In this document: positions 1 to 63,787 of the stretch, one piece after another | How positions within the stretch are numbered: the first letter of the stretch is position 1 | How the letters are laid out: each line of letters begins with the position of its first letter | Assembly (NCBI GenBank): GCA_007988785.1 | Contig: BJUU01000015.1 | Span: 1-63,787 of the forward strand | Origin: Agrococcus baldri | GTDB taxonomy: Bacteria > Actinomycetota > Actinomycetes > Actinomycetales > Microbacteriaceae | Direction: 5' to 3' | DNA length: 63,787 bases | The notes under the pieces: generated by a model | Seen by the model: the letters and a program-made list of their open reading frames with translations, nothing else | Databases searched by the model: none | Told to the model about the DNA's origin: nothing | Translations under genes and position numbers: made by a program

Positions 1-80
1 GGGCTCGAGCCGGCAGCGGACTGAGCCGTAGCGGCCCGAGCCGTAGCGGGCTGCGCCGACCCGCACCCCGCGGCACCGAC
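1..80. other. left edge, no gene called
   Basis: These 80 bases carry two near-identical copies of GAGCCGTAGCGG. One forward frame reaches a stop at 22-24, so the tail of an upstream plus-strand gene (parB would be expected from gene order in related genomes) may end here. There is too little sequence to call it. Confidence 0.3.
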
Positions 81-120
81 GACGAAGGCCCGACGGGACG
101 CATCCGGTCGGGCCTTCGTC
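81..120. terminator. bidirectional hairpin terminator
   Basis: A perfect 14-bp stem (81-94 with 107-120, GACGAAGGCCCGAC and its complement) encloses a 12-nt loop. It lies just beyond the stop of trxA (minus strand) and could also end whatever enters from the left. There is no U-tract, as is usual for high-GC actinobacterial hairpins. Confidence 0.75.
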
Positions 121-176
121 ATGCGGTCTCGTGACGCGTGCGCCTGCGGCGTGCGCTCCTCGACCGACGAACGGGA

Positions 177-488
177 TCAGAGGTAGGCGGCGAGCTCCTG
201 CTCGATCGCGGGCTTGGGGCGCGCGCCGATGAGCTCGTGCACGACCTCGCCGTTCTGGAACACCTTCATCGCGGGGATGGAGGTGATGTTGTAGCGCATC
301 GCCAGGTCGGGCTCCTGGTCGACGTTCACCTTGACGACGTCGAGCTTCTCGGTCTCGCTGTCGATCTGCTCGAGGATGGGGCTCACGGCGCGGCACGGCC
401 CGCACCAGGCGGCCCAGAAGTCGACGACGACGGGCTTGTCGGACTGCAGGACGTCCTGCTCGAACGATGCGGTGGTGACTTCTTTCAC
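177..488 (-). CDS. trxA: thioredoxin
   Basis: Cytosolic thioredoxin of 103 aa, a normal length, which reduces protein disulfides with electrons from TrxB. The active site WCGPC is at residues 28-32, followed by the conserved cis-proline segment SIPAMK near residue 72. The GTG start at 488 overlaps the end of trxB by 4 nt (GTGA), so the two are translationally coupled and trxB is the upstream gene of the unit. The trxB-trxA order next to murJ matches the oriC-proximal block of other actinobacteria such as mycobacteria. Confidence 0.97.
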   Translation of the reverse strand: MKEVTTASFEQDVLQSDKPVVVDFWAAWCGPCRAVSPILEQIDSETEKLDVVKVNVDQEPDLAMRYNITSIPAMKVFQNGEVVHELIGARPKPAIEQELAAYL

Positions 489-1459
489 AGTGCTGCCTCC
501 GTAGGGGTGGTGACGAGTGCCGGCACGGCGTGCGCGGCCAGGTGGTGCTGCGCGTCGAGCGCGGCGACGGTGCCGGAGCCGGCGGCCGTGATGGCCTGCC
601 GGTAGGTGGGGTCGATGACGTCGCCCGCGGCGAACACGCCGGGCACCGAGGTGCGCGACGAGCGGCCCTCGACGGCGATGGTGCCCTCGGCGGTGAGCTC
701 GAGCTTGCCGTGCACGAGGTGCGTGCGCGGATCCGAGCCGATCGCGACGAAGACGCCGTCGATCGGCATCTCCCACGTGCTGCCGGTGATCGTGTCGCGC
801 AGCGTCACGCCGGAGACCTGGTTCGTGCCGTTGACCTCGGTGCCGTTGATCTGCTCGACCACGGCGTTGGTGAGGAACTCGATCTTCTCGTCCTGCTCGG
901 CGCGCTCGAGCATCGCGGCGCTCGCGCGGAACGTCTCGGAGCGGTGCACGATCGTGACCTTGTCGGCGAACTTCGTCAGGAAGGTCGCCTCCTCCATGGC
1001 CGAGTCGCCGCCGCCGACCACGACCAGCTGCTTCTGCTTGAAGAAGAAGCCGTCGCACGTGGCGCACCACGAGACGCCGTGGCCCGAGAGGGGCTCCTCG
1101 CCGGCGATGCCGAGCTTGCGGTAGGCCGAGCCGGTGGCGAAGATCAGCGTGCGCGTCTCGAGCACCTCGTCGCCGACGTGCACGCGCTTGACCTCGCCGT
1201 CGAGCTCGAGCTCGGTGGCATCCTGCATGCGCACGTCGGCGCCGAAGCGCTCGGCCTGCTGCTGCATGGCGAACATGAGGTCGGGGCCCTGCACGCCGTC
1301 GGGGAAGCCGGGGAAGTTCTCGACGTCGGTCGTGGTCATGAGGTCGCCGCCCATCTCGACGCTCGAGGCGAGCACGATCGGCTGCAGGTTGGCCCGCGCG
1401 GCGTAGATCGCGGCCGTGTAGCCGGCCGGGCCGGAGCCGATGATGATGACGTCGTGCAC
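485..1459 (-). CDS. trxB: thioredoxin-disulfide reductase
   Basis: NADPH-dependent flavoprotein of 324 aa that reduces thioredoxin. The FAD-binding GSGPAG motif is at residues 8-13, the redox-active CATC is at residues 132-135, the NADPH-binding GGGDSAMEEA is near residue 150 and the C-terminal FAD motif GVFAAGDV is present. GTG at 1459 is preceded by a good AGGAGG ribosome binding site. A TAGAAT -10-like hexamer at 1507-1502 overlaps the stop of the upstream gene and may give trxB-trxA their own promoter. Function is secure from the motifs and the coupled trxA. Confidence 0.97.
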   Translation of the reverse strand: MHDVIIIGSGPAGYTAAIYAARANLQPIVLASSVEMGGDLMTTTDVENFPGFPDGVQGPDLMFAMQQQAERFGADVRMQDATELELDGEVKRVHVGDEVLETRTLIFATGSAYRKLGIAGEEPLSGHGVSWCATCDGFFFKQKQLVVVGGGDSAMEEATFLTKFADKVTIVHRSETFRASAAMLERAEQDEKIEFLTNAVVEQINGTEVNGTNQVSGVTLRDTITGSTWEMPIDGVFVAIGSDPRTHLVHGKLELTAEGTIAVEGRSSRTSVPGVFAAGDVIDPTYRQAITAAGSGTVAALDAQHHLAAHAVPALVTTPTEAAL

Positions 1460-1501
1460 GAGGCCTCCTGGTTCGTGGCGGGGATGCTCCTGGAAGAACC
1501 G

Positions 1502-1507
1502 ATTCTA
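1502..1507 (-). promoter_or_regulatory. possible -10 box for trxB-trxA
   Basis: TAGAAT on the minus strand, overlapping the TAG stop of the 143-aa upstream gene, about 42 nt before the trxB start. No convincing -35 element is visible. Confidence 0.35.
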
Positions 1508-1936
1508 GGTCGTCGGCATTCCCTCGCCCCGTGGCTCGCGGGCGCTGCCCTCGGCGCCGGGCTCGCTCGAGGCGGGAGGGCCGACCACGGCCAGCAGGTC
1601 GCCGGTCGCGGCGTCGACGACGATCAGGCCGGTCGGCGGCCACTCGGGCGTGCGCCGCACGACGGGGCGCTGCACGCGGTCGCGCGCGCGTCGATCCCAG
1701 GAGTCGACCAGCCGCGCGGTGTCGGCGTCGACGATCAGCACCTCGGGGTGGGCGTGCGCGAGCGACGAGGAGGCGTCCGACGACCACCAGCCCTCGACCG
1801 CGAGCGGCCGGGGAGCGGAGGTGAGCGCGTGGTGCCGCGTGCGCTCACGGCCGAGCGTCGTCGCGACGATCGCGCCGACGCCGGCGAGCGCGCCGACCAG
1901 CAGCGGTGCGGCGAAGCGGATGAGCGGACTCGCCAT
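1505..1936 (-). CDS. small membrane-anchored protein, unknown function
   Basis: Not recognised; 143 aa. One N-terminal hydrophobic helix (about residues 5-27) is followed by a mostly polar domain containing VLIVDADTARLVDSWDRRAR and TGLIVVDAATGDLLAVVG, two stretches that resemble short beta-propeller-like or pseudo-repeat strands. The ATG at 1936 has a GGGAGG ribosome binding site 7 nt upstream. It lies between murJ and trxB, the position that sigM and its anti-sigma factor occupy in mycobacteria, but it shows no resemblance to either. Coding is supported by position, ribosome binding site and GC-rich third positions. Confidence 0.6.
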   Translation of the reverse strand: MASPLIRFAAPLLVGALAGVGAIVATTLGRERTRHHALTSAPRPLAVEGWWSSDASSSLAHAHPEVLIVDADTARLVDSWDRRARDRVQRPVVRRTPEWPPTGLIVVDAATGDLLAVVGPPASSEPGAEGSAREPRGEGMPTT

Positions 1937-2030
1937 GCGTGCCTCCCTGACGTCCCTGCGCGGCCCGGTGACGCATCCGCACCCGAACCCGCCGCCATGG
2001 TAGACGTCGGCCTTGTGCGCGGGCAGTGCG

Positions 2031-3686
2031 TCAGGCGGGATCTGCGGGCGCGGAGCCGTTCCCGCGGCCGCCGCGGAACTTCGCCACCACGATGTCGACC
2101 GTCGAGCGGAAGTCGGGGTTGCGCGTCAGGTAGAGCAGGCCGAAGTAGATGAGCGCCATCACGACGCCGGCGGCGATGCAGGTGAGCACGGCACCCGTCA
2201 CGTTGACGGTGCCGAAGCCACCCGGGCGGTAGCCGCCGAGGGCCCAGACCGTGCCGGCCCCCGCCGCCGCCGCGAGCAGGCCGTACGCCAGGTACTGGAC
2301 GTGGCGCCAGCCGATCAGCCGGAAGCCGAAGGGCCCGATCTTGCGGCGGACGAGGATGAGCCAGACCGAGCACGAGACGAGGTTGGCACCGGAGACGGCG
2401 AGGGCGGTTCCCGCGATGATCCACACCGGCGGGAGCGTCGACGCCCACCACAGCAGCCCGAACGTCACGAACATCCCGAAGCACGCGTAGATGAACGGGG
2501 TGCGCGTATCGCCGAGCGAGAAGAAGACGCGCTGGATGACGTACTCGGCGCTGAAGGCGACGAGGCAGACGAGGAAGGCCCAGATGACCCAGGCCATCGA
2601 CAGCATGAGGTCGAAGCTGGGCTCGAGGATGCGGGCGAAGGGCACCGCGATGACGGCGAGCACGAGCGCCGAGATGGTCGTGAGCATGCCGACGCCGCGC
2701 AGCGCCGACGAGAGGTCCTGCCGGATGCCGGCGACGTTCGACTCGCTCGCGTGGCGCGACATGCTCGTGAAGTAGGCGATCGCGATCGACACGGCGATGA
2801 TCGAGTGGGGGAGCGAGAACACGTACCAGGAGTTCTGCATCGTGGCGATGTTCGCCACCTCGCCCATCGACGCGACGCGCGACTGCACGACGCCCTTGAT
2901 CTGCCCGATGATGACGATGCCGAACAGCCACATCGCGGCCGTTCCCGTCGCCTTCAGGCCCACGCCGCGCCAGCCGAAGTCGAGCCTGAAGCGCAGGCCC
3001 GTCTTGCGGAAGAAGAGCACGAGCACGAGCGCCTGCACGGCGACGCCGACGGTGGTCACCGCGCCGAGCAGCGTGATGCGATCCGGGTTCCACACCTCGA
3101 TGTCGCTGTTCACCGCTTCGCCGCCGAAGAGCAGCATGAACGCACCGAGGCCCGCGATCGACACGACGTTGTTGACCACCGGCGCCCAGGTGTAGGGGCC
3201 GAACTGGCTGCGGGCGTTGTAGATCTCGCCCAGCAGCGTGTAGATCGCGTAGAAGAGGATCTGCGGCATGCACCAGTAGGCGAGGGCGACCGCGAGCGCC
3301 ATCTGCTCGTTCGTGAAGCCGCTGCCGCTCTCGGTGGCGCTGACGGCGTACAGCTGGACGAGCCACGGCGCGGCGACGGTGGCGGCCGCTGCGATCAGCA
3401 GGAAGACCGTGCCGCCGAGGGTGAGGATCTTCGAGATGTAGGCCTCGCCGCGGTCGGCGGCCTTCGAGGCCTTGACGATCTGCGGCACCAGCACGGCGCT
3501 CATGACGCCGCCGGCGACCAGCGCGTAGACGTTGTTCGGCAGCTGGTTCGCGAGGCCGAACGCCTCGGCGGCGTGGGAGCCTCCCTGGCCGATCGCCATG
3601 GCGAGCATCGCCATCTTCACGAAGCCCAGCACGCGCGACACCATCGTGCCGGAGGCGATGATCGCGCTCGCCCTGCCTGCGTTCAC
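2031..3686 (-). CDS. murJ: lipid II flippase MurJ
   Basis: Integral membrane protein of 551 aa in the MOP/MATE superfamily that flips lipid II for peptidoglycan synthesis. It opens with the family-typical ASAIIASGTMVSRVLGFVK and has about 14 hydrophobic helices throughout. The GTG start at 3686 is chosen because it follows an AGGAGG site and forms a 4-nt GTGA overlap with the stop of the DUF6049 gene; the open frame continues upstream only inside that gene. Unlike some mycobacterial homologues it ends soon after the last helix and carries no long pseudokinase/FhaA-binding tail. Essential housekeeping gene. Confidence 0.95.
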   Translation of the reverse strand: MNAGRASAIIASGTMVSRVLGFVKMAMLAMAIGQGGSHAAEAFGLANQLPNNVYALVAGGVMSAVLVPQIVKASKAADRGEAYISKILTLGGTVFLLIAAAATVAAPWLVQLYAVSATESGSGFTNEQMALAVALAYWCMPQILFYAIYTLLGEIYNARSQFGPYTWAPVVNNVVSIAGLGAFMLLFGGEAVNSDIEVWNPDRITLLGAVTTVGVAVQALVLVLFFRKTGLRFRLDFGWRGVGLKATGTAAMWLFGIVIIGQIKGVVQSRVASMGEVANIATMQNSWYVFSLPHSIIAVSIAIAYFTSMSRHASESNVAGIRQDLSSALRGVGMLTTISALVLAVIAVPFARILEPSFDLMLSMAWVIWAFLVCLVAFSAEYVIQRVFFSLGDTRTPFIYACFGMFVTFGLLWWASTLPPVWIIAGTALAVSGANLVSCSVWLILVRRKIGPFGFRLIGWRHVQYLAYGLLAAAAGAGTVWALGGYRPGGFGTVNVTGAVLTCIAAGVVMALIYFGLLYLTRNPDFRSTVDIVVAKFRGGRGNGSAPADPA

Positions 3687-5698
3687 GCGGTCTCCTCCTG
3701 ATCGCGGTGCTCGCGGGCGAGGTCGTCGATGTCGCCGCGAGCCTGGCCGCGGCGCCGCTTCTGGATCGAGCGGAGGATGCCGAAGCCCAGCAGCAGCACG
3801 ATCGCGATGCCGAGCGTCCACGCCACCGCCACCTCGATCGTCGGCTGCGCAGTGATGTGCAGCTGCTGGATCTGCCCGAGCGGCACCCCGTCGGGCGTGT
3901 GCAGCTGCACGACCATCAGCAGCGTGCCCGTGCCGACGACGTCGACGGGCACCTGCACCCGCTGCTGGCTCGTGGGCGCGATCGTCACGTCGATGCGCGG
4001 CTCCGGCACGCTGACGAGCGCGTTCGTGGGCCGCACCGTGAGCACGACGTTCGCCGGCACATCCAGCTCGTTCGTGATCGTGATCGGCAGGCCGACGCTC
4101 TCGCCGACCGCGTGGATGTCGCTGCCGCCGACGAGCTGCACGGCATTGCGCACCTCGCTCATGGTGCCCCCGAGGTTCTCGATCGCCACCCGGTCGGCCT
4201 CGGTCACCTCGCGGCCGGCGTCGGGCAGGGCTGCGAGCACCGCCAGCCGCAGCTCGGCGAGCAGCGCGGCGGGCTCGTCGACGATCGATGCGACGCGGGA
4301 TGCCTCCGACTCCTGCTCGAGCGCGTCGGCGACGAGCGCGGCACCGTCGTTGCGCTGGGGATCGTCGGTCTCGACGAGCGTCGCCTCGCGCGGCGTCGCC
4401 TCGAGCGCCGTGTCGAGGCCGGCCGTCTCGACGAACTGCGCCTCGGCGAGGTCGGCGAGCAGCGGGGCGGAGTCGCCGCTGCTCGGGGGTGCCAGCACCG
4501 CGGCGAGCGTGCGCGGGTCGCTGGGGCGCTCGCGGGTGATGGTGGCGAGCAGCGCCACGACCTGCGCGCGCGCATCGGCCGCCGACTCCTCGTCGGCCTC
4601 GGCTGCGGCGCGCACGAGCTCCTGCAGCTGCGCGTCGGCGGCCAGCACGTCGACGCCGTCGACGCGCACGTGCGCGCTCGGCGTGCTGCCGCCGAGCTGC
4701 TCGTCGAGCGCCGCGGTCGAGAGCACGACGGTGCCGGCGCCGGCGAGCGACTCGAGCTCGCCCTGCCGCACGATCGCCCGGGTGGCGTCGATGACGGGCG
4801 ATCGCGTGCCGACGGAGCCGGCCGTCGCCGGCAGCGGGTCGTCGTCCTCGCGCGGGATGCCGAGCGGCTCGAGCGGGTAGGCACCCGCTCGCACCTGCGC
4901 GATGGGGTCGGCGTTGGCGTAGAGCAGCGGATGGCTCGCCGGCGTGTCTGCGCGATCGAGCCAGTCGGTCGCCGCCTCGGGCGCCTCGTCGCCGAGCGCC
5001 GCCTCGCTCGCGCCGAACGCCGGGTCGATGCCGATCGTGGCGTCGGCGCCCAGCGCGGCGTCCAGGGCGGTGCGTGCCTGCCCGCCGGGCTCGGTGGCCG
5101 CCTCGAGCTGGTCGGCGGTCAGCAGCCCGCTGGCGCCGACGCGCGAGTCGATGGGGGCGGAGAGCGCGACGGTCGTGGGGCTCGCCTCGCCGGGCTCATC
5201 GCGCACCACGACGCTCGTGGCGCTGCCGAAGGCGGCGCCCGATGCGGCGAGGCCGTACGGCCCCCACGCGCGGCCGTCGAGGCCGAGCGCCTCCGCGTCG
5301 ATGCTCGTGCGCACCGTCTCGCGGTCGAGGGCGTCGACCGCGGGCACCTCGACCGTCGCGATCGCGGAGCTCGCCATGAAGGCCTCGCCGTCGAACCAGC
5401 GGCTGAGGCTGTAGCGGGTGCCGATCGGCTGGGTCGTGAGCAGCACCTCGACGGTCGTGGCCTCGGTGGCGTCGGCGCTCGGGTTGTCGATGGTGAGCTC
5501 GAGGTCGAGCCCGTCGCCGTCCTGCAGCAGCGGGTCGACCGGCGCGAGGATCATGTGCGGCGCCTCGTCGAGCGGCTCGTCCGGCGGGGCGGTGGCGCTC
5601 GCGGGGGCGAGCTGGGGTGCCACCACCATCGCCGTCGCGAGCGCGACGACGGCGCACGCGGTCGCGCGCCGTCGCGCGAGGCGACCTGCCGACAGCAT
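3683..5698 (-). CDS. DUF6049 family secreted membrane-anchored protein
   Basis: Large exported protein of 671 aa. It has a signal peptide at residues 1-35 (RLARRR then a hydrophobic core ending in ASA), a long extracellular region rich in Ala/Glu/Asp, and one C-terminal transmembrane helix (VAWTLGIAIVLLLGFGIL) followed by a basic tail inside the cell. The near-C-terminal beta-rich section resembles an immunoglobulin-like domain. Proteins of this type sit next to murJ and the CCA-adding enzyme across actinobacteria (Rv3909 position in M. tuberculosis); a cell-envelope role is inferred from that linkage, the biochemical function is unknown. ATG at 5698 follows a TACACT -10 box by 7 nt, so it is probably leaderless. 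Confidence 0.85.
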   Translation of the reverse strand: MLSAGRLARRRATACAVVALATAMVVAPQLAPASATAPPDEPLDEAPHMILAPVDPLLQDGDGLDLELTIDNPSADATEATTVEVLLTTQPIGTRYSLSRWFDGEAFMASSAIATVEVPAVDALDRETVRTSIDAEALGLDGRAWGPYGLAASGAAFGSATSVVVRDEPGEASPTTVALSAPIDSRVGASGLLTADQLEAATEPGGQARTALDAALGADATIGIDPAFGASEAALGDEAPEAATDWLDRADTPASHPLLYANADPIAQVRAGAYPLEPLGIPREDDDPLPATAGSVGTRSPVIDATRAIVRQGELESLAGAGTVVLSTAALDEQLGGSTPSAHVRVDGVDVLAADAQLQELVRAAAEADEESAADARAQVVALLATITRERPSDPRTLAAVLAPPSSGDSAPLLADLAEAQFVETAGLDTALEATPREATLVETDDPQRNDGAALVADALEQESEASRVASIVDEPAALLAELRLAVLAALPDAGREVTEADRVAIENLGGTMSEVRNAVQLVGGSDIHAVGESVGLPITITNELDVPANVVLTVRPTNALVSVPEPRIDVTIAPTSQQRVQVPVDVVGTGTLLMVVQLHTPDGVPLGQIQQLHITAQPTIEVAVAWTLGIAIVLLLGFGILRSIQKRRRGQARGDIDDLAREHRDQEETA

Positions 5699-5705
5699 GG
5701 TGGCA

Positions 5706-5711
5706 AGTGTA
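5706..5711 (-). promoter_or_regulatory. -10 box, leaderless start of DUF6049 gene
   Basis: TACACT lies 7 nt before the ATG at 5698. The divergent CCA-adding enzyme gene has its own -10 box 59 nt away. Confidence 0.55.
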
Positions 5712-5769
5712 GGCCGCTCGTCAGTGCGCGGCCCTCCGCTGCCCCGCCGCCCGGCCGCGCCGGAGGTGC

Positions 5770-5775
5770 CAGAAT
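5770..5775 (+). promoter_or_regulatory. -10 box, leaderless start of CCA-adding enzyme
   Basis: CAGAAT lies 8 nt before GTG 5784. A GGAGG at 5762-5766 is too far from either candidate start to act as a ribosome binding site, which favours a leaderless GTG. Confidence 0.5.
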
Positions 5776-5783
5776 GGTCGGTC

Positions 5784-7247
5784 GTGACCGACATGGCCGA
5801 GGCGACCGCGCGACTGCACGCGCTCGTCGCCACCGCGCCCACGGCGCGGCTGGCCGAGGCGTTCACCGCCGCCGGCCACGAGCTCGCGCTCGTCGGCGGC
5901 CCGGTGCGCGACACCTTCCTCGACCGACCCGTCACCGATCTCGACTTCGCCTCGAGCGCCTCGCCCGACGAGATCCTCGCCGTGGTCGCGCCGCTCGCCG
6001 ACGCGACCTGGGATGTCGGGCGCGAGTTCGGCACCATCGCCGCCCGCATCGGCGGCGACACCGTCGAGATCACCACCTACCGGGCCGACACCTACGACGG
6101 CGTCTCGCGCAAGCCGCAGGTGGCGTTCGGCGACACCCTCGAGGGCGACCTGGTGCGCCGCGACTTCACCGTCAACGCCATGGCGCTGCGCGTCACGCCG
6201 TCGCGGGGCGAGACGGTCACGGATGCGTCGCCGCAGCTCGTCGACGTCGGCGGCGGCCTCGAGCACCTGCTGGAGGGCGTGCTCGACACGCCCCAGGCGC
6301 CCGAGCGCTCCTTCGACGACGACCCGCTGCGCATGATGCGGGCCGCGCGCTTCGCCGCGCAGCTCGGCTTCGACGTCGCACCCCGGGTGGTGACCGCGAT
6401 GACCGAGCTGGCCGAGCGCATCCGTGACATCTCCGCCGAGCGGGTGCGCGACGAGCTCACCAAGCTGCTGCTGACCGGCGGGCCCGTGCCGGGCATCCGC
6501 CTGCTGACCGAGACCGGCATCCTCGACCTGGTGCTGCCGGAGGTGCCGGCGCTGCGGCTCGAGACCGACGAGCACGCGCACCACAAGGACGTCTTCGAGC
6601 ACTCGCTCACGGTGCTGCAGCAGGGCATCGACCTCGAGGCGTCGAGGAATCCGGATGCGGCGCCAGACCTGGTCTCGCGGCTCGCGGGCCTGCTGCACGA
6701 CATCGGCAAGCCCGCCACGCGGCGCATCGAGGGCCGCACCGTCACCTTCCACCAGCACGACCTCGTCGGCGCGCGGATGGCGAGGAAGCGGCTCAAGGAG
6801 CTGCGCTTCGACAACGACACGGTGAAGTCGGTGGCGCGGCTGGTCGAGCTGCACCTGCGCTTCTACGGCTACGGCGAGCAGGCGTGGACCGACTCGGCCG
6901 TGCGCCGCTACGTGCGCGACGCGGGGCCGCTGCTCGAGCGGCTGCACATCCTCACCCGATCGGATGTCACGACCCGCAACCGGCGCAAGGCCGAGCGGCT
7001 CGACTTCGCCTACGACGACCTCGAGCGGCGCATCGCCGAGCTGCGCGAGCAGGAGGAGATGGACGCGGTGCGCCCCGACCTCGACGGCGAGCAGATCATG
7101 GCGATCCTCGGCATCCGGCCCGGCCGCGAGGTGGGGGAGGCCTACCGGATGCTGCTCGAGCACCGCCTCGAGCACGGGCCGGCGACGCCCGAGGAGGCCG
7201 AGCGCGTGCTGCGCGAGTGGTGGGCCGCGCGCGCGGTGGAGCTCTAG
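5784..7247 (+). CDS. pcnA: CCA tRNA nucleotidyltransferase
   Basis: Adds or repairs the 3' CCA end of tRNAs; cytosolic, 487 aa. The class II nucleotidyltransferase signature is visible as LVGGPVRD and TDLDFASS (metal-binding Asp52 and Asp54), and an HD domain follows with LLHDIGKPATR near residue 305. Annotation pipelines label this actinobacterial family PcnA, but CCA addition is the expected activity. The GTG at 5784 is preferred to the ATG at 5793 because a -10 box sits 8 nt upstream of it; the alternative removes only three residues. The stop is followed directly by a terminator hairpin, so it is likely monocistronic. Confidence 0.95.
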   Translation: MTDMAEATARLHALVATAPTARLAEAFTAAGHELALVGGPVRDTFLDRPVTDLDFASSASPDEILAVVAPLADATWDVGREFGTIAARIGGDTVEITTYRADTYDGVSRKPQVAFGDTLEGDLVRRDFTVNAMALRVTPSRGETVTDASPQLVDVGGGLEHLLEGVLDTPQAPERSFDDDPLRMMRAARFAAQLGFDVAPRVVTAMTELAERIRDISAERVRDELTKLLLTGGPVPGIRLLTETGILDLVLPEVPALRLETDEHAHHKDVFEHSLTVLQQGIDLEASRNPDAAPDLVSRLAGLLHDIGKPATRRIEGRTVTFHQHDLVGARMARKRLKELRFDNDTVKSVARLVELHLRFYGYGEQAWTDSAVRRYVRDAGPLLERLHILTRSDVTTRNRRKAERLDFAYDDLERRIAELREQEEMDAVRPDLDGEQIMAILGIRPGREVGEAYRMLLEHRLEHGPATPEEAERVLREWWAARAVEL

Positions 7248-7273
7248 AGCGGAGACCCTTTCGGGTCTCCGCT
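7248..7273. terminator. terminator after CCA-adding enzyme
   Basis: A perfect 11-bp stem (AGCGGAGACCC, 7248-7258, with 7263-7273) and a TTTC loop begin one base after the stop codon. Confidence 0.8.
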
Positions 7274-7285
7274 GCGACCCCAGCG

Positions 7286-7308
7286 CCGACGCCCGTCTCG
7301 GGCGTCGG
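7286..7308. terminator. second hairpin in tandem
   Basis: A 9-bp perfect stem CCGACGCCC (7286-7294) with 7300-7308 and a GTCTC loop backs up the previous hairpin before the rpsF promoter. Confidence 0.6.
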
Positions 7309-7337
7309 AACGCGCCGCAGCGCATCCGCCGGCGTGC

Positions 7338-7366
7338 TTGAGCGCATCGGGCCACTGCGCTACAGT
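7338..7366 (+). promoter_or_regulatory. promoter of the rpsF-ssb-rpsR-rplI operon
   Basis: TTGAGC (-35, 7338-7343), a 17-nt spacer and TACAGT (-10, 7361-7366) form a good housekeeping-sigma promoter. The predicted transcript starts near 7373, leaving a leader of about 88 nt before rpsF. Confidence 0.75.
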
Positions 7367-7412
7367 TGACAGGTTGCGCTGGGTCCTGCCCGCGCACCAT
7401 GCATACCCTCCT

Positions 7413-7431
7413 GCTGCAGACCGTCTGCAGC
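7413..7431 (+). promoter_or_regulatory. rpsF leader hairpin, possible S6:S18 autoregulatory site
   Basis: GCTGCAGAC and GTCTGCAGC form an inverted repeat around a single C, and a CCG trinucleotide occurs in the apex and again just after the stem. S6:S18-binding leaders of rpsF operons are known to use a hairpin with an exposed CCG. The match here is only structural resemblance. Confidence 0.35.
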
Positions 7432-7460
7432 CGTTCTAGTCCGAAGGAGGTGGGTGAAGC

Positions 7461-7925
7461 ATGCAGGAATACGAACTGATGGTGATTCTCGACCCGGAGA
7501 TCGATGAGCGCACTGTCGCTCCGTCGCTCGACAAGTTCCTCAACGTGATCCGCAACGATGGTGGCACGATCGAGAACATCGACATCTGGGGCCGTCGCCG
7601 CCTGGCATACGAGATCGACAAGAAGACCGAGGGCATCTACGCCGTCGTGAACTTCACGGCCGAGTCCAAGACGACCGACGAGCTCGACCGGCAGCTGGGC
7701 CTGTCCGAGGCCGTCATGCGCACGAAGGTGCTGCGCGCCGACGTCGCCGTCTCGCAGACGAGCGACTCGAAGCGCGTCGCCGAGGCGAAGGCAGCCCGAG
7801 CCGCACAGGCTCCCGCCGCCGATGCCGCGAAGCCCGTCACCGACGCGAAGCCGACCGCTGCAGCGCAGGCCGCTCCGGCCGAGGCTGAGGCGGAGGCGAC
7901 TCCCGCCGAGGCAGAGGCCAAGTAG
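7461..7925 (+). CDS. rpsF: 30S ribosomal protein S6
   Basis: S6 of the small subunit platform, 154 aa. The core ([17 protein letters not shown] to about residue 95, including [10 protein letters not shown]) is standard; the C-terminal 55 residues are an Ala/Glu/Lys-rich low-complexity tail, longer than the usual roughly 100-aa protein and typical of actinobacteria. A strong AAGGAGGTG ribosome binding site precedes ATG 7461. First gene of the operon with ssb, rpsR and rplI. Confidence 0.98.
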
Positions 7926-7927
7926 CG

Positions 7928-8467
7928 ATGGCTGGCGAGACGATCATCACGGTGGTCGGCAACCTCACTGCCGACCCGGAGCTGCGGTACACGCAGAACG
8001 GCCTCGCCGTCGCGAACTTCACGATCGCGTCGACCCCCCGCACGTTCGACCGTCAGGCCAACGAGTGGAAGGACGGCGAAGCGCTGTTCCTCCGCGCGTC
8101 GGTGTGGCGCGAGTTCGCCGAGCACGTCTCGCAGAGCCTGCAGAAGGGCAGCCGCGTCATCGCGCAGGGCCGCCTGAAGCAGCGCTCGTTCGAGACCCAG
8201 CAGGGCGAGAAGCGCACGGTCATCGAGCTCGAGGTCGACGAGATCGGCCCCTCGCTCCGCTACGCGACCGCTCAGGTCACCCGCACCACCGGCGGCGGCG
8301 CAGGCCGCAGCTCGGGCGGCGGACAGGGCGCAGGCCAGGCGGGCGGCTTCGGCCAGCCGCAGCAGGTCGCCAACGAGCCCTGGGGGCAGCCGCAGTCGCA
8401 GCCCCAGCAGGGCGGCGACGTGTGGGGTGCCCCGGGCACCACCTACAACGACGAGACGCCCTTCTAA
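7928..8467 (+). CDS. ssb: single-stranded DNA-binding protein
   Basis: SSB, 179 aa, protects single-stranded DNA during replication, repair and recombination. The OB fold occupies residues 1-115 ([19 protein letters not shown], then [14 protein letters not shown]), followed by a Gly/Gln-rich disordered linker (120-170) and the acidic protein-interaction tip DETPF at the C-terminus. It starts 2 nt after the rpsF stop and is co-transcribed with the ribosomal genes. Confidence 0.98.
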
Positions 8468-8524
8468 GGCTCCTCGCACTCCACGATTCACGGGACGGCA
8501 GTCCCGAGCACGAAAGAAGGACAC

Positions 8525-8779
8525 ATGGCTGGCAAGCCGCAGAACCGCAAGCCGCGGGGACCGAAGGGCGGAAAGCCCGTCGCTCCGGCGAAGGCGATCA
8601 GGGTCGGCGTCATCGACTGGAAGGACGTCGCGACGCTCAAGAAGTTCATCTCCGAGCGCGGCAAGATCCGCGCCCGCCGCATCACCGGCGTCTCGGTGCA
8701 GGAGCAGCGCCTGATCGCCAAGGCGATCAAGAACGCGCGCGAGATGGCGCTCCTGCCGTACTCCGGCGCCGGACGCTGA
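8525..8779 (+). CDS. rpsR: 30S ribosomal protein S18, cysteine-free type
   Basis: S18, 84 aa, partner of S6 on the small-subunit platform. The S18 core is clear ([28 protein letters not shown]). The N-terminal half contains no cysteine at all, so it is the zinc-independent form although it sits in the primary rpsF operon; in mycobacteria the zinc-binding version occupies the equivalent locus. A GAAAGAAGGA ribosome binding site precedes the ATG. Confidence 0.97.
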
Positions 8780-8791
8780 GGGGGCTGAACC

Positions 8792-9244
8792 ATGGCAAAG
8801 CTCATTCTCACGAACGAGGTCTCCGGCCTCGGCTCCGCAGGTGACGTCGTCGAGGTCAAGAACGGCTTCGCACGCAACTACCTCGTGCCCCAGGGTCTGG
8901 CCGTCGCGTGGACGCGCGGTGGCGAGAAGCAGGTCGAGGCCATCAAGGCCGGCCGCGCAGCCCGCGAGCACGCCACGATCGAGGAGGCGCAGGATCTGCG
9001 CGCCCGCCTCGAGGCGAACCCCGTGACGCTGTCGGCCAAGGCCGGCGCCGAGGGCCGCCTCTTCGGCTCGATCCAGACGAAGGACATCGCTGAGGCCGTC
9101 GAGGCCGCCGGTCACGGCTCGCTCGACAAGCGCGTCATCGAGATCCCGACGCCGATCCGCGCGGTCGGCGAGCACCAGGCGGTCGCCCGCCTGCGCGACG
9201 AGATCGTCGCCACGATCACCCTCAAGGTGGTCGCTGCGAAGTAG
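8792..9244 (+). CDS. rplI: 50S ribosomal protein L9
   Basis: L9, 150 aa, large-subunit protein with an N-terminal rRNA-binding domain ([30 protein letters not shown]), a long connecting helix and a C-terminal domain. Last gene of the rpsF operon; 12 nt after rpsR and followed by a strong terminator. Confidence 0.98.
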
Positions 9245-9260
9245 TCGCACCCGCACGAGC

Positions 9261-9295
9261 CGAGGGCCCGCATCCATCGTGGATGCGGGCCCTCG
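9261..9295. terminator. terminator of the rpsF operon
   Basis: A perfect 16-bp stem (9261-9276 with 9280-9295) and 3-nt TCG loop, one of the strongest hairpins in the window, begins 17 nt after the rplI stop. Confidence 0.9.
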
Positions 9296-9483
9296 TCGTG
9301 CAGCACGAGGGGCGGATGGGTGTCAAACGGGCACGGGGGACGCAAACCTTCAACGTGCAGTTCACTGTTCGTTGCACCCACCGGCTGTGGAATCGGAAAA
9401 GCCCGGTCAGCGCCGCTTTAGGCCGGTTTCCGGTTTTCAGTTCCACAGGTCTGTGCACAGGTTCGCGACGTCCGGGCGGCGCG

Positions 9484-9525
9484 TTGTCCCGGCGTTGTCC
9501 CCAGGTATCCCCAGCACTGTCCACA
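9484..9525 (+). promoter_or_regulatory. phased DnaA-box-like array upstream of dnaB
   Basis: Four 9-mers in the same orientation resemble the DnaA box TTRTCCACA: TTGTCCCGG at 9484, TTGTCCCCA at 9495, GTATCCCCA at 9505 and CTGTCCACA at 9517, spaced 11, 10 and 12 nt. Further TCCACA-containing sites flank them at 9386-9394 (reverse) and 9439-9447, and CTGTGCACAG at 9451-9460 is a perfect palindrome. This lies in the 401-bp gap 9245-9645, which otherwise holds the rplI terminator and the dnaB promoter region and no gene. Confidence 0.4.
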
Positions 9526-9555
9526 GGGCGATTCGACGGGCGCCCCGCAGGCTCC

Positions 9556-9561
9556 TAGCCT
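9556..9561 (+). promoter_or_regulatory. possible -10 box for dnaB
   Basis: TAGCCT about 85 nt upstream of the dnaB start and immediately downstream of the DnaA-box-like array. No good -35 is visible. Confidence 0.3.
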
Positions 9562-9645
9562 GTGCGAGGCTCCCTCCCTCGATCGCGACCCGACGCGATC
9601 GCTGTGGGTGGGGTGCGGCATCGTCGAGTCGAAGGGGGAAGCGCA

Positions 9646-11115
9646 ATGACGGATCTTGCAGAGATCGGCCTCGACGAGAGCCGCTACAGCGAGCGCACCC
9701 CGCCGTTCGACATGCTCGCCGAGCAGTCCGCGATCGGCGGCATGCTGCTGTCGAAGGATGCGGTGGCCGACTGCCTCGAGACCGTGCGCGGCGCCGACTT
9801 CTACCAGCCCAAGCACGAGATCGTCTACGAGGCGATCCTCTCGCTCTACTCGCGGGGCGAGCCGACCGACGTCATCACCGTCTCCGACGAGCTGACGAAG
9901 ACCGCGATGCTCTCGCGCGCCGGCGGCGTCGAGTACCTGCACTCGCTCACCTCGATGGTGCCGACGGCCGCGAACGCCGGCTTCTACGCCGAGATCGTCG
10001 CCGAGAAGGCGGTGCTCCGCCGCCTGGTCGAGGCCGGCACGCGCATCGTGCAGATGGGCTACGCCTCCGAGGGCGAGGTCACCGACCTGGTCAACAACGC
10101 GCAGGCGGAGATCTACTCGGTGATGGGCGAGGACCAGTCCGAGGACTACGTGCCGCTCAGCATCGCCGTCGAGATGGCGATCGAGGAGATCGAGGCCGCC
10201 AAGGGCCTCGACGGCGTCATGACCGGCGTGCCGACCGGGTTCCGCGAGCTCGACGAGCTGACGAACGGCCTGCACCCCGGCCAGCTCGTCGTGGTGGCCG
10301 CGCGCCCCGGCCTCGGCAAGTCGACGCTCGCGATGGATCTCGTGCGCTCGGCCTCGATCAAGAACGACATGCCCTCCGCCTTCTTCTCGCTCGAGATGGG
10401 CCGCACCGAGATCGCCATGAAGCTGCTCTCGGCCGAGTCGAACATCCTGCTGCAGAAGCTGCGCAAGGGCGCGATCGAGGGCCGCGACTGGACGACGCTC
10501 GCGCAGGTGCGCGGGCGCATCAACGACGCCCCGCTCTACATCGACGACAGCCCGAACCTGACGCTCGTCGAGATCCGCGCGAAGTGCCGCAGGCTCAAGC
10601 AGCAGGCGGGACTGAAGATGGTGGTGGTCGACTACCTGCAGCTGATGACGAGCGGCAAGAAGGTCGAGTCGCGCCAGCAGGAGGTCTCGGAGTTCTCGCG
10701 CTCGCTCAAGCTGCTCGCGAAGGAGCTGCAGGTGCCGGTGATCGCGCTCTCGCAGCTCAACCGTGGCCCCGAGCAGCGCGGCGACAAGAAGCCCGCCATC
10801 AGCGACCTGCGCGAGTCGGGCTCGATCGAGCAGGACGCCGACATCGTGATGCTGCTGCACCGCGAGGACGCCTACGACCGCGACATCCGCCCCGGCGAGG
10901 CCGACATCATCGTCGCCAAGCACCGCGGCGGCCCGACGAAGACCATCCCGGTCGCCTTCCACGGCCACCTCGCGCGCTTCGCCGACATCGCGCACGGCTC
11001 GGGCCCGAGCGACGGCGGCGGCATGCCCGGCGCGCCCGCGATGCCGCCCGGCGGCACGCCCTTCGGCGGCAGCCCCTACGGCGCGCCCGACGCGCCGCCG
11101 CCCGTCGAGGGCTGA
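9646..11115 (+). CDS. dnaB: replicative DNA helicase DnaB
   Basis: Hexameric replication-fork helicase, 489 aa, without an intein. The N-terminal collar domain (FDMLAEQSAIGGMLLSKDAV) is followed by the RecA-like motor with Walker A ARPGLGKST near residues 219-227, Walker B VVVDYLQLM and the SQLNRGPEQR/DLRESGSIEQDAD motifs. ATG 9646 is chosen because GAAGGGGGAAG lies just upstream and the conserved N-terminus begins right after it. A Gly/Pro-rich tail closes the protein. Confidence 0.97.
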   Translation: MTDLAEIGLDESRYSERTPPFDMLAEQSAIGGMLLSKDAVADCLETVRGADFYQPKHEIVYEAILSLYSRGEPTDVITVSDELTKTAMLSRAGGVEYLHSLTSMVPTAANAGFYAEIVAEKAVLRRLVEAGTRIVQMGYASEGEVTDLVNNAQAEIYSVMGEDQSEDYVPLSIAVEMAIEEIEAAKGLDGVMTGVPTGFRELDELTNGLHPGQLVVVAARPGLGKSTLAMDLVRSASIKNDMPSAFFSLEMGRTEIAMKLLSAESNILLQKLRKGAIEGRDWTTLAQVRGRINDAPLYIDDSPNLTLVEIRAKCRRLKQQAGLKMVVVDYLQLMTSGKKVESRQQEVSEFSRSLKLLAKELQVPVIALSQLNRGPEQRGDKKPAISDLRESGSIEQDADIVMLLHREDAYDRDIRPGEADIIVAKHRGGPTKTIPVAFHGHLARFADIAHGSGPSDGGGMPGAPAMPPGGTPFGGSPYGAPDAPPPVEG

Positions 11116-11125
11116 GCGCACAGCA

Positions 11126-11153
11126 GTGCCCCCGATCCGAGGACCGGGGGCAC
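11126..11153. terminator. bidirectional terminator between dnaB and the HesB-like gene
   Basis: A 9-bp GTGCCCCCG stem (11126-11134 with 11145-11153) with a 10-nt loop lies in the convergent gap. Confidence 0.75.
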
Positions 11154-11165
11154 CGCGATCCGGGA

Positions 11166-11447
11166 CTACTCCTGCTGGCCGATGGCGAAGTCGACGCGGC
11201 CGTCGGGCTGCGCGGATGCGTCGAGCACCTTGTCGTCGAGCGCGACCGCGGCCTGCGGGTCGAGGAAGACCTTCGCGCCGGCGGACTCGACGACCTGGTC
11301 GTCGCCCTCCGGCTGGTTGGCGACAGCGACGTTGAGGCCGGAGCCCTCGAGGTCCTGGGAGATGCGGATGCCGCCGGTCTGCGGCGCCTGCGCGCCGTCG
11401 ACGATGCCGGTGATCACGGTCTGGGCGTTCTCGGTCAAGGTGAGCAT
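11166..11447 (-). CDS. HesB/IscA-like protein lacking cysteines
   Basis: 93 aa with the HesB/IscA fold signature (MLTLTENAQTVITGIVD, GGIRISQDLEGSG, KVFLDPQAAVALDD). A-type Fe-S carriers use three cysteines, one mid-protein and a CxC at the C-terminus; none is present, the protein having no Cys at all and ending in DFAIGQQE. It therefore cannot carry an Fe-S cluster in the standard way, and the label Fe-S assembly protein often given to this actinobacterial group is doubtful. ATG 11447 has a GGAAGGA site. Single gene, convergent with dnaB. Confidence 0.8.
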   Translation of the reverse strand: MLTLTENAQTVITGIVDGAQAPQTGGIRISQDLEGSGLNVAVANQPEGDDQVVESAGAKVFLDPQAAVALDDKVLDASAQPDGRVDFAIGQQE

Positions 11448-11557
11448 GGCGCTCCTTCCGATCGGTGAGCCCGCCACGATGCCGTGCCCGCGGGGGCGCC
11501 GCAACCCGCGTTCGCCCTCAGCGGGACTCGGGCGTGTCGATCGGGCATCGATGGGGG

Positions 11558-11563
11558 CAGACT
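11558..11563 (+). promoter_or_regulatory. -10 box, leaderless MFS gene
   Basis: CAGACT ends 8 nt before the GTG at 11572; no ribosome binding site is present. Confidence 0.5.
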
Positions 11564-11571
11564 GAGCGATC

Positions 11572-12822
11572 GTGAGCACCTCTCGAGCAGCAGCGCCGCG
11601 CGGCCTCGGCGCGAGCTTCTGGCGGCTGTTCGCCTCCTCGAGCGGCTCGAACCTGGGCGACGGCATCCTGCAGGCGGCGCTGCCGCTCGTGGCCGCATCC
11701 CTCACCCGCGACCCGCTGCTGGTCTCGCTCGTCGCGTCGCTCGCGATGCTGCCCTGGCTGCTGTTCGCGATTCCCGCCGGCGCGATCGTCGACAGGATGG
11801 ATCGTCGCCGCGCGATGCAGGCGGCGAACGCGTTCCGCGCGCTCGTGCTGCTCGTGCTGGCACTGCTGCTCGCGACCGGGCTCGCCTCGATCTGGGCCGT
11901 CTACGTGGTCGCCTTCCTGCTCGGCATGGCCGAGACGATCTACGACAACGCGGCACGGGCGATGCTGCCGAACGTCGTGCGCCGCGACCAGCTCGAGCGC
12001 GGCAACTCGCTGCTCTCGACCGTCGAGAGCGTCACCAACCTCTTCCTCGGCGCTCCGCTGGGCGCGCTGCTGTTCGCCGCCTGGGCGGTGCTGCCGCTGG
12101 GCGCCTCGATCGTGCTGTTCGTCGCCGCGGCACTGCTCATCGTCACCGTGCGGGGCCGCTTCGCACCGGAGCGCGCGACGCGCACCACGCTCTCGGCCGA
12201 CATCCGTGAGGGACTGGTCTGGCTCATCCATCACCCCGTCCTCCGGCAGCTGGTGTGGGCGACGGGGCTCGGCGCCTTCGCGTTCTCGATCGTGAACGGC
12301 ATCGGCGTGCTGTTCGTGCTCGATGCGCTCGGGCTCACCGAGGCGGCGTTCGGCGTGCTGCTCTCGGTCGTGGGCGTCGGGGCGGTGCTCGGCGCGCTCG
12401 CCTCGCCGCTGCTCACCGCCGCGCTCGGCCGCACGGCGGCGATGGGCGTCACGAGCGTGACGGCAGGGCTCGCGCTGGCGGCGATGGGGCTCTGGCCGAC
12501 GGTCGTCGTCACCTTCGTCTCCTGGCCGCTCGCCTCGCTCGCCGTGAGCGCGTTCAACGTGCAGGTCATGTCGGTGCGGCAGGCACTGATCCCGGATGCG
12601 CTGTTCGGCCGCGTGCAGGGCGTCTACCGGACGGTGCTGTGGGGGAGCATGCCGCTCGGCGCCGTGTTCGGCGGCGCCGTCGGGTCGACCCTCGGCCTGC
12701 CCGCCGCGTTCCTGGTCGCCGGCGGCATCGGCACCGTCTCCGGCATCGCGACCTGGACGGTGCTGGCCGTCTTCCGGCGCCGGATCGCCGCCGCCTTCGC
12801 CGACGAGCCCGCGCCGCGCTGA
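11572..12822 (+). CDS. MFS transporter, enterobactin exporter/EntS-like
   Basis: Major facilitator of 416 aa with about 12 transmembrane helices spread over the whole length. The opening FWRLFASSSGSNLGDGILQ and the loop motif VDRMDRRRAMQAANAFRA are typical of the MFS_3/EntS-like subgroup of drug or siderophore exporters. The substrate cannot be read from the sequence. GTG 11572 is leaderless. The following NYN gene starts 12 nt after its stop but has its own -10 box. Confidence 0.85.
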   Translation: MSTSRAAAPRGLGASFWRLFASSSGSNLGDGILQAALPLVAASLTRDPLLVSLVASLAMLPWLLFAIPAGAIVDRMDRRRAMQAANAFRALVLLVLALLLATGLASIWAVYVVAFLLGMAETIYDNAARAMLPNVVRRDQLERGNSLLSTVESVTNLFLGAPLGALLFAAWAVLPLGASIVLFVAAALLIVTVRGRFAPERATRTTLSADIREGLVWLIHHPVLRQLVWATGLGAFAFSIVNGIGVLFVLDALGLTEAAFGVLLSVVGVGAVLGALASPLLTAALGRTAAMGVTSVTAGLALAAMGLWPTVVVTFVSWPLASLAVSAFNVQVMSVRQALIPDALFGRVQGVYRTVLWGSMPLGAVFGGAVGSTLGLPAAFLVAGGIGTVSGIATWTVLAVFRRRIAAAFADEPAPR

Positions 12823-12828
12823 CAGACT
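12823..12828 (+). promoter_or_regulatory. -10 box deciding the NYN gene start
   Basis: CAGACT lies 6 nt before ATG 12835. A GTG at 12829 in the same frame would abut the box with no room for a transcription start, so ATG 12835 is preferred. Confidence 0.5.
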
Positions 12829-12834
12829 GTGCGC

Positions 12835-13866
12835 ATGCCCACCGACTCCGAGCCGCGCGTCGCCGTCTACATCGACTTCGACAACATCCTCATCTCCCGC
12901 TACGACCAGCTGCACGGTCGCGGCGCCTTCCACGCCGACAAGGTGCGCACGCTGCCCGCCGACGGGCGCGAGTCGAAGGCGCGCACGCGGTTCCAGCAGG
13001 CGACCGTCGACCTCGGCGCGATCATCGACTACGCCTCGAGCTTCGGCTCCATCGTGCTCAGCCGCGCCTACGCCGACTGGTCGGTGCCCGCCCACGCCGC
13101 CTACCGCGACCAGCTGCTGGCGCGCGCGGTCGACCTGGTGCAGATGTTCCCGACCACGCGCGCGCTGAAGAACGGCGCCGACATCCGCCTGGCCGTCGAC
13201 GTGGTGGAGGATCTCTTCCGGCTCGAGGACATCACCCACGTCGTGATCGTCGCGGGCGACAGCGACTACATCGCGCTCGCGCAGCGCGCCAAGCGCCTCG
13301 GCAGCTACGTCGTCGGCATCGGCGTCGCCGGCAGCACCTCGAAGTCGCTCGCCGCCGCGTGCGACGAGTTCGCCGACTACGACGCGCTGCCCGGCATCGA
13401 GCCCGTGCAGCTCGACGAGCCCGAGCCCGAGCCGGCGGCCGAGCCGGATCCCGCGGCCAAGGCGCCCGCGAAGGGCAGGGGCAAGCGCGGCGCCGCGCAG
13501 TCGCAGGTCGAGCCCGAGCCTGCCCCGCTCGAGGCCGAGCCCGAGCAGCAGCCGGCCCGGCGCCGTCGCCGCGCGACGAGCGAGTCGGTCGCCGCCTCGC
13601 AGGACGAGGTGGCGATGACGGCAGACCAGCGCGGCGACGCCGCGACCGGGCTCCTCGAGCGCGCCCTGCGCATCCTGCACCAGAAGACCGACGACGAATG
13701 GCTGCACGCCAACGTCGTCAAGGAGCAGATGAAGCGCATGGACCCGGTCTTCAACGAGAAGTCGCTCGGCCACAAGACGTTCACCGACTTCGTCACCGCG
13801 CGCGACAGCCTCGTCGACATCCGCGAGGAGGGGCAGGCGCGCCTGCTGCAGCTCAAGGACCGGTAG
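12835..13866 (+). CDS. NYN-domain putative ribonuclease with C-terminal OST-HTH/LOTUS domain
   Basis: 343 aa. Residues 8-185 form a NYN (PIN-like, LabA type) nuclease domain: AVYIDFDNI with acidic residues Asp14 and Asp16, [14 protein letters not shown] and VIVAGDSDYIALA supply the usual cluster of acidic metal ligands. An acidic Pro/Glu-rich linker (about 190-255) leads to a winged-helix OST-HTH/LOTUS-like domain (about 265-340: LHANVVKEQMKRMDP, SLGHKTFTDFV) thought to bind RNA in other proteins. The expected role is RNA cleavage or RNA binding; the target is unknown. The architecture is widespread but poorly characterised. Confidence 0.85.
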   Translation: MPTDSEPRVAVYIDFDNILISRYDQLHGRGAFHADKVRTLPADGRESKARTRFQQATVDLGAIIDYASSFGSIVLSRAYADWSVPAHAAYRDQLLARAVDLVQMFPTTRALKNGADIRLAVDVVEDLFRLEDITHVVIVAGDSDYIALAQRAKRLGSYVVGIGVAGSTSKSLAAACDEFADYDALPGIEPVQLDEPEPEPAAEPDPAAKAPAKGRGKRGAAQSQVEPEPAPLEAEPEQQPARRRRRATSESVAASQDEVAMTADQRGDAATGLLERALRILHQKTDDEWLHANVVKEQMKRMDPVFNEKSLGHKTFTDFVTARDSLVDIREEGQARLLQLKDR

Positions 13867-13896
13867 CGGCCCTGTCGCCGCGTCGGCGGCCGGGTG

Positions 13897-13902
13897 CACA
13901 CT
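13897..13902 (+). promoter_or_regulatory. -10 box, leaderless DNA glycosylase gene
   Basis: CACACT lies 7 nt before ATG 13910. The intervening GGAGGG could also act as a short ribosome binding site, so read-through from the NYN gene is possible. Confidence 0.4.
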
Positions 13903-13909
13903 GGAGGGC

Positions 13910-14809
13910 ATGCCGGAGCTGCCGGAGGTCGAGGCGCTGGCGGCCGATCTGGGCGAGCGCCTGACCGGCCGCACGATCCGCCGCGTCGACGTGACCGAGA
14001 TCGCGGCGCTCAAGACCTTCGACCCGCCGATCGACGCGCTGCGCGGCACCGCGTTCACCGGCGCCGGGCGGCGCGGCAAGCACCTCGTGCTGACCGTCGA
14101 CAGCGGCCTGCACCTCGTCATCCACCTCGCCCGATCCGGGTGGGTGCGGTGGCGCGAGGCATCCCCGCGGCCCACGGCCGGCCGCGGCAGGGGGCCGCTC
14201 GCGGCGCGCGCCGTGCTCGAGCCCGCCGCCCACGCCGACGACGATGCGCTCGGCGGCGACGGCTTCGACGTCACCGAGCAGGCCAGCCACAAGCGGCTCG
14301 CGATCCACGTCGTCACGCATCCCGAGCAGGTCATGTCGATCGCGACGCTCGGGCCGGAGCCGCTCGGCGAGGAGTTCACCGAGCAGCGCTTCGCCGCCAT
14401 CCTGGCGCACGCCGGCCGCGCGCAGATCAAGGGCGTGCTGCGCGACCAGCGGCGCATCGCCGGCATCGGCAACGCATACTCCGACGAGATCCTGCACGCG
14501 GCGCGCATGTCGCCGTTCCACCCCGCGTCGATGCCGGCCGACGACGTCGCGCGCCTCTACGCGGCGCTGCGGGAGGTGCTCGGCGGGGCGGTCGAGCGGG
14601 CCCGGGGGGTCAGCGCCTCGTCGCTCAAGGCCGAGAAGCGGCAGGGCATGCGCGTGCACGGCCGCAAGGGCGAGGCGTGCCCGGTGTGCGGCGACACGGT
14701 GCGGCAGGTGATCTACGCCGACTCGACCTTCGAGTACTGCGCCGGCTGCCAGACCGGCGGCAAGCCGCTCGCCGACCGCGTGCTCTCGCGGCTGGGCGTC
14801 AGGCGCTGA
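13910..14809 (+). CDS. Fpg/Nei family DNA glycosylase
   Basis: Base-excision repair glycosylase/AP lyase, 299 aa. It starts MPELPEVEAL, placing the catalytic Pro2 and Glu3 correctly and confirming the start; the conserved Lys of RRGKHL, the helix-two-turn-helix region IKGVLRDQRRIAGIGNAYSD and a C-terminal Cys4 zinc finger (CPVC...CAGC) are all present. In the zinc-finger hairpin the segment reads ADSTFEYC where classical Fpg has an Arg, a variation common in the actinobacterial subgroup. Whether it prefers oxidised purines or pyrimidines cannot be told. The stop codons of this gene and the convergent rclA-like gene are directly adjacent. Confidence 0.93.
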   Translation: MPELPEVEALAADLGERLTGRTIRRVDVTEIAALKTFDPPIDALRGTAFTGAGRRGKHLVLTVDSGLHLVIHLARSGWVRWREASPRPTAGRGRGPLAARAVLEPAAHADDDALGGDGFDVTEQASHKRLAIHVVTHPEQVMSIATLGPEPLGEEFTEQRFAAILAHAGRAQIKGVLRDQRRIAGIGNAYSDEILHAARMSPFHPASMPADDVARLYAALREVLGGAVERARGVSASSLKAEKRQGMRVHGRKGEACPVCGDTVRQVIYADSTFEYCAGCQTGGKPLADRVLSRLGVRR

Positions 14810-16171
14810 CTACCGCAGCTCTCCCAGCACCTCGTTGAGCGCCTCGGTCGACGACGGATGCGTCCAGATGCCGTCGCGCAGCTCGGCCGCCGTCACCCCC
14901 GCGCGCATCGCCAGGGCGACGAGGTTGATGACCTCCTGGGCGTCGACCGAGTGCAGGGCGGCGCCGAGCACCAGGTCGGTCTCGGCGTCGACGACGACCT
15001 TGATGATGCCGTGCGTCTCGCCGAGCGCCTTGGGGCGCGGCATGGCGGCGATCGTCGCGACCGGCTTCGCCCCGACCAGCACCCGCAGGCCACGCTCGCG
15101 TGCCTCGCGCTCGGTGAGCCCCACGCGTGCCAGCGGCGGGGTGGTGAAGACGGCGGTCGGCACCGCGACCCGGTCGGCCCGGTTGCGCTCCTCGGCCCCC
15201 GTCAGCTGCGCGTGCACGATGCGGCTGTCATCGAGCGAGATGGGGGTGAGCTGCTGCCCGCCGGTGACATCCCCCACCGCCCAGACGCGCCGCGAGCTGG
15301 TGCGCAGCAGGTCGTCGACGATCACGAAGCCGCGCTCGTCGGTGCGGATGTCGGCAGCGGCGAGGTCGAGCGCAGCGGTCGCAGGCGCACGGCCGGTGGC
15401 GAGCAGCACCGCGTCTGCGGCGACCTCACCCGCGCTGGTCACGACCGTCGCACGCTCTGGGCCATCGTCGATGCGCGTCGTCGACGCATCCGCCAGCACG
15501 GCCACGCCCGCGTCGGCCAGCGCGTGCTCGACGCTCGCGCGCACGTCGTCGTCCTCGTCGGGCAGGATGCCGGCGCCGCGGGCGATGATCGTCACTGCGC
15601 TGCCGAAGCGCGCGAACATGCTGGCGAACTCGAGCGCGATCGTGCCGGCACCGACGATCGCGAGCCGATCGGGCACCGAGTCCAGGTGCTGGATGCTCGT
15701 GGAGTCATGCACGCGCGGGCCGTCCTGCCCGTCGATGCCCGGCATCCGTGGCACCGTGCCGGTGTTCACGACGACGACCTCCCCGGCGATCTCGAGCTCC
15801 TCGTCGCCGCCCGTGACGCGCACGGTGTGCGGCCCCGTGAAGCTCGCTTCGCCGCGCACGAGGGTGACGGCGTCGACGGTTGCGAGCAGCTGTCGGTTGG
15901 CCTCGCGCAACCGCTCGACGAGGGTGTCGCGCGAGGCGATCGCCCGCGCGAGGTAGGCGTCGGGGTCGTCCTCCGGCCGGCGCCGCTCCGCCTGGATCAC
16001 CAGCGCCTTCGTCGGCACGCAGGCGACGTTGATGCAGGTGCCGCCGATCATCGTGTCGTCGCGCTCGACGAGCACCACCCGGCGGCCGGCCCTGCCGAGC
16101 GCTCGGGCGAGGGTCTTGCCGCCCTTGCCCCAGCCGATCACCAGCACCTCGGTGCTGAGGCGGGCGGTCAT
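14810..16171 (-). CDS. rclA: RclA-like pyridine nucleotide-disulfide oxidoreductase
   Basis: Flavoprotein disulfide reductase of 453 aa. Residues 9-18 hold the FAD motif (VLVIGWGKGG) and GGTCINVACVPTKAL gives the redox pair Cys46/Cys51; ALEFASMFARFG, the GDVTGGQQLTPISLDD segment and the C-terminal IWTHPSSTEALNEVL follow. These features match E. coli RclA (reactive chlorine species resistance, NAD(P)H oxidase/Cu(II) reductase) better than lipoamide dehydrogenase or mercuric reductase. Its ATG shares one base with the stop of the upstream yciI-like gene (TGATG), so the pair is coupled. A role in hypochlorous-acid defence is inferred by homology. Confidence 0.85.
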   Translation of the reverse strand: MTARLSTEVLVIGWGKGGKTLARALGRAGRRVVLVERDDTMIGGTCINVACVPTKALVIQAERRRPEDDPDAYLARAIASRDTLVERLREANRQLLATVDAVTLVRGEASFTGPHTVRVTGGDEELEIAGEVVVVNTGTVPRMPGIDGQDGPRVHDSTSIQHLDSVPDRLAIVGAGTIALEFASMFARFGSAVTIIARGAGILPDEDDDVRASVEHALADAGVAVLADASTTRIDDGPERATVVTSAGEVAADAVLLATGRAPATAALDLAAADIRTDERGFVIVDDLLRTSSRRVWAVGDVTGGQQLTPISLDDSRIVHAQLTGAEERNRADRVAVPTAVFTTPPLARVGLTEREARERGLRVLVGAKPVATIAAMPRPKALGETHGIIKVVVDAETDLVLGAALHSVDAQEVINLVALAMRAGVTAAELRDGIWTHPSSTEALNEVLGELR

Positions 16172-16452
16172 CAGCTCGCCGCCCCGGGGATCGCGCCCGT
16201 CGCGATCGTCCATGGCTGCACCGTCACCACCTGCACGCCGGGTGCCGCGTAGTAGGGGTCGGCATCGAGCGCCGCCCGCACGACGCTCATGTCATCGGTC
16301 GAGAACAGCAGCAGCGCCCCCGACTGGTCGGCGAAGGGGCCGCCGGCCAGCAGCACCCCCTGCGCGTGCAGCTCGGCCGCACGCTCGCGGTGGCCGGGCC
16401 GCAGCTCGAGGCGGGCGGGGTCGTCGGAGAACGAGAGGATGACGGCGATCAT
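16171..16452 (-). CDS. YciI family protein
   Basis: 93-aa single-domain YciI/dimeric alpha-beta barrel protein (MIAVILSFSDDPARLELRPGH; LLAGGPFADQSGALLLF; DADPYYAAPGVQVVTV). The family conserves a His-Asp pair and includes small hydrolase-like enzymes of uncertain substrate. It is translationally coupled to the RclA-like gene downstream, which suggests a shared stress role, but direct function is unknown. Confidence 0.85.
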   Translation of the reverse strand: MIAVILSFSDDPARLELRPGHRERAAELHAQGVLLAGGPFADQSGALLLFSTDDMSVVRAALDADPYYAAPGVQVVTVQPWTIATGAIPGAAS

Positions 16453-16458
16453 GGCTCC

Positions 16459-16464
16459 ACACTA
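16459..16464 (-). promoter_or_regulatory. -10 box, leaderless yciI-rclA unit
   Basis: TAGTGT on the minus strand, 6 nt before ATG 16452. Confidence 0.55.
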
Positions 16465-16562
16465 GGCCGGACGGCCGGGCCCAGACGGTCAGGGGGCTGA
16501 CCGGAACCGATCGGGAGGGAAGCCCCGACGACAGCGGTGCCGCACCCGGCTTGGCTGGAGCC

Positions 16563-17492
16563 ATGAGCACTCCCGCAGCGCGCGCCCGACCCGGTCACGC
16601 CGGCGCCGCCGTCACCTCGCCCATCCTCACCGCCGCGGGTCCTGTCGGGTTCGCTCCGGTGCCTCCCGCCGGCCGCACGAGCCGGCTGCCGCGCGCTCGC
16701 ACCGCGCTCGCGGCGTTCGCGGCGCTCACGCTGCTGCCGATGGTGGGCCTCGCGGCGCTCGCCTTCGCGGGCGGCATCGACGGCGCCGACCTGCAGGCGA
16801 TGACGACCGCGGTGATGCTGCTGCCGGCGCTCGTCGCGGTGTTCGTCTGGTCGGTGACGCGGCCGCTGCCGATCGGGCAGGCTCTGCGGGTGCGGCCCGA
16901 GCGCGGCTGGCCCCGCGCGCTCGGCTGGTCGCTCGTCGCGCTGGTGGCGGTCGCCGCGATCGGCGCCGCCACCGCCGGTCTCGCGCTGCTGCTCGGCATC
17001 GCCGAGCCCGGCCTCGACTGGCAGGCCGTGCTGCCGGCCATCCCGCCGGTGCTGGCCACCATGCTCGCGCTCTCGCTCGCCGAGGAGGTCGGCTGGCGCG
17101 GCTTCGCGCAGCGCCTGCTCGCGCCGATCGGCCTCGTGCGCGCCTCGCTCGGCATCGCCGCCTTCTGGGCGCTCTGGCACGCGCCCGCCATGACGGTGTG
17201 GGTGTGGGAGGGCAGCATGCCGCTCGCCGTCGCGCTCACCACGCTCGGCGGCCTGCTGCTGGGCGGCCTCGTGCTCTCGGCGCTCGCTGCGCTCGGCGGC
17301 AGCGTCTGGCCCGCGGTGGCCGGCCACGCGGCGATGAACTCGATCGTGGTCTTCGCCACGAGCACGCTCGTCACGGGCGATGCTGCGGAGATCGGCGCGC
17401 TCGGGCTGCTGCCGTGGGCGCTCGCGGCGGCGGCGCTGCTGGCCGTCGCCGCCCGCCGCGCGCTGCCGGCACGACGGCGTCGACCGCGCTGA
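16563..17492 (+). CDS. CPBP family intramembrane metalloprotease
   Basis: 309 aa with about eight hydrophobic helices. The CPBP (Abi/CAAX protease-like) signature is intact: the EEVGWRGF box near residue 175, FWALWHAP and the third His region GHAAMNS. Such proteases act inside the membrane; the substrate is unknown and self-immunity to bacteriocins is one known role of the family. ATG 16563 follows a GGAG. An alternative TTG lies four codons upstream. Confidence 0.88.
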   Translation: MSTPAARARPGHAGAAVTSPILTAAGPVGFAPVPPAGRTSRLPRARTALAAFAALTLLPMVGLAALAFAGGIDGADLQAMTTAVMLLPALVAVFVWSVTRPLPIGQALRVRPERGWPRALGWSLVALVAVAAIGAATAGLALLLGIAEPGLDWQAVLPAIPPVLATMLALSLAEEVGWRGFAQRLLAPIGLVRASLGIAAFWALWHAPAMTVWVWEGSMPLAVALTTLGGLLLGGLVLSALAALGGSVWPAVAGHAAMNSIVVFATSTLVTGDAAEIGALGLLPWALAAAALLAVAARRALPARRRRPR

Positions 17493-17502
17493 TGAGACGA
17501 CG

Positions 17503-17544
17503 ACGGGCGGATGCGCTGCCAGGCCCGGCAGCGCATCCGCCCGT
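17503..17544. terminator. bidirectional terminator, CPBP gene and FMN reductase gene
   Basis: A perfect 18-bp stem (17503-17520 with 17527-17544) and a 6-nt AGGCCC loop occupy the convergent gap. The stem contains the abundant GGATGCG word. Confidence 0.9.
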
Positions 17545-17561
17545 GTCGTGTGTGGTGCGGC

Positions 17562-18137
17562 TCAGGCCGCGACGAGCGCCTCGTTCGCGGCGGTCACGAG
17601 GCCCGCGACGCTCTCGCGCAGCGCCTCGGCCGAGCGGCCGACGAAGGCGGGGGAGTCGACCATGCGCATCGCCTCGTCGAAGTCGGTGGGCTGGAAGGGC
17701 ATCTGCACGCCCTCGCCCTGCATCGCGAGGCCGATGTAGTCGAGCACGGCGTGCAGCTGTGCCGCGGCGGAGCGGCCGCCGGCCCAGCCGTAGGAGACGA
17801 TCGTGGCGGGCTTGCCGACCCACTCGGCCTTCAGGTAGTCGATCGCGTTCTTGAGCGCGGCCGGGTAGCCCGCGTTGTAGTCGGGGGTGACGAACACGAC
17901 GCCGTCGAGGGCGTCGATCTGCTCGGCCCACGCGATCGTGTGCGGGTTGGTGCGCACGCCGGAGGCGGGCGGCAGGGCCTCGTCGAGCAGCGGCAGGCGC
18001 TGCTCGGCGAGGTCGAGCATCACGGCATCGGCGCCTGCGGCCTCGACGAGCGCGGCGAGCTCGTCGGCGACGGGGCGGCCGACGCGCACGGGGCGGGTGC
18101 TGCCGACGATGATGCCGATCTGGGGGCGTGCGGACAT
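17562..18137 (-). CDS. NADPH-dependent FMN reductase-like flavoprotein
   Basis: 191 aa, flavodoxin-like fold. IGIIVGSTRPVRVGRPVAD is the FMN-phosphate-binding loop and FVTPDYNAGYPAALKNAIDYL is the canonical NADPH_dep_FMN_red motif. Likely a quinone or chromate/azo-type reductase involved in redox stress; the substrate cannot be specified. ATG 18137 has a TCAGGAGA site, favoured over an in-frame ATG at 18170 that would add 11 polar residues. Confidence 0.88.
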   Translation of the reverse strand: MSARPQIGIIVGSTRPVRVGRPVADELAALVEAAGADAVMLDLAEQRLPLLDEALPPASGVRTNPHTIAWAEQIDALDGVVFVTPDYNAGYPAALKNAIDYLKAEWVGKPATIVSYGWAGGRSAAAQLHAVLDYIGLAMQGEGVQMPFQPTDFDEAMRMVDSPAFVGRSAEALRESVAGLVTAANEALVAA

Positions 18138-18228
18138 GACGGTCTCCTGACGTGTCTGGTGGTTGGTCATGGCGCGCGACGCTGGGCACCAGTGATCAGA
18201 CAACGGGGGAGTGCGGGCAGATATTCCA

Positions 18229-18242
18229 GATTCGAACGAATC
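18229..18242. promoter_or_regulatory. palindrome upstream of the FMN reductase gene
   Basis: GATTCG-AA-CGAATC, extended by flanking CC/GG after one mismatch, lies in an unusually AT-rich patch (18221-18243) of the 119-bp gap. Possible operator for the reductase gene; no regulator is encoded beside it. Confidence 0.35.
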
Positions 18243-18256
18243 CGGCCCTGCCTGGG

Positions 18257-19477
18257 CTACGCCAGGAAGGCGCGCGCCGCCGCGACCATCGCGGTGGTCG
18301 CCGTGTCGAGCGTCGGCTGCAGCACCGGGATGAAGTCGGGCGCGTGGTTGGAGGGCACGTCGACGTCGAAGGTGCCGCGCGCGCGGGCCTGCGCGACGAG
18401 CTCGGGGTCGAAGCCGCCGTACATCCAGAAGACGTACGGCGCATCCCACACCGCCGGCAGGTAGCTGAAGTCCTCCGAGCCCAGGTACTGCGGCGAGGGC
18501 ACGTGCGCGGCCCCGAACGCGGCGTCGAAGGCCGCGCCCACGGTCGCGGCCGCATCCGCGTCGTTGACCGTCAGCGGCGCCAGGTCGCCCGTCTCGATCG
18601 TCGCCGGCGGCGCCCCCGCCGCCTGGCACTCGCCCTGCACGATGCGCTCGATCGCGGCGATCATGCGCTCGCGCACGCGCGGCTCGAAGGTGCGGATGTT
18701 GATCTCGAAGCGCGCCGAGTCGGGGATGATGTTCTGCTTCACGCCCGCGTGGAAGGTGCCGATCGTGAGCACGGCGCGCTCGGCCGGCGCCACCTCGCGC
18801 GAGACGATCGTCTGCAGCCGCACCACCATGCTGGCGGCCAGCACGATCGGGTCGATGGTCTTCTCGGGCTGCGAGCCGTGGCCGCCGCGGCCGCGCACCG
18901 TGACGATGAAGTGGTCGCTCGCGGCCATGATGGGGCCGGCTGCGGTCTGCACCTCGCCGGCGGCGCCGGGCATGAGGTGCTGCCCGAGCGCGACGTCGAT
19001 GCCGCCGGGCAGCAGCTCGCGCAGGGCATCCTGCATGCCCGCCGCGCCCTGCATGACCTCCTCGGCCGGCTGGAAGACGGCGACGATCGTGCCGGACCAG
19101 TCGCGCTGCTCGGCGAGGATCGCGAGCGCGCCCTGCAGCGAGGCCATGTGGGTGTCGTGGGCGCACGCGTGCATGACGCCGGTGCGCTGCCCGTCGAGCT
19201 CGTCGGTGACGCTCGAGCGGTAGGGCACGCGCTCGGCCTCGGTCACCGGCAGCGCATCCATGTCGGCGCGCAGCAGCACCGTCGGGCCCTCGCCGCTCCG
19301 CAGGATGCCGACCACGCCGGTCGCCTTGCCCACCTGCTCGTGCACCTCGAAGCCGCGCTCGCGCAGCAGCTCGGCCATGCGCGCCGCCGTGCGGTGCTCG
19401 CGGTTCGAGAGCTCGGGGTTCGCGTGCAGCTCGCGGTAGAGGTCTTCGATGAAGGGGCGGTGCGTCTCGAGCGTCAT
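18257..19477 (-). CDS. M20 family amidohydrolase
   Basis: Metal-dependent hydrolase of 406 aa in the M20D/IAA-amino-acid hydrolase group. HANPELSNREHRTA, the MHACAHDTHMAS metal-binding segment, FQPAEEVMQGAAGM with its catalytic Glu pair, the dimerisation domain with GRGGHGSQPEKTIDP and a late SEDFSYL are all in place. It probably cleaves N-acyl or peptide-like amides; the exact substrate is unknown. ATG 19477 is leaderless behind a TAGCCT box. Confidence 0.9.
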   Translation of the reverse strand: MTLETHRPFIEDLYRELHANPELSNREHRTAARMAELLRERGFEVHEQVGKATGVVGILRSGEGPTVLLRADMDALPVTEAERVPYRSSVTDELDGQRTGVMHACAHDTHMASLQGALAILAEQRDWSGTIVAVFQPAEEVMQGAAGMQDALRELLPGGIDVALGQHLMPGAAGEVQTAAGPIMAASDHFIVTVRGRGGHGSQPEKTIDPIVLAASMVVRLQTIVSREVAPAERAVLTIGTFHAGVKQNIIPDSARFEINIRTFEPRVRERMIAAIERIVQGECQAAGAPPATIETGDLAPLTVNDADAAATVGAAFDAAFGAAHVPSPQYLGSEDFSYLPAVWDAPYVFWMYGGFDPELVAQARARGTFDVDVPSNHAPDFIPVLQPTLDTATTAMVAAARAFLA

Positions 19478-19483
19478 GCCGCC

Positions 19484-19489
19484 AGGCTA
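19484..19489 (-). promoter_or_regulatory. -10 box, leaderless amidohydrolase gene
   Basis: TAGCCT, 6 nt before ATG 19477 on the minus strand. Confidence 0.55.
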
Positions 19490-19538
19490 CGCCGCCCGCG
19501 CACGCCGGTACGATGGAGGGCGAACCGTGAGGAGAGCC

Positions 19539-20123
19539 GTGACCGCCACGCCCGCCGCCTCGCAGGAGCTCCAGCACTGGCACCTTCCTGCGATGCGAGC
19601 CGTCCCCGCGCTCGTCGTCGGGCTGCCGCTGCCGTTCATCCAGCTGCACGCGCCGATCGTCGGGCTCATCGCGCTCGCCGTGCTGCTCGCCGGCACCGCC
19701 GCGGCGACGTGGCTCGGCCGCCGCGCGGTGCCGGAGGGCGCCGGCCGCTGGCCCGCGGTCATCGCCGTCTGGTCGGGCGCCGTGGCGCTCGTCGCCGTCG
19801 CCCTCGCGATCGCCATCCCGAGCGAGACGATGCTCGGGCTGACCGTCGCGCTCTGGGCGATCCCCGCGGGGCTGGTCGAGCTGCAGGGATGGGCGCGGAT
19901 GCGGTCGGTGACCGAGCCGCGCACGCGGCAGCTGGTGCGCGATTGGCTCATCGTCGGCGTCTTCACGATCCTGCTGGGCCTCGTCTTCGCGTTCCTGCGC
20001 GACGCCGTCAGCCTCGTCGGCCTGCTCGGCGCCTACGCCGTCATCGTCGGCGTCTTCCACGCGGTCGCGGCCCTCTCCGCCCGCCCCGCCCGCGCCACCA
20101 CGACAGAGCGGAGCGACGCATGA
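19539..20123 (+). CDS. integral membrane protein, unknown function
   Basis: 194 aa with about six hydrophobic helices arranged in pairs, beginning after a short polar N-terminus (LQHWHLPAM). Not assigned to a known transporter family; the pattern recalls small acid-resistance (HdeD-like) membrane proteins, which is a weak guess. GTG 19539 has GAGGAGA upstream, and TACGAT at 19509-19514 could be its -10 box. First gene of a three-gene overlapping unit with the next two. Confidence 0.75.
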   Translation: MTATPAASQELQHWHLPAMRAVPALVVGLPLPFIQLHAPIVGLIALAVLLAGTAAATWLGRRAVPEGAGRWPAVIAVWSGAVALVAVALAIAIPSETMLGLTVALWAIPAGLVELQGWARMRSVTEPRTRQLVRDWLIVGVFTILLGLVFAFLRDAVSLVGLLGAYAVIVGVFHAVAALSARPARATTTERSDA

Positions 20124-20374
20124 GCGACCAGCAGCACGACCCCACCCGGCGCCAGAAGCTGAAGCCCTTCGAGTACCTGCTCTTCGCCGGCGGCGTCGGC
20201 ATCTTCATCGGCCTGATCGTGCTGATGTCGGTGCGCGAGGTGGTGCTCGCTCTCGTCTTCGGCGGCATCGGCTTCATCGCCTCGCTGCTGCTCATCGCGA
20301 CGCTCATGCTGGCCATCAAGCCCAAGGGCCGCTCGTCGGCGGATCTCGACAAGCGCGACGGCTTCGAGCAGTGA
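20120..20374 (+). CDS. small two-helix membrane protein
   Basis: 84 aa: polar N-terminus, two transmembrane helices (about residues 20-65: YLLFAGGVGIFIGLIVLMSV, then LVFGGIGFIASLLLIATLML) and a charged C-terminus. The start overlaps the preceding stop by ATGA and its own stop overlaps the lipoprotein start by GTGA, so translation of all three is coupled. Function unknown. Confidence 0.78.
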   Translation: MSDQQHDPTRRQKLKPFEYLLFAGGVGIFIGLIVLMSVREVVLALVFGGIGFIASLLLIATLMLAIKPKGRSSADLDKRDGFEQ

Positions 20375-20964
20375 GGCGCGCGCGGCTGCTCGCGGCCGCC
20401 ACGCTGCTGCCTGCGCTCGCGCTCGTGGTCGCCGGCTGCACGCACGTCGCCACGAACACGATCGGCGGCGACTCGGTCGCGCCGACCGGCGAGCAGTCCG
20501 CGACCAACGACCCGCAGCTGGTCGCCGAGGGCCTCGCGTTCGACCCGGTCATCCACGACGTCGACCCCGATGCCGACTGCGACGGCGAGGCGGGGCGCGC
20601 GCCCTGGGAGAGCTTCGACCGCGCCGCCTGGCCCGACCTCGACGTGACCGCAGGGGAGACCACCCTCACCTGCGGCAACGCATCCGGTGCCGGCTGGCGC
20701 CACATCGCTGACGGCCACGCCGGCGACTTCGGCGAGCTCGCCGAGCTCGTCGGCGCCGGGTGGGAGGACGTCGCGGTCTTCGCGATCGACCGCGCGCTCG
20801 AGCAGCCGACGCGCGTCGAGGAGTACCGCGACGACATCGTCAACTACGACGTGCTGGTCGAGTACGTGAACGGCGGCGAGGCGCAGCGGTCCTGGATGGT
20901 CACGGTCGGCGTCGGGCTCGGCAGCGGGCACGTCATCACGTCGTTCCCTGACGAGCAGCGCTAG
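20371..20964 (+). CDS. putative lipoprotein, unknown function
   Basis: 197 aa with a lipoprotein signal: basic start, hydrophobic core and lipobox VVAGC with Cys23 as the lipidation site. The mature part is acidic, with conserved-looking pieces CDGEAGRAPWESFDRAAWP and the sentence-like repeat of Asp and Glu, and two further cysteines that could form a disulfide. Third gene of the coupled unit; probably works with the two membrane proteins at the outer face of the membrane. No family recognised. Confidence 0.75.
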   Translation: MRRARLLAAATLLPALALVVAGCTHVATNTIGGDSVAPTGEQSATNDPQLVAEGLAFDPVIHDVDPDADCDGEAGRAPWESFDRAAWPDLDVTAGETTLTCGNASGAGWRHIADGHAGDFGELAELVGAGWEDVAVFAIDRALEQPTRVEEYRDDIVNYDVLVEYVNGGEAQRSWMVTVGVGLGSGHVITSFPDEQR

Positions 20965-20978
20965 CCAGATCGCGTCTT

Positions 20979-20996
20979 CCGCCGGCGCCCCGGCGG
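20979..20996. terminator. short hairpin after the lipoprotein gene
   Basis: CCGCCGG (20979-20985) pairs with CCGGCGG (20990-20996) across a CGCC loop, 15 nt after the stop. Confidence 0.55.
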
Positions 20997-21045
20997 TGCT
21001 TCACTGACCCCGATCCATAACGGCGTTTCATCGAGGAGGCGCAGC

Positions 21046-21573
21046 ATGCACATGGAGCACGGGCCCTACCTGGGCACCGACATCGCCGGGCTCATGCACG
21101 CGGCACGGGCCGAGGCCCGACGGGTGATGGCATCGACGAAGGGCGACATGGTGGGCGACCACCGGGCGATCCTGGAGCGGCTCGAGGTGGCCGACCTGAT
21201 CACCCACGAGGAGGCGGGCACGCTGCTCGACCTCTACCGCATGGGCTACGAGGCCGGCGAGGGCAAGGGCGACGCGCAGCGCGCGTTCTTCGCCACCCGC
21301 GGCACCTACGACCGGCTCGCCGCGAGCGGCACGGCCAGCCCCGTCGCGCTCGTGCTGGCCTCTGCGTCGGTCGGCTCGTACGAGGTCGCGCCGGGCGACG
21401 ACGGCTCGACCACCGTCACCATCGCGCGGCAGAGCTACGGCACGAGCCTCGCGGGCATCGGGGCCGGCATCGGCGCGGTGATCGGCGGGCCGATCGGCGG
21501 CACGCTCGGCGGCGCGATCGGCGGACTGATCGGCGGCATCGTCGACGAGAAGAAGGACACCAAGAAGACCTGA
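21046..21573 (+). CDS. glycine-zipper protein, unknown function
   Basis: 175 aa. The first 110 residues are a soluble helical domain (DIAGLMHAARAEARRVM; EEAGTLLDLYRMGYEAGEG); residues 135-162 are a glycine-zipper membrane segment with repeated GxxxG spacing (GIGAGIGAVIGGPIGG then TLGGAIGGLIGGI), and the tail is basic (KKDTKK). Such segments oligomerise in membranes. GAGGAGG precedes the start; ATG 21052 is a possible alternative two codons in. No family or function recognised. Confidence 0.72.
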   Translation: MHMEHGPYLGTDIAGLMHAARAEARRVMASTKGDMVGDHRAILERLEVADLITHEEAGTLLDLYRMGYEAGEGKGDAQRAFFATRGTYDRLAASGTASPVALVLASASVGSYEVAPGDDGSTTVTIARQSYGTSLAGIGAGIGAVIGGPIGGTLGGAIGGLIGGIVDEKKDTKKT

Positions 21574-21585
21574 GCCGTGCTCTGC

Positions 21586-21591
21586 CACGAT
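21586..21591 (+). promoter_or_regulatory. -10 box deciding the sulfurtransferase start
   Basis: CACGAT lies 7 nt before ATG 21599. An in-frame ATG at 21590 overlaps the box itself and so is unlikely to be the start. Confidence 0.5.
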
Positions 21592-21598
21592 GGGGCGC

Positions 21599-22438
21599 AT
21601 GCGTGATCTCGTGGACGTCGGCTGGCTGGCAGCGCACCTGGGGGAGGGCGGCCTGGTGGTCGTCGACGCCTCCATGGCCCCGCCGGGCACCGACGACCCG
21701 CTGCCGACCGATGGCATCCCCGGCGCCGTGCGGCTCGACCTGGCCGGCGCCTTCTCGAGGCAGGACGACGCGGATGGGCTGGGCCCGGTGGGCGTGCACG
21801 ACATGCCCGCGCCGGCCGAGCTCGAGCGCGCGCTGCGCGAGCTCGGCATCCGCGCCGGCGACCGCGTGGTCGCCTACGACGCCGCCGGCATCTACTCGAG
21901 CGCCCGCGCGTGGTGGATGCTGCGCGCCGCGGGCATCGACGCCGCCGTGCTCGACGGCGGCCTGCCCGCCTGGGCCGAGGCGGGGCATCCGCTCGCCCCG
22001 GTCGCCGCATCGACCGGTCGGGCCGGCGACGTCGCGGTGGTGTGGGATGCCTCGGCCCTCGTCGACGCGGACGCCACGGCCGCCGCGCTCGCCTCGGGCG
22101 GCGCCGCCGTGCTCGATGCCCGCTCGCCCGGCCGCTTCTCGGGCGACGAGCCCGATCCGCGCGCCGAGGTGCGGGCCGGCCACATGCCCGGAGCGGCCTC
22201 GCTGCACTACGGCGCGCTCGCGCCCGGCGGTCGCCTGCTGCCGCCCGAGCAGCTCGAGCGGGCGCTGCGGGACGCCGCGGGGGAGCGGCCCATCATCGCG
22301 AGCTGCGGCTCGGGCGTGACGGCGGCGGTGATCGCGCTCGCCGCGACGCTCGTCGGCCGCGACGCGAGCGTCTACGACGGCTCGTGGTCGGAGTGGGGCC
22401 ACGCGGCATCCGGGCGGCCGGTGGTCACCGGCGGCTGA
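21599..22438 (+). CDS. sseA: sulfurtransferase (thiosulfate or 3-mercaptopyruvate type)
   Basis: Tandem rhodanese protein of 279 aa. The first, inactive domain (VDVGWLAAHLGEGGLVVVDA; IPGAVRLDL) is followed by the catalytic domain with LDARSPGRFSGDE and the active-site loop SCGSGVTAAV carrying the nucleophilic Cys. Sulfur donor specificity (thiosulfate versus mercaptopyruvate) is not certain; the CGSGVT loop matches the mercaptopyruvate type. The last codons and stop lie inside a palindrome shared with the convergent response regulator. Confidence 0.9.
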   Translation: MRDLVDVGWLAAHLGEGGLVVVDASMAPPGTDDPLPTDGIPGAVRLDLAGAFSRQDDADGLGPVGVHDMPAPAELERALRELGIRAGDRVVAYDAAGIYSSARAWWMLRAAGIDAAVLDGGLPAWAEAGHPLAPVAASTGRAGDVAVVWDASALVDADATAAALASGGAAVLDARSPGRFSGDEPDPRAEVRAGHMPGAASLHYGALAPGGRLLPPEQLERALRDAAGERPIIASCGSGVTAAVIALAATLVGRDASVYDGSWSEWGHAASGRPVVTGG

Positions 22439-22450
22439 GCCGCTCAGCCG
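22432..22450. terminator. palindrome containing both stop codons
   Basis: CGGCTGAGC-C-GCTCAGCCG is a perfect 9-bp inverted repeat around one base. It includes the TGA of the sulfurtransferase (22436-22438) and, on the other strand, the stop of the response regulator (22446-22444), and may act as a two-way terminator in a 5-bp gap. Confidence 0.5.
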
Positions 22451-23088
22451 GTCAGGCCGGCCTCGCGCGCCACGATCGACGCCTGCAGCCGCGTCGAGCA
22501 GCCGAGCTTCGCGAGCACGCGCGAGACGTGCGTCTTCGCGGTCGCGGTGCCGATGCCGAGCCGCTGCGCCGTCTGCGCGTTCGAGAGGCCGTCGCCCAGG
22601 CACGCGAGCACCTCGCGCTCCCGCTCGGTGAGCTCGCCGATGCCGGGGTGGGCGGATGCGGCGGCCGGCTCGGGCGCGGCGGCGAAGGCGTCGAGCACGC
22701 GGCGCGTCACCTCCGGCGCCATCACGCCCTCGCCGCGCGCGACGCGGCGCACGGCGTCGACGAGCGTCGGCGCATCCGCCGACTTCAGCAGGAAGCCGGC
22801 AGCCCCGGCCCGCAGGGCGCCGAAGACGTACTCGTCGAGGTCGAAGGTCGTGAGCACGAGCACCTGCGCGAGCCGCTCGTCGACGATCGCGCGGGTGGCG
22901 GCGATGCCGTCGGTGCCCGGCATGCGCACATCCATCAGCACCACGTCGGGGCGCAGGGCGCGGGTGTTGCGCAGCGCGGTCGCCCCGTCGCCCGCCTCGC
23001 CCAGCACCCGCACGCCCGCCGACTCGAGCAGCAGCCGCAGGCCGCCGCGGATCGCCTCGTGGTCGTCGGCGATGAGCACGCGCGGCAT
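22444..23088 (-). CDS. LuxR/NarL-family response regulator
   Basis: 214 aa. Receiver domain (LIADDHEAIRGGLRLLLES; phospho-acceptor Asp in VVLMDVRMPG; LTTFDLDEYVFGAL; conserved Lys in FLLKSADA) followed by a LuxR-type helix-turn-helix (LTEREREVLACLGDGLSN; GTATAKTHVSRVLAKLG). It is the partner of the histidine kinase directly upstream, with a 1-nt TGATG junction; a GTG one codon earlier is an alternative start. Target genes are unknown. Confidence 0.93.
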   Translation of the reverse strand: MPRVLIADDHEAIRGGLRLLLESAGVRVLGEAGDGATALRNTRALRPDVVLMDVRMPGTDGIAATRAIVDERLAQVLVLTTFDLDEYVFGALRAGAAGFLLKSADAPTLVDAVRRVARGEGVMAPEVTRRVLDAFAAAPEPAAASAHPGIGELTEREREVLACLGDGLSNAQTAQRLGIGTATAKTHVSRVLAKLGCSTRLQASIVAREAGLTG

Positions 23089-24263
23089 CACGCCGTCAGC
23101 GGCAGCGTCGTCTGCACCGTCCATCGCGCACCTCCCTCCCGGTCGGGCCCGGCCGTCAGCTCGCCGCCCAGCGCGGTGGCCCGCTCGCGCATCATCCGCA
23201 CCCCGAGGCCGGCCGAGGGCGGCGCGCTGGGCCGGGCCGAGGCATCCATCGCCGACTCGACGCGCAGCGTGAGCGCATCGCCCGTGCGCTCGACGCGCAC
23301 GGTCGCGGTCGCGCCCGGCGCGTGCTTCATGGCGTTCGTGAGCGACTCCTGCAGGATGCGGCCGGCGGCCTGGTCGATCGCGACCGGCATGGGCGGCGGC
23401 TCGCCGACGAGCGTGACGTCGAGGCCGCGCTCGCGCGCCCTGCCGATGATGCCCTCGGCGTCGCTCAGCCGGTCGGGGGCCGCCGGCGCGTCGCCGCCGG
23501 CGCGCAGCACCAGGATCATCGATCGCATCTGCTCGAGGCTGCGGATGCTCGCCGCCCGGATGGTCTCGAGCGACGAGCGCTGCGGCTGGGGCGCGGCGAG
23601 CGCCGCCTCGGTGTGGATGGCGATCGCCGAGAGCTCGCTCGCGATCGCGTCGTGCAGGTCGCGCGCCATGCGGCCGCGCTCGGCCTGCACGACCTCCTGC
23701 TGCGTGAGCGCGGCGAGCCGCTCGAGGTCGTCGGCGCGCTGCGCCTCGAGCGCCGCGCGCGAGCGCTCGCGCTGCACCGCGAGCCCCCACCAGTAGGGGG
23801 TGACGACGACGGCGACGAGCTGCAGTGCGGTGAAGGCCGCGAGCCGCAGGTCGCCGCTCAGCACCAGCACGAGCACCGTGCCGCCGATCGCGAGCGTCGC
23901 GATGATCGCGAGCAGCACGCGGCGCCCGCGGTCGCTCGTGTGCAGCGCGGCGCTGTAGATGGCGTCGACGAGCACCAGCAGCACGCCGATGGTGCCGCCG
24001 ATGGTGATGTCGGCCGCGAACAGCGCGGTGGCGCCCGCGAGCACCGTGAGCGGCGCGCGCCGCTTGACCAGCAGCGCGAGGCAGCCGAGCACGAGCAGCG
24101 CCGCGTGCACCCAGCCGGCGTGCTCGAGACGCACCATCGGGGTGGTGTTCAGCGGCACGTCGAGCGCCAGGAACAGCAGCCCGATCGCGAGCGTCGCGGC
24201 CGCCGTGAGCGGCACCGTCCAGGCGCGCGAGCGCCACGGCAGCATCTCGGTCGGGCGGAGCAT
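23088..24263 (-). CDS. sensor histidine kinase, HisKA_3 family
   Basis: 391 aa. About five to six N-terminal transmembrane helices (residues 10-150) with no sizeable extracellular sensor, a coiled helix, the dimerisation/phosphoacceptor motif RMARDLHDAIASELSAIAIH, and a C-terminal HATPase with LQESLTNAMKHAPG and GLGVRMMRERA. It phosphorylates the downstream response regulator. The signal is probably membrane-related but unknown. The start is leaderless behind TGGAAT and diverges from the GAP-family gene 117 bp away, a possible target. Confidence 0.92.
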   Translation of the reverse strand: MLRPTEMLPWRSRAWTVPLTAAATLAIGLLFLALDVPLNTTPMVRLEHAGWVHAALLVLGCLALLVKRRAPLTVLAGATALFAADITIGGTIGVLLVLVDAIYSAALHTSDRGRRVLLAIIATLAIGGTVLVLVLSGDLRLAAFTALQLVAVVVTPYWWGLAVQRERSRAALEAQRADDLERLAALTQQEVVQAERGRMARDLHDAIASELSAIAIHTEAALAAPQPQRSSLETIRAASIRSLEQMRSMILVLRAGGDAPAAPDRLSDAEGIIGRARERGLDVTLVGEPPPMPVAIDQAAGRILQESLTNAMKHAPGATATVRVERTGDALTLRVESAMDASARPSAPPSAGLGVRMMRERATALGGELTAGPDREGGARWTVQTTLPLTA

Positions 24264-24269
24264 GCACTC

Positions 24270-24275
24270 ATTCCA
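24270..24275 (-). promoter_or_regulatory. -10 box, leaderless histidine kinase gene
   Basis: TGGAAT, 6 nt before ATG 24263 on the minus strand. Confidence 0.45.
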
Positions 24276-24380
24276 GCACGGCCGCCCCGCCCGGGCGTCA
24301 CCCGAAGGGCGGAGGCGCGCGAGCGCACCGACCCTCCTTCGGCCGATGCGCGCCCGGGCCGCGCTCGCGAGGCTCGTGGC

Positions 24381-25130
24381 ATGGATCTCGCACTGCTCCT
24401 CTCGCTCGCCCTGCTCGCCCTCGTCGACAGCCTGAGCGTCGGCACGCTGCTCGTGCCGATCTTCTTCCTGCTCGCGCCCGGCGGCGTGCGCATCGGCCGG
24501 GTGCTGCTGTACCTCGTGTCGATCGCCGCCTTCTACCTCGTCGTCGGGGTGGTGATCGCGAGCGGAGCGGGATGGGTGACGGATGCGATGGCCGGCGTGG
24601 GCGAGAGCGGCCCGGTGACGTGGGCGCAGCTCCTGCTCGGCCTCGCGCTGCTGGGCGGGGCGCTCGTGTTCGGCAAGCGCGCGCCGAAGGCCGGCACGCC
24701 GGAGGCGGAGGCCATGCTGAGCCGCCCGCCCGGCAGGCTCTCGCGCTGGCGCGACACGGCGATGCAGGACGGCGGCGGCGTGGCGCTCGTGGGCGTCGCG
24801 GTGGGCGCCGGCGTGCTCGAGCTGGCGACGATGCTGCCCTACCTGGGCGCGATCGGGCTGCTGACGCAGGCGGCGCTGCCGCTGCCGCAGCTGGTGGCGG
24901 TGCTCGCCGGCTACTGCGCGATCATGGTCGCGCCCGCCCTCGTGCTGCTGCTCGGACGCGTGCTGCTGCGCGCGGTCGTCGAGCCGCCGCTGCAGCGGCT
25001 CGCCCGCTGGCTGCAGCTCAACGGGGCCGAGAACACCGCGTGGATCATCGGCATCGTCGGCTTCCTGCTGGCGCGCGACGCCGCGACGCGGCTCGGCCTG
25101 CTCGAGCAGCTCGGCGTCGCCCTCGGGTGA
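24381..25130 (+). CDS. GAP-family (SfLAP/PF11139-type) membrane protein
   Basis: 249 aa with six hydrophobic helices: MDLALLLSLALLALVDSLSV at the start and the paired-helix blocks LIPYLGAIGLL-like near residue 155 are characteristic of the Sap/GAP family, relatives of LysE-type exporters. In mycobacteria family members help export glycopeptidolipids. No ribosome binding site is obvious before ATG 24381. Divergent from the two-component system, which makes it a candidate target. Confidence 0.8.
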   Translation: MDLALLLSLALLALVDSLSVGTLLVPIFFLLAPGGVRIGRVLLYLVSIAAFYLVVGVVIASGAGWVTDAMAGVGESGPVTWAQLLLGLALLGGALVFGKRAPKAGTPEAEAMLSRPPGRLSRWRDTAMQDGGGVALVGVAVGAGVLELATMLPYLGAIGLLTQAALPLPQLVAVLAGYCAIMVAPALVLLLGRVLLRAVVEPPLQRLARWLQLNGAENTAWIIGIVGFLLARDAATRLGLLEQLGVALG

Positions 25131-25195
25131 CGTCGCGCGCGAGGCGACGCGGGCTGTCCGCGCTCGTGACGCGCCGCCGGCCTCCCTTGCTGTTT

Positions 25196-25217
25196 TGAGT
25201 CATTCATGATTGAGTGA
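25196..25217. promoter_or_regulatory. Fur/PerR-type operator overlapping the regulator promoter
   Basis: An imperfect palindrome centred on TCATGA (TTGAGTCAT before it, TTGAGTGA after it); 8 of 11 base pairs match across the axis. It is a rare AT-rich patch immediately upstream of the Fur-family gene, and includes the plausible -10 box CATGAT (25205-25210). Expected to bind the regulator encoded next to it. Confidence 0.5.
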
Positions 25218-25221
25218 GGGC

Positions 25222-25662
25222 ATGAGCACGGAGGTCGAGCAGGCGGCGACGCGGGACACCGCGCTGCTGCGCGAGCGCGGCCTGCGGGTGACGCAGGGCC
25301 GCCTCGCGGTGCTCGACATGCTCGCGCGGCAACCGCACGCCGACGCCGAGCGGCTGCATCGCGCGCTCGCCGAGCACGGCCACCCCACGAGCGTGCAGTC
25401 GGTGCACAACGTGCTGGGCGACCTCACGGCCGCCGGGCTCGTGCGACGCTTCGAGCCGGAGCGCTCGGCCGCGCGCTACGAGCGCCGCATCGACGACAAC
25501 CACCACCACGCCGTCTGCGAGCGCTGCGGCAGGGTCGAGGACGTCGACTGCGTGGTCGGCGAGGCCCCGTGCCTGCACGCCGACGCGCCCGCGGGCTTCA
25601 CCGTGCACGCCGCCGACATCACGTTCGTCGGCGTCTGCGCCGACTGCGCGACGGCGGCCTAG
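25222..25662 (+). CDS. Fur-family transcriptional regulator, peroxide-sensing type
   Basis: 146 aa. Winged helix ([38 protein letters not shown]) then the metal-binding domain with [13 protein letters not shown] and the C-terminal CADC; the two CxxC pairs build the structural zinc site. An Asp precedes the His cluster, as in PerR/CatR rather than Fur. The catalase gene lies directly downstream, so the likely job is peroxide-responsive repression of the unit. ATG 25222 is preferred; an in-frame TTG at 25210 lies inside the operator. Confidence 0.88.
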
Positions 25663-25799
25663 CGGCGCACCCGCACCACCCACCCGCGCGACGCAGCGCA
25701 CCCGGGCGACGCAGCCCATCCGACCCCATGCCCCGGGCCGCAGCGCCACCGCGCCGCGCCCGCGAACCGAACGACAGTCACGAGAAGGAGACGAGCAGC

Positions 25800-27305
25800 A
25801 TGACGAACCCCACCACCAACGCCGTCGGCGCACCGATCGCGAGCGACGCGCACTCGCAGAGCGTCGGCGCCGACGGCGCGATCGCGCTGACCGACCACTA
25901 CCTGGTCGAGAAGCTCGCCCACTTCAACCGCGAGCGCGTGCCCGAGCGCGTGGTGCACGCCAAGGGCGGCGGCGCCTTCGGCACCTTCGTGACGACGCAC
26001 GACGTGAGCGCCTACACGAAGGCCGCGCTGTTCCAGCCCGGCGCCGAGACCGACATGCTCGCGCGCTTCTCGACCGTCGCCGGCGAGCAGGGCAGCCCCG
26101 ACACCTGGCGCGACCCGCGCGGCTTCGCGCTGAAGTTCTACACCAGCGAGGGCAACTACGACCTGGTCGGCAACAACACCCCCGTCTTCTTCATCCGCGA
26201 CGGCATCAAGTTCCCCGACTTCATCCACTCGCAGAAGCGCCTGCCCGGCTCGAACCTGCGCGACAACGACATGCAGTGGGACTTCTGGACGAACTCGCCC
26301 GAGTCGGCCCACCAGGTGACGTGGCTGATGGGCGACCGCGGCCTGCCCAAGTCGTGGCGCTTCATGGACGGCTTCGGCTCGCACACCTACCAGTGGATCA
26401 ACGCCGCGGGCGAGCGCTTCTGGGTGAAGTACCACTTCAAGACGAACCAGGGCAACGACTTCCTGCCGCAGGCCGAGGCCGACCAGCTGGCAGGCAGCGA
26501 CGCCGACCACCACATCCGCGACCTCTACGAGGCGATCGAGCGCGGCGAGCACCCCACCTGGCAGCTGCACGTGCAGGTCATGCCCTACGAGGATGCGAAG
26601 ACCTACCGCTTCAACCCCTTCGACCTCACGAAGGTGTGGCCGCACGCCGACTACCCGCTCATCCCGGTCGGCACGATGACGCTCAACCGCAACCCCGAGA
26701 ACTACTTCGCCGAGATCGAGCAGGCGGCGTTCTCGCCCGCCAGCTTCGTGCCCGGCATCGCGGCCAGCCCCGACAAGATGCTGCAGGCGCGCATCTTCAG
26801 CTACGCCGACGCGCACCGCTACCGCATCGGCGTCAACCACGCCGACCTGCCCGTCAACCGCGCACAGGCCGAGGTGCACAGCTACCACAAGGACGGCAGC
26901 ATGCGGCACGGCTTCCGCCCCGCGTCGGCACCCGTCTACGCACCGAACTCGTTCGGCGGGCCGGCGGCGGATGCGGCTGCGGCCGGTGACGAGGCGGGCT
27001 GGGCGTCCGACGGCGAGCTCGTGCGCGTCGCACACACCCTGCACCCCGAGGACGACGACTTCGGCCAGCCGGGCACGCTCTTCCGCGAGGTGTTCACCGA
27101 CGCCGAGCGCGAGCGCATGATCGCGAACGTGACCGGCCACGTCGGCGCCACGCGCATCCCCGAGATCCGGGAGCGCGCCATCCAGTACTGGAAGAACGTC
27201 GACGCCGAGCTCGGTGCGCGCGTCGAGGCGGGGCTCGCGCCCATCGCCGAGCCGCGCACGGCGCTCGCGGGCGAGCCGGTGCCGGCTCCCGTTGGCGCGA
27301 AGTGA
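25800..27305 (+). CDS. katA: monofunctional haem catalase
   Basis: Small-subunit clade 3-type catalase of 501 aa; converts H2O2 to water and oxygen. The distal His53 lies in [12 protein letters not shown], the distal Asn in [13 protein letters not shown] and the proximal haem-ligating Tyr in [17 protein letters not shown] 25800 follows GAAGGAG. The 137-bp gap after the Fur-type gene contains a short imperfect tandem repeat of GCGACGCAGC. Co-regulation with the upstream regulator is inferred. Confidence 0.96.
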
Positions 27306-27360
27306 CGCGCACAGCGCACCCGTCGCTTCGTCGCATGACGTGACGGATGCGTTCCCGCAC

Positions 27361-27394
27361 GCGGCCCGCACCGGTTCCGATCGGCGCGGGCCGC
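27361..27394. terminator. terminator after catalase gene
   Basis: A 9-bp stem GCGGCCCGC (27361-27369 with 27386-27394) with a 16-nt loop lies 55 nt after the katA stop. Confidence 0.55.
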
Positions 27395-27404
27395 GTCGCG
27401 TCGC

Positions 27405-27472
27405 GAACGGGACCCGTTCCACCTCCGGGGACTCGGTGCACCAGGTCCCCGAAGGTGCAACAGGTCCCCGAA
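27405..27472. repeat. intergenic palindrome plus 19-bp tandem repeat, element copy 1
   Basis: GAACGGG-A-CCCGTTC (27405-27419) is a 7-bp inverted repeat. It is followed by two adjacent 19-bp units, 27435-27453 and 27454-27472, of the form GGTGCAMCAGGTCCCCGAA that differ at one base; CGGGGAC at 27426-27432 pairs with GTCCCCG. The segment resembles the element at 62659-62720. It lies in the convergent gap between katA and the GAD-like gene. Confidence 0.6.
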
Positions 27473-27568
27473 GCAGGGGGCGCGACGGGGCGCGCTGCAC
27501 GCGCCGAGCCCGTAGGTCGAGGAGCGCGCCGGCGCAGCCGGCACGCGTCACGAGACCGGAGCCGTCGA

Positions 27569-28099
27569 TCAGTGCAGGATCGGCCCCTGCCGGTCGAGCA
27601 TCGCCTCGATCGCCGGCAGCGCCGGCCGCGGCTCCAGCGCACCACCCGACTCGACCAGCACCTCGTCGTAGGCCGGCACGCCGTGGCGGGCCACCGCATC
27701 CGGGTAGGGATCCCAGTCGAGCGCCCGCGCCAGGTGCACCGCCCCGTGCTTCGCGGTCAGCCGCACGAAGGTGCGCGGCCGCGAGCCGAGCCCGACGGCG
27801 CGCCGCTGCCGCAGCAGCAGCCCCGTCACGCCGCGATCGGGCTCCCACAGCACGACGTCGGCGAGCGCCGTGACCATGATCGGCACGGCGCGGCCGTCGC
27901 CGATCATCTTGCCCAGCAGGTTGCCGATGCGCGCCTCGTACGCGTGCGGGTCGACGATGCGCACGAAGCCCTCGCCGAACGAGCCGTAGCCGCAGCGCTG
28001 CCAGAGCTCGACGATCTCCTCCGGGACGAGCCCCTCATAGGCGTCGAGCGTCTCCTGCGCGACCGGCGCGTGCGCGACGAAGTCGGGGATCTCGAGCAT
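27569..28099 (-). CDS. GAD-like/DUF1851 domain protein
   Basis: 176 aa. An N-terminal GAD-like domain (LVPEEIVELWQRCGYGSFGE; FVRIVDPHAYEARI) is followed by a DUF1851-like C-terminal domain (AVPIMVTALADVVLWEPD). In other bacteria this architecture is found in the Tdi1-type immunity proteins of toxin systems and in orphan copies. No toxin gene is adjacent: the gene starts 16 nt after the purB stop and is probably read with purB. The role here is unknown. Confidence 0.78.
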   Translation of the reverse strand: MLEIPDFVAHAPVAQETLDAYEGLVPEEIVELWQRCGYGSFGEGFVRIVDPHAYEARIGNLLGKMIGDGRAVPIMVTALADVVLWEPDRGVTGLLLRQRRAVGLGSRPRTFVRLTAKHGAVHLARALDWDPYPDAVARHGVPAYDEVLVESGGALEPRPALPAIEAMLDRQGPILH

Positions 28100-28115
28100 G
28101 GCCCTGCAGCGCCTG

Positions 28116-29495
28116 CTACGGCAGTCGGTCGACCAGCTGCGAGGCGACGCCCGTGTACGTGCTCGGCGTGAGCCGGCGCAGCCGCTCCTTCGCCGCATCC
28201 GAGATGTCGAGGCCGTCGACGAAGGCGACGAGCTCTGCCTGCCCGACCTTCTGCCCGCGGGTGAGCTCCTTGAGCTGCGCGTAGGGGTCGGCGATCTGCG
28301 AGCTGCCGGCGAGCACCTCGGCGCGGATGACGGTCTGGATCGCCTCGGCCAGCACCTCCCAGTTGCCATCGAGCGCCGCGTCGAGCGCCGCATCCGAGAC
28401 CGCGATCTCCGACAGGCCCCGCCTCAGGTTGTCGAGCGCGAGCAGCGAGTGGCCGAGCGCGACGCCGATGTTGCGCTGCGTCGACGAGTCGGTGAGGTCA
28501 CGCTGCAGCCGGCTCGTGACGAGCGTCGCCGACAGCGACTCGAGCAGCGCAGAGGCGATCTCGAGGTTGGCCTCGGCGTTCTCGAACCGGATCGGGTTGA
28601 TCTTGTGCGGCATGGTCGACGAGCCGGTGGCGCCCGCGACCGGGATCTGCGTGAACGTGCCGAGCATGATGTACGTCCACACGTCGGTCGCCAGGTTGTG
28701 CAGGATGCGGCCCGCGTGCGAGATGGCGCCGAAGAGCTCTGCCTGCCAGTCGTGCGACTCGATCTGCGTCGTCAGCGGGTTCCAGGTGAGGCCCAGGTGC
28801 TCCACGAAGGCGGATGCGGTGGCCGGCCAGTCGGCGCCCGGCTCGGCCACGACGTGGGCCGAGAAGGTGCCCGTGGCGCCCGCGAACTTGCCGAGCGCCT
28901 CGACGGCGCCGATGCGCTTCGCCTGCCGCTCGAGCCGCCAGGCCACGACCGCGAGCTCCTTGCCGAGCGTCGTCGGGGTGGCGGGCTGGCCGTGCGTGAG
29001 CGAGAGCATCGGCCGGTCGCGCTGCTCGAGCGCGAGCTCGCGCAGCCGGTCGATCACGCCGCGGAAGGCGGGCATCCAGACCTCGTCGACGGCCGCCTTG
29101 ATGGTGAGCGCGTAGGAGAGGTTGTTGATGTCCTCGCTCGTGCAGGCGATGTGCACGGCCTCCGCGAGCCGCGTCAGCCCCTGCTGCTCGAGCCGGTCGC
29201 GCACGAGGTACTCGACGGCCTTGACGTCGTGCCGGGTGACGGCCTCCTTCTCGGCGAGCGCGTCGATCTGCTCCTGGCCGAAGCCCGCCGCCCACTGCCG
29301 CAGCGCATCCGCATCGCCCGCGTCGACCGGCTCGGCGCCGAAGAGCCGGTGCTCGGCGACCCACAGCAGCCACTCGACCTCGACGTGCACGCGCGCCCGG
29401 TTGAGGCCCGCCTCCGAGAGGTGCTCGGCGAGCGCCGAGGTCTGCCGGCGGTAGCGGCCGTCGAGCGGCGAGAGGGGCTGGATGGGCAGCGGCAT
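28116..29495 (-). CDS. purB: adenylosuccinate lyase
   Basis: 459 aa; catalyses two steps in purine synthesis, SAICAR to AICAR and adenylosuccinate to AMP. The fumarase/aspartase superfamily signature GSSTMPHKINPIRFENAEAN and the catalytic His regions (TSEDINNLSYAL; LTHGQPATPTTLG) are present. The N-terminus PIQPLSPLDGRY is the family norm and fixes the start. It lies 9 nt downstream of the phosphatase gene, in one probable operon with it and the GAD-like gene. Confidence 0.97.
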   Translation of the reverse strand: MPLPIQPLSPLDGRYRRQTSALAEHLSEAGLNRARVHVEVEWLLWVAEHRLFGAEPVDAGDADALRQWAAGFGQEQIDALAEKEAVTRHDVKAVEYLVRDRLEQQGLTRLAEAVHIACTSEDINNLSYALTIKAAVDEVWMPAFRGVIDRLRELALEQRDRPMLSLTHGQPATPTTLGKELAVVAWRLERQAKRIGAVEALGKFAGATGTFSAHVVAEPGADWPATASAFVEHLGLTWNPLTTQIESHDWQAELFGAISHAGRILHNLATDVWTYIMLGTFTQIPVAGATGSSTMPHKINPIRFENAEANLEIASALLESLSATLVTSRLQRDLTDSSTQRNIGVALGHSLLALDNLRRGLSEIAVSDAALDAALDGNWEVLAEAIQTVIRAEVLAGSSQIADPYAQLKELTRGQKVGQAELVAFVDGLDISDAAKERLRRLTPSTYTGVASQLVDRLP

Positions 29496-29504
29496 GGGGC
29501 TCCT

Positions 29505-30017
29505 TCAGGGGCGCATGGCGGGCTGGATCTGGCGGAACAGCCTGCCGACGGCGGTCTCGATCTGGTGCAGGACGGTGCCGAAGAACGCGTCCTCCGAGTA
29601 GTAGGGGTCTGGCACGTCCTGCCCCGTCGCGTCGGGATCGAACGACAGCAGCAGCCGGATCTTGGAGTGCTGCTCGTCGCCGCGGGCGAGCGAGCGCAGC
29701 GCGCGCTCCTGGCCGCGGTCGAAGGCGATCACGAGGTCGAAGGAGTCGAGCCACTTGGCCTTGAACTGCTTGGCGCGGTGGGCGACGGCGTCGTAGCCGG
29801 CGTCGGTGAGCGCCGCGAGCGTGCGCGGGTCGGCGGTCTCGCCCACGTGGTACTCGCTGATGCCGGCGCTCGCGACCAGCAGCCGGTCGGCGACGCCGTG
29901 CTTCTTGGCGAGGTGCTCGAAGACGGTCGCCGCCATCGGCGAGCGGCAGATGTTGCCGGTGCAGACGAAGCAGACGCGGAAGCGCGTCGCATCGGCGAAC
30001 TCCCGGTCGATGGTCAC
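29505..30017 (-). CDS. low-molecular-weight protein-tyrosine phosphatase
   Basis: 170 aa. The P-loop CTGNICR (Cys19 to Arg25) followed by SPMA, and the general-acid loop with VPDPYYSED, identify an LMW-PTP. The GTG at 30017 is chosen because CAGAAT lies 6 nt before it; an upstream ATG at 30035 would lie on the far side of that box. Likely acts on phosphotyrosine proteins; arsenate reductase activity is less likely given the DPYY motif. Confidence 0.92.
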   Translation of the reverse strand: MTIDREFADATRFRVCFVCTGNICRSPMAATVFEHLAKKHGVADRLLVASAGISEYHVGETADPRTLAALTDAGYDAVAHRAKQFKAKWLDSFDLVIAFDRGQERALRSLARGDEQHSKIRLLLSFDPDATGQDVPDPYYSEDAFFGTVLHQIETAVGRLFRQIQPAMRP

Positions 30018-30023
30018 GCCTCC

Positions 30024-30029
30024 ATTCTG
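30024..30029 (-). promoter_or_regulatory. -10 box deciding the phosphatase start
   Basis: CAGAAT, 6 nt before GTG 30017 on the minus strand; it probably drives the phosphatase-purB-GAD-like unit. Confidence 0.55.
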
Positions 30030-30158
30030 GCGCACGGGGATGCGCCGCGCGCGCGGGTCGGCCGGCGGATGTGGAGGGCCGGCTTCTCCACAGGCCGATA
30101 CCGCGGCGGCACGGCGGGCGGGCCGCCAGTGGCACGGTGCCTGCCGGGAGGGTGCGAG

Positions 30159-30422
30159 ATGACGATGACGATGACGGATGCGATGGCGATGGCCGCGCGG
30201 TCGAGCGCGGTGGCCGAGGCGCGGGAGGCCAGCGCGGCGGTCGCGAGGGCGGCGCGGCGCGTCGACGACGCCCGGGCGCTGATCGACCTGCGGGGCGCCG
30301 AGGGCTGGCTCGGGCCCGCGCGCGAGCTGCTGGACGCCCGGCTCGCGGCGCTGCGCGGGCGGATGGCGGCCGAGGGCCGCGAGCTCGAGCTGCTCGCGGG
30401 CGCGATCGAGGGTGCGGTGTGA
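30159..30422 (+). CDS. small helical protein paired with a hydrolase
   Basis: 87 aa, nearly all helical: an Ala/Met-rich first half (MAMAARSSAVAEAREASA) and an amphipathic second half (WLGPARELLDARLAALRGRM). Size and helical-hairpin layout recall WXG100/Esx proteins but there is no WXG motif, only Gly-Trp-Leu-Gly at the turn. GGGAGGG precedes ATG 30159. The stop and the next gene's GTG overlap, so it is co-translated with the hydrolase. Unknown function; a chaperone or co-exported partner is a guess. Confidence 0.7.
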   Translation: MTMTMTDAMAMAARSSAVAEAREASAAVARAARRVDDARALIDLRGAEGWLGPARELLDARLAALRGRMAAEGRELELLAGAIEGAV

Positions 30423-32056
30423 GCGGCCAGGGCGGCGACTGGAGCGGTGGCGGCGGCATCGTCGGACGCTCCGGCGGCGGCTTCGGCGGGGGAGGCGGGG
30501 CGCTCGCGGGATTCGTCGGCACGGGACTCGTCGGCGGCGGTGCCTTCGGCGCCGCGCCCGCAGCCGTGCCGCCTCCCGCGACGGGGCAGGTGGTCGCGTG
30601 GGACGAGAGCGCGACGAGCATCGCGTGCGCCCGCCTGCGGGACGGCGTGCGGCAGCTCGAGCACGCGCTCGTGGCGCTGCGCGGCGCCCCCGACCTGTGG
30701 GTGTCGCCGGCGCCCGGCGTCAACCGGGCGCTGCTGCGCCGCTGCGCGGCGGAGATCGACCGCCGCACCCTCGAGGTGCAGCGGCTGTGCACCGAGCTCG
30801 ACGACCTGCACGACCTGACGCTGCTCGCGGGTCGCGCCTACGAGGCGGCCTCCGAGGGGGTGCAGCGGCTGATCGAGCATCTCGCCGGCACGCTCGCCTT
30901 CGGCGCCGGCCTGGCGCTGCGCACCGCCATCGCGGCGGCCGCGGCGACCGCACCGGCGTGGGCCCCCGGCCTGCTGCTCGCGGCGGGGATCGGCGCCGGC
31001 GCGGCGCTCGCGATCGGGCTCGTGGCGGTGCCGATCGCCGCGCGGCTCGCGCTCGCCGACCCGCAGCGCGCCGAGGAGCTCGTCGATCTCGCCGGCGACG
31101 GCTTCCGCGACATGCTCGCGCAGGCCGCGGCCGTGTGGGAGCACCTGGGGGAGGCGATGCTCGCCGATCCGGCCTTCCGCGCGGCGCTCGCGATCGCGCT
31201 CGAGTCGATCGACGAGGCGCTCATGGGCTTCGCGGGCGTGCCGCAGGTCGTCGCCGAGGGGCTGGGTGAGCCGGCCGAGGACGCCGTCGTGTTCGGCTAT
31301 CTCGCGGCCGCCGCGGCCGGGGCCGTCAGCGCGCCGCTCGCCTTCGCGGGCAGGGCGCGCGCGACCGCGGTGCGGCGCATCCCGTCGCCCGCCGCGCCGG
31401 TCGGCGACGCGGCGACGGCGATGGCCGTCATGACCGAGGCCGACGCGCCCGTCACGATCTACGCCTTCCGGCTGCCGGACGGCCGGATGCACTACCAGGT
31501 GTTCGTGCGCGGCACGGAGTCGTGGGCCCCGTCGCCGGAGACCGGGATCGACGGCCTCGCCAACCTCGAGAACGCCGCCTCGAGCCCGGCGCGGCTGCAG
31601 GGATCGGACGCCGCGGTGGCCGAGGCGATGCGCGCGGCCGGCATCGACGACGGCGACTCCGTCGACCTGTTCGGCTACTCGCAGGGCGGCGCCGCGGTCG
31701 CGAACGTCGCCGCGAGCGGCGCCTTCGACGTGCGCGCCATGCTGCTGATCGGGGCGCCCGTCGGCGGCACCGTCGTGCCCGAGGGCATCGACGTGCTGAG
31801 CGTCGCGCACACCGGAGACCTCACGGCCGCCGCCGACGGCATGGCCGACGGCAGCATCCGCACCGTCTACCTCGAGAACCGCGGCAGCGAGGGGTCCGGC
31901 CCCATGGCCGACCACAGCAGCGCCGACTACCGCACGACCCTCGAGACCGCGCGCGGCGACATGATGCTCGATGCCTTCAGCGAGCGGCTCGCGCTCGGCA
32001 CGGCGGGCGCGGTGCCGGTGCAGGGCGCGGCCGTGGAGGTGCAGCGGGTGCCGTGA
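30419..32056 (+). CDS. putative alpha/beta-hydrolase with glycine-rich N-terminus
   Basis: 545 aa. Residues 1-45 are strongly Gly-rich; 60-150 are helical (RLRDGVRQLEHALVALRGAP; IDRRTLEVQRLCTELDDLHD), about 155-210 is a hydrophobic glycine-rich double helix (FGAGLALRTAIAAAAATAPA and following) and the C-terminal 200 residues form an alpha/beta-hydrolase domain with nucleophile elbow GYSQGG (Ser421) and a late ADHSSADY that may hold the His. No signal peptide is seen. GTG 30419 overlaps the 87-aa gene's stop (4 nt). The helical region resembles the N-terminal modules of type VII-linked effectors. Function not established. Confidence 0.72.
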   Translation: MSGQGGDWSGGGGIVGRSGGGFGGGGGALAGFVGTGLVGGGAFGAAPAAVPPPATGQVVAWDESATSIACARLRDGVRQLEHALVALRGAPDLWVSPAPGVNRALLRRCAAEIDRRTLEVQRLCTELDDLHDLTLLAGRAYEAASEGVQRLIEHLAGTLAFGAGLALRTAIAAAAATAPAWAPGLLLAAGIGAGAALAIGLVAVPIAARLALADPQRAEELVDLAGDGFRDMLAQAAAVWEHLGEAMLADPAFRAALAIALESIDEALMGFAGVPQVVAEGLGEPAEDAVVFGYLAAAAAGAVSAPLAFAGRARATAVRRIPSPAAPVGDAATAMAVMTEADAPVTIYAFRLPDGRMHYQVFVRGTESWAPSPETGIDGLANLENAASSPARLQGSDAAVAEAMRAAGIDDGDSVDLFGYSQGGAAVANVAASGAFDVRAMLLIGAPVGGTVVPEGIDVLSVAHTGDLTAAADGMADGSIRTVYLENRGSEGSGPMADHSSADYRTTLETARGDMMLDAFSERLALGTAGAVPVQGAAVEVQRVP

Positions 32057-32068
32057 GGCTGCCCGGGC

Positions 32069-32473
32069 TCACCTCTCCCGGGGGCGCTCCTTGCCGAAGA
32101 TCGGCCGCGTCAGGATGGTGATGAGCCAGGTGAGGAAGGCGATGCAGACGGCGGCGAGCATGCCCCACCAGAAGCCGTCCACCCGCAGGCCGACGCCGAC
32201 CGCCTCCGAGATCCAGTGCACGATCATCAGCAGGAAGGCGTTCACGAACAGCGCGACGATGCCGAGCGTGAGGATGTAGAGCGGGAACGCCACGATGCGG
32301 ATGAGGTTGCCGATCGTCGCGTTCACGAGCGCGAACACCAGCGCCACGCCGAGCGTCGTGAGCGCGATCTGCCACCACGCCTCGCCGTAGGAGACGATGT
32401 GGATGCCGCCCACGAACAGCGTGACGAGCCAGATCGCGACGGCGGTGAAGACCACCCGGAGCAGGAATCGCAT
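32069..32473 (-). CDS. PF04020-type (YvlD/phage holin 4) membrane protein
   Basis: 134 aa with four transmembrane helices (LLRVVFTAVAIWLVTLFVGG; ALVFALVNATIGNLIRIV; PLYILTLGIVALFVNAFLLM; WGMLAAVCIAFLTWLITILT) and a basic tail. The motif series NxxIGxxxRxxxxPxxxLTxG identifies the family, which despite the holin name is a common chromosomal membrane protein of unknown role. ATG 32473 is leaderless behind CAGAAT and diverges from hisC. Confidence 0.88.
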   Translation of the reverse strand: MRFLLRVVFTAVAIWLVTLFVGGIHIVSYGEAWWQIALTTLGVALVFALVNATIGNLIRIVAFPLYILTLGIVALFVNAFLLMIVHWISEAVGVGLRVDGFWWGMLAAVCIAFLTWLITILTRPIFGKERPRER

Positions 32474-32479
32474 GCCCCG

Positions 32480-32485
32480 ATTCTG
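32480..32485 (-). promoter_or_regulatory. -10 box, leaderless PF04020 gene
   Basis: CAGAAT, 6 nt before ATG 32473; the divergent hisC -10 box is only 36 nt away, so the two promoters are nearly back to back. Confidence 0.55.
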
Positions 32486-32520
32486 TCACCCATATCCCCC
32501 ACGGGAGCAGAGACTCGCAA

Positions 32521-32526
32521 TAGCCT
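32521..32526 (+). promoter_or_regulatory. -10 box, leaderless hisC operon
   Basis: TAGCCT, 6 nt before GTG 32533. Confidence 0.55.
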
Positions 32527-32532
32527 GAGGCC

Positions 32533-33591
32533 GTGACTGTGCGACTTCGACCCGAGATCGCTGCCGTGCCGCCGTACCAGCAGGGACGGCCGGCGCCGCA
32601 GGGCGGCTACAAGCTCTCCAGCAACGAGAACCCCTTCCCGCCGCTGCCCGCGGTCGTCGAGGCGGTGCAGCGCGAGGCCGAGCACGTCAACCGCTACCCG
32701 CGCCCGGGTGCACCGCAGCTGCGTGCCGCGCTCGCCGAGGAGCTCGGCGTCGACGCCGAGCGGGTGCTGATCGGCGACGGCTCCGCCACCCTCATCCAGC
32801 AGCTCATCCACGCCGTCGCGGGCCCCGGCGACGAGGTCGTCTACGCCTGGCGCTCCTTCGACGCCTACCCGCTGTTCGTGCGCACCGGCGGCGCGACGCC
32901 CGTCGAGGTGCCGGTCGACGCCGAGCACCGCCACGACCTCGACGCCATGGCAGCCGCGATCACCGAGCGCACCCGCGCGGTGATCGTCTGCAGCCCCAAC
33001 AACCCGACCGGCACGATCGTCACCGCCGACGAGCTCGACGCCTTCATCGCCCGCGTCCCCGCGGACGTGCTGATCATGCTCGATGAGGCATACATCGAGT
33101 TCGTGCGCGAGCCGACGGCCAACGGCATCGAGCTGCAGCGGCAGCACGCGAACCTCGTCGTGCTGCGCACATTCTCCAAGGCGCATGGACTCGCGGGCCT
33201 GCGCGTCGGCTACGCCGTCGGCGACCCGGCGGTGCTGCGCGGCGCCGACCTGTGCGGCGTGCCGCTGTCGCAGACCTCGCTCGCCTCGACCGCCGCGATC
33301 GCGGCGCTCGAGCACGTCGGCGAGACCTTCGCGCGCATCGACGTGCTCGCCGATCAGCGCGACGCGCTCTGGCAGCGGCTCGTCGACGCCGGCGTGCCGG
33401 TGCCGAAGCCCTTCGGCAACTTCTTCTGGATCCCCTCGCGGCCGGGCCAGGAGGATGCGATCCACGACATCCTCGACGCCAACCGCATCGTCGCGAAGGT
33501 CTTCACCGACGGCACCCGCGTCTCGGTCGGCGAGCCCGAGGCCGACGAGCACATCCTCGCCGCCGCGATCGCGATCCAGGCGATCCAGTGA
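32533..33591 (+). CDS. hisC: histidinol-phosphate/aromatic aminotransferase
   Basis: PLP-dependent class II aminotransferase, 352 aa. KLSSNENPFPPLP at the N-terminus, CSPNNPTGTIV, MLDEAYIEF and the PLP-lysine segment RTFSKAHGLAGLRVGY are all canonical. The family includes both histidine-biosynthetic HisC and aromatic aminotransferases (Pat/PhhC-like). Here the stop overlaps the start of a 2-oxoacid dehydrogenase gene (GTGA), not other his genes, so amino-acid catabolism is at least as likely as histidine synthesis. Leaderless GTG start. Confidence 0.85.
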   Translation: MTVRLRPEIAAVPPYQQGRPAPQGGYKLSSNENPFPPLPAVVEAVQREAEHVNRYPRPGAPQLRAALAEELGVDAERVLIGDGSATLIQQLIHAVAGPGDEVVYAWRSFDAYPLFVRTGGATPVEVPVDAEHRHDLDAMAAAITERTRAVIVCSPNNPTGTIVTADELDAFIARVPADVLIMLDEAYIEFVREPTANGIELQRQHANLVVLRTFSKAHGLAGLRVGYAVGDPAVLRGADLCGVPLSQTSLASTAAIAALEHVGETFARIDVLADQRDALWQRLVDAGVPVPKPFGNFFWIPSRPGQEDAIHDILDANRIVAKVFTDGTRVSVGEPEADEHILAAAIAIQAIQ

Positions 33592-34724
33592 CGCACCCCT
33601 CCGTGACGGGCGCCGCGACGGCGACCGAGCCCATCCGCCTGCTCGACGCCGAGGGCAGCCTGGTCGAGTCCGACGCGAACGCGCCCTGGCACGAGCTCGC
33701 CGCGCAGCTGTCGACCGACGACCGGCTCGCGATGCACGGCGAGATGGTGCGCACTCGCCGCTTCGACGTCGAGGCCGGGCACCTGCAGCGGCAGGGCAAG
33801 CTCGGCCTGTGGGTGCCGTCGATCGGCCAGGAGGGCGGGCAGGTCGGCGCCGCCTGGGCCGCCCGCGAGCAGGACACGATCTTCCCCTCCTACCGCGAGC
33901 ACCTCATCGCGCTGCACCGGGGCGTGGCGATGGATCAGATCATCGACACCTTCCGCGGCGCCCGCCACGGCGGCTGGGACCCGCTCGAGACCCGCGGCAT
34001 GCGCATCTACTCGCTCGTGATCGCCACCCACGCGCTGCACTCCACCGGCTACGCGATGGGCATCAGGCTCGACGGCGCGTGCGCCACCGGCGACGCCCAG
34101 CGCGACGAGGCCGTGATGGCCTTCTACGGCGACGGCGCCGCCAGCCAGGGCGACGCGAGCGAGGGCCTCGTCTTCGCCACCAGCTACGAGGCGCCGATCG
34201 TCTTCTTCGTGCAGAACAACAAGTGGGCGATCTCGGTGCCCTCCACGCGGCAGAGCCGCTCGCCGCTGCACGAGCGCGCCCGCGGCTTCGGCCTCGACGC
34301 CGCGTGGATCGACGGCAACGACCCGCTCGCGAGCTTCGCCGTGACCAGGCGGATGCTCGACGCGGCCCGGCAGGGCGCGCCCGGCTACATCGAGGCCGAC
34401 ACGTACCGCATGGGGGCGCACACCACGAGCGATGACCCCACCCGCTACCGCACGCGCGACGAGGAGGAGTCGTGGCGGCGCCGCGACCCCATCGCCCGGC
34501 TCGCCGCCCACCTGCGCGAGCAGGGCGTCGCCGAGGCGGCGCTCGCCGAGCAGGAGCAGGAGGCGGCCGACCTCGCGAGCGATCTGCGGCGCCGCACGCT
34601 CGAGGCCGGCACCGCGGCCAGCGACGACATCTTCGACCACGTCTACAGCGAGCCGCACCCGCTCATGACCGAGCAGAAGCGGCGGCTGGCCGAGTTCGAG
34701 GCGAGCTTCGGGGGCGACGCATGA
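33588..34724 (+). CDS. pdhA: 2-oxoacid dehydrogenase E1 component, alpha subunit
   Basis: 378 aa; thiamine-diphosphate subunit of a pyruvate or branched-chain 2-oxoacid dehydrogenase complex. The TPP/Mg motif runs from [15 protein letters not shown] to the NNKWAISVP segment; [19 protein letters not shown] and the phosphorylation-loop-like [14 protein letters not shown] follow. Heterodimeric E1 of this kind is usually for branched-chain or acetoin-type acids in actinobacteria, because pyruvate is handled by AceE. GTG 33588 overlaps hisC; a GTG five codons later is an alternative. Confidence 0.9.
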
Positions 34725-35764
34725 CCGACACCGCACCGCAGGCCGAGCCGGCGCAGGCGGCCGGGCCCGCCGCATCCGTCACCATGCCGATCGCGAAGGC
34801 GCTGAACAGCGCGCTGCGCGAGGCCATGCGCGCCGACGAGAAGGTGCTGCTGATGGGCGAGGACATCGGCCCGCTCGGCGGCGTCTTCCGCGTCACCGAC
34901 GGGCTGCACGCCGAGTTCGGCGAGCACCGGGTGCTCGACACCCCGCTCGCCGAGTCGGGCATCATCGGCACCGCCATCGGCCTCGCCATGCGCGGCTACC
35001 GGCCGGTGGTCGAGATCCAGTTCGACGGATTCGTCTACCCCGGCTTCGACCAGATCGTGTCGCAGCTGGCGAAGATGACGGCCCGGCACCGCGGCACCGT
35101 CTCGATGCCGGTCGTGATCCGCATCCCCTACGGCGGCCACATCGGCGCCATCGAGCACCACCAGGAGAGCCCGGAGGCCTACTTCGCCCACACGGCCGGC
35201 CTGCGCGTGGTGAGCCCCTCGACCGCCAACGACGCGCACTGGATGCTGCGGCAGGCGATCGAGTCGGACGACCCGGTGATCTTCCTGGAGCCGAAGTCGA
35301 AGTACTGGTCGAAGGGCGAGGTGCTCGTCGAGCCCGCCCCGGGCATGGGCGGCACCGCGGGCATGCACCGCGCCGTGGTCGCGCATCCGGGCACCGACGT
35401 CACGCTCATCGGGCACGGCGCCATGGTGCACGTGCTGCTGCAGGCGGCGCAGATCGCCGAGCGCGAGGGCACCTCGTGCGAGGTGATCGACCTGCGCTCG
35501 CTCTCGCCGATCGACTGGGAGACGCTCGTCGACTCCGCCCGCCGCACCGGCCGCGTGGTCGTCGCGCAGGAGGCGCCCGGCCACGTCTCGGTCGGCAGCG
35601 AGGTCGCCGCGACCATCGCCGAGCGCGCCTTCTACTCGCTCGAGGCGCCGGTGCTGCGGGTGTCGGGCTTCGACGCCCCGTTTCCGGCGGCGCAGCTCGA
35701 GGACATCTACCTGCCGGACGCCGACCGCGTGCTCGACGCGGTCGATCGCGCGCTGGCCTACTGA
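34721..35764 (+). CDS. pdhB: 2-oxoacid dehydrogenase E1 component, beta subunit
   Basis: 347 aa. Transketolase-like pyrimidine-binding domain ([60 protein letters not shown]) and a C-terminal transketolase domain ([20 protein letters not shown]). It pairs with the alpha subunit to make E1. ATGA overlap with the alpha gene. About 25 Ala/Pro-rich residues precede the conserved core. Confidence 0.92.
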
Positions 35765-35781
35765 ACGACGGAAGGACCGCT

Positions 35782-37068
35782 GTGCAGGAGTTCCGACTGC
35801 CCGACCCGGGCGAGGGCCTCACCGAGGCCGAGATCGTCAGCTGGCGCGTGAAGCCGGGCGACACCGTGCACGTCAACGACGTGCTGCTCGAGGTCGAGAC
35901 GGCCAAGTCGCTCGTCGAGCTGCCCAGCCCCTTCGAGGGCACCGTCGAGGCGCTGCTGGTGGAGGAGGGGCAGACCGTCGAGGTCGGCTCGCCGATCATC
36001 CGCGTGACGAGCGGTGAGAGGCACGCGGTGGAGACGACCGTCGACACCGCCGACACGGTGGAGAGGGACGAGGACGGCGGCGCCGTGCTGGTCGGCTACG
36101 GCGTGCGCGGGGGAGCGGAGACCCGCAGGAGGAAGCCGCGCACCGTGCAGTCGGTGCCGGCCCCCACCGGACCGGCGCGGCCCGCCTCGGTGCCCGCCGC
36201 ATCCGCCCACCCGGTGGTGGCGAAGCCGCCCACCCGCAAGCTCGCGAAGGATCTCGGCGTCGACCTGGCCGCGCTCGCCGGCACCGGGCTCGCCGGCGAG
36301 GTGACGCGCGACGACGTGGTGGCCGCGGCCGAGCAGGTGAAGGTGTTCCGCAACCTCACGGCACCCGAGTGGTCCGGCGGGCGCGAGGAGCGCATCCCGG
36401 TGAAGGGCGTGCGCAAGGTGATCGCGCAGGGCATGGTCGACTCGGCGTTCACGGCGCCGCACGTGTCGGTGTTCACCGACGTGGATGCGACGCGCACGAT
36501 GGAGTTCGTGAAGCGGCTGAAGGCCTCGAGCGACTTCGCCGACGTGAAGGTCTCGCCGCTGCTGATCATGGCGAAGGCGATCCTGTGGGCGATCCGCCGC
36601 AACCCGCAGGTGAACTCGACGTTCACGGGCGACGAGCTCGTCGTGCACCACTACGTGAACCTGGGCATCGCCGCGGCGACGCCGCGCGGGCTGCTGGTGC
36701 CGAACGTCAAGGACGCGCAGGAGATGTCGCTGCTCGAGCTCGCGACCGCGCTGCAGCAGCTGACGGCGACGGCGCGCGAGGGCCGCACGCAGCCCGCCGA
36801 CATGCAGCACGGCACCTTCACGATCACGAACATCGGCGTCTTCGGCATGGACACCGGTACGCCCATCCTCAACCCGGGGGAGACGGGCATCATCGCCCTC
36901 GGCACCATCCGGCAGAAGCCGTGGGTGGTCGACGGCGAGGTGCGGCCGCGCTGGGTGACGACCGTGGGCGGCTCGTTCGACCACCGGGCGATCGACGGCG
37001 ACGTGATCAGCCGCTTCGTCGCCGACGTCGCCTCGATCCTCGAGGAGCCGGCGCTGCTGCTCGACTGA
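35782..37068 (+). CDS. pdhC: dihydrolipoyl acyltransferase (E2)
   Basis: 428 aa. One lipoyl domain (residues 1-78, lipoyl-lysine in [10 protein letters not shown]), a Pro/Ala linker, the peripheral-subunit-binding domain ([19 protein letters not shown]) near residues 150-190 and the catalytic acyltransferase domain ending with [12 protein letters not shown], which carries the active-site His. GTG 35782 has a GGAAGGA site, 17 nt after E1 beta. No dihydrolipoyl dehydrogenase (E3) gene follows, so E3 must come from elsewhere. Confidence 0.93.
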
Positions 37069-37083
37069 GGCTCGCCGCCCCGC

Positions 37084-37941
37084 CTACTCGAAGAGCGGTC
37101 CGGCGCTCGGCCGCCACCAGTCGTCGTCGGGCCCCGGCGGCATCCGCCGCTTGTGCTCGGTGCGGTCGTGCTTCGCGATGATCTCCTCGGCGACCGCCTC
37201 GTCGACCGGCTCGCCGCGCAGGAACGCGTCGATCTGCTCGTAGCTGAGACCCAGCTCGGCCTCGTCGGTCTGGCCGGGCCGGTCGTCAAGCAGGTCGGCG
37301 GTGGGCGCCTTCTGCCACAGCCGCTCGTCGGCGCCGAGCTCGCGCAGCAGCTCCTTGCCCTGCCCCTTCGTGAGCCCCGCGAGCGGCAGCACGTCGGCGC
37401 CGCCGTCGCCGTGCTTCGTGTAGAAGCCGGTGATGGCCTCGGCCGCGTGGTCCGTGCCGATCACCAGCAGCCCGAGCTGCCCGCCGATCGCGTACTGCGC
37501 GATCATCCGCGCCCGGGCCTTCACGTTGCCCTTGTGGTAGTCGCTCACCGCGCCGATGGCGGCCTCGACCGAGGCCTCGAGCGCGTCGACGCCGGGCTTG
37601 ACGTCGACGGTCACCTCGCGGTCGGCGCCGATGAAGTCGAGCGCGAGCTGCGCATCCGCCTCATCGGCCTGCACGCCGTAGGGCAGCCGCACCGCGACGA
37701 AGCTCGCCTCGCCGCCGGCGGCCCGCACCCGCTCGACGGCGAGCTGGGCGATGCGGCCGGCGAGCGTGGAGTCCTGCCCGCCCGAGATGCCGAGCACGAG
37801 GCCGCGCGAGCGCGTGGCGCCGAGGTAGTCGACGAGGAAGCGGATGCGTCGCTCGAGCTCGGCGGGAGGGTCGATCTGCGGGCGCACGCCGAGCGCCGCG
37901 ATGATCGCCGACTGCCGCGTGCCGAAGGAGTTGGTCGCCAT
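37084..37941 (-). CDS. nadE: ammonia-dependent NAD synthetase
   Basis: 285 aa; makes NAD from deamido-NAD, ATP and ammonia. The ATP-pyrophosphatase P-loop is [54 protein letters not shown] and [10 protein letters not shown] are standard for the homodimeric bacterial form. No glutaminase domain is present. ATG 37941 sits 7 nt after a TAGGCT box; the open frame upstream of it is non-conserved. Confidence 0.95.
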
Positions 37942-37948
37942 GGCTGGG

Positions 37949-37954
37949 AGCCTA
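37949..37954 (-). promoter_or_regulatory. -10 box, leaderless nadE
   Basis: TAGGCT, 7 nt before ATG 37941 on the minus strand. Confidence 0.5.
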
Positions 37955-37989
37955 CGCGCGGCACGTGTCGATCGCGTTGCGACTCGAAA

Positions 37990-38019
37990 TTGACAATCGT
38001 TCTCACCTGCGCGTAGCGT
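37990..38019 (+). promoter_or_regulatory. zinc-uptake operon promoter overlapped by a Zur box
   Basis: TTGACA (-35, 37990-37995), an 18-nt spacer and TAGCGT (-10, 38014-38019). A Zur-type box TGACAATCGTTCTCA at 37991-38005 (form TGAnAAnnnTTnTCA) covers the -35 and the spacer, so bound Zur would block RNA polymerase. Zur itself is the last gene of the operon, giving feedback. Confidence 0.75.
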
Positions 38020-38059
38020 TTCCCCGTGCGGCAGGTCGCCGCGCTGGACAGGACTCCTC

Positions 38060-39091
38060 ATGCGCACCCTCCCCGCCATCGCCGCCGTGGGCGCCGTCTC
38101 GCTCGCGCTGGCCGGATGCGCCGGCACGGCCACCGGCGCGGGATCGGCCGACGACCGGCTCGAGATCGTCGCCACCACGACGCAGCTCGCCGACGTCACG
38201 CGCGAGCTGGTGGGCGATGCCGCCGAGGTCACGAGCCTGCTGCAGCCCGGCGCCTCGGCGCACGCCTTCGATCCCGGGCCCGCCGCGCTCACCGCGCTCG
38301 CGGAGGCCGACCTGCTCGTCGTCAGCGGCGCCGGCCTCGAGAGCTGGCTCGACGACACCGTCGAGGCGTCAGGCTTCGACGGCACGCTCGTCGACACCTC
38401 CGCCGGCCTCGACCTCATCGCCGCCGAGGACGACCCGCACGAGGGCCACGACCACGGCGATGAGCATGCCGGGCACGACCACGCCGACGAGCACGCTCAC
38501 GAGGACGAGGGCCACGACCACGGCGAGTTCGATCCGCACGTGTGGACCGACCCCGCGAACGTCATCCTGCAGGCCGAGGCGATCGTCGACGCCGTGACCG
38601 CCGCCGACCCCGACGCCGACCTCGACGCATCCGCCACTGCCTACCTCGCGCAGCTCGCCGAGCTGGACGAGTGGATGCGCGGCTCGATCGAGCAGGTGCC
38701 GGTCGAGGAGCGGCTGGTCGTCACGACGCATGACACCTTCGGCTACCTCGAGCGCGCCTTCGACGTGCAGGTGGTCGGCACGGTGCTGCCGAGCCTCGAC
38801 GACAGCGCCGACGCGAGCGCCGCGCACATCGACGAGCTGGTCGCCGAGATCCGCGCGACCGGCGCGCCGGTGGTGTTCAGCGAGAATGCCATCGACCCGC
38901 AGCTGGCCGCCACGATCGCCCGCGAGGCCGGCGTCGAGCTGCGCCAGGGCGAGGACGCGCTCGCCGCCGACGCGCTCGGCCCGGAGGGCAGCGACACCGG
39001 CACCTACATCGGCTCACAGATCCACAACACGGCCGCGATGGTGAGCGCCTGGGGAGCCGAGCCGCTGCCGGTGCCAGAATCGCTGTCATGA
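38060..39091 (+). CDS. znuA: zinc ABC transporter, substrate-binding lipoprotein
   Basis: 343 aa, extracellular zinc receptor. Lipobox LALAGC with Cys20; the TroA-fold metal-site residues are visible in the [10 protein letters not shown] segment, in [10 protein letters not shown] and in the FSENAID and HDTFGYL segments. Residues 130-160 form a His/Asp/Glu-rich loop ([20 protein letters not shown]), the hallmark of zinc rather than manganese receptors. First gene of the operon; start preceded by AGGA. Its stop overlaps the ATPase gene by 4 nt. Confidence 0.95.
39075..39080 (+). promoter_or_regulatory. possible internal -10 box before znuC
   Basis: CAGAAT, 7 nt before ATG 39088 and inside the last codons of znuA. 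It may give Zur-independent expression of the ATPase, or be a chance match. Confidence 0.25.
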
Positions 39092-39879
39092 ACCAGCAGC
39101 CCGAGCCGGTCGTCGAGATGCGCGACGCCGCCTTCGGCTACGGCGGTGCACCCGTGCTGACGGGCGTGAGCTTCACCGTGCAGCCGGGCGAGGCGGTCGC
39201 GCTCATCGGGCCGAACGGCGCGGGCAAGTCGACCCTGCTCGCCGGCATCCTGGGCCTCGCGCAGCACACCGCATCCGTCTTCCGGGTGCCCGGCGGCACG
39301 GGCGAGATCGGCACGCTGCCGCAGTCGAGCTCGATCGACCCGGCATTCCCCGTCACGCTCGAGCAGGTGGTCTCGATGGGCCGCACGCCGCGCCTCGGGC
39401 TCCGCTGGCCGGGGGCGCACGATCGGCGCATCGTCGCCGAGGCCCTCGAGACCGTCGGCCTTGCCGCGCAGCGCCGCACCCGCTTCGGCGACCTCTCCGG
39501 CGGGCAGCGCCAGCGCGGCCTGCTCGCGCGGGCGCTCGCGAGCGAGCCGCGCCTGCTGCTGCTCGACGAGCCCTTCAACGGGCTCGACCGGGGCGCGCGC
39601 GACGACCTGGTCGAGACCATCCGCACGCTCAAGGCGCGCGGCGTCGCGCTGCTCATCACCACCCACGACCTCGAGCTCGCCCGCGCCGTCTGCGACCGCA
39701 CGCTGCTCGTGAACCAGCGGCAGGTCGCGTTCGACGAGACCGGATGCGTCCTCACGCTCGAGCAGGTCGAGGCCGCCTTCGCGTCGCACGTGATGGAGAT
39801 CGACGGGCACACCCTCGCCACCACCGAGCACCACGCGAGCGAGCATGCCGGGCACCACCATCCGCTCGCCGACGACTGA
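39088..39879 (+). CDS. znuC: zinc ABC transporter, ATPase
   Basis: 263 aa. Walker A GPNGAGKST, Q-loop LPQSSSID, signature FGDLSGGQRQR, Walker B LLLLDEPFNG and switch His in LITTHD. The C-terminus is His-rich (EHHASEHAGHHH), an unusual feature for the ATPase that could bind or sense metal in the cytoplasm. ATGA overlap with znuA and TGATG with the permease. Confidence 0.95.
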   Translation: MNQQPEPVVEMRDAAFGYGGAPVLTGVSFTVQPGEAVALIGPNGAGKSTLLAGILGLAQHTASVFRVPGGTGEIGTLPQSSSIDPAFPVTLEQVVSMGRTPRLGLRWPGAHDRRIVAEALETVGLAAQRRTRFGDLSGGQRQRGLLARALASEPRLLLLDEPFNGLDRGARDDLVETIRTLKARGVALLITTHDLELARAVCDRTLLVNQRQVAFDETGCVLTLEQVEAAFASHVMEIDGHTLATTEHHASEHAGHHHPLADD

Positions 39880-40757
39880 TGATCGACCCCTTCACGCCGT
39901 TCGCGGCGCCCTTCCTGGGGCGCCCGCTCATCCTGCTGGTGGCGCTCGCGGTGGCCGCCGGCACCGTCGGCGTGCTCGTGCACCTGCGGCGGCTGGAGTT
40001 CTCGACCGACGGTCTCACGCACGCCGTCTTCCCGGGCCTCGCGATCGGCGCGGCGCTCGGCGGCGCCGCCGGGCTGCTGCCCGGCGCGATCGGCGCGGGG
40101 CTCGTGGCCGCCGTGGTGCTCGCGCTCATCTCCCGCCGCGGCCAGCCGCGCGACACCGCCGTCGCGATCGTGCTCACCACCTTCTTCTCCTTCGGCGTCG
40201 TGCTCGTCTCGCTCTCGCGCGGAGGCGGGAGCATCTCCGACTTCTTCTTCGGCCGGCTCCTCACCATCACCTGGGGCGACCTCGGCGTCGCCCTGACGCT
40301 CATCGCCGTCGCCGTCGTGCTCATCGTCGCGACCGCCAGGCAGCAGCTCTTCGCCGCCTTCGACGCCGCGGGCGCCCGCCGCGCCGGCCTGCCGGTGCTC
40401 GCCCTCGAGGTCATCGGCACCGTCGCCATCGCGCTCGTCGTGGTCGCCGCATCCGCCACGGTCGGCACCCTGCTGGCGCTCGCCGTCGTGATCGTGCCCG
40501 CCGCGGCAGCACGTGCGCTGACCCGCTCGCTGCCGGCCGCCATCGCCATCTCGATCGCCTTCGGCGCGCTCACCGGCTGGGCCGGCCTGTGGCTCGTCGT
40601 GCAGCTCGCGACGGCCGGCGTCGACGCCGCACCGGGCGCGACCGTCGCGCTGACGATGATCGCCGGCTACCTCCTGGCGCTCGGCGCCGGAGCCCTGCGC
40701 CGACGGACGGCCCTCCGGGCCGCGCCGACCCCCGAGCGCGAGCGGGTGGCGCGCTGA
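39879..40757 (+). CDS. znuB: zinc ABC transporter, permease 1
   Basis: 292 aa, ABC-3 family permease with eight to nine helices; RRLEFSTDGLTHAVFPGLAI is the family's first conserved loop and ALEVIGTVAIALVVVAASATV the late one. It is linked to both neighbours by one-base TGATG junctions. Two different permeases in one operon suggest a heterodimeric channel. Confidence 0.92.
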   Translation: MIDPFTPFAAPFLGRPLILLVALAVAAGTVGVLVHLRRLEFSTDGLTHAVFPGLAIGAALGGAAGLLPGAIGAGLVAAVVLALISRRGQPRDTAVAIVLTTFFSFGVVLVSLSRGGGSISDFFFGRLLTITWGDLGVALTLIAVAVVLIVATARQQLFAAFDAAGARRAGLPVLALEVIGTVAIALVVVAASATVGTLLALAVVIVPAAAARALTRSLPAAIAISIAFGALTGWAGLWLVVQLATAGVDAAPGATVALTMIAGYLLALGAGALRRRTALRAAPTPERERVAR

Positions 40758-41650
40758 TGCTCGACCTCCCGGCGCTCGACTTCCCAGCGCTCGACTTCTT
40801 CGGCCTCGCGATGCTCGAGGTCGTGCTCGCCGGCGCCCTCGCAGGGCTCGTCGGCGTGCTCGTGGTGCTGCGCGAGCGCGCCTTCTTCACCATGTCGCTC
40901 ACGCACGCCACCTTCCCGGGCGCCGTCGCCGCCGCCATCCTGGGCGTCTCCATCCCGCTCGGCGCGGCGGTCGCCGCGGTCGCGCTCATCGCCGTGGCCG
41001 TCGGCATCGGCCGCATCCGCTCGCAGGGCCCGGCCGTCGCATCCGGCATCATGCTCACCGCCGGCTTCGCGCTCGGCGCCTTCCTGCAGTCGGTGGCGCC
41101 GCTGGCGATCGACGTCGAGTCGTTCCTGGTCGGCCAGGTGCTCGCCGTCACGGGCGCCGACCTCGCCCTCACCGCCGCCGTGCTCGCGGTCGCGCTCGCG
41201 GTCTGGGCGCTCGCCGGCCGCCACCTGATCTTCTCGAGCGTCGACGAGGCCGGCTACCGCCGCGCGGGCCTCGCCCCCTGGCTGCCGGAGACCCTCGCGC
41301 TCGCGACGATCGCCGGCACCGTGGTCGCGATCATGCCGGTCGTCGGCGCCATCCTGGGCGTCGCGCTCATCGTCGCGCCCGCCGCGGCCGCCCGCCTGCT
41401 CGTGCGCGATTGGCGATGGATGCTCGTGCTCGCCCCCGCCATCGGCATCGCCTCGGGCGTGCTGGGCCTGTGGGCGTCGCGGTGGCTCGACCTCGCCGCG
41501 GGCGGCGCGATCGCGCTCGTCGCCGCGCTCGCCTACGGCCTGGCGTGGCTGGTGCACGCGCTGCGCGCGCGACCCGCCGTCGGCGACGCCGTGCCTGCCG
41601 CCGTGCGGATCCCCGCCGGGCATGCGACGATCGAGACGAGGAGCCCATGA
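40757..41650 (+). CDS. znuB: zinc ABC transporter, permease 2
   Basis: 297 aa, a second ABC-3 permease (ERAFFTMSLTHATFPGAVAA; RAGLAPWLPETLALATIAGT) clearly diverged from the first but with the same helix plan. Unlike permease 1 the family's conserved loop reads LTHATFPG. ATGA overlap with zur. Confidence 0.92.
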   Translation: MLDLPALDFPALDFFGLAMLEVVLAGALAGLVGVLVVLRERAFFTMSLTHATFPGAVAAAILGVSIPLGAAVAAVALIAVAVGIGRIRSQGPAVASGIMLTAGFALGAFLQSVAPLAIDVESFLVGQVLAVTGADLALTAAVLAVALAVWALAGRHLIFSSVDEAGYRRAGLAPWLPETLALATIAGTVVAIMPVVGAILGVALIVAPAAAARLLVRDWRWMLVLAPAIGIASGVLGLWASRWLDLAAGGAIALVAALAYGLAWLVHALRARPAVGDAVPAAVRIPAGHATIETRSP

Positions 41651-42045
41651 CCGACGACACCGCCCCCCGCCGCACGACGCGCCAGCGCGAGGCCGTGCGC
41701 GAGGCGCTCGGCGCGAGCGACGAGTTCGTCTCGGCCCAGGCGCTGCACCAGTCGCTGCGCGCCGGCGGCTCGACCGTCGGCCTCGCGACCGTCTACCGGG
41801 CGCTCGCGGCGCTCGCGGAGGACGGCGAGGCGGATGCGCTGCAGTCCGGCGGCGAGGTGCTCTACCGCGCCTGCACCCCCACCCACCACCACCACCTGAT
41901 CTGCCGCAGCTGCGGGCGCACGGTCGAGCTGGAGGCCGCAGCGGTCGAGCGCTGGGCCGGGCAGGTCGCCGCAGAGCACGGCTTCGTCGAGCCCGAGCAC
42001 GTGGTCGACATCTTCGGGCTGTGCGCCGAGTGCGCGCGCCGCTGA
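41647..42045 (+). CDS. zur: zinc uptake regulator Zur
   Basis: 132-aa Fur-family repressor. N-terminal winged helix (RTTRQREAVREALGASDEFV; VGLATVYRALAALAEDGEAD), then THHHHLICRSCG with the regulatory His cluster and the CRSC and CAEC pairs for structural zinc. Position at the end of the znu operon and the Zur-type box at its promoter make zinc the expected co-repressor. Confidence 0.95.
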   Translation: MTDDTAPRRTTRQREAVREALGASDEFVSAQALHQSLRAGGSTVGLATVYRALAALAEDGEADALQSGGEVLYRACTPTHHHHLICRSCGRTVELEAAAVERWAGQVAAEHGFVEPEHVVDIFGLCAECARR

Positions 42046-42046
42046 T

Positions 42047-42068
42047 CCCGCCATCCACAGGCGGCGGG
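42047..42068. terminator. short hairpin after zur
   Basis: CCCGCC (42047-42052) pairs with GGCGGG (42063-42068), starting 2 nt after the stop; weak but well placed. Confidence 0.45.
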
Positions 42069-42132
42069 TCCGTGCTGGCATCCGCCCAGGTGTCGATGTG
42101 AGACTGAGCGCACCCGATCGAGGAGGTCGTCC

Positions 42133-43242
42133 GTGACGAACCCGCCCAGCCCGTACGGCCACCAGCACCCCGCCAGCGTCCCCGACACCCAGACGGTGCG
42201 GCGCCAGCCACAGGCAACCGGCGCGGGAGCCGCGCCGCGCGAGGCACCCGCGCCCCGCCGCATCATGGGCATCCAGCCGGTGCTGTTCGTCGGCATGTGC
42301 CTGCTCGCGATCGTCACGCTCATCACCGTGGTGCTCATCTTCGTCGGCGACTTCGAGAGCCAGGCGCCGCGCGTGGTCTGGACGGTGGTCGTCTTCCTCG
42401 CGTTCACCGGCCTGCTGGCGCTCGACCTCGTGCTCGCGCGCCGCTCGGCGACCCCGCTGGTGATCGGCGTCGCCGCGAACACCTACCTGCTCGCGGTGCT
42501 CATGATCGCGATCTGGGTGCGCGGCGGCCGCTCGGGCGGCGAGGTCGACGAGTACGACTTCGGCTCCGGCTGGCTCTTCGCCGAGCTGCTCGGCATCGTG
42601 CTGCTCACCCTGCTCGTGGTGCGCGCAGCCGCGGCGGGCTCGTGGGGGCTCATCAACCTCGGCAAGGCCTCCGGCACGCAGTTCGGCCGCGTGCTCGGGC
42701 TCGTCGCCGCCGGGCTGCTCGGCCTCGTGGGGGTGCTGCTCACGCTGCACTTCGCGATCGACGCCTTCGGCAACGAGGTGGACGAGTGGTACTGGCGGTC
42801 GACCGTCGCCGCGATCGTCGTGACGGCGCTCGCCGCCTCGGTGACCGTGCTGCTGTTCTGGAACCGCCGCAACCTCGACTGGCAGGAGGCGGAGGCGCGC
42901 GGCGAGCACGTGCGCATGCCCGCCGCGGCGCCCGGGGCCGTACCGCCGCCCGCGCAGCAGGCGATGCCGGCGCCGGCGCCGAGCGCTGCGGCCGCATCCG
43001 CAGCGGCAGCGGCCACCGGCGCGGCGACCGCATGGCCGCCCGCGCAGCAGCAGCCGCAGCAGCCGGCGCAGCCCCAGCAGCCCGCTGCGCAGCCCTCCGC
43101 GCAGCAGCCCGGCGCGTGGCCCGCGCAGCCCGCGCCGCAGCCCGACGCGAACGGCCTGCTGCCGTGGCCGACGCATCCCGACGGCACGCCCTACCCGATG
43201 GGGCCGGACGGCCAGCCGGTGTTCCCGCCCTACGGCCGCTGA
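42133..43242 (+). CDS. multi-span membrane protein with Pro/Gln-rich C-terminus
   Basis: 369 aa. A polar Pro-rich N-terminus (1-45), about six hydrophobic helices (50-240) and an Ala/Pro/Gln low-complexity cytoplasmic tail (255-350) ending with LPWPTHPDGTPYPMGPDGQP. GTG 42133 has GAGGAGG. No family recognised. It separates the zinc operon from the zinc-free ribosomal protein operon. Confidence 0.8.
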   Translation: MTNPPSPYGHQHPASVPDTQTVRRQPQATGAGAAPREAPAPRRIMGIQPVLFVGMCLLAIVTLITVVLIFVGDFESQAPRVVWTVVVFLAFTGLLALDLVLARRSATPLVIGVAANTYLLAVLMIAIWVRGGRSGGEVDEYDFGSGWLFAELLGIVLLTLLVVRAAAAGSWGLINLGKASGTQFGRVLGLVAAGLLGLVGVLLTLHFAIDAFGNEVDEWYWRSTVAAIVVTALAASVTVLLFWNRRNLDWQEAEARGEHVRMPAAAPGAVPPPAQQAMPAPAPSAAAASAAAAATGAATAWPPAQQQPQQPAQPQQPAAQPSAQQPGAWPAQPAPQPDANGLLPWPTHPDGTPYPMGPDGQPVFPPYGR

Positions 43243-43280
43243 CGCATCCGCCCCTCCTCGGGCGCCCGTCGAACTCGGGA

Positions 43281-43310
43281 TTGCCGCGGGGTGCGGGCGT
43301 GCCGTACGAT
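43281..43310 (+). promoter_or_regulatory. promoter of rpmB-rpmG-rpsN
   Basis: TTGCCG (-35, 43281-43286), 18-nt spacer, TACGAT (-10, 43305-43310). The predicted leader is about 120 nt and holds hairpins GCGGCC/GGCCGC and GTGGGC/GCCCAC (43402-43417). I see no TGAnAAnnnTTnTCA Zur box in this gap. Confidence 0.65.
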
Positions 43311-43437
43311 AGACCCTTGGTGCGGCCTCGGCCGCGCAGCACACGCCCCCTCCAACACCCGCAAGGGCACGGCAGCGGCGTGGGCAGGCAAGTGATCTTG
43401 GGTGGGCTCAGGCCCACGGTAACCATATGGAGGAACC

Positions 43438-43674
43438 ATGGCAGCGGTATGCCAGGTGACCGGAGCCGTTCCCGGCTTCGGGCACAACATCTCGCACTCG
43501 CACCGGCGCACCAAGCGCCGCTTCGACCCGAACGTGCAGCGCAAGACCTACTTCGTCCCGTCGCTCAAGCGCAACGTGACGCTCAACGTCTCGGCCAAGG
43601 GCATGAAGGTCATCGACGCCCGTGGCATCGAGTCCGTCATCCGTGACCTGCAGAAGAAGGGGGTGAAGCTCTGA
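43438..43674 (+). CDS. rpmB: 50S ribosomal protein L28, zinc-independent type
   Basis: 78 aa: [20 protein letters not shown] and [20 protein letters not shown] are diagnostic of L28. Only one Cys (residue 5) is present, so the four-cysteine zinc site of the C+ form is absent. In mycobacteria this version is an alternative, Zur-repressed paralogue. Strong AGGAGGA-like site before ATG. Confidence 0.97.
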
Positions 43675-43844
43675 TGGCGAAGAAGTCGCAGGACGTCCGT
43701 CCGATCATCAAGCTCCGCTCGACCGCGGGCACCGGCTACACCTACGTGACGAAGAAGAACCGTCGCAACAACCCTGACCGCCTTGTGCTGAAGAAGTACG
43801 ACCCCGTCGTCCGCCAGCACGTCGAGTTCCGAGAGGAGCGATAA
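43674..43844 (+). CDS. rpmG: 50S ribosomal protein L33, zinc-independent type
   Basis: 56 aa (starts [20 protein letters not shown] and ends HVEFREER). It contains no cysteine, so it is the C-minus form. Its ATG shares a base with the L28 stop (TGATG), and its TAA shares a base with the S14 start (TAATG). Confidence 0.97.
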
Positions 43845-44149
43845 TGGCCAAGAAGAGCATGATCGCCAAGAACGAGCAGCGGAAGGTCATCGTCGCCCGC
43901 TACGCCGAGAAGCGCCTGGCGCTGAAGAAGGCGCTCGTCGACCCGAAGAGCACGGACGAGGAGCGCGAGGCCGCTCGTCTCGGCCTGCAGAAGCTGCCCC
44001 GCAACGCCTCGCCGGTGCGCGTGCGCAAGCGCGACGCCATCGACGGCCGCCCCCGCGGCCACGTCGGCGACTACGGCATCTCGCGCGTGCGCTTCCGCGA
44101 CATGGCGCACAAGGGCGAGCTGCCCGGTGTGACCAAGTCGAGCTGGTAA
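43844..44149 (+). CDS. rpsN: 30S ribosomal protein S14, zinc-independent type
   Basis: 101 aa, the long cysteine-free form of S14 ([59 protein letters not shown]). The short zinc-binding form (61 aa with CxxC pairs) is not seen in the window. Last gene of the operon, followed by a strong terminator. Confidence 0.97.
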
Positions 44150-44165
44150 GCACCCGCTTCGCGCC

Positions 44166-44205
44166 AAGGCCCCGGCCCCGTGGATCCCACGGCGGCCGGG
44201 GCCTT
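44166..44205. terminator. terminator after rpsN
   Basis: A 12-bp outer stem AAGGCCCCGGCC (44166-44177 with 44194-44205) continues, after a bulged C, into a 6-bp CCGTGG/CCACGG stem with a 3-nt loop. It ends in TT. Confidence 0.9.
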
Positions 44206-44267
44206 CGCCGTCTTCGGCGACCTGCCGCGCGCACGGCGCGCTCGCGACCTCGCACCGGCGAGCGTGG

Positions 44268-44273
44268 CAGAGT
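44268..44273 (+). promoter_or_regulatory. -10 box, leaderless small membrane protein
   Basis: CAGAGT, 6 nt before ATG 44280. Confidence 0.45.
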
Positions 44274-44279
44274 GCAGGC

Positions 44280-44477
44280 ATGAGCGACTTCGGCGGCGGC
44301 TTCGCCCTCCTCGGTCTCCTGCCCCTCATCTTCTGGACGCTGGCGGCGGTCGGCATCGCGGTCGCGATCGTCATCGCTGTGCGCGCACTGACGAGCATCG
44401 ACCGCTCGCTCAAGCAGATCGTCGAGCAGGGCGTCGCCCGCGGCGAGGGTCCGTTCGACCTGCCCTCCCAGCCGTAG
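44280..44477 (+). CDS. small single-span membrane protein
   Basis: 65 aa: one transmembrane helix (about residues 8-35, FALLGLLPLIFWTLAAVGIA then VAIVIAV) and a short amphipathic cytoplasmic tail (SIDRSLKQIVEQGVARG). Not recognised; coding is supported by the -10 box and the membrane pattern. It converges on the amylase gene with a 6-bp gap. Confidence 0.6.
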   Translation: MSDFGGGFALLGLLPLIFWTLAAVGIAVAIVIAVRALTSIDRSLKQIVEQGVARGEGPFDLPSQP

Positions 44478-44483
44478 CTGCGC

Positions 44484-46166
44484 CTACACCCTGCGGATGC
44501 TCGCATCGGCGGGCGAGACCTGCAGCCAGCGCCATCCGTAGGCGTCCAGGTCGAGCTCGAGCATGCCGTCGATCGTCATCGACGAGTCGTCGAAGCGGTC
44601 GACGAGGGTGACCGGCCCCGACCCGGCACGCACCTCGAGCCGCACCGACTCCCGCCCGTCGCCCAGGTTGTGGAGCGCGAGCATCGCCCAGCCCTCCGCC
44701 CGGCACACGTGCGCGAGCACCGCCTTCTGGCGCACGCCGATGACCTCGAGGGCCGACCAGGCCAGCTCCGGCGCGTCGCGGTACATGGTCGTCAGCCGCT
44801 GGATGTGCCGCCACAGGGATGCCGGGTCGCGGCGCTGATCGGCGACGTTCACCCGGTCGGGCCCCCACTCGCCATCCGGCATCGGCCGCGGCCAGCGGCG
44901 CTGCGGCGCCGTCGAGAAGCCGGCCGAGGCATCCGCCTCCCACTGCATCGGCGTGCGCACCGCGTAGCGCCCCTCGACCTCGAGCGCCTCGCCCATGCCG
45001 ATCTCCTCGCCGTAGAACAGCACCGGGCAGCCGGGCAGCGAGAACATCAGCGTGTACGCGAGCCGCACGGCGCGATCGTCGCCGAGCATCGTCGGCAGCC
45101 TGCGCCGGATGCCGCGGCCGAACAGCCGCATCCCCTCCTCCGGCGCGAACGCCGCGAACACCTCCTCGAGCTCGTCGGGCGCGAGCTTGTCGAGGGTGAG
45201 CTCGTCGTGGTTGCGCACGAAGTTGCCCCACTGGGCGGTCGCCGGCAGCTGCGGCCGCTCGCGCAGCGCGGCCGCGAGCGGATGCGCGTCCTTCCGCGCG
45301 AGCGAGAGGAACAGCTGCTGCATCGAGACGAAGTCGAACTGCACCTGCAGTCCCGCCGCCTTGCCCTCCGCCTCGAACCATCGCAGCTGCTGCTCGTGCG
45401 GCAGGTTCACCTCGCCCAGCAGCATCGCCTCGCCGTTGCGCCGCGAGACGAACCGCTCGATCGCGCGCAGGTGGTCGTCGCCGTCGTAGTCGACGCCGGT
45501 GCGCTCGGTCGAGTGCTGCTCGGCGCCGCTGAAGAGGTAGGGCACCGCGTCGATGCGGAAGCCGGAGACGCCGATCTCGAGCCAGAGCCCCAGGTTGCGC
45601 TCGATCTGCTCCTGCACGGGCGGATGCGCGATGTTCAGATCGGGCTGATGCGCCCGGAAGTGGTGCAGGTAGTACTGCCCCGTGCGCTCGTCCTTCGTCC
45701 AGGTGGAGTCCTCGAGGCCCGGGAAGACCGGCGGGTCGGGGTTCGGCGGCGGCGCGTCGCGCCACACGTACCAGTCGCGCATCGGGGAGTCCTTCGACGC
45801 GCGCGAGGCCTTGAACCAGGGATGCTCTGCCGAGGTGTGGTTCATGACGAAGTCGACGATCACGCGCATGCCGTGCGCCCGCGCGACGCGCACGAGCTCG
45901 ACCAGGTCGCCGAGCGTGCCCAGCCGCGGGTCGACGGCGAAGAAGTCGGTGATGTCGTAGCCGTCGTCGCGGTCGGCGGTGGGGAAGAAGGGCATGAGCC
46001 ACAGGCAGGTCACGCCGAGGTCGGCGAGGTAGCGGATGCGCGCGATCAGGCCCTGGATGTCGCCGTCGCCGTCGCCGTCGGAGTCCTGGAAGACCTGGAT
46101 GTCGAGGCAGTAGTAGACGGCGTTCCGCCACCAGAGGTCGGCGGACTCGATCGGCCGCGGGCTCAT
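44484..46166 (-). CDS. alpha-amylase family glycosyl hydrolase, trehalose-synthase-like
   Basis: 560 aa, GH13 TIM barrel. AVYYCLDIQVFQDSDGDGDG opens the barrel; the four conserved regions are DFVMNHTS, GFRIDAVPYL (nucleophile Asp), LLGEVNLP (acid/base Glu) and FVRNHDELTL (transition-state Asp). It resembles maltose alpha-glucosyltransferase/trehalose synthase, but the activity is not proven. ATGA overlap with the LLM gene upstream, a pairing seen in other actinobacteria. Confidence 0.87.
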   Translation of the reverse strand: MSPRPIESADLWWRNAVYYCLDIQVFQDSDGDGDGDIQGLIARIRYLADLGVTCLWLMPFFPTADRDDGYDITDFFAVDPRLGTLGDLVELVRVARAHGMRVIVDFVMNHTSAEHPWFKASRASKDSPMRDWYVWRDAPPPNPDPPVFPGLEDSTWTKDERTGQYYLHHFRAHQPDLNIAHPPVQEQIERNLGLWLEIGVSGFRIDAVPYLFSGAEQHSTERTGVDYDGDDHLRAIERFVSRRNGEAMLLGEVNLPHEQQLRWFEAEGKAAGLQVQFDFVSMQQLFLSLARKDAHPLAAALRERPQLPATAQWGNFVRNHDELTLDKLAPDELEEVFAAFAPEEGMRLFGRGIRRRLPTMLGDDRAVRLAYTLMFSLPGCPVLFYGEEIGMGEALEVEGRYAVRTPMQWEADASAGFSTAPQRRWPRPMPDGEWGPDRVNVADQRRDPASLWRHIQRLTTMYRDAPELAWSALEVIGVRQKAVLAHVCRAEGWAMLALHNLGDGRESVRLEVRAGSGPVTLVDRFDDSSMTIDGMLELDLDAYGWRWLQVSPADASIRRV

Positions 46167-47143
46167 GCGCCGAGACCCGCCGAGGACGGCTCGAGGGCCG
46201 GCAGCACGCGCTCGCCGAAGGCGTCGATGAACGCCGCCTGCTGCTGCCCGACGTGATGCAGGTAGACGGCGTCGTAGCCGGCGTCGATGATCTCGGCGAT
46301 GCGCGCCTCGTGCACGCCGAGATCGCTCGAGACGGTCACGGCGCGCCGGATGGCCGCCTCGTCCACGCCTGCGCTGCGCCGGTCGAACTCCTCGGGCTGC
46401 GCGACGTCCCAGGACTCGGGCGCGCCGAGCGTGCCGTAGGCCCACTGGTCGAGCGCGAGGGCGATCGCCTCCTGCTCGTCGGGCGCCCACGAGAGGTGCA
46501 GCTGCGCCGACACCGGGCCGCGCCCGCCGGCGTCGCGGTAGGCGGCCGGCACATCCCGCAGGGCCGGGCCGCTCGCCGCGACCGTGATCAGCCCATCCGC
46601 CCACCGCGCGTGGGATGCGGCCGAGGCGGGCGAGACGGCGGCGCCGATGAGCGGCGGCGGCTCGGGCGGCCTGGACCAGACGCGGGCGCGATCGACCACG
46701 ACCTCGCCGGCGTGCGTGACCTGCTCGCCGGCCAGCAGGCGCCGCATGACGTCGGCGCTCTCGGCGAGCCGCCGCTCGCGGGCGGCCTTGTCGGGCCACG
46801 GCTCGCCCGTGACGTGCTCGTTCACGTTCTCGCCAGAGCCGAGCGCCGCCCAGAAGCGGCCGGGGAACATCTCGCCGAGCGTGCCGATCGCCTGCGCCAC
46901 CACCGCCGGGTGCGCGCGCTGGCCCGGCGCCGTGACCACGCCGAAGGGCAGCTCGGTCGTCGCGAGGGCTGCGCCGAGCCACGACCAGCTGTGCCCGCTG
47001 TGCCCCTGCCGCACGCTCCACGGCGCGAGGTGGTCGGAGCACATCGCCGCGCCGAAGCCGGCCCGCTCGGCGTGCTGCACGTGCCGCAGCAGCGCGCTCG
47101 GCGCGATCTGCTCGTGCGAGGCGTGGAAGCCGATGATCGCCAT
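46163..47143 (-). CDS. LLM-class flavin-dependent oxidoreductase, TIGR03885-like
   Basis: 326 aa, luciferase-like TIM barrel (IGFHASHEQIAPSALLRHVQ; DHLAPWSVRQGHSGHSWSWL; LGEMFPGRFWAALGSGENVN). It matches the TIGR03885 group, thought to use FMN rather than F420. ATG 47143 lies 7 nt after a TTGCGT box. Co-expressed with the trehalose-synthase-like gene; the substrate is unknown. Confidence 0.85.
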   Translation of the reverse strand: MAIIGFHASHEQIAPSALLRHVQHAERAGFGAAMCSDHLAPWSVRQGHSGHSWSWLGAALATTELPFGVVTAPGQRAHPAVVAQAIGTLGEMFPGRFWAALGSGENVNEHVTGEPWPDKAARERRLAESADVMRRLLAGEQVTHAGEVVVDRARVWSRPPEPPPLIGAAVSPASAASHARWADGLITVAASGPALRDVPAAYRDAGGRGPVSAQLHLSWAPDEQEAIALALDQWAYGTLGAPESWDVAQPEEFDRRSAGVDEAAIRRAVTVSSDLGVHEARIAEIIDAGYDAVYLHHVGQQQAAFIDAFGERVLPALEPSSAGLGA

Positions 47144-47150
47144 GCCGCCA

Positions 47151-47156
47151 ACGCAA
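47151..47156 (-). promoter_or_regulatory. -10 box, leaderless LLM gene
   Basis: TTGCGT, 7 nt before ATG 47143 on the minus strand; a weaker match to the pattern (T at position 2). Confidence 0.35.
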
Positions 47157-47193
47157 GCGCGGATCGGGGCGCTCGTCAAGGGCAGCCGCGGCA

Positions 47194-48639
47194 TCACACG
47201 ACGGCGGATGCCGCCAGTCGCGTCGTGTCGGGAAGCTCGCCCGCGTGCAGGGCGCGCCAGGCGCCGCCGAGCCTGGCCATCGCGTCGGCGGTGACCTCCG
47301 GCTCCCACGTGATGGGGATGCGGGCGAAGCGGTCGAGCACGCCCGAGGGCGCGAAGCGCGGCCCCGGCGGCAGCAGCAGCCCGCGGTCGCGCGCGGCGAG
47401 CGAGAGCGCCGTCGACCACGGGCCGCCGAGATCCACCCAGGCGGCCAGGCCGCCCGGCACGCGCGGCATCGCGACCTGCGGCAGGTGCGCCGCCAGCCCG
47501 GCGGCGACGGCCGCGCGCCCGGCCGACAGGCGCTCGCGCGCCCGCGCCAGCAGCGCATCCATGTCGTCGAGCAGCTCGATCGCGATGCACTGCTCGAGCA
47601 GCGGCGTGCCGAGATCGATCGAGGGCCGCGCCGCCAGCAGCCGCGCCACCTGCGCGCCCTCGGCGCGGATCCAGCCGATGCGCAGCCCGCCCCAGGCGAT
47701 CTTCGACATCGAGCCGAGCAGGATCGCCGGCCCGTGCGCGGCGAAGGGGCGCGGCGTCCAGCCGCGGTCGATGTCGAGCTCTGCGCAGGTCTCGTCGACG
47801 ACCAGCAGCGTGCCGGTGGTGCGCGCGACGGCCGCGAGCCTGGCGCGCTCGAGCTCGGGCATCGTCGCCCCGGTGGGGTTGTGGAAGTCGGCGATCAGGT
47901 AGGCGAGCGCGGGCCGCTGCGAGCGCAGCGTGTCGATGAGGTGCGCGGCGTCCCAGCCGCCGGCATCGCCGCCGCCGGTGCTCGGCGCGGCATCCGGCGC
48001 CGCCGGCGTCACGGGCGTCGGCAGCAGCCGATGGCCCGTGCGCCGCAGGGCATCCATCGCGTGCGGGAACGAGGGCTGCTCGACGAGCGCCGCGCGCCCG
48101 CGCTCGCCGAAGGCGGCGAGCACGACGGTCAGCGCGTGCATCGCGCCGCTCGTCACGACGATCTGCTCCGGCGAGGTCGGCAGCCCGCGGGCGGTGTAGC
48201 GCGCGGCGATGCGCTCGCGCAGCTGCGGCAGCCCGTCGAGCGAGTAGCCGGGCGTGCCCAGCAGCCCCGCCAGCCGGTCGAGCGCGCGCACGGTCGCCGC
48301 GTGCATGCCCGGCGCAGAGCCGACCGAGGCGATCGTGAAGTCGATCACCCCGTCGCCCGCCGCCTCGGGGCGCTGGATGCGCTGGGTCGGCAGGGCGGCG
48401 CGCGTGCCCGAGCCGTGCTCCCGGGTCGCGTAGCCGCGTGACTCGAGCAGCTCGTAGGCGCGCGCGATCGTCGCCCGGGAGCGCCCCAGCTCGGCCGCGA
48501 GCGCCCGCTCGCTCGGCAGCCGCTCGCCCACGGTGATGCGCCCGTCGAGCAGCAGCATGCGGATGCGGTCGGCGAGCGAGGCCGCGACGCCGCCTGTCGC
48601 GTGCCACTCGCCGAGCTGGGTGCCGAGCCGGGATGCCAT
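47194..48639 (-). CDS. yczR: MocR-family regulator, YczR type
   Basis: 481 aa: GntR winged helix (residues 15-80: LADRIRMLLLDGRITVGERL; LGRSRATIARAYELLESRGY) fused to a fold-type I aminotransferase domain with GSMSKIAWGGLRIGW (Lys313 predicted to bind PLP) and DFHNPTGATM. Divergent from a YczE-type membrane protein gene, the classic regulator-target pair. ATG 48639 is chosen because CAGGAT lies 6 nt before it; the frame upstream is open but non-conserved. Confidence 0.88.
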   Translation of the reverse strand: MASRLGTQLGEWHATGGVAASLADRIRMLLLDGRITVGERLPSERALAAELGRSRATIARAYELLESRGYATREHGSGTRAALPTQRIQRPEAAGDGVIDFTIASVGSAPGMHAATVRALDRLAGLLGTPGYSLDGLPQLRERIAARYTARGLPTSPEQIVVTSGAMHALTVVLAAFGERGRAALVEQPSFPHAMDALRRTGHRLLPTPVTPAAPDAAPSTGGGDAGGWDAAHLIDTLRSQRPALAYLIADFHNPTGATMPELERARLAAVARTTGTLLVVDETCAELDIDRGWTPRPFAAHGPAILLGSMSKIAWGGLRIGWIRAEGAQVARLLAARPSIDLGTPLLEQCIAIELLDDMDALLARARERLSAGRAAVAAGLAAHLPQVAMPRVPGGLAAWVDLGGPWSTALSLAARDRGLLLPPGPRFAPSGVLDRFARIPITWEPEVTADAMARLGGAWRALHAGELPDTTRLAASAVV

Positions 48640-48645
48640 GCGCTC

Positions 48646-48651
48646 ATCCTG
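48646..48651 (-). promoter_or_regulatory. -10 box deciding the yczR start
   Basis: CAGGAT, 6 nt before ATG 48639 on the minus strand. Confidence 0.5.
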
Positions 48652-48657
48652 CCGCAC

Positions 48658-48697
48658 AGTGGACTGCTCGGCACGCGCCACTTGTGGGGGAGTGGAC
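48658..48697. promoter_or_regulatory. probable YczR operator, three half-sites
   Basis: AGTGGAC at 48658-48664 and AGTGGAC at 48691-48697 are direct repeats, and CCACT at 48678-48682 is the inverted copy between them. AGTGGAC-type half-sites are known for MocR/PdxR-like regulators. They lie in the 95-bp divergent gap. Confidence 0.55.
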
Positions 48698-48722
48698 CGC
48701 GCCGCGCACCCGCACGAGGCGG

Positions 48723-48728
48723 TGGAAT
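48723..48728 (+). promoter_or_regulatory. -10 box deciding the yczE start
   Basis: TGGAAT, 6 nt before GTG 48735. Confidence 0.4.
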
Positions 48729-48734
48729 GGTGCC

Positions 48735-49427
48735 GTGCACCGCATCCGCCGACTCCTGCTGCCCATCGACGCGCTGGGCCCCGCCGACACCGCCGCCCGC
48801 GTCGCGCAGCTGATGGCGGGGCTGCTGCTCTACGGCATCGCGCTCGCGCTGCTGGTGCGCGCGAGCCTGGGCGTCGGCCCGTGGGACGTGTTCTCGCTCG
48901 GCATCGCCAACCACCTGCCGATGAGCTACGGCACCGCGACCGTGGTGGTCTCGGGGCTCGTGCTGCTCGTGTGGATCCCGCTCAAGCAGCGGCCCGGCAT
49001 CGGCACGCTGCTGAACGCCGTGCTTGTCGGCCCGGCCGCCGACCTCGGGCTGTGGCTCATCCCCGCACCGACCGAGCTGTGGGGGCAGGCGCTCATGCTC
49101 GCCGGCAGCATCGTGCTGCTCTCGATCGCCACAGGTATCTACATCGCGCCGCAGCTCGGCCCCGGCCCGCGCGACGGCCTCATGACGGGGCTGGTGCGGC
49201 TGACCGGCTGGCGCATCTGGATCGTCCGCACGCTCATCGAGGGCACGGCGCTGCTGATCGGCTGGCTGCTGGGCGGACCGGTGGGCGTCGGCACCGTCAT
49301 CTTCGCCTTCGGCGTGGGCCCGCTCATCGGCGTCTTCCTGCCCTTCTTCGAGCGCCGCAGGGCCGCGACGGCGTCGCGCCTCCGGGCGCGACGGCTGGCC
49401 GCGGCATCGGCCATCGAGGCTGCCTGA
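48735..49427 (+). CDS. yczE: YczE-type membrane protein
   Basis: 230 aa with five to six transmembrane helices; MAGLLLYGIALALLVRASLG, GVGPWDVFSLGIANHLPMSY and GPGPRDGLMTGLVRLTGWRI are family-typical. Transport is suspected, substrate unknown. Regulated by the adjacent YczR by inference from the divergent layout and the half-sites. A longer open frame upstream is rejected in favour of GTG 48735. Confidence 0.85.
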   Translation: MHRIRRLLLPIDALGPADTAARVAQLMAGLLLYGIALALLVRASLGVGPWDVFSLGIANHLPMSYGTATVVVSGLVLLVWIPLKQRPGIGTLLNAVLVGPAADLGLWLIPAPTELWGQALMLAGSIVLLSIATGIYIAPQLGPGPRDGLMTGLVRLTGWRIWIVRTLIEGTALLIGWLLGGPVGVGTVIFAFGVGPLIGVFLPFFERRRAATASRLRARRLAAASAIEAA

Positions 49428-49450
49428 GCGCGCATTTGTCCCCCAATCGC

Positions 49451-49531
49451 GTTCGCGAACCGCGAAAACACGCGGAAATCGCGGCGTGTCGGGGTGTTTC
49501 TCCGTGGGATTCGGGGGCTCGCGGCTACGTT
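49451..49531. promoter_or_regulatory. palindromes and -10 box upstream of the HU gene
   Basis: GTTCGCGAAC (49451-49460) is a perfect palindrome, and ACACGC/GCGTGT (49468-49473 with 49484-49489) an inverted repeat. TACGTT at 49526-49531 is a plausible -10 box. They may be protein-binding sites controlling HU, but the binder is unknown. Confidence 0.35.
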
Positions 49532-49612
49532 CGGGTGTGGTCGGAGCCCCACCAGGCCCCGGCGGATGCCCGCCCCTAGGCGGGACGGACATGCCACGAC
49601 CAGGAGGACACC

Positions 49613-49897
49613 ATGGCTGAGACCATCAACAAGACCACGCTCGCTTCGAAGATCGCCGCCTCGACCGACCTCTCGCAGGCCAAGGTCAGCGCCGTGCTCG
49701 ACGCGCTCTTCGACGAGGTCTCGACGGCCGTCGCCGCCGGCGACAAGGTCTCGATCCCCGGCTTCTTCAGCGCCGAGCGCACCGCGACCGCTGCCCGCAC
49801 GGGCCGCAACCCGCAGACGGGCGCCGAGATCAAGATCGCTGCCGGCCACCGCGTCAAGCTGACCGCCGGCTCGAAGCTCAAGGCAGCCGTCAAGTAA
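49613..49897 (+). CDS. hup: HU family DNA-binding protein
   Basis: 94 aa nucleoid protein; LASKIAASTDLSQAKVSAVL helical dimer core and the DNA-binding arm with GRNPQTGAEIKIAAGHRVKL. It lacks the long Lys/Ala-rich C-terminal tail of mycobacterial HupB. AGGAGGA precedes the ATG. Followed by a strong terminator, so probably monocistronic and highly expressed. Confidence 0.97.
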   Translation: MAETINKTTLASKIAASTDLSQAKVSAVLDALFDEVSTAVAAGDKVSIPGFFSAERTATAARTGRNPQTGAEIKIAAGHRVKLTAGSKLKAAVK

Positions 49898-49914
49898 GAC
49901 CGCTCCACACAGCG

Positions 49915-49951
49915 CACGAGGGGCCCCGCCACGACGGCGGGGCCCCTCGTG
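49915..49951. terminator. terminator after the HU gene
   Basis: A perfect 16-bp stem (49915-49930 with 49936-49951) with a 5-nt ACGAC loop, 18 nt after the stop. Confidence 0.92.
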
Positions 49952-50047
49952 TCTCGTCCTGCTGTCTGAGCCGGGTCGCTGCGACACGGCGGGCGCCCTG
50001 CGGGCGCGCACCGACTCAGCGAGCGGGAGGGCCATAGCCGCGGCGAC

Positions 50048-50053
50048 TACCCT
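50048..50053 (+). promoter_or_regulatory. -10 box, leaderless ctaG-copD gene
   Basis: TACCCT, 6 nt before GTG 50060. Confidence 0.55.
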
Positions 50054-50059
50054 GGATCC

Positions 50060-52054
50060 GTGCAGCGCCTCCGTCTCCTCGCGCCAGCGCTCGCGATCCT
50101 CGCGGGGCTGGCGGCGACCTGGGCGGCGCTCGAGTTCGGCGGCGGCGCCGTCGAGCAGCCCATCGAGGATCCGGGCGCCGCGGTGCGCTACGGCGTGCCG
50201 ATGGCCACCATGCTGCGCAACCTCGCGATCGCGAGCGCCTTCGGCGGCCTCGTGCTCGCCTGCTTCGCCCTGCGGCCCGGCAGCCGCGACTGGCACCGCA
50301 CGCTCGACGTCGCCGCCGCCTCGACCGGCATCGCCGCGGTGGCGCAGGGCTTCGTCGCCTGGGGCGGCTTCCGCACCGTCGTCACCAACCCCGTCACCGC
50401 GACGAACGACTTCGGGCGCCTGCTGCAGCTGTTCTTCGTCGAGGTCGAGACCGGCCGGCTGATGCTCGCGACGCTGCTCTCGCTCGCGGTGCTGACCGTC
50501 GTGCTGCTCGTGGCGCGCGGCGCCGTCGCGGCCGGCTTCACCGTCGTCGGCTGGGCCGCGCCGTTCTGGTTCATCGCCTCCGGCGGCCACGCGGGCGGCA
50601 CCGCCGGCCACGACGTGGCGGTCTCGGCGCTGCTGCTGCACCTCGTCTTCGTCTCGATCTGGCTCGGCGGCCTCTTCCACGTGGGCCTGCTGGCGCACGG
50701 CCGACGCGCCTCGGCCGGGCCCGACGCATCCGACCCCGGTCTGCAGCCCGACGCGTCGATCGGCGACGTGCTGCTGCGCTACTCGAGCCTCGCGGCCGCG
50801 AGCTTCGGCGTCGTCGCCTTCAGCGGCATCGCCTCGTCGTGGATCCGCATGGAGGGCGACTGGTTCAGCGAGTACGGCATCCTCTCGATCGCCAAGGCGG
50901 TGCTGCTCGTCGTGCTCGGCGGCTTCGGCGCCTGGCAGCGGATGCGGCTGCTCAGCCCCGCGAAGACCCTCGGCGCGCGGGTGGGCGGCAGGGCCATCGC
51001 GACGATCCTCGCGCTCGAGCTGGTCGTGATGGGCGTCACGGCCGGCGTCGCGGCGGGCCTCGCGCGCACGCCGACGCCCGTGCCGGAGGTGCCGCCGGGC
51101 CTCGAGGCGACGCCCGCCGAGCTCCTCACCGGCACGCTGCTGCCGCCGCCGTTCGACGCCGGGCGGCTGTTCACCGAGTGGGCCCTCGACCCGCTGTGGA
51201 CGGTCGTGTGCGCGCTCTTCCTGTTCTTCTACCTCGCCGGCGTGCGGCGGCTCGCGCAGCGCGGCGACCGCTGGCCGGTGCTGCGCACGCTCTCGTGGAG
51301 CGCCGGCGTGCTGCTGCTGTGGTGGTGCACCTCCGGCTCGCTGAACCTCTACCAGGAGTTCCAGTTCTCGCTGCACATGCTCGTGCACATGCTGCTGGGC
51401 ATGGCCGTGCCGGTGCTGCTGGTGCCGGGCGCGCCGATCACGCTCGCGATGCGGGCGATCGCCAAGCGCGGCGACGGCACGCGCGGCGGCCGCGAGTGGA
51501 TCCTCGCCATCGTGCACTCGAAGTACATGCAGGTGGTCGGGCATCCGCTCGTCTCCGCCGCCATCTTCGTGCTGAGCCTGTGGGTGTTCTACTACACGCC
51601 GATCTTCGAGTGGGCGATGAACGACCACCTCGGGCACGTCTGGATGGTGGTGCACTTCGTGGGCGCCGGCTACCTGTTCGTGCAGGCGATCATCGGCATC
51701 GACCCGGGCCCCGCCCGGCCGCCCTTCGCGCTGCGGCTGGTGCTGCTGATCGGCACGATGGTCTTCCACGCCTTCTTCGGCCTCACGCTCATGACCGGCG
51801 AGGCGCTGCTGCTCGCCGACTGGTTCGGCGCCATGGGCAACGGGGTGGATGCGCTGCGCGATCAGCAGGAGGGCGGCGGCATCGCCTGGTCGATCGGCGA
51901 GATCCCGACGGTGATCCTGGCGATCATCACCTCGGTGCTGTGGGCGCGCAGCGACAAGAAGGAGCGCACCCGCATCGACCGCGCGGCCGACCGCGACGGC
52001 GAGGCGCAGCTGGGCGCCTACAACGACATGCTCGAGGAGATGGGGAAGCGATGA
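50060..52054 (+). CDS. CopD-CtaG fusion, cytochrome c oxidase assembly membrane protein
   Basis: 664 aa with about 14-15 transmembrane helices. Residues 1-340 match the CopD copper-resistance domain (FIASGGHAGGTAGHDVAVSA; VFVSIWLGGLFHVGLLAHG) and 360-640 the caa3 CtaG domain (WALDPLWTVVCALFLFFYLA; FQFSLHMLVHMLLGMAVPVL; DHLGHVWMVVHFVGAGYLFV). Many His residues suit copper handling during cytochrome oxidase maturation. Leaderless GTG start; ATGA overlap with the phosphatase gene. Confidence 0.9.
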   Translation: MQRLRLLAPALAILAGLAATWAALEFGGGAVEQPIEDPGAAVRYGVPMATMLRNLAIASAFGGLVLACFALRPGSRDWHRTLDVAAASTGIAAVAQGFVAWGGFRTVVTNPVTATNDFGRLLQLFFVEVETGRLMLATLLSLAVLTVVLLVARGAVAAGFTVVGWAAPFWFIASGGHAGGTAGHDVAVSALLLHLVFVSIWLGGLFHVGLLAHGRRASAGPDASDPGLQPDASIGDVLLRYSSLAAASFGVVAFSGIASSWIRMEGDWFSEYGILSIAKAVLLVVLGGFGAWQRMRLLSPAKTLGARVGGRAIATILALELVVMGVTAGVAAGLARTPTPVPEVPPGLEATPAELLTGTLLPPPFDAGRLFTEWALDPLWTVVCALFLFFYLAGVRRLAQRGDRWPVLRTLSWSAGVLLLWWCTSGSLNLYQEFQFSLHMLVHMLLGMAVPVLLVPGAPITLAMRAIAKRGDGTRGGREWILAIVHSKYMQVVGHPLVSAAIFVLSLWVFYYTPIFEWAMNDHLGHVWMVVHFVGAGYLFVQAIIGIDPGPARPPFALRLVLLIGTMVFHAFFGLTLMTGEALLLADWFGAMGNGVDALRDQQEGGGIAWSIGEIPTVILAIITSVLWARSDKKERTRIDRAADRDGEAQLGAYNDMLEEMGKR

Positions 52055-52824
52055 CGGATCAGCCGGCGGAGACCGCGCAGACGGATGCGGAGCAGCACCT
52101 GCCCGAGGAGCTCGCGGCCCTCGCGGGTGGCCGGGCCGTGCGGCTGCGCATCGTGCGCCACGCGGAGACCGAGCACAACGTCAACCACGTGCTGCAGGGC
52201 GTCTCCGACTCGCCCATCACCGCGAGCGGCCGCGAGCAGATCGCCGCGGTCGCCGAGCGCCTCTCGACCGAGCGCTTCGACCTCGCCTTCAGCTCGGACC
52301 TGCAGCGCACGCGCACGACCGCCGAGGGCATCCTCGCCGCGCTCGAGCCGCAGCCGCCGGTCGAGTTCACCGAGCTGCTGCGCGAGTGGAACTTCGGCTC
52401 GCACGAGGAGCGCCCCGCGGCCGACGTGTGGGGCGAGGTGATCGTCGAGCACGGCTTCGAGGTCGACCGCGAGCTGAGCGCGCTGCGCACGATCGGCGAG
52501 CAGGTGGGCTGGCGCGGGCTGTTCGACACCATCGCCAGGCTCGATTCGAGCGGGCAGGCCGAGCAGGCCGCCGGCACCGTGCTGCGCGCGGACGCTGCGC
52601 TCGAGCACATCGTCGGCGCCGCGGCGGCCGTGCCCGGCGAGGGGCAGGTCGAGGTGCTGGTCGTCTCGCACGGCGGCTTCATCACCTCGCTGCTGCGGCA
52701 GCTGGTGCCCGAGCTCACGCCCGACGTGATCCTGCCGAACTGCTCGATCACGACGGTGTCGCTGCCCGCCGGCACGCTCGTGTGGCAGCTCGACGCGATC
52801 GGCCAGGTCGCCGGCGAGCGCTGA
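52051..52824 (+). CDS. histidine phosphatase superfamily protein
   Basis: 257 aa, phosphoglycerate-mutase-like. RIVRHAETEHNVN has the phosphohistidine; DLAFSSDLQRTRTTAEGIL and VVSHGGFITSLLRQL with the second His follow. The substrate is not predictable. ATG 52051 overlaps the CtaG-type gene by 4 nt. About 30 acidic residues precede the fold. Confidence 0.88.
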   Translation: MTDQPAETAQTDAEQHLPEELAALAGGRAVRLRIVRHAETEHNVNHVLQGVSDSPITASGREQIAAVAERLSTERFDLAFSSDLQRTRTTAEGILAALEPQPPVEFTELLREWNFGSHEERPAADVWGEVIVEHGFEVDRELSALRTIGEQVGWRGLFDTIARLDSSGQAEQAAGTVLRADAALEHIVGAAAAVPGEGQVEVLVVSHGGFITSLLRQLVPELTPDVILPNCSITTVSLPAGTLVWQLDAIGQVAGER

Positions 52825-52855
52825 CCGCGCCCAGCCGGCCGCCGCGCGCGCATGC

Positions 52856-52861
52856 GAGCAT
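52856..52861 (+). promoter_or_regulatory. possible -10 box, PPOX gene
   Basis: GAGCAT, 6 nt before ATG 52868. The GAGGG between them could also act as a ribosome binding site. Confidence 0.3.
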
Positions 52862-52867
52862 GAGGGC

Positions 52868-53281
52868 ATGGCGACGATCCCAGAGCAGTACCGGTACCTC
52901 ATCGATCAGCCGCTGTTCGCGCACCTCGCGACCGTGCGGCCCGACGGCACCCCGCAGGTGAACCCGATGTGGTTCGGCTTCGACGGCGAGCACATCCTCT
53001 TCACGCACACGAGCACGCGGCAGAAGTTCAAGAACCTGCAGGCGAACCCGGCGATGTCGCTGTCGATGACCGACCCCGAGAAGCCCTACCTCTACGCCGA
53101 GCTGCGCGGGCACCTGGCCGAGGTCGTGCCCGACCCGACCGGCGACTACTACGTCGAGCTCGGCAGGCGCTACGGCAACGCCGCGCAGACGCCCCCGCCG
53201 GATGCTGCCGATCGCGTCATCCTCAAGATGGCGATCGACAGGGTCTCCGGCCGGGTGGAGACGCCGAAGCACCTGGAGTGA
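52868..53281 (+). CDS. PPOX-class F420-dependent oxidoreductase
   Basis: 137-aa split-barrel flavin/deazaflavin-binding protein (PEQYRYLIDQPLFAHLATVR; GTPQVNPMWFGFDGEHILF; HTSTRQKFKNLQANP). Small proteins of this size in actinobacteria usually bind F420, and the window has an F420-dependent glucose-6-phosphate dehydrogenase too. The substrate is unknown. Convergent with the GNAT gene. Confidence 0.85.
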   Translation: MATIPEQYRYLIDQPLFAHLATVRPDGTPQVNPMWFGFDGEHILFTHTSTRQKFKNLQANPAMSLSMTDPEKPYLYAELRGHLAEVVPDPTGDYYVELGRRYGNAAQTPPPDAADRVILKMAIDRVSGRVETPKHLE

Positions 53282-53333
53282 CCCGCAGGCCGCGTCTCGA
53301 GGCCGAGCTGTCGCGTCGCGCCGACGGCGTCGG

Positions 53334-53828
53334 CTACTCGACGCCCGTCGCGCCGGGCAGGTGCACCTCGATCTCGTACAGCTCGCGCGGGTCGGCCTCG
53401 TCGACGCGCTCGCCGGAGAGCCCCAGCTTCTTGTAGAACTCGGCGGCCACCTCGAGCGACTGCCACTCGAGCACCCGGATGCGGGTCTGCTCCTCGGCCC
53501 AGGTCTGCACCGCGCGGAACAGCGCGGTGCCGGCGCCCCGGCCGCGCGCATCGGGCGACACCCACAGGTCGTGCATGCGCGCGATCGACCAGTCGCGCTG
53601 CGGCGCGGGCCCATAGTCCTGCGCGGCGGCGTAGCCGAGCACCTGCCCGGCTGCCTCGGCGACGACGATGTGGTGCTGGTCGTTGACCACGAGCGAGTCG
53701 AGGCGCTCGCGGTAGCGGTCGACCTTCTCGTCCTCCTCGTCGGCGTGGCGGTGGAGGGCGATCAGCCGCTGCAGCACGGGGGCGTCGTCGGCGGTCGCCC
53801 GCCGGATGTGGATGTCGCCCTCGCCCAT
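53334..53828 (-). CDS. GNAT family N-acetyltransferase
   Basis: 164 aa. IHIRRATADDAPVLQRLIAL at the start, LWVSPDARGRGAGTALFRAV as the acetyl-CoA pyrophosphate-binding motif A, and YKKLGLSGE late in the fold. The substrate is unknown. ATG 53828 lies 6 nt after a TACGCT box. Confidence 0.85.
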   Translation of the reverse strand: MGEGDIHIRRATADDAPVLQRLIALHRHADEEDEKVDRYRERLDSLVVNDQHHIVVAEAAGQVLGYAAAQDYGPAPQRDWSIARMHDLWVSPDARGRGAGTALFRAVQTWAEEQTRIRVLEWQSLEVAAEFYKKLGLSGERVDEADPRELYEIEVHLPGATGVE

Positions 53829-53834
53829 GCGGCC

Positions 53835-53840
53835 AGCGTA
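53835..53840 (-). promoter_or_regulatory. -10 box, leaderless GNAT gene
   Basis: TACGCT, 6 nt before ATG 53828 on the minus strand. Confidence 0.5.
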
Positions 53841-53855
53841 GCCGCCGCCCGCCGC

Positions 53856-54719
53856 TCAGGCCGCCGCGACGTGGTCGGCGCAGGCCGGCTCGCACTCGCC
53901 GCACACCGGCACCTGCCTGCGGCACGACCACAGCCGGCAGTTGCCCATACCGCCCGTCGGCGCGCCGCAGGCCGCGCACGAGCCCAGCACCGCCGCATCC
54001 GCCCCGAACGTCATCGTCTGCCGCTGGTCGAAGACGTACAGCGAGCCCTCCCAGAGCCCGCGGTTGCCGAAGCTCTCGCCGTAGCGCACGATGCCGCCGT
54101 CGAGCTGGTAGACCTCCTGGAAGCCTCGCTTCGCCATCAGCGACGAGAGCACCTCGCAGCGCACGCCGCCGGTGCAGTAGGTGACGACGGGCTTGTCCTT
54201 CAGGTGGTCGTAGGCGCCCGAGTCGAGCAGCCGGGCGAAGTCGCGGGTCGTCTCCGCGTCGGGCACGATCGCATCCTTGAACCTGCCGACCTCCGCCTCG
54301 AAGCGGTTGCGGCCGTCGAAGAAGACCACGTCGTCGCGCTGCTCGACCAGCTCGTGCAGCTCGCCCGGCTTCAGGTGCCGCCCGCCGCCGACCACGCCCG
54401 CCTCGTCGACCTCGAGCTCCTCGGGCGCGCCGAAGGTGACGATCTCGTCGCGCACCTTCACGCTCAGCCGCGGGAAGTCGCTGCCCGTGCCCGCCGACCA
54501 CTTGATGTCCATCCCCCGGAACCCCGAGTACTCCCTCGTCGCGCGCGCGTAGCGCTTCAGCGCATCCGTCTCACCGCCGACCGTGCCGTTGATGCCGTGC
54601 GGGGAGATGATGATGCGCCCGGTCAGGCCGAGCGAGGTGCAGAGCGCGCGCTGCCACAGCCGCACCGCCTCGGGGTCGGCGATGGGCGTGAAGCGGTAGT
54701 AGAGCAGCACCTTGTGCAT
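53856..54719 (-). CDS. trhO: tRNA uridine hydroxylase, TrhO/UPF0176 type
   Basis: 287 aa. N-terminal ferredoxin-like UPF0176 domain ([37 protein letters not shown]), rhodanese domain with active-site Cys182 in YCTGGVRCE, and a C-terminal Cys-rich region ([22 protein letters not shown]) suggesting a zinc ribbon. The family oxidises uridine-34 of tRNA to 5-hydroxyuridine. Leaderless ATG start; divergent from the thioesterase gene. Confidence 0.92.
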
Positions 54720-54725
54720 TGTTCG

Positions 54726-54731
54726 ATTCTC
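54726..54731 (-). promoter_or_regulatory. -10 box, leaderless trhO
   Basis: GAGAAT, 6 nt before ATG 54719 on the minus strand. Confidence 0.5.
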
Positions 54732-54764
54732 CCAAAGACGAGCGGATGCCCGTGCCGGCTCGGG

Positions 54765-54770
54765 CAGGAT
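54765..54770 (+). promoter_or_regulatory. -10 box deciding the thioesterase start
   Basis: CAGGAT, 8 nt before GTG 54779. Confidence 0.45.
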
Positions 54771-54778
54771 GGCTGACC

Positions 54779-55354
54779 GTGAACATGTGGTTGCAGTGGC
54801 TGCTGGCGATGACCGTGAAGAGCAAGGGGCGGCCCGCGCTCGGCATCGACGGGGTGGCGCGCACGCCGTTCGTGGTGCTGCCGACCGACATCGACCTGCT
54901 GGGCCACATGAACAACGGCCGCTACCTGTCCTACATGGATCTCGCGCGGGTCGACATGACCAACCGCACGGGCATGGCGGCGGTGCTCGACAGGGCCGGC
55001 ATCTACGCCGTGGTCGGGCAGTCGACGATGGTCTACCGGCGATCGCTCGACCTGTGGCAGCGCTTCGACATCGAGACGGCGGTGCTGGGCGCCGACGAGC
55101 GGGCGATCTACCTGCAGCAGCGCTTCGTGGTCGACGGCGAGGTGCACGCGCGCGGCGTCGTGCAGGGGCGGTTCATCGAGCGGGGCGTCGGCACGGCGCC
55201 GATCGCGCGCGTCGTCGAGGTGCTCGAGGCGGCGGGGCTGCAGGTGCCGCTGCCGGAGCTCGACCAGCGGGTGCACGACTGGGCCGAGATGAACCGGCTG
55301 CCGTCGAACCGGCAGGCCGCGCCGTCGAGCTGGGCGGGGCGCACGCCGCGCTGA
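54779..55354 (+). CDS. acyl-CoA thioesterase, hotdog fold
   Basis: 191 aa. [20 protein letters not shown] is the 4-hydroxybenzoyl-CoA-thioesterase-like motif with the catalytic Asp and helix start; [20 protein letters not shown] and [17 protein letters not shown] follow. It probably hydrolyses acyl-CoA or acyl-ACP thioesters. GTG 54779 is selected from the -10 box. A long in-frame extension upstream reads into the divergent promoter and is not used. Confidence 0.85.
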
Positions 55355-55379
55355 GCGCGCTGCCCGCCCGGTCGTCGAT

Positions 55380-55465
55380 TCGCCCGCTCGTCAACCGGTT
55401 CTGGGTGGCTTCGAGCCGAGAATCAGGGTGAGCAGCCCGAGAACCGGTTGACGAACGATGGGCGA
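55380..55465. terminator. long inverted repeat in a convergent gap
   Basis: A perfect 15-bp stem, TCGTCAACCGGTTCT (55388-55402) with 55440-55454, and an outer TCGCCC/GGGCGA (55380-55385 with 55460-55465) bracket a 37-nt loop that can itself fold. It ends the thioesterase and CrtI-like genes from both sides. Confidence 0.65.
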
Positions 55466-55487
55466 GGGCTGCCGGGACTGCGACGGG

Positions 55488-57113
55488 TTAGGGCAGGCGG
55501 CTCGCGAGCAGCTCGAGCGCCGCGTGCGCCGCGTTGTGGCCGCCGATGCCGGAGACGGCGCCGCCGCGTCGCGCTCCGGCGCCCGCCATCAGGATCCGCT
55601 CGTGCGCCGTCTCGACGCCCCACCGCTCGGCGACGGAGCCGGCCGGCGCCTCCAGCCACGGCCACGAGAGCGGGCCGTGGAAGATGTTGCCGCCCGGCAT
55701 CGCGAGCGCGTCCTCGATGTCGAGCGTGGTCTTCGTCTCGATGGCGGTCGCGGCGACGCCGTCAGACCCCGTTCCCTGCAGCAGCAGCGGCTCGATCGGC
55801 TCGGCGAGCACCGAGTCGAGCGAGGCGAGCACGGCGCGCTCGAGCTCGCCGCGCATCCGCTCGTTGGTCTCGCGCGTGAGCAGCCGGTCGGGCACGTGCA
55901 GCCCGAAGACGGTGAGCGTGTGGGCGCCGGATGCGCGCAGCTCGTCAGCGAGGATCGTGCCGTCGGTGAGGGAGTGGCAGTAGATCTCGCACGGCAGCGG
56001 CTCCGGGATGCGCCCGGCGCTCGCCGCCGCGTGCGCGGCCCCGAGCTGCGCGTAGCCCTCGTTGATGTGGAAGGTGCCGCCGAACGCCGCCTGCGGCGAG
56101 ACGCCGTCGCGCAGCCGCGGCAGCCGCGAGAGCAGCATGTTGACCTTCACCTGGGCGCCCTCCGGGCGGGGCACGTCGGCGCCCTCCGGGCCGAGCAGCC
56201 GCGCGAGCACGTGCGGGGCCACCGCCGAGAGCACGAGGTCGAAGCCGGCCGTCACCTCGGTGCCCGCGTCGCCGGCCCACGTGACCTCGCCGTCGGGGGT
56301 GATGCGGGTGACGGTGACGCCCGTCAGGATCGAGGCTCCCGCCGCGCGCGCCGCCTCCTCGAGCCCGCCCGAGACGCGCCCCATGCCGCCGATCGGCACA
56401 TCCCAGTCGCCCGTGCCGCCGCCGATCACGTGGTACAGCAGGCAGCGGTTCTGCTCGAGGCCCGGGTCGTCGAGCGCCGCGAAGGTACCGATCAGCGCAT
56501 CCGTCGCGATCACGCCCCGCACGAGGTCGTGCGCCACGGCGGACTCGATGGCGTCGGCGATCGGCGCGTCGACGATCTCGGACCAGGCGGATGCGTCTCC
56601 CGCGGCCGCGCGCGCCGCCTCACGGGTGGGCAGGGGCCCGGTGAGGGTGGGGAACAGGGACGCCGCGAGCCGGGTGGTGCGCTCGGTGAACCGGCCGAAC
56701 CCATCCGCGTCTCCAGCCGCGCCGATGGCGGAGAAGGAGTCGCGCGTGGCGGTCTCGTCGCCGACGTCGACGAGCAGGCCGCGGTCGGTGCCGGGCTGCG
56801 GCGTGTAGCTCGAGTAGCGGCGGCGGGCGAGCCGCACGTCGAGGCCGAGGTCGCGGATGATCTGCTGCGGCAGCAGGCTCACGAGGTAGCTGTAGCGCGA
56901 GAGGCGGGCGTCGAGCCCGACGAAGCCGGCGGTCGAGACCGCGGCGCCGCCGGCGTGCGGCAGGCGCTCGAGCACGGTCACGTCGACGCCGGCGCGGGCG
57001 AGGTACGCGGCGGCGGTGAGCCCGTTGTGGCCTCCGCCGACGATGGCGACGGCGGGCCGGCCGCCGGTGGCGGTGCCGGTGCCGTGGGTGCCGGTGCTGG
57101 TGGCAGCGGGCAT
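55488..57113 (-). CDS. CrtI-like NAD(P)/FAD-dependent oxidoreductase
   Basis: 541 aa, phytoene-desaturase-like flavoprotein. The dinucleotide-binding motif VAIVGGGHNGLTAAAYLARA (about 22-41) and ERLPHAGGAAVS open it, and the C-terminal ILMAGAGARRGGAVSGIGGH closes it. No crt genes are nearby and the sequence matches the generic NAD(P)/FAD oxidoreductase group rather than true carotenoid desaturases, so the substrate is open. ATG 57113 has GGAGGAGGA upstream. Confidence 0.85.
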   Translation of the reverse strand: MPAATSTGTHGTGTATGGRPAVAIVGGGHNGLTAAAYLARAGVDVTVLERLPHAGGAAVSTAGFVGLDARLSRYSYLVSLLPQQIIRDLGLDVRLARRRYSSYTPQPGTDRGLLVDVGDETATRDSFSAIGAAGDADGFGRFTERTTRLAASLFPTLTGPLPTREAARAAAGDASAWSEIVDAPIADAIESAVAHDLVRGVIATDALIGTFAALDDPGLEQNRCLLYHVIGGGTGDWDVPIGGMGRVSGGLEEAARAAGASILTGVTVTRITPDGEVTWAGDAGTEVTAGFDLVLSAVAPHVLARLLGPEGADVPRPEGAQVKVNMLLSRLPRLRDGVSPQAAFGGTFHINEGYAQLGAAHAAASAGRIPEPLPCEIYCHSLTDGTILADELRASGAHTLTVFGLHVPDRLLTRETNERMRGELERAVLASLDSVLAEPIEPLLLQGTGSDGVAATAIETKTTLDIEDALAMPGGNIFHGPLSWPWLEAPAGSVAERWGVETAHERILMAGAGARRGGAVSGIGGHNAAHAALELLASRLP

Positions 57114-57174
57114 GCGGGTCCTCCTCCAGGGCGGTGGTCGGCCGGGGCCCCGGCTCGGGGTTCATGGCCTGCAC

Positions 57175-57187
57175 GCATACGATATGC
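57175..57187. promoter_or_regulatory. palindrome over the putA -10 box
   Basis: GCATA-CGA-TATGC is a perfect 5-bp inverted repeat. It overlaps TACGAT, the -10 box of putA (57178-57183), in the 77-bp divergent gap, so a bound regulator would block putA. Confidence 0.4.
57178..57183 (+). promoter_or_regulatory. -10 box, leaderless putA
   Basis: TACGAT, 7 nt before ATG 57191. Confidence 0.55.
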
Positions 57188-57190
57188 GGC

Positions 57191-60100
57191 ATGACCGAGC
57201 AGCCCAGGGACGATGACTTCGACGCCCTGATCGCCGAGGGGATCCAGGACGTCGAGCGCGAGCGGCCCGCGGGCGGGGCCGACGGCGATCCCGGCGCGCC
57301 GGCTGCCGGCCGCGAGCAGGAGCGCCAGGACGACATCCGGCAGCTGGGCCTCGACGAGCCGCTCGAGGTGCTCGACGAGCAGGACGCCGACGAGCAGGAC
57401 ACCGACGCGCAGGACGCCGACGAGCAGGACGCCGACGAGCCGGATCCCGACGAGCCGGTGCGACTGACGGTGACGCTCGACTCCGGCCCCGCCTTCGAGA
57501 TCGACGACGCCACGTGGGCGGCGGCGGTCAGCCCGTACCAGCCGGTCGAGGTGCCCGGCGTCGCGCGCTCGGCCGAGGAGCCGCCCGCCCAGGGCTGGTC
57601 GCTCTCGAGCGACGTCGGCGAGGTGCCGACGGTGCAGATGGATGCGCTGGAGCTGCGGGAGGAGCTGAGGGCGGCATCGCTGACGCCGGTGCCCGAGGCC
57701 GCGCAGGCGCCGGTGCCGGCGGAGCCTCCCGCGGAGCCGGACGCGCTGGAGCACACCGTCGCGATCGAGACGGTGCCGGCCGCGATGCCCGAGCCGCTCG
57801 CCGAGCCGGAGCCGGAGCCGGAGCCCGCACCGGTCGTCGAGCCGCAGCCGGCGCCCGTCCCCGAGCCGGCCGTCGCGCCGCAGCCCGTCGTCGCGCCGCA
57901 GCCGGAGGCCGCCCCGGAGCCGGCCGCCGAGCCCACGCCGGCTCCTGCCGCCGAGCCCGGACCGGAACCTGCACCCGAGCCCGCCGCCGAGCCCGTGCCG
58001 ACGCCCGCATCCGCCCCCGTCTTCCGCCCCGCACCGACCCCCGCCGCCGAGACCGGCAGCGACGACCCCTTCGCGCTCGCCGCCATCGAGCGGGTGCGGG
58101 GCTGGGTCGCCCGGCCCACGCCCGGCAAGCGCGACAAGGCCGAGGAGCGGCTGGCGGGCCTGCTGCAGGACCCGAACGGGCTCGACTTCGCCGTCGGCTT
58201 CGTCGACAGGGTCGTGCGGCCCGAGGATCCGAAGGTGGGCGCCCGCAACTTCGAGGAGCTCAGCCGCGACATCCCCGGGTTCCTCGACTGGTACCTGAAG
58301 CTCGGCGTCACGCTCGGCGGCGGCTTCGGCATCGTCAGCCCCAAGCTCGTGATCCCCATGGTGAAGAAGGCGATGCGCGAGATGGTCTCGCACCTCGTCA
58401 TCGACGCGACCCCCGCCAAGCTCGCCAAGCCGCTCGCGAAGCTGCGCGAGGACGGCACTCGGCTCGACATCGACCTGCTCGGCGAGGCCGTGCTCGGCGA
58501 GGAGGAGGCCGCCAGCCGGCTCGCCGCCCTGACCGAGCTGCTGCAGCGCGACGACGTCGACGCCGTCTCGGTCTCGGTCTCGTCGATGGCGCCGCAGCCG
58601 CAGCCGTGGGCGTTCGACGAGACGGTCGAGAAGGTGAGCGATCGGCTGCTGCCGCTCTACGCGCTCGCCGCGCAGTCGCACCCGCCGAAGCTCATCACGC
58701 TCGAGATGGGGGAGTACCGCGACCTCGACCTGACGATCGCGGTCTTCGAGCGGCTGCTCACCCGGCCAGAGCTCGCGCGGCTCGAGGCGGGCATCGTGCT
58801 GCAGGCCTACCTGCCCGACGCGCTCGCCGCCTACCGCCGCCTCGCCGCCTTCGCGAAGGAGCGCCGCGCGCACGGCGGCGCCGGCATCACGGTGCGGCTC
58901 GTGAAGGGCGCGCACCTCGCCATGGAGCGGGTCGACGCCGCGCTGCACGGCTGGCCCCTCGCGACGCTGCCCTCGAAGGAGTCGAGCGACGCCAACTTCA
59001 AGCGCGTGCTGCGCGAGGCGCTGCTGCCCGACAACGCCTTCGCCGTGCGCGTCGGCGTCGCGAGCCACAACCTCTTCGACCTCGCCTACGCCGCAGAGCT
59101 CGCGCGCGAGCACGGCACCCACCAGCGCATCGACGCCGAGATGCTGCTGGGCATGGCCGCCGACCACCGCGCCGCCGTGCGCGAGGTGTTCCCCAGGCTC
59201 GTGCTCTCGACGCCCGTGGTGCTGCCCGACCGGTTCGACACGACCGTCGGCTACCTCATCCGCCGCCTCGAGGAGCACGCGGCCGGCGAGGGCTTCATGT
59301 CGAGCATGTTCGAGCTCGCCGACCCGGTGGTGTTCCAGCGCGAGCGCGACCGCTTCCTCGCCTCGCTCGAGCTGCTGCGCGCCGAGGACGCCGCCCGCGG
59401 CGACGGCCGGCCGCCGCGGCCGAACCGCACCCAGGACCGGCTGGGCGACCTGCAGGCGTCGATGACGCATCCGACCGGATTCGCGAACGAGCCCGACACC
59501 GATCCCGCGCTCGCCGCCAACCGCGACTGGGCGCGGCAGATCGTGCAGCGCGCCGGCGCCACCGAGCTCGGCGCCCGCACGCTCGAGATGAACCGCATCG
59601 AGGACTGGCCGACGCTCGAGCGGCGCATCGACCGGGCGGCGCAGGCGAGCGACGGATGGGCTGCGCTCGGTGCCGAGGCGCGGTCACGGATCCTGCGCGA
59701 TGCGGCCGCGGCGCTGGGCGCCTACCGCGGGCGCCTGATCGAGATCATGATGGCCGAGACCGGCAAGACGATCGCCGAGGCCGACCCGGAGGTGTCGGAG
59801 GCGATCGACCTCGCGCGCCTGGCCGCCGAGCAGGCGCTCACGCTCGAGCAGATCGAGGATGCGACGCCGCAGCCCGTCGCCCTCACCGTCGTGGTGCCGC
59901 ACTGGAGCGTGCCGGTCGCCGTCCCCGTCGGCGGCGCGACCGCGGCGCTCGCGACCGGTTCGGCCGTCATGCTCACGCCGCCCCCGCAGGCCCGGCGCAG
60001 CGCGGCCGTGCTGTGCGAGGCGCTGTGGGAGGCGGGCGTGCCGCGCGAGGTGCTGGTGCTGTGCGACGTCGCGGAGGGGCCGGTCTCGCAGCAGCTCATC

Positions 60101-61573
60101 GCGCACCCGGCGGTCGGCCGCGTGATCCTCACCGGCTCGTCCGAGACGGCGGCGCGGTTCACCTCCTGGCGCCCCGAGCTGCCGCTGCTGGCCGAGACGG
60201 GCGGCAAGAACGCGATCGTCGTCACGCCCTCCGCCGATCTCGAGCTCGCTGCGGCCGACATCGTGCGGAGCGCCTTCGGCCACGCCGGGCAGAAGCGCGA
60301 TGCCGCATCCGTCGTCATCATGGTCGGCACGGTGGGCGACTCGGAGCGGTTCCGCCGCCAGCTGGTCGACGCGACCCGCTCGCTGCGCATCGGCTCGCCG
60401 CTCGACGCCCGCACCCACGTCGGCCCGCTCATCGAGCCCGCGCAGGGCGCGCTGCTGCGGGCGCTCACGACGCTCGAGCCCGGCGAGGAGTGGCTGCTCG
60501 AGCCCAAGCGGCTCGACGCCGCCGGCCGCATCTGGTCGCCCGGCATCCGCGACGCCGTCGAGCCGGGCAGCTTCACGCACGTGACCGAGCTCTTCGGCCC
60601 GCACCTCTCGCTCATCGAGGTCGAGACGCTCGACGAGGCGATCGACGTGCAGAACGCGAGCGAGCTCGGGCTCGCCGCCGGGCTGCACTCGCTCGACCCG
60701 ATCGAGGTGGCGCAGTGGCTCGACGAGGTGCGCGCCGGCACCCTGTACGTCAACCGCGGCATCACGGGCGCGATCGTGCGGCGCCAGCCCCTCGGCGGCT
60801 GGAGGCGCTCGCAGGTCGGCCCCGGCGCCAGGCCGGGCGGGCCGAGCGCCCTGCACTCGCTCGTCGACTGGCAGCCGGTCGAGCGCGGCCCGCGCGAGTC
60901 GGTGCGGCTGCACGGGCTCGACAAGCGGGTCTCCGAGCTCATCGAGTCGGCGACGCCCGCGCTCGACTTCCTCGCCTTCGACCGCGTGCGCGCCGGCGCG
61001 AACAGCGACCAGCGCGCCTGGGAGGAGGAGTTCGGCGAGGCGCGCGACGTCGCGCAGCTCGGCGTGGAGCGCAACGTGCTGCGCTACCGGCCGGCGGATG
61101 TGCTGCTGCGGGTCGCCGAGGACGGCTCGGTCGCCGACCTGGTGCGGTTGATCGCCGCCGCGGCGCGCACCCGCGCGATCGTGCGCATCTCGACCGCCAT
61201 CGAGGTGCCCAGCGGCATCGTGAAGCTGTCGAAGCAGCCCATCCCGCACGTGCGCATCGAGGAGATCGTGGAGGAGTCCGACGCGGCCTTCCACGCGCGC
61301 ATCGCCTCGGGCGAGGTGCTCGCCGAGGTCGAGAACGAGGATGCGCTCGGCCTGACCCGCACGACCGAGCCGCTGCGGCGCATCCGCCTCATCGGCACCG
61401 ACGCGGGCCTGCGGCCGGCGCTCGCCGGCAACACGACGGTGGCGGTGTACGACGGGCCGGTGACGACGGCGGGCCGCATCGAGCTGCTGCCGTTCCTGCG
61501 CGAGCAGACGGTCTCGATCACGGCGCATCGCTTCGGCACGCCCGACAAGGAGATGCAGGCGCTGACGCCGTAG
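57191..61573 (+). CDS. putA: bifunctional proline utilisation protein PutA, dehydrogenase half apparently defective
   Basis: 1460 aa. Residues 1-290 are low-complexity (an acidic DEQDA repeat, then a Pro/Glu/Ala-rich stretch). The FAD proline dehydrogenase domain (about 295-740) is intact: RLVKGAHLAMERVDAALHG, NLFDLAYAAEL, YLIRRLEEHAAGEGF. The glutamate-semialdehyde dehydrogenase domain (765-1235) keeps ETGGKNAIVV (general-base Glu) and the GSSETAARFTSWR nucleotide loop, but the catalytic motif GQKCSA reads GQKRDA (Arg1036-Asp1037; codons CGC GAT). The C-terminal region (1235-1460) ends TPDKEMQALTP. Proline is oxidised to P5C; completion to glutamate is in doubt. Confidence 0.9.
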   Translation: MTEQPRDDDFDALIAEGIQDVERERPAGGADGDPGAPAAGREQERQDDIRQLGLDEPLEVLDEQDADEQDTDAQDADEQDADEPDPDEPVRLTVTLDSGPAFEIDDATWAAAVSPYQPVEVPGVARSAEEPPAQGWSLSSDVGEVPTVQMDALELREELRAASLTPVPEAAQAPVPAEPPAEPDALEHTVAIETVPAAMPEPLAEPEPEPEPAPVVEPQPAPVPEPAVAPQPVVAPQPEAAPEPAAEPTPAPAAEPGPEPAPEPAAEPVPTPASAPVFRPAPTPAAETGSDDPFALAAIERVRGWVARPTPGKRDKAEERLAGLLQDPNGLDFAVGFVDRVVRPEDPKVGARNFEELSRDIPGFLDWYLKLGVTLGGGFGIVSPKLVIPMVKKAMREMVSHLVIDATPAKLAKPLAKLREDGTRLDIDLLGEAVLGEEEAASRLAALTELLQRDDVDAVSVSVSSMAPQPQPWAFDETVEKVSDRLLPLYALAAQSHPPKLITLEMGEYRDLDLTIAVFERLLTRPELARLEAGIVLQAYLPDALAAYRRLAAFAKERRAHGGAGITVRLVKGAHLAMERVDAALHGWPLATLPSKESSDANFKRVLREALLPDNAFAVRVGVASHNLFDLAYAAELAREHGTHQRIDAEMLLGMAADHRAAVREVFPRLVLSTPVVLPDRFDTTVGYLIRRLEEHAAGEGFMSSMFELADPVVFQRERDRFLASLELLRAEDAARGDGRPPRPNRTQDRLGDLQASMTHPTGFANEPDTDPALAANRDWARQIVQRAGATELGARTLEMNRIEDWPTLERRIDRAAQASDGWAALGAEARSRILRDAAAALGAYRGRLIEIMMAETGKTIAEADPEVSEAIDLARLAAEQALTLEQIEDATPQPVALTVVVPHWSVPVAVPVGGATAALATGSAVMLTPPPQARRSAAVLCEALWEAGVPREVLVLCDVAEGPVSQQLIAHPAVGRVILTGSSETAARFTSWRPELPLLAETGGKNAIVVTPSADLELAAADIVRSAFGHAGQKRDAASVVIMVGTVGDSERFRRQLVDATRSLRIGSPLDARTHVGPLIEPAQGALLRALTTLEPGEEWLLEPKRLDAAGRIWSPGIRDAVEPGSFTHVTELFGPHLSLIEVETLDEAIDVQNASELGLAAGLHSLDPIEVAQWLDEVRAGTLYVNRGITGAIVRRQPLGGWRRSQVGPGARPGGPSALHSLVDWQPVERGPRESVRLHGLDKRVSELIESATPALDFLAFDRVRAGANSDQRAWEEEFGEARDVAQLGVERNVLRYRPADVLLRVAEDGSVADLVRLIAAAARTRAIVRISTAIEVPSGIVKLSKQPIPHVRIEEIVEESDAAFHARIASGEVLAEVENEDALGLTRTTEPLRRIRLIGTDAGLRPALAGNTTVAVYDGPVTTAGRIELLPFLREQTVSITAHRFGTPDKEMQALTP
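57374..57448 (+). repeat. 15-bp tandem repeat inside putA
   Basis: Five in-frame units of GACGAGCAGGACGCC, with point changes, encode the DEQDA repeat. The third unit reads GACGCGCAG and the fifth GACGAGCCGGATCCC. Length may vary between strains. Confidence 0.8.
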
Positions 61574-61632
61574 TGCCCGGCCGCCCGCCGGCCCCGCCCG
61601 CGCCTCCGCTCGCAGCCCCCGGCGACGCCTGG

Positions 61633-61638
61633 TTGACT
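61633..61638 (+). promoter_or_regulatory. -10 box, leaderless fgd
   Basis: TTGACT, 7 nt before ATG 61646; atypical in having T at position 2. Confidence 0.3.
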
Positions 61639-61645
61639 GGGCGGC

Positions 61646-62638
61646 ATGCGGTACGGATACAAGGCCAGCGCCGAGCAGTTCAGCCCCGCCGAGCTGCTCG
61701 AGCTCGTGCAGCTCGCCGAGCAGGTGGGCCTCGACAGCGCGTTCATCAGCGATCACCTGCAGCCCTGGCGGCACGACGGGGGGCACGCGCCGAACGCGGT
61801 CGCGTGGCTCGGCATGGCGCTCGAGCGCACCGAGCGGATCGTGCTCGGCACCTCGGTGCTGACGCCCACGCTGCGCTACCAGCCGGCGGTCGTGGCGCAG
61901 CAGTTCGCGACGCTCGGGCAGGTGCACCCCGGGCGCCTCATCCTGGGCGTCGGCACCGGCGAGGCGCTCAACGAGCAGACCATCGGCGCCCCGTGGCCGG
62001 AGCTCAAGGAGCGCTTCGCGCGGCTGCGGGAGGCCGTGCGGCTCATCGACCGGCTCTGGCGCGAGGATCGCGTCGAGTTCGAGGGCGACTACTACTCGAC
62101 CAAGGGCGCGACCATCTACGACCGGCCGGAGGAGCCCATCCCCATCTACGTCGCCGGCGGCGGCCCCGCCACGACCCGCTACGCCGCGCGCTCGGCCGCC
62201 GGCCACATCTGCACCTCGGGCAAGGGCGACGAGTACTACCGCGACACGATCGTCGCGAACCTCGAGGAGGGCCTCGCGAAGGCCGGCCGCGACACGGCCG
62301 AGGTCGACCGCATGATCGAGATCAAGGTCTCGTACGACCGCGACGCCGACGCCGCCCTCGAGAACACGCGCTTCTGGGGTGCGCTGTCGCTCACGCAGGA
62401 GCAGAAGCACGCGGTGCACGATCCGATCGAGATGCAGCGGCTGGCCGACGAGCTGCCGATCGAGCAGGTGGCGAAGCGCTGGATCGTGGGGTCGGATGCG
62501 TCGGCAGTCGCGGGTGCGATCGGCCACTACGCAGAGCTCGGGTTCACCCATCTGGTGCTCCACGGCCCCGGGCACGACCAGCGCCGCTTCCTCGAGCAGT
62601 TCGCCGAGGACGTGCTGCCGCTGCTGCCCGCGCGCTGA
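61646..62638 (+). CDS. fgd: F420-dependent glucose-6-phosphate dehydrogenase
   Basis: 330 aa, luciferase-like barrel. It converts glucose-6-phosphate to 6-phosphogluconolactone while reducing F420. [34 protein letters not shown] (His37 and Trp41, matching His40/Trp44 of mycobacterial FGD1), [10 protein letters not shown] (Glu106, matching Glu109), [10 protein letters not shown] and KRWIVGSDA (phosphate-binding Lys and Arg) are all kept. It implies F420 synthesis elsewhere in the genome and explains the F420-type PPOX protein at 52.9 kb. Confidence 0.93.
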
Positions 62639-62658
62639 CACCGCCCGCGGCAGCGCTC

Positions 62659-62720
62659 AAGCGGACCCGTTCCGCCCAGTCGGACCCGGTCCACCAGGTC
62701 CGCTTGGGCGGAACGGGTCC
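62659..62720. repeat. palindromic intergenic element, copy 2
   Basis: A 16-bp stem, GGACCCGTTCCGCCCA (62663-62678) with 62705-62720, competes with a second 9-bp stem, AAGCGGACC (62659-62667) with 62697-62705, and GGACCCGGTCC (62682-62692) is palindromic. The sequence aligns with 27405-27453. It lies between the convergent fgd and permease genes and could terminate both. Confidence 0.65.
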
Positions 62721-62738
62721 CCTTCGGGCGGCGCCGCC

Positions 62739-63787
62739 TCAGGCCGGCGCCGCCTCCGTCGCCACCCGCCGCACGAGCGGCAGCGCGCACGCGGTGGCGC
62801 CGAGCGTGACCACGACGGCGCCGACCGCCATGAGCGCCCAGGTGAGCACCGAGCCGGGGTTCTCCATCCAGAGCATGAAGCTCGGCAGGATCAGCAGCAG
62901 CGCCATGCCGGCCGCACCGCCGACGCCCACGAGCAGCGGCAGCGCCACCTGCCGCACGATCGCGTCGCGCATGACGGGCAGGTCGACGCCCATCCGGTGC
63001 ATCGCCTGGTGCTCGCGACGCTGGTCGAGCACCTTGGCCGACTGCGCGATGCCGGCGAGCACCGCGCCGAGCACGCCGGCGATCGCGATCGTCAGCGCCG
63101 CGCCGGTCGCCATGTCGCGGCTCATCGGGTCGTCGCCCGCGGCCATCGCCGGTGCGAGCGAGGCGAAGCCGCCGGCCATCACGGCGATCGCCATGGCGCC
63201 CACGATGTTGAAGGCGCCGCGCGGGTCGTCGACCACGCGCCGGGCCGCGAGCAGCGTCGCGGGGCGGCGGGCGCCCTTCGCGACGAGCCACGCGATGCCC
63301 TGGATCACGAGCGGGCCGATGAGCGCGTACGACAGCACCAGGATCGAGATGAGCACGATCGAGACGGTCAGCTCGACCGGGATGAGCCCGAGGCCGACGA
63401 CCACCACGTAGGCGGCGACCACCACCAGGAAGCCCGCCACCCGCCACAGCGACAACCGCTTCGCGCCGACGCGCTGCGCGACGCCGAGCGGCGTCACGTG
63501 CACGCGCTGCAGCGAGGCGAGCGCTGCGCCGAGCGCGATGAGCACGACGGCGCCGGCCGCGGCGAGCCACACCCAGACGGGCGGCAGCAGCTCGGCCACC
63601 GTGAACGGCAGCCCCTGGAACTCGATGCGGGCGATGCCCGGCGTCACGGCGAGCGCCAGCATGGCGCCGACCAGCACGCCCACGAGCGCCTGCGCGACCG
63701 CGTCGAGCACGGCCATCGCGCTCACCTGGCCGCGGGTCGCGCCGGCCAGCCGGAGCGCTGCGAGCCGGTCGTCGCGGCGGGCGATCG
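62739..63787 (-). CDS. FtsX-like ABC transporter permease, 5' end outside the window
   Basis: At least 349 aa are visible and the frame continues past the right edge, where the peptide reads ARRDDRLAALRLAGATRGQV, a typical loop of FtsX/MacB permeases. About eight transmembrane helices are seen (VLDAVAQALVGVLVGAMLAL; VWVWLAAAGAVVLIALGAAL; SIVLISILVLSYALIGPLVI; LIGHT blocks to the end). The closing domain repeats the loop HQAMHRMGVDLPVMRDAIVR. It would need an ATPase gene outside the window. Internal ATG codons are not the start. Confidence 0.85.
   Translation of the reverse strand, partial: IARRDDRLAALRLAGATRGQVSAMAVLDAVAQALVGVLVGAMLALAVTPGIARIEFQGLPFTVAELLPPVWVWLAAAGAVVLIALGAALASLQRVHVTPLGVAQRVGAKRLSLWRVAGFLVVVAAYVVVVGLGLIPVELTVSIVLISILVLSYALIGPLVIQGIAWLVAKGARRPATLLAARRVVDDPRGAFNIVGAMAIAVMAGGFASLAPAMAAGDDPMSRDMATGAALTIAIAGVLGAVLAGIAQSAKVLDQRREHQAMHRMGVDLPVMRDAIVRQVALPLLVGVGGAAGMALLLILPSFMLWMENPGSVLTWALMAVGAVVVTLGATACALPLVRRVATEAAPA

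Follow-up and report, generated by a model that had tools for sequence, protein, structure and literature searches.

The two active sites of PutA have been described residue by residue. In excerpts of PMC10651016, Lys329, Tyr540, Tyr552, Leu513, Arg555 and Arg556 are residues of the proline site; in excerpts of PMC12398946, Asn707, Phe708, Phe1010 and Cys844 are residues of the GSAL site. The best match in both sequence and fold to the gene examined here, copy A, is PutA of Corynebacterium freiburgense (PDB 5ux5). It differs from A in that GQKCSA, the lysine of the proline dehydrogenase (PRODH) domain and the oxyanion asparagine are all kept. Among the openly licensed papers listed, none looked like a report of a PutA pseudoenzyme by its title and abstract opening.

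Copy A lies in what we call the window, the whole stretch of 63,787 nucleotides of Agrococcus baldri DNA that was analysed (contig C15; the assembly has 48 contigs and 3.16 Mb). Its frame is open and intact, as the initial annotation had it; it covers 57134-61573 (+) and encodes 1479 residues from the GTG at 57134 or 1460 from the ATG at 57191, the start favoured by comparison of the A copies. Residues are counted here from the GTG unless stated otherwise, and published residue numbers were matched to columns of A via common motifs and in part by the usual PutA numbering. The named relatives at 81-83% identity are Agrococcus. Both domains of a bifunctional PutA, Pro_dh (PF01619) and Aldedh (PF00171), are found on the one chain (table 1). 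No DNA-binding family is among the Pfam matches, and a DNA-binding domain was dropped for that reason. Against the NCBIfam PutA equivalog PRK11904.1 copy A scores 292.6 bits for a cut-off of 747, a figure for A alone that carries little weight. The part encoded by 58100-61573 is predicted to fold with a mean pLDDT of 88.5 and a pTM of 0.90, from an alignment that also contained live relatives. With 5ux5 as the top PDB match (TM 0.77 by query, 0.92 by target), A is predicted to keep the fold of PutA.

Table 1. Features of copy A and of its start region in the window. Residue numbers start at the GTG at 57134.
Feature	Position	Strand	Basis
putA-like paralogue A, predicted double pseudoenzyme	57191..61573	+	open frame, Pfam domains, predicted fold
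GCATACGATATGC palindrome (57175-57187) with TACGAT -10-like box, 7 nt upstream of ATG	57175..57190	+	conserved start region
N-terminal acidic, Pro-rich arm, end approximate	57191..58080	+	motifs common to live and disarmed A
Four short conserved arm motifs	57215-57244, 57365-57394, 57485-57526, 57593-57655	+	alignment of A copies
Proline dehydrogenase (PRODH) domain, catalytic pocket lost	58427..59302	+	Pfam Pro_dh; pocket residues replaced
Ser481 for PRODH catalytic-base Lys (Lys329 of E. coli PutA)	58574..58576	+	alignment; number mapped by motif
Glu524 for conserved PRODH Asp	58703..58705	+	alignment
Ser692 for ring-packing Tyr (Tyr540)	59207..59209	+	alignment; role from PMC10651016
Kept proline-binding Tyr707, Arg710, Arg711 (Tyr552, Arg555, Arg556)	59252..59266	+	unchanged in 9/9 disarmed Agrococcus A
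P5C/GSAL dehydrogenase (ALDH) domain, catalytic centre lost	59615..60871	+	Pfam Aldedh, 276.7 bits
Thr948 for presumed NAD-binding Lys	59975..59977	+	alignment
Ser925-Val926 for oxyanion-hole Asn and aromatic-box Phe (Asn707, Phe708 of SmPutA)	59906..59911	+	alignment; PMC12398946
Arg1055-Asp1056 for catalytic Cys-Ser	60296..60301	+	codons CGC GAT; Cys-Ser in live copies
Leu1220 for second aromatic-box Phe (Phe1010 of SmPutA)	60791..60793	+	alignment; PMC12398946

What has become of the two active sites? The GQKRDA motif (60287-60304) singled out by the initial annotation is real, its Arg-Asp at 1036-1037 from the ATG being 1055-1056 here. In Agrococcus these two positions are Cys-Ser in the 15 canonical copies of A and in 20 copies of B, as they are in the 124 rows of the family that were scored as live. 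As had also been noted, ETGGKN retains its glutamate, although the neighbouring serine is changed to glycine. The alignment with relatives in the Microbacteriaceae that had been proposed as a check bears out the loss of the cysteine but shows a wider loss, for Asn925, Phe926, Lys948 and Phe1220 are replaced as well, and so are residues of the PRODH half, which had been described as intact. There SVSVSS stands for SVKVSS, LEMGEY for LDMEEY and LSTPV for LYTPV, so that the base lysine, the ring tyrosine and one aspartate are all replaced. The PRODH catalytic residues of a bifunctional PutA (the Lys329 and Tyr540 equivalents) and its ALDH catalytic cysteine and oxyanion asparagine are thus absent from A. 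Glu524 presumably occupies the place of Asp370 in the PRODH numbering. Position 948 we take to be that of the NAD-binding lysine, and its change to threonine makes NAD binding by the ALDH domain, one of the functions first suggested, doubtful. Another, channelling with a working PRODH half, finds no support: once the base lysine, ring tyrosine and aspartate are gone there is nothing for A to channel. The idea of a pseudoenzyme gains more than was claimed for it, since the damage extends to both active sites and is found again in sister species. With the enzyme fold apparently kept and the catalytic residues lost, A is a predicted pseudoenzyme that has very probably lost catalysis.

If A no longer oxidizes proline, what does? 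The initial annotation had suggested looking for a stand-alone P5C dehydrogenase. The genome holds instead a second PutA, copy B. It lies on contig C34 and retains GQKCSA and PPWNFP as well as the Lys, Asp and Tyr of the PRODH site. Since B is canonical in both halves at the residues read, a stand-alone enzyme as backup is unneeded. The domain order of B is identical to that of A, at about 50% identity; its match ends at query residue 1043, where the contig end cuts off the C-terminal part. As a separate observation, two aldehyde dehydrogenase matches lie side by side at G000:C16:1139-3303; that at 1966-3303 is almost complete, and that at 1139-1837 spans only the first half or so of the profile.

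Copy A occurs in all 24 Agrococcus genomes and copy B in 21 of them. G011 has A in pieces, readable only from the end of the PRODH half onward, and B as a fragment. B is missing from G013, G018 and G023, each of which has a single Pro_dh match. Rows dropped before these counts were the duplicates L014, L050-L053, L069 and L080-L082, the G011 fragments L075 and L076, and the partial outgroups L056 and L057. At the catalytic residues checked, 20 of 20 aligned B copies are canonical. A is canonical in 15 of the 24 genomes and has lost catalytic residues, or is disarmed, in nine (G000, G001, G014, G021, G020, G015, G002, G017 and G003). Disarmed A is always accompanied by B: it is found in 9 of the 21 genomes that have B and in none of the three that lack it, where A is canonical. 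G021, with a listed contamination of 8%, has two equal-scoring B copies (G021:C3:38802-42167 and 351824-355189). Live and disarmed main-clade copies have recurrent neighbours, an FAD oxidoreductase that precedes A on the opposite strand and an F420-dependent glucose-6-phosphate dehydrogenase that follows it, and this supports the orthology of live and disarmed A. In G014 there is extra sequence between A and the usual downstream gene (L078, G014:C1:2473000-2480500, about 4475-6100), with two opposite-strand frames that resemble, by eye, HipA and a HipB-type repressor. At G014:C1:2479344-2479565 the final 74 codons of A occur a second time (82% to the window).

How often has A been disarmed? 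When the live or disarmed label is placed on an rpoB tree covering 20 of the 24 Agrococcus genomes, six changes are needed; G020, which has no rpoB match, is a likely seventh loss by a PutA gene tree made with a quick method. With G000, G001 and G014 counted as one lineage, A appears to have been disarmed in about seven lineages of the genus. At E 1e-150 a PutA match is present in 131 of 150 Microbacteriaceae genomes, copy number being the matches at this threshold among those listed, so that very decayed second copies could be missed. The family alignment has 132 rows: 127 family copies from 108 genomes, L054, L055, the partial L056 and two Agrococcus copies. Among the matches listed, the PRODH lysine and other residues are lost in six of the 127 family copies read (L149, L155, L169, L206, L218 and L219), and L054, from Frigoribacterium faeni, is a seventh disarmed copy outside Agrococcus. 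Outside that genus a disarmed copy is found, again among the matches listed, in 6 of 19 two-copy genomes with both copies read versus 0 of 76 one-copy genomes (Fisher p 3e-5, with kinship between genomes ignored). In 13 of 32 two-copy genomes just one copy was read, and none of the 13 has a disarmed copy among the matches listed. By nearest neighbours on a FastTree tree, the seven copies form about four more groups, which suggests, roughly, ten or eleven losses overall in the Microbacteriaceae.

One further copy, L145 (G123:C162:4700-8200), keeps the ten scored catalytic residues and has the PRODH-pocket changes N445T, Y477H, F520L and N522T. It is a borderline live copy, possibly at an early stage of disarming. 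Its genome is 85% complete and has one PutA match; a backup may be absent from the assembly, or may not be strictly required. The case loosens the link between disarming and a backup copy. Because L145 keeps the ten scored residues, it leaves our odds for the preferred explanation, given below, unchanged.

Are the same residues hit each time? We considered the 274 columns that are invariant in 14 live A copies (the partial A of G011 excluded), 20 B copies and one Cellulomonas PutA. In all seven disarmed Agrococcus lineages 183 of these columns are unchanged, and eight are changed in every one: Asn445, Tyr477, Lys481, Phe520, Tyr692, Asn925, Lys1054 and Ala1459. Lys1054 is kept in the A copy of the window and lost in its sister genomes. 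Nine ligand-site residues, chosen a priori from two papers, show 34 changes in 63 cells versus 8.4 expected (p 1.2e-4). Against residue-matched columns the p-value of this set is 0.051, short of the 5% level, because Asn, Tyr and Lys columns are those that change most. Tyr707, Arg710 and Arg711, members of the set, never changed. The 14 live A copies, left out one at a time, have 0 to 6 changes at invariant columns and none at catalytic residues.

The clearest case is G015. Where its live sisters G010 and G009 agree with each other, its A copy departs from them at 30 positions; G010 alone differs at 16 and G009 alone at 34. Nine of the 274 columns are changed, and eight of the nine belong to the set of 14 that every one of the six other lineages has changed (p 4e-11, or 3e-4 when restricted to N, Y, K, F, M and I columns). 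G015 thus looks like a recent loss in which, even there, the same residues are going first.

Outside Agrococcus, Lys481, Tyr477, Asn447 and Asn522 are changed in all seven disarmed copies; Asn925 is kept in three of the seven and Cys1055 likewise in three. We conclude that loss of the PRODH site is constant, and that loss of the ALDH site follows or accompanies it. The replacements recur as well: among the nine disarmed Agrococcus copies, N522T is found in eight, Y1205F in seven and A1459S in eight. A1459S as a specific mark of disarmament was rejected, as serine also occupies this position in 18 live family copies elsewhere.

Could A simply be a pseudogene that decays slowly? With B present, A would be unselected and its protein jobless; GC-biased mutation would remove the AT-rich codons of Asn, Tyr, Lys and Phe at catalytic sites first, and stop codons, being AT-rich too, would be rare. 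Much of the composition fits. Third-position G+C in these genes is mostly 94-99%, N, K and Y columns change in 54-62% of the lineage-by-site cells and G, R, L and P columns in 2-4%, and the residue-matched comparison of the catalytic set stops at 0.051. Since most of the lost residues have AT-rich codons in high-GC genes, mutation bias helps to select the targets. Among the matches listed for genus and family, no PutA row has the internal stop codons of a decayed pseudogene. Over seven lineages 24, 7.5 or 3.4 stops would be expected for no, tenfold or 32-fold GC bias, so that under a strong bias, 32-fold being the strongest tried, their absence is weak evidence. Constraint is relaxed in addition. 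By the method of Nei and Gojobori, a rough guide given such biased codons, dN/dS is 0.08 to 0.32 for live A pairs, 0.13 to 0.41 for disarmed sister pairs (0.15 to 0.27 for B of the same pairs) and up to 0.65 for disarmed G003 versus live G016.

All these values are still below 1, however, including those between disarmed sisters, and other invariant residues with AT-rich codons have not moved. The 11 tryptophan columns show 0 changes in 77 lineage-by-site cells, and Asn646, Asn1026, Asn1207, Lys591, Lys615, Tyr707 and five phenylalanines show none across the seven lineages. The recurrence of N522T, Y1205F and A1459S also speaks against decay, the latter two arising with no gain in G+C (subject, for position 1459, to the serine of live copies mentioned above), as do the arm and start region, which are kept, and the deeply diverged disarmed copies of other genera, which are still open frames. 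Neutral decay under strong GC bias is weakened by these observations; we regard it as possible, although unlikely.

Part of what is kept surrounds the ligands. Arg588, Lys591, His645, Asn646 and Gln557 we take to be flavin contacts. The first four, together with Tyr707, Arg710 and Arg711, are unchanged throughout the nine disarmed Agrococcus copies; Gln557 is kept in eight, G003 having lost it. Outside the genus, Lys591 is lost in four of the seven disarmed copies and some lack His645 or Asn646. The proline carboxylate clamp and the presumed flavin contacts being kept, A could act as a ligand-bound partner, a sensor or a scaffold. Assembly and the binding of a ligand, both named in the initial annotation, may accordingly still be among its functions.

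The start region and the arm, both upstream of the PRODH domain, are kept too. The pattern located the start of 15 of 24 A copies, and in these the TACGAT box stands 7 nt before the ATG (6 in G003). The exact 13-mer GCATACGATATGC occurs once per genome in 12 of the 24 Agrococcus genomes, always just upstream of A, and is absent from the other 12. Disarmed A copies have it as well (G000, G001, G014, G020 and G021); the site differs by one base in G015, and its second half is altered in G003. This arrangement suggests leaderless transcription of A, and a palindrome lying over the -10-like box could be an operator.

The arm comprises about 300 residues or more, with motifs common to the live and disarmed main-clade copies of Agrococcus. 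Its dN/dS is 0.31-0.68 for pairs with a disarmed member and 0.35-0.47 for live pairs, in a comparison of 14 of the 24 A copies, seven disarmed and seven live, in which the ten without both arm ends were skipped. Judged by these rates, the arm evolves alike in the live and disarmed copies compared. Of 60 relatives searched, 17 have the arm, all of them Agrococcus (17 of the 24), and none outside the genus; it lies within the A frame except in G017, where it is found on a different contig, probably as the piece cut off from A. Being found in Agrococcus only, the arm was rejected as the general cause for which disarmed copies are retained.

What, then, is A for? We favour, with a probability of roughly 0.6, a maintained double pseudoenzyme in which a role other than catalysis has survived the loss of the chemistry, beside a catalytic B. 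The gene would be copy A of a two-PutA set in which proline oxidation is carried by B. With B to supply the chemistry, catalysis by A could be lost freely or would be opposed by selection, and in both domains the same residues of the pocket would then disappear repeatedly. On balance we think that A does retain a non-catalytic role; it would be made as a full-length, folded protein and kept for this second job, the likeliest type of which is binding. In Agrococcus the job could run through the N-terminal arm, perhaps by pairing with B. A bolder version, which we put forward as distinctly doubtful, makes A a prozyme-like regulator: a non-turnover twin, binding flavin and proline, that would pair with the live PutA and tune its flux or location, reached independently about ten times in two-copy Microbacteriaceae by selection against both sites. 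What was observed of such pairing is the co-occurrence of the two genes. If true, it would provide a series of natural replicates that show how an enzyme of two channelled steps comes to be disarmed.

Might the altered pockets act instead on a different substrate, such as a hydroxylated or bulkier proline? The change of Tyr540 to Ser in PutA alters its preference between proline and hydroxyproline. A structure of E. coli PutA Tyr540Ser with FAD and 4-hydroxyproline (PDB 3E2Q) is listed in a table of PMC10647483, and the Arg-Arg clamp is kept in A. But the base lysine is lost in 9 of 9 disarmed Agrococcus copies and in 7 of 7 others, with differing replacements, the tyrosine position varies (S, T, A, G) and the ALDH centre is hit too; on casual inspection no common new motif was noticed among the disarmed copies. 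A new enzyme seems to us improbable. An error of sequencing or assembly at the cysteine codon, conceivable in a single draft genome of 48 contigs and already discounted by the initial annotation, has a negligible chance, and for the phenomenon as a whole it is refuted by the eight other Agrococcus genomes, making nine, with related losses in A, different codons and replacements, and open frames.

Returning to the maintained double pseudoenzyme, the gene would no longer be seen as an enzyme half dead through a single odd cysteine, but as a double pseudoenzyme, which appears to have arisen many times beside its live twin. Within a single bacterial genus, one chromosomal place seems to carry this gene in a live form, in a newly disarmed form (G015) and in forms disarmed long ago, with two coupled active sites hit together in about seven parallel replicates. 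The order of loss, the role of the backup copy, and selection versus neutral decay thereby become directly testable in Agrococcus. For such genes the annotation ‘bifunctional PutA’ can mislead.

The pseudoenzyme precedents that we found for comparison are eukaryotic. ALDH16A1, the vertebrate pseudo-aldehyde dehydrogenase, belongs to a different ALDH family and has no PRODH half. Like A it combines an ALDH fold with the lack of catalytic residues, according to excerpts of PMC10650815. A non-catalytic second role is described for a PutA of Ralstonia, a transcriptional regulator that responds to proline, FAD and NAD (excerpts of PMC9132996); it differs from A in that activity is retained there, and A has no DNA-binding family by Pfam. 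The prozyme of trypanosome AdoMetDC, like A, is a catalytically dead paralogue beside a live enzyme (excerpts of PMC6221367); for the prozyme a heterodimer is known, whereas pairing of A with B is a proposal. The fungal pseudonucleases of the Ssd1/Dis3L2 type are unlike A in being derived from a eukaryotic nuclease with one active site and in having a second function that is known. They resemble A in the repeated loss of catalysis with conserved N-terminal domains; in excerpts of PMC8097288 an active member shares the second function, and the conserved N-terminal domains accompany the function that is kept.
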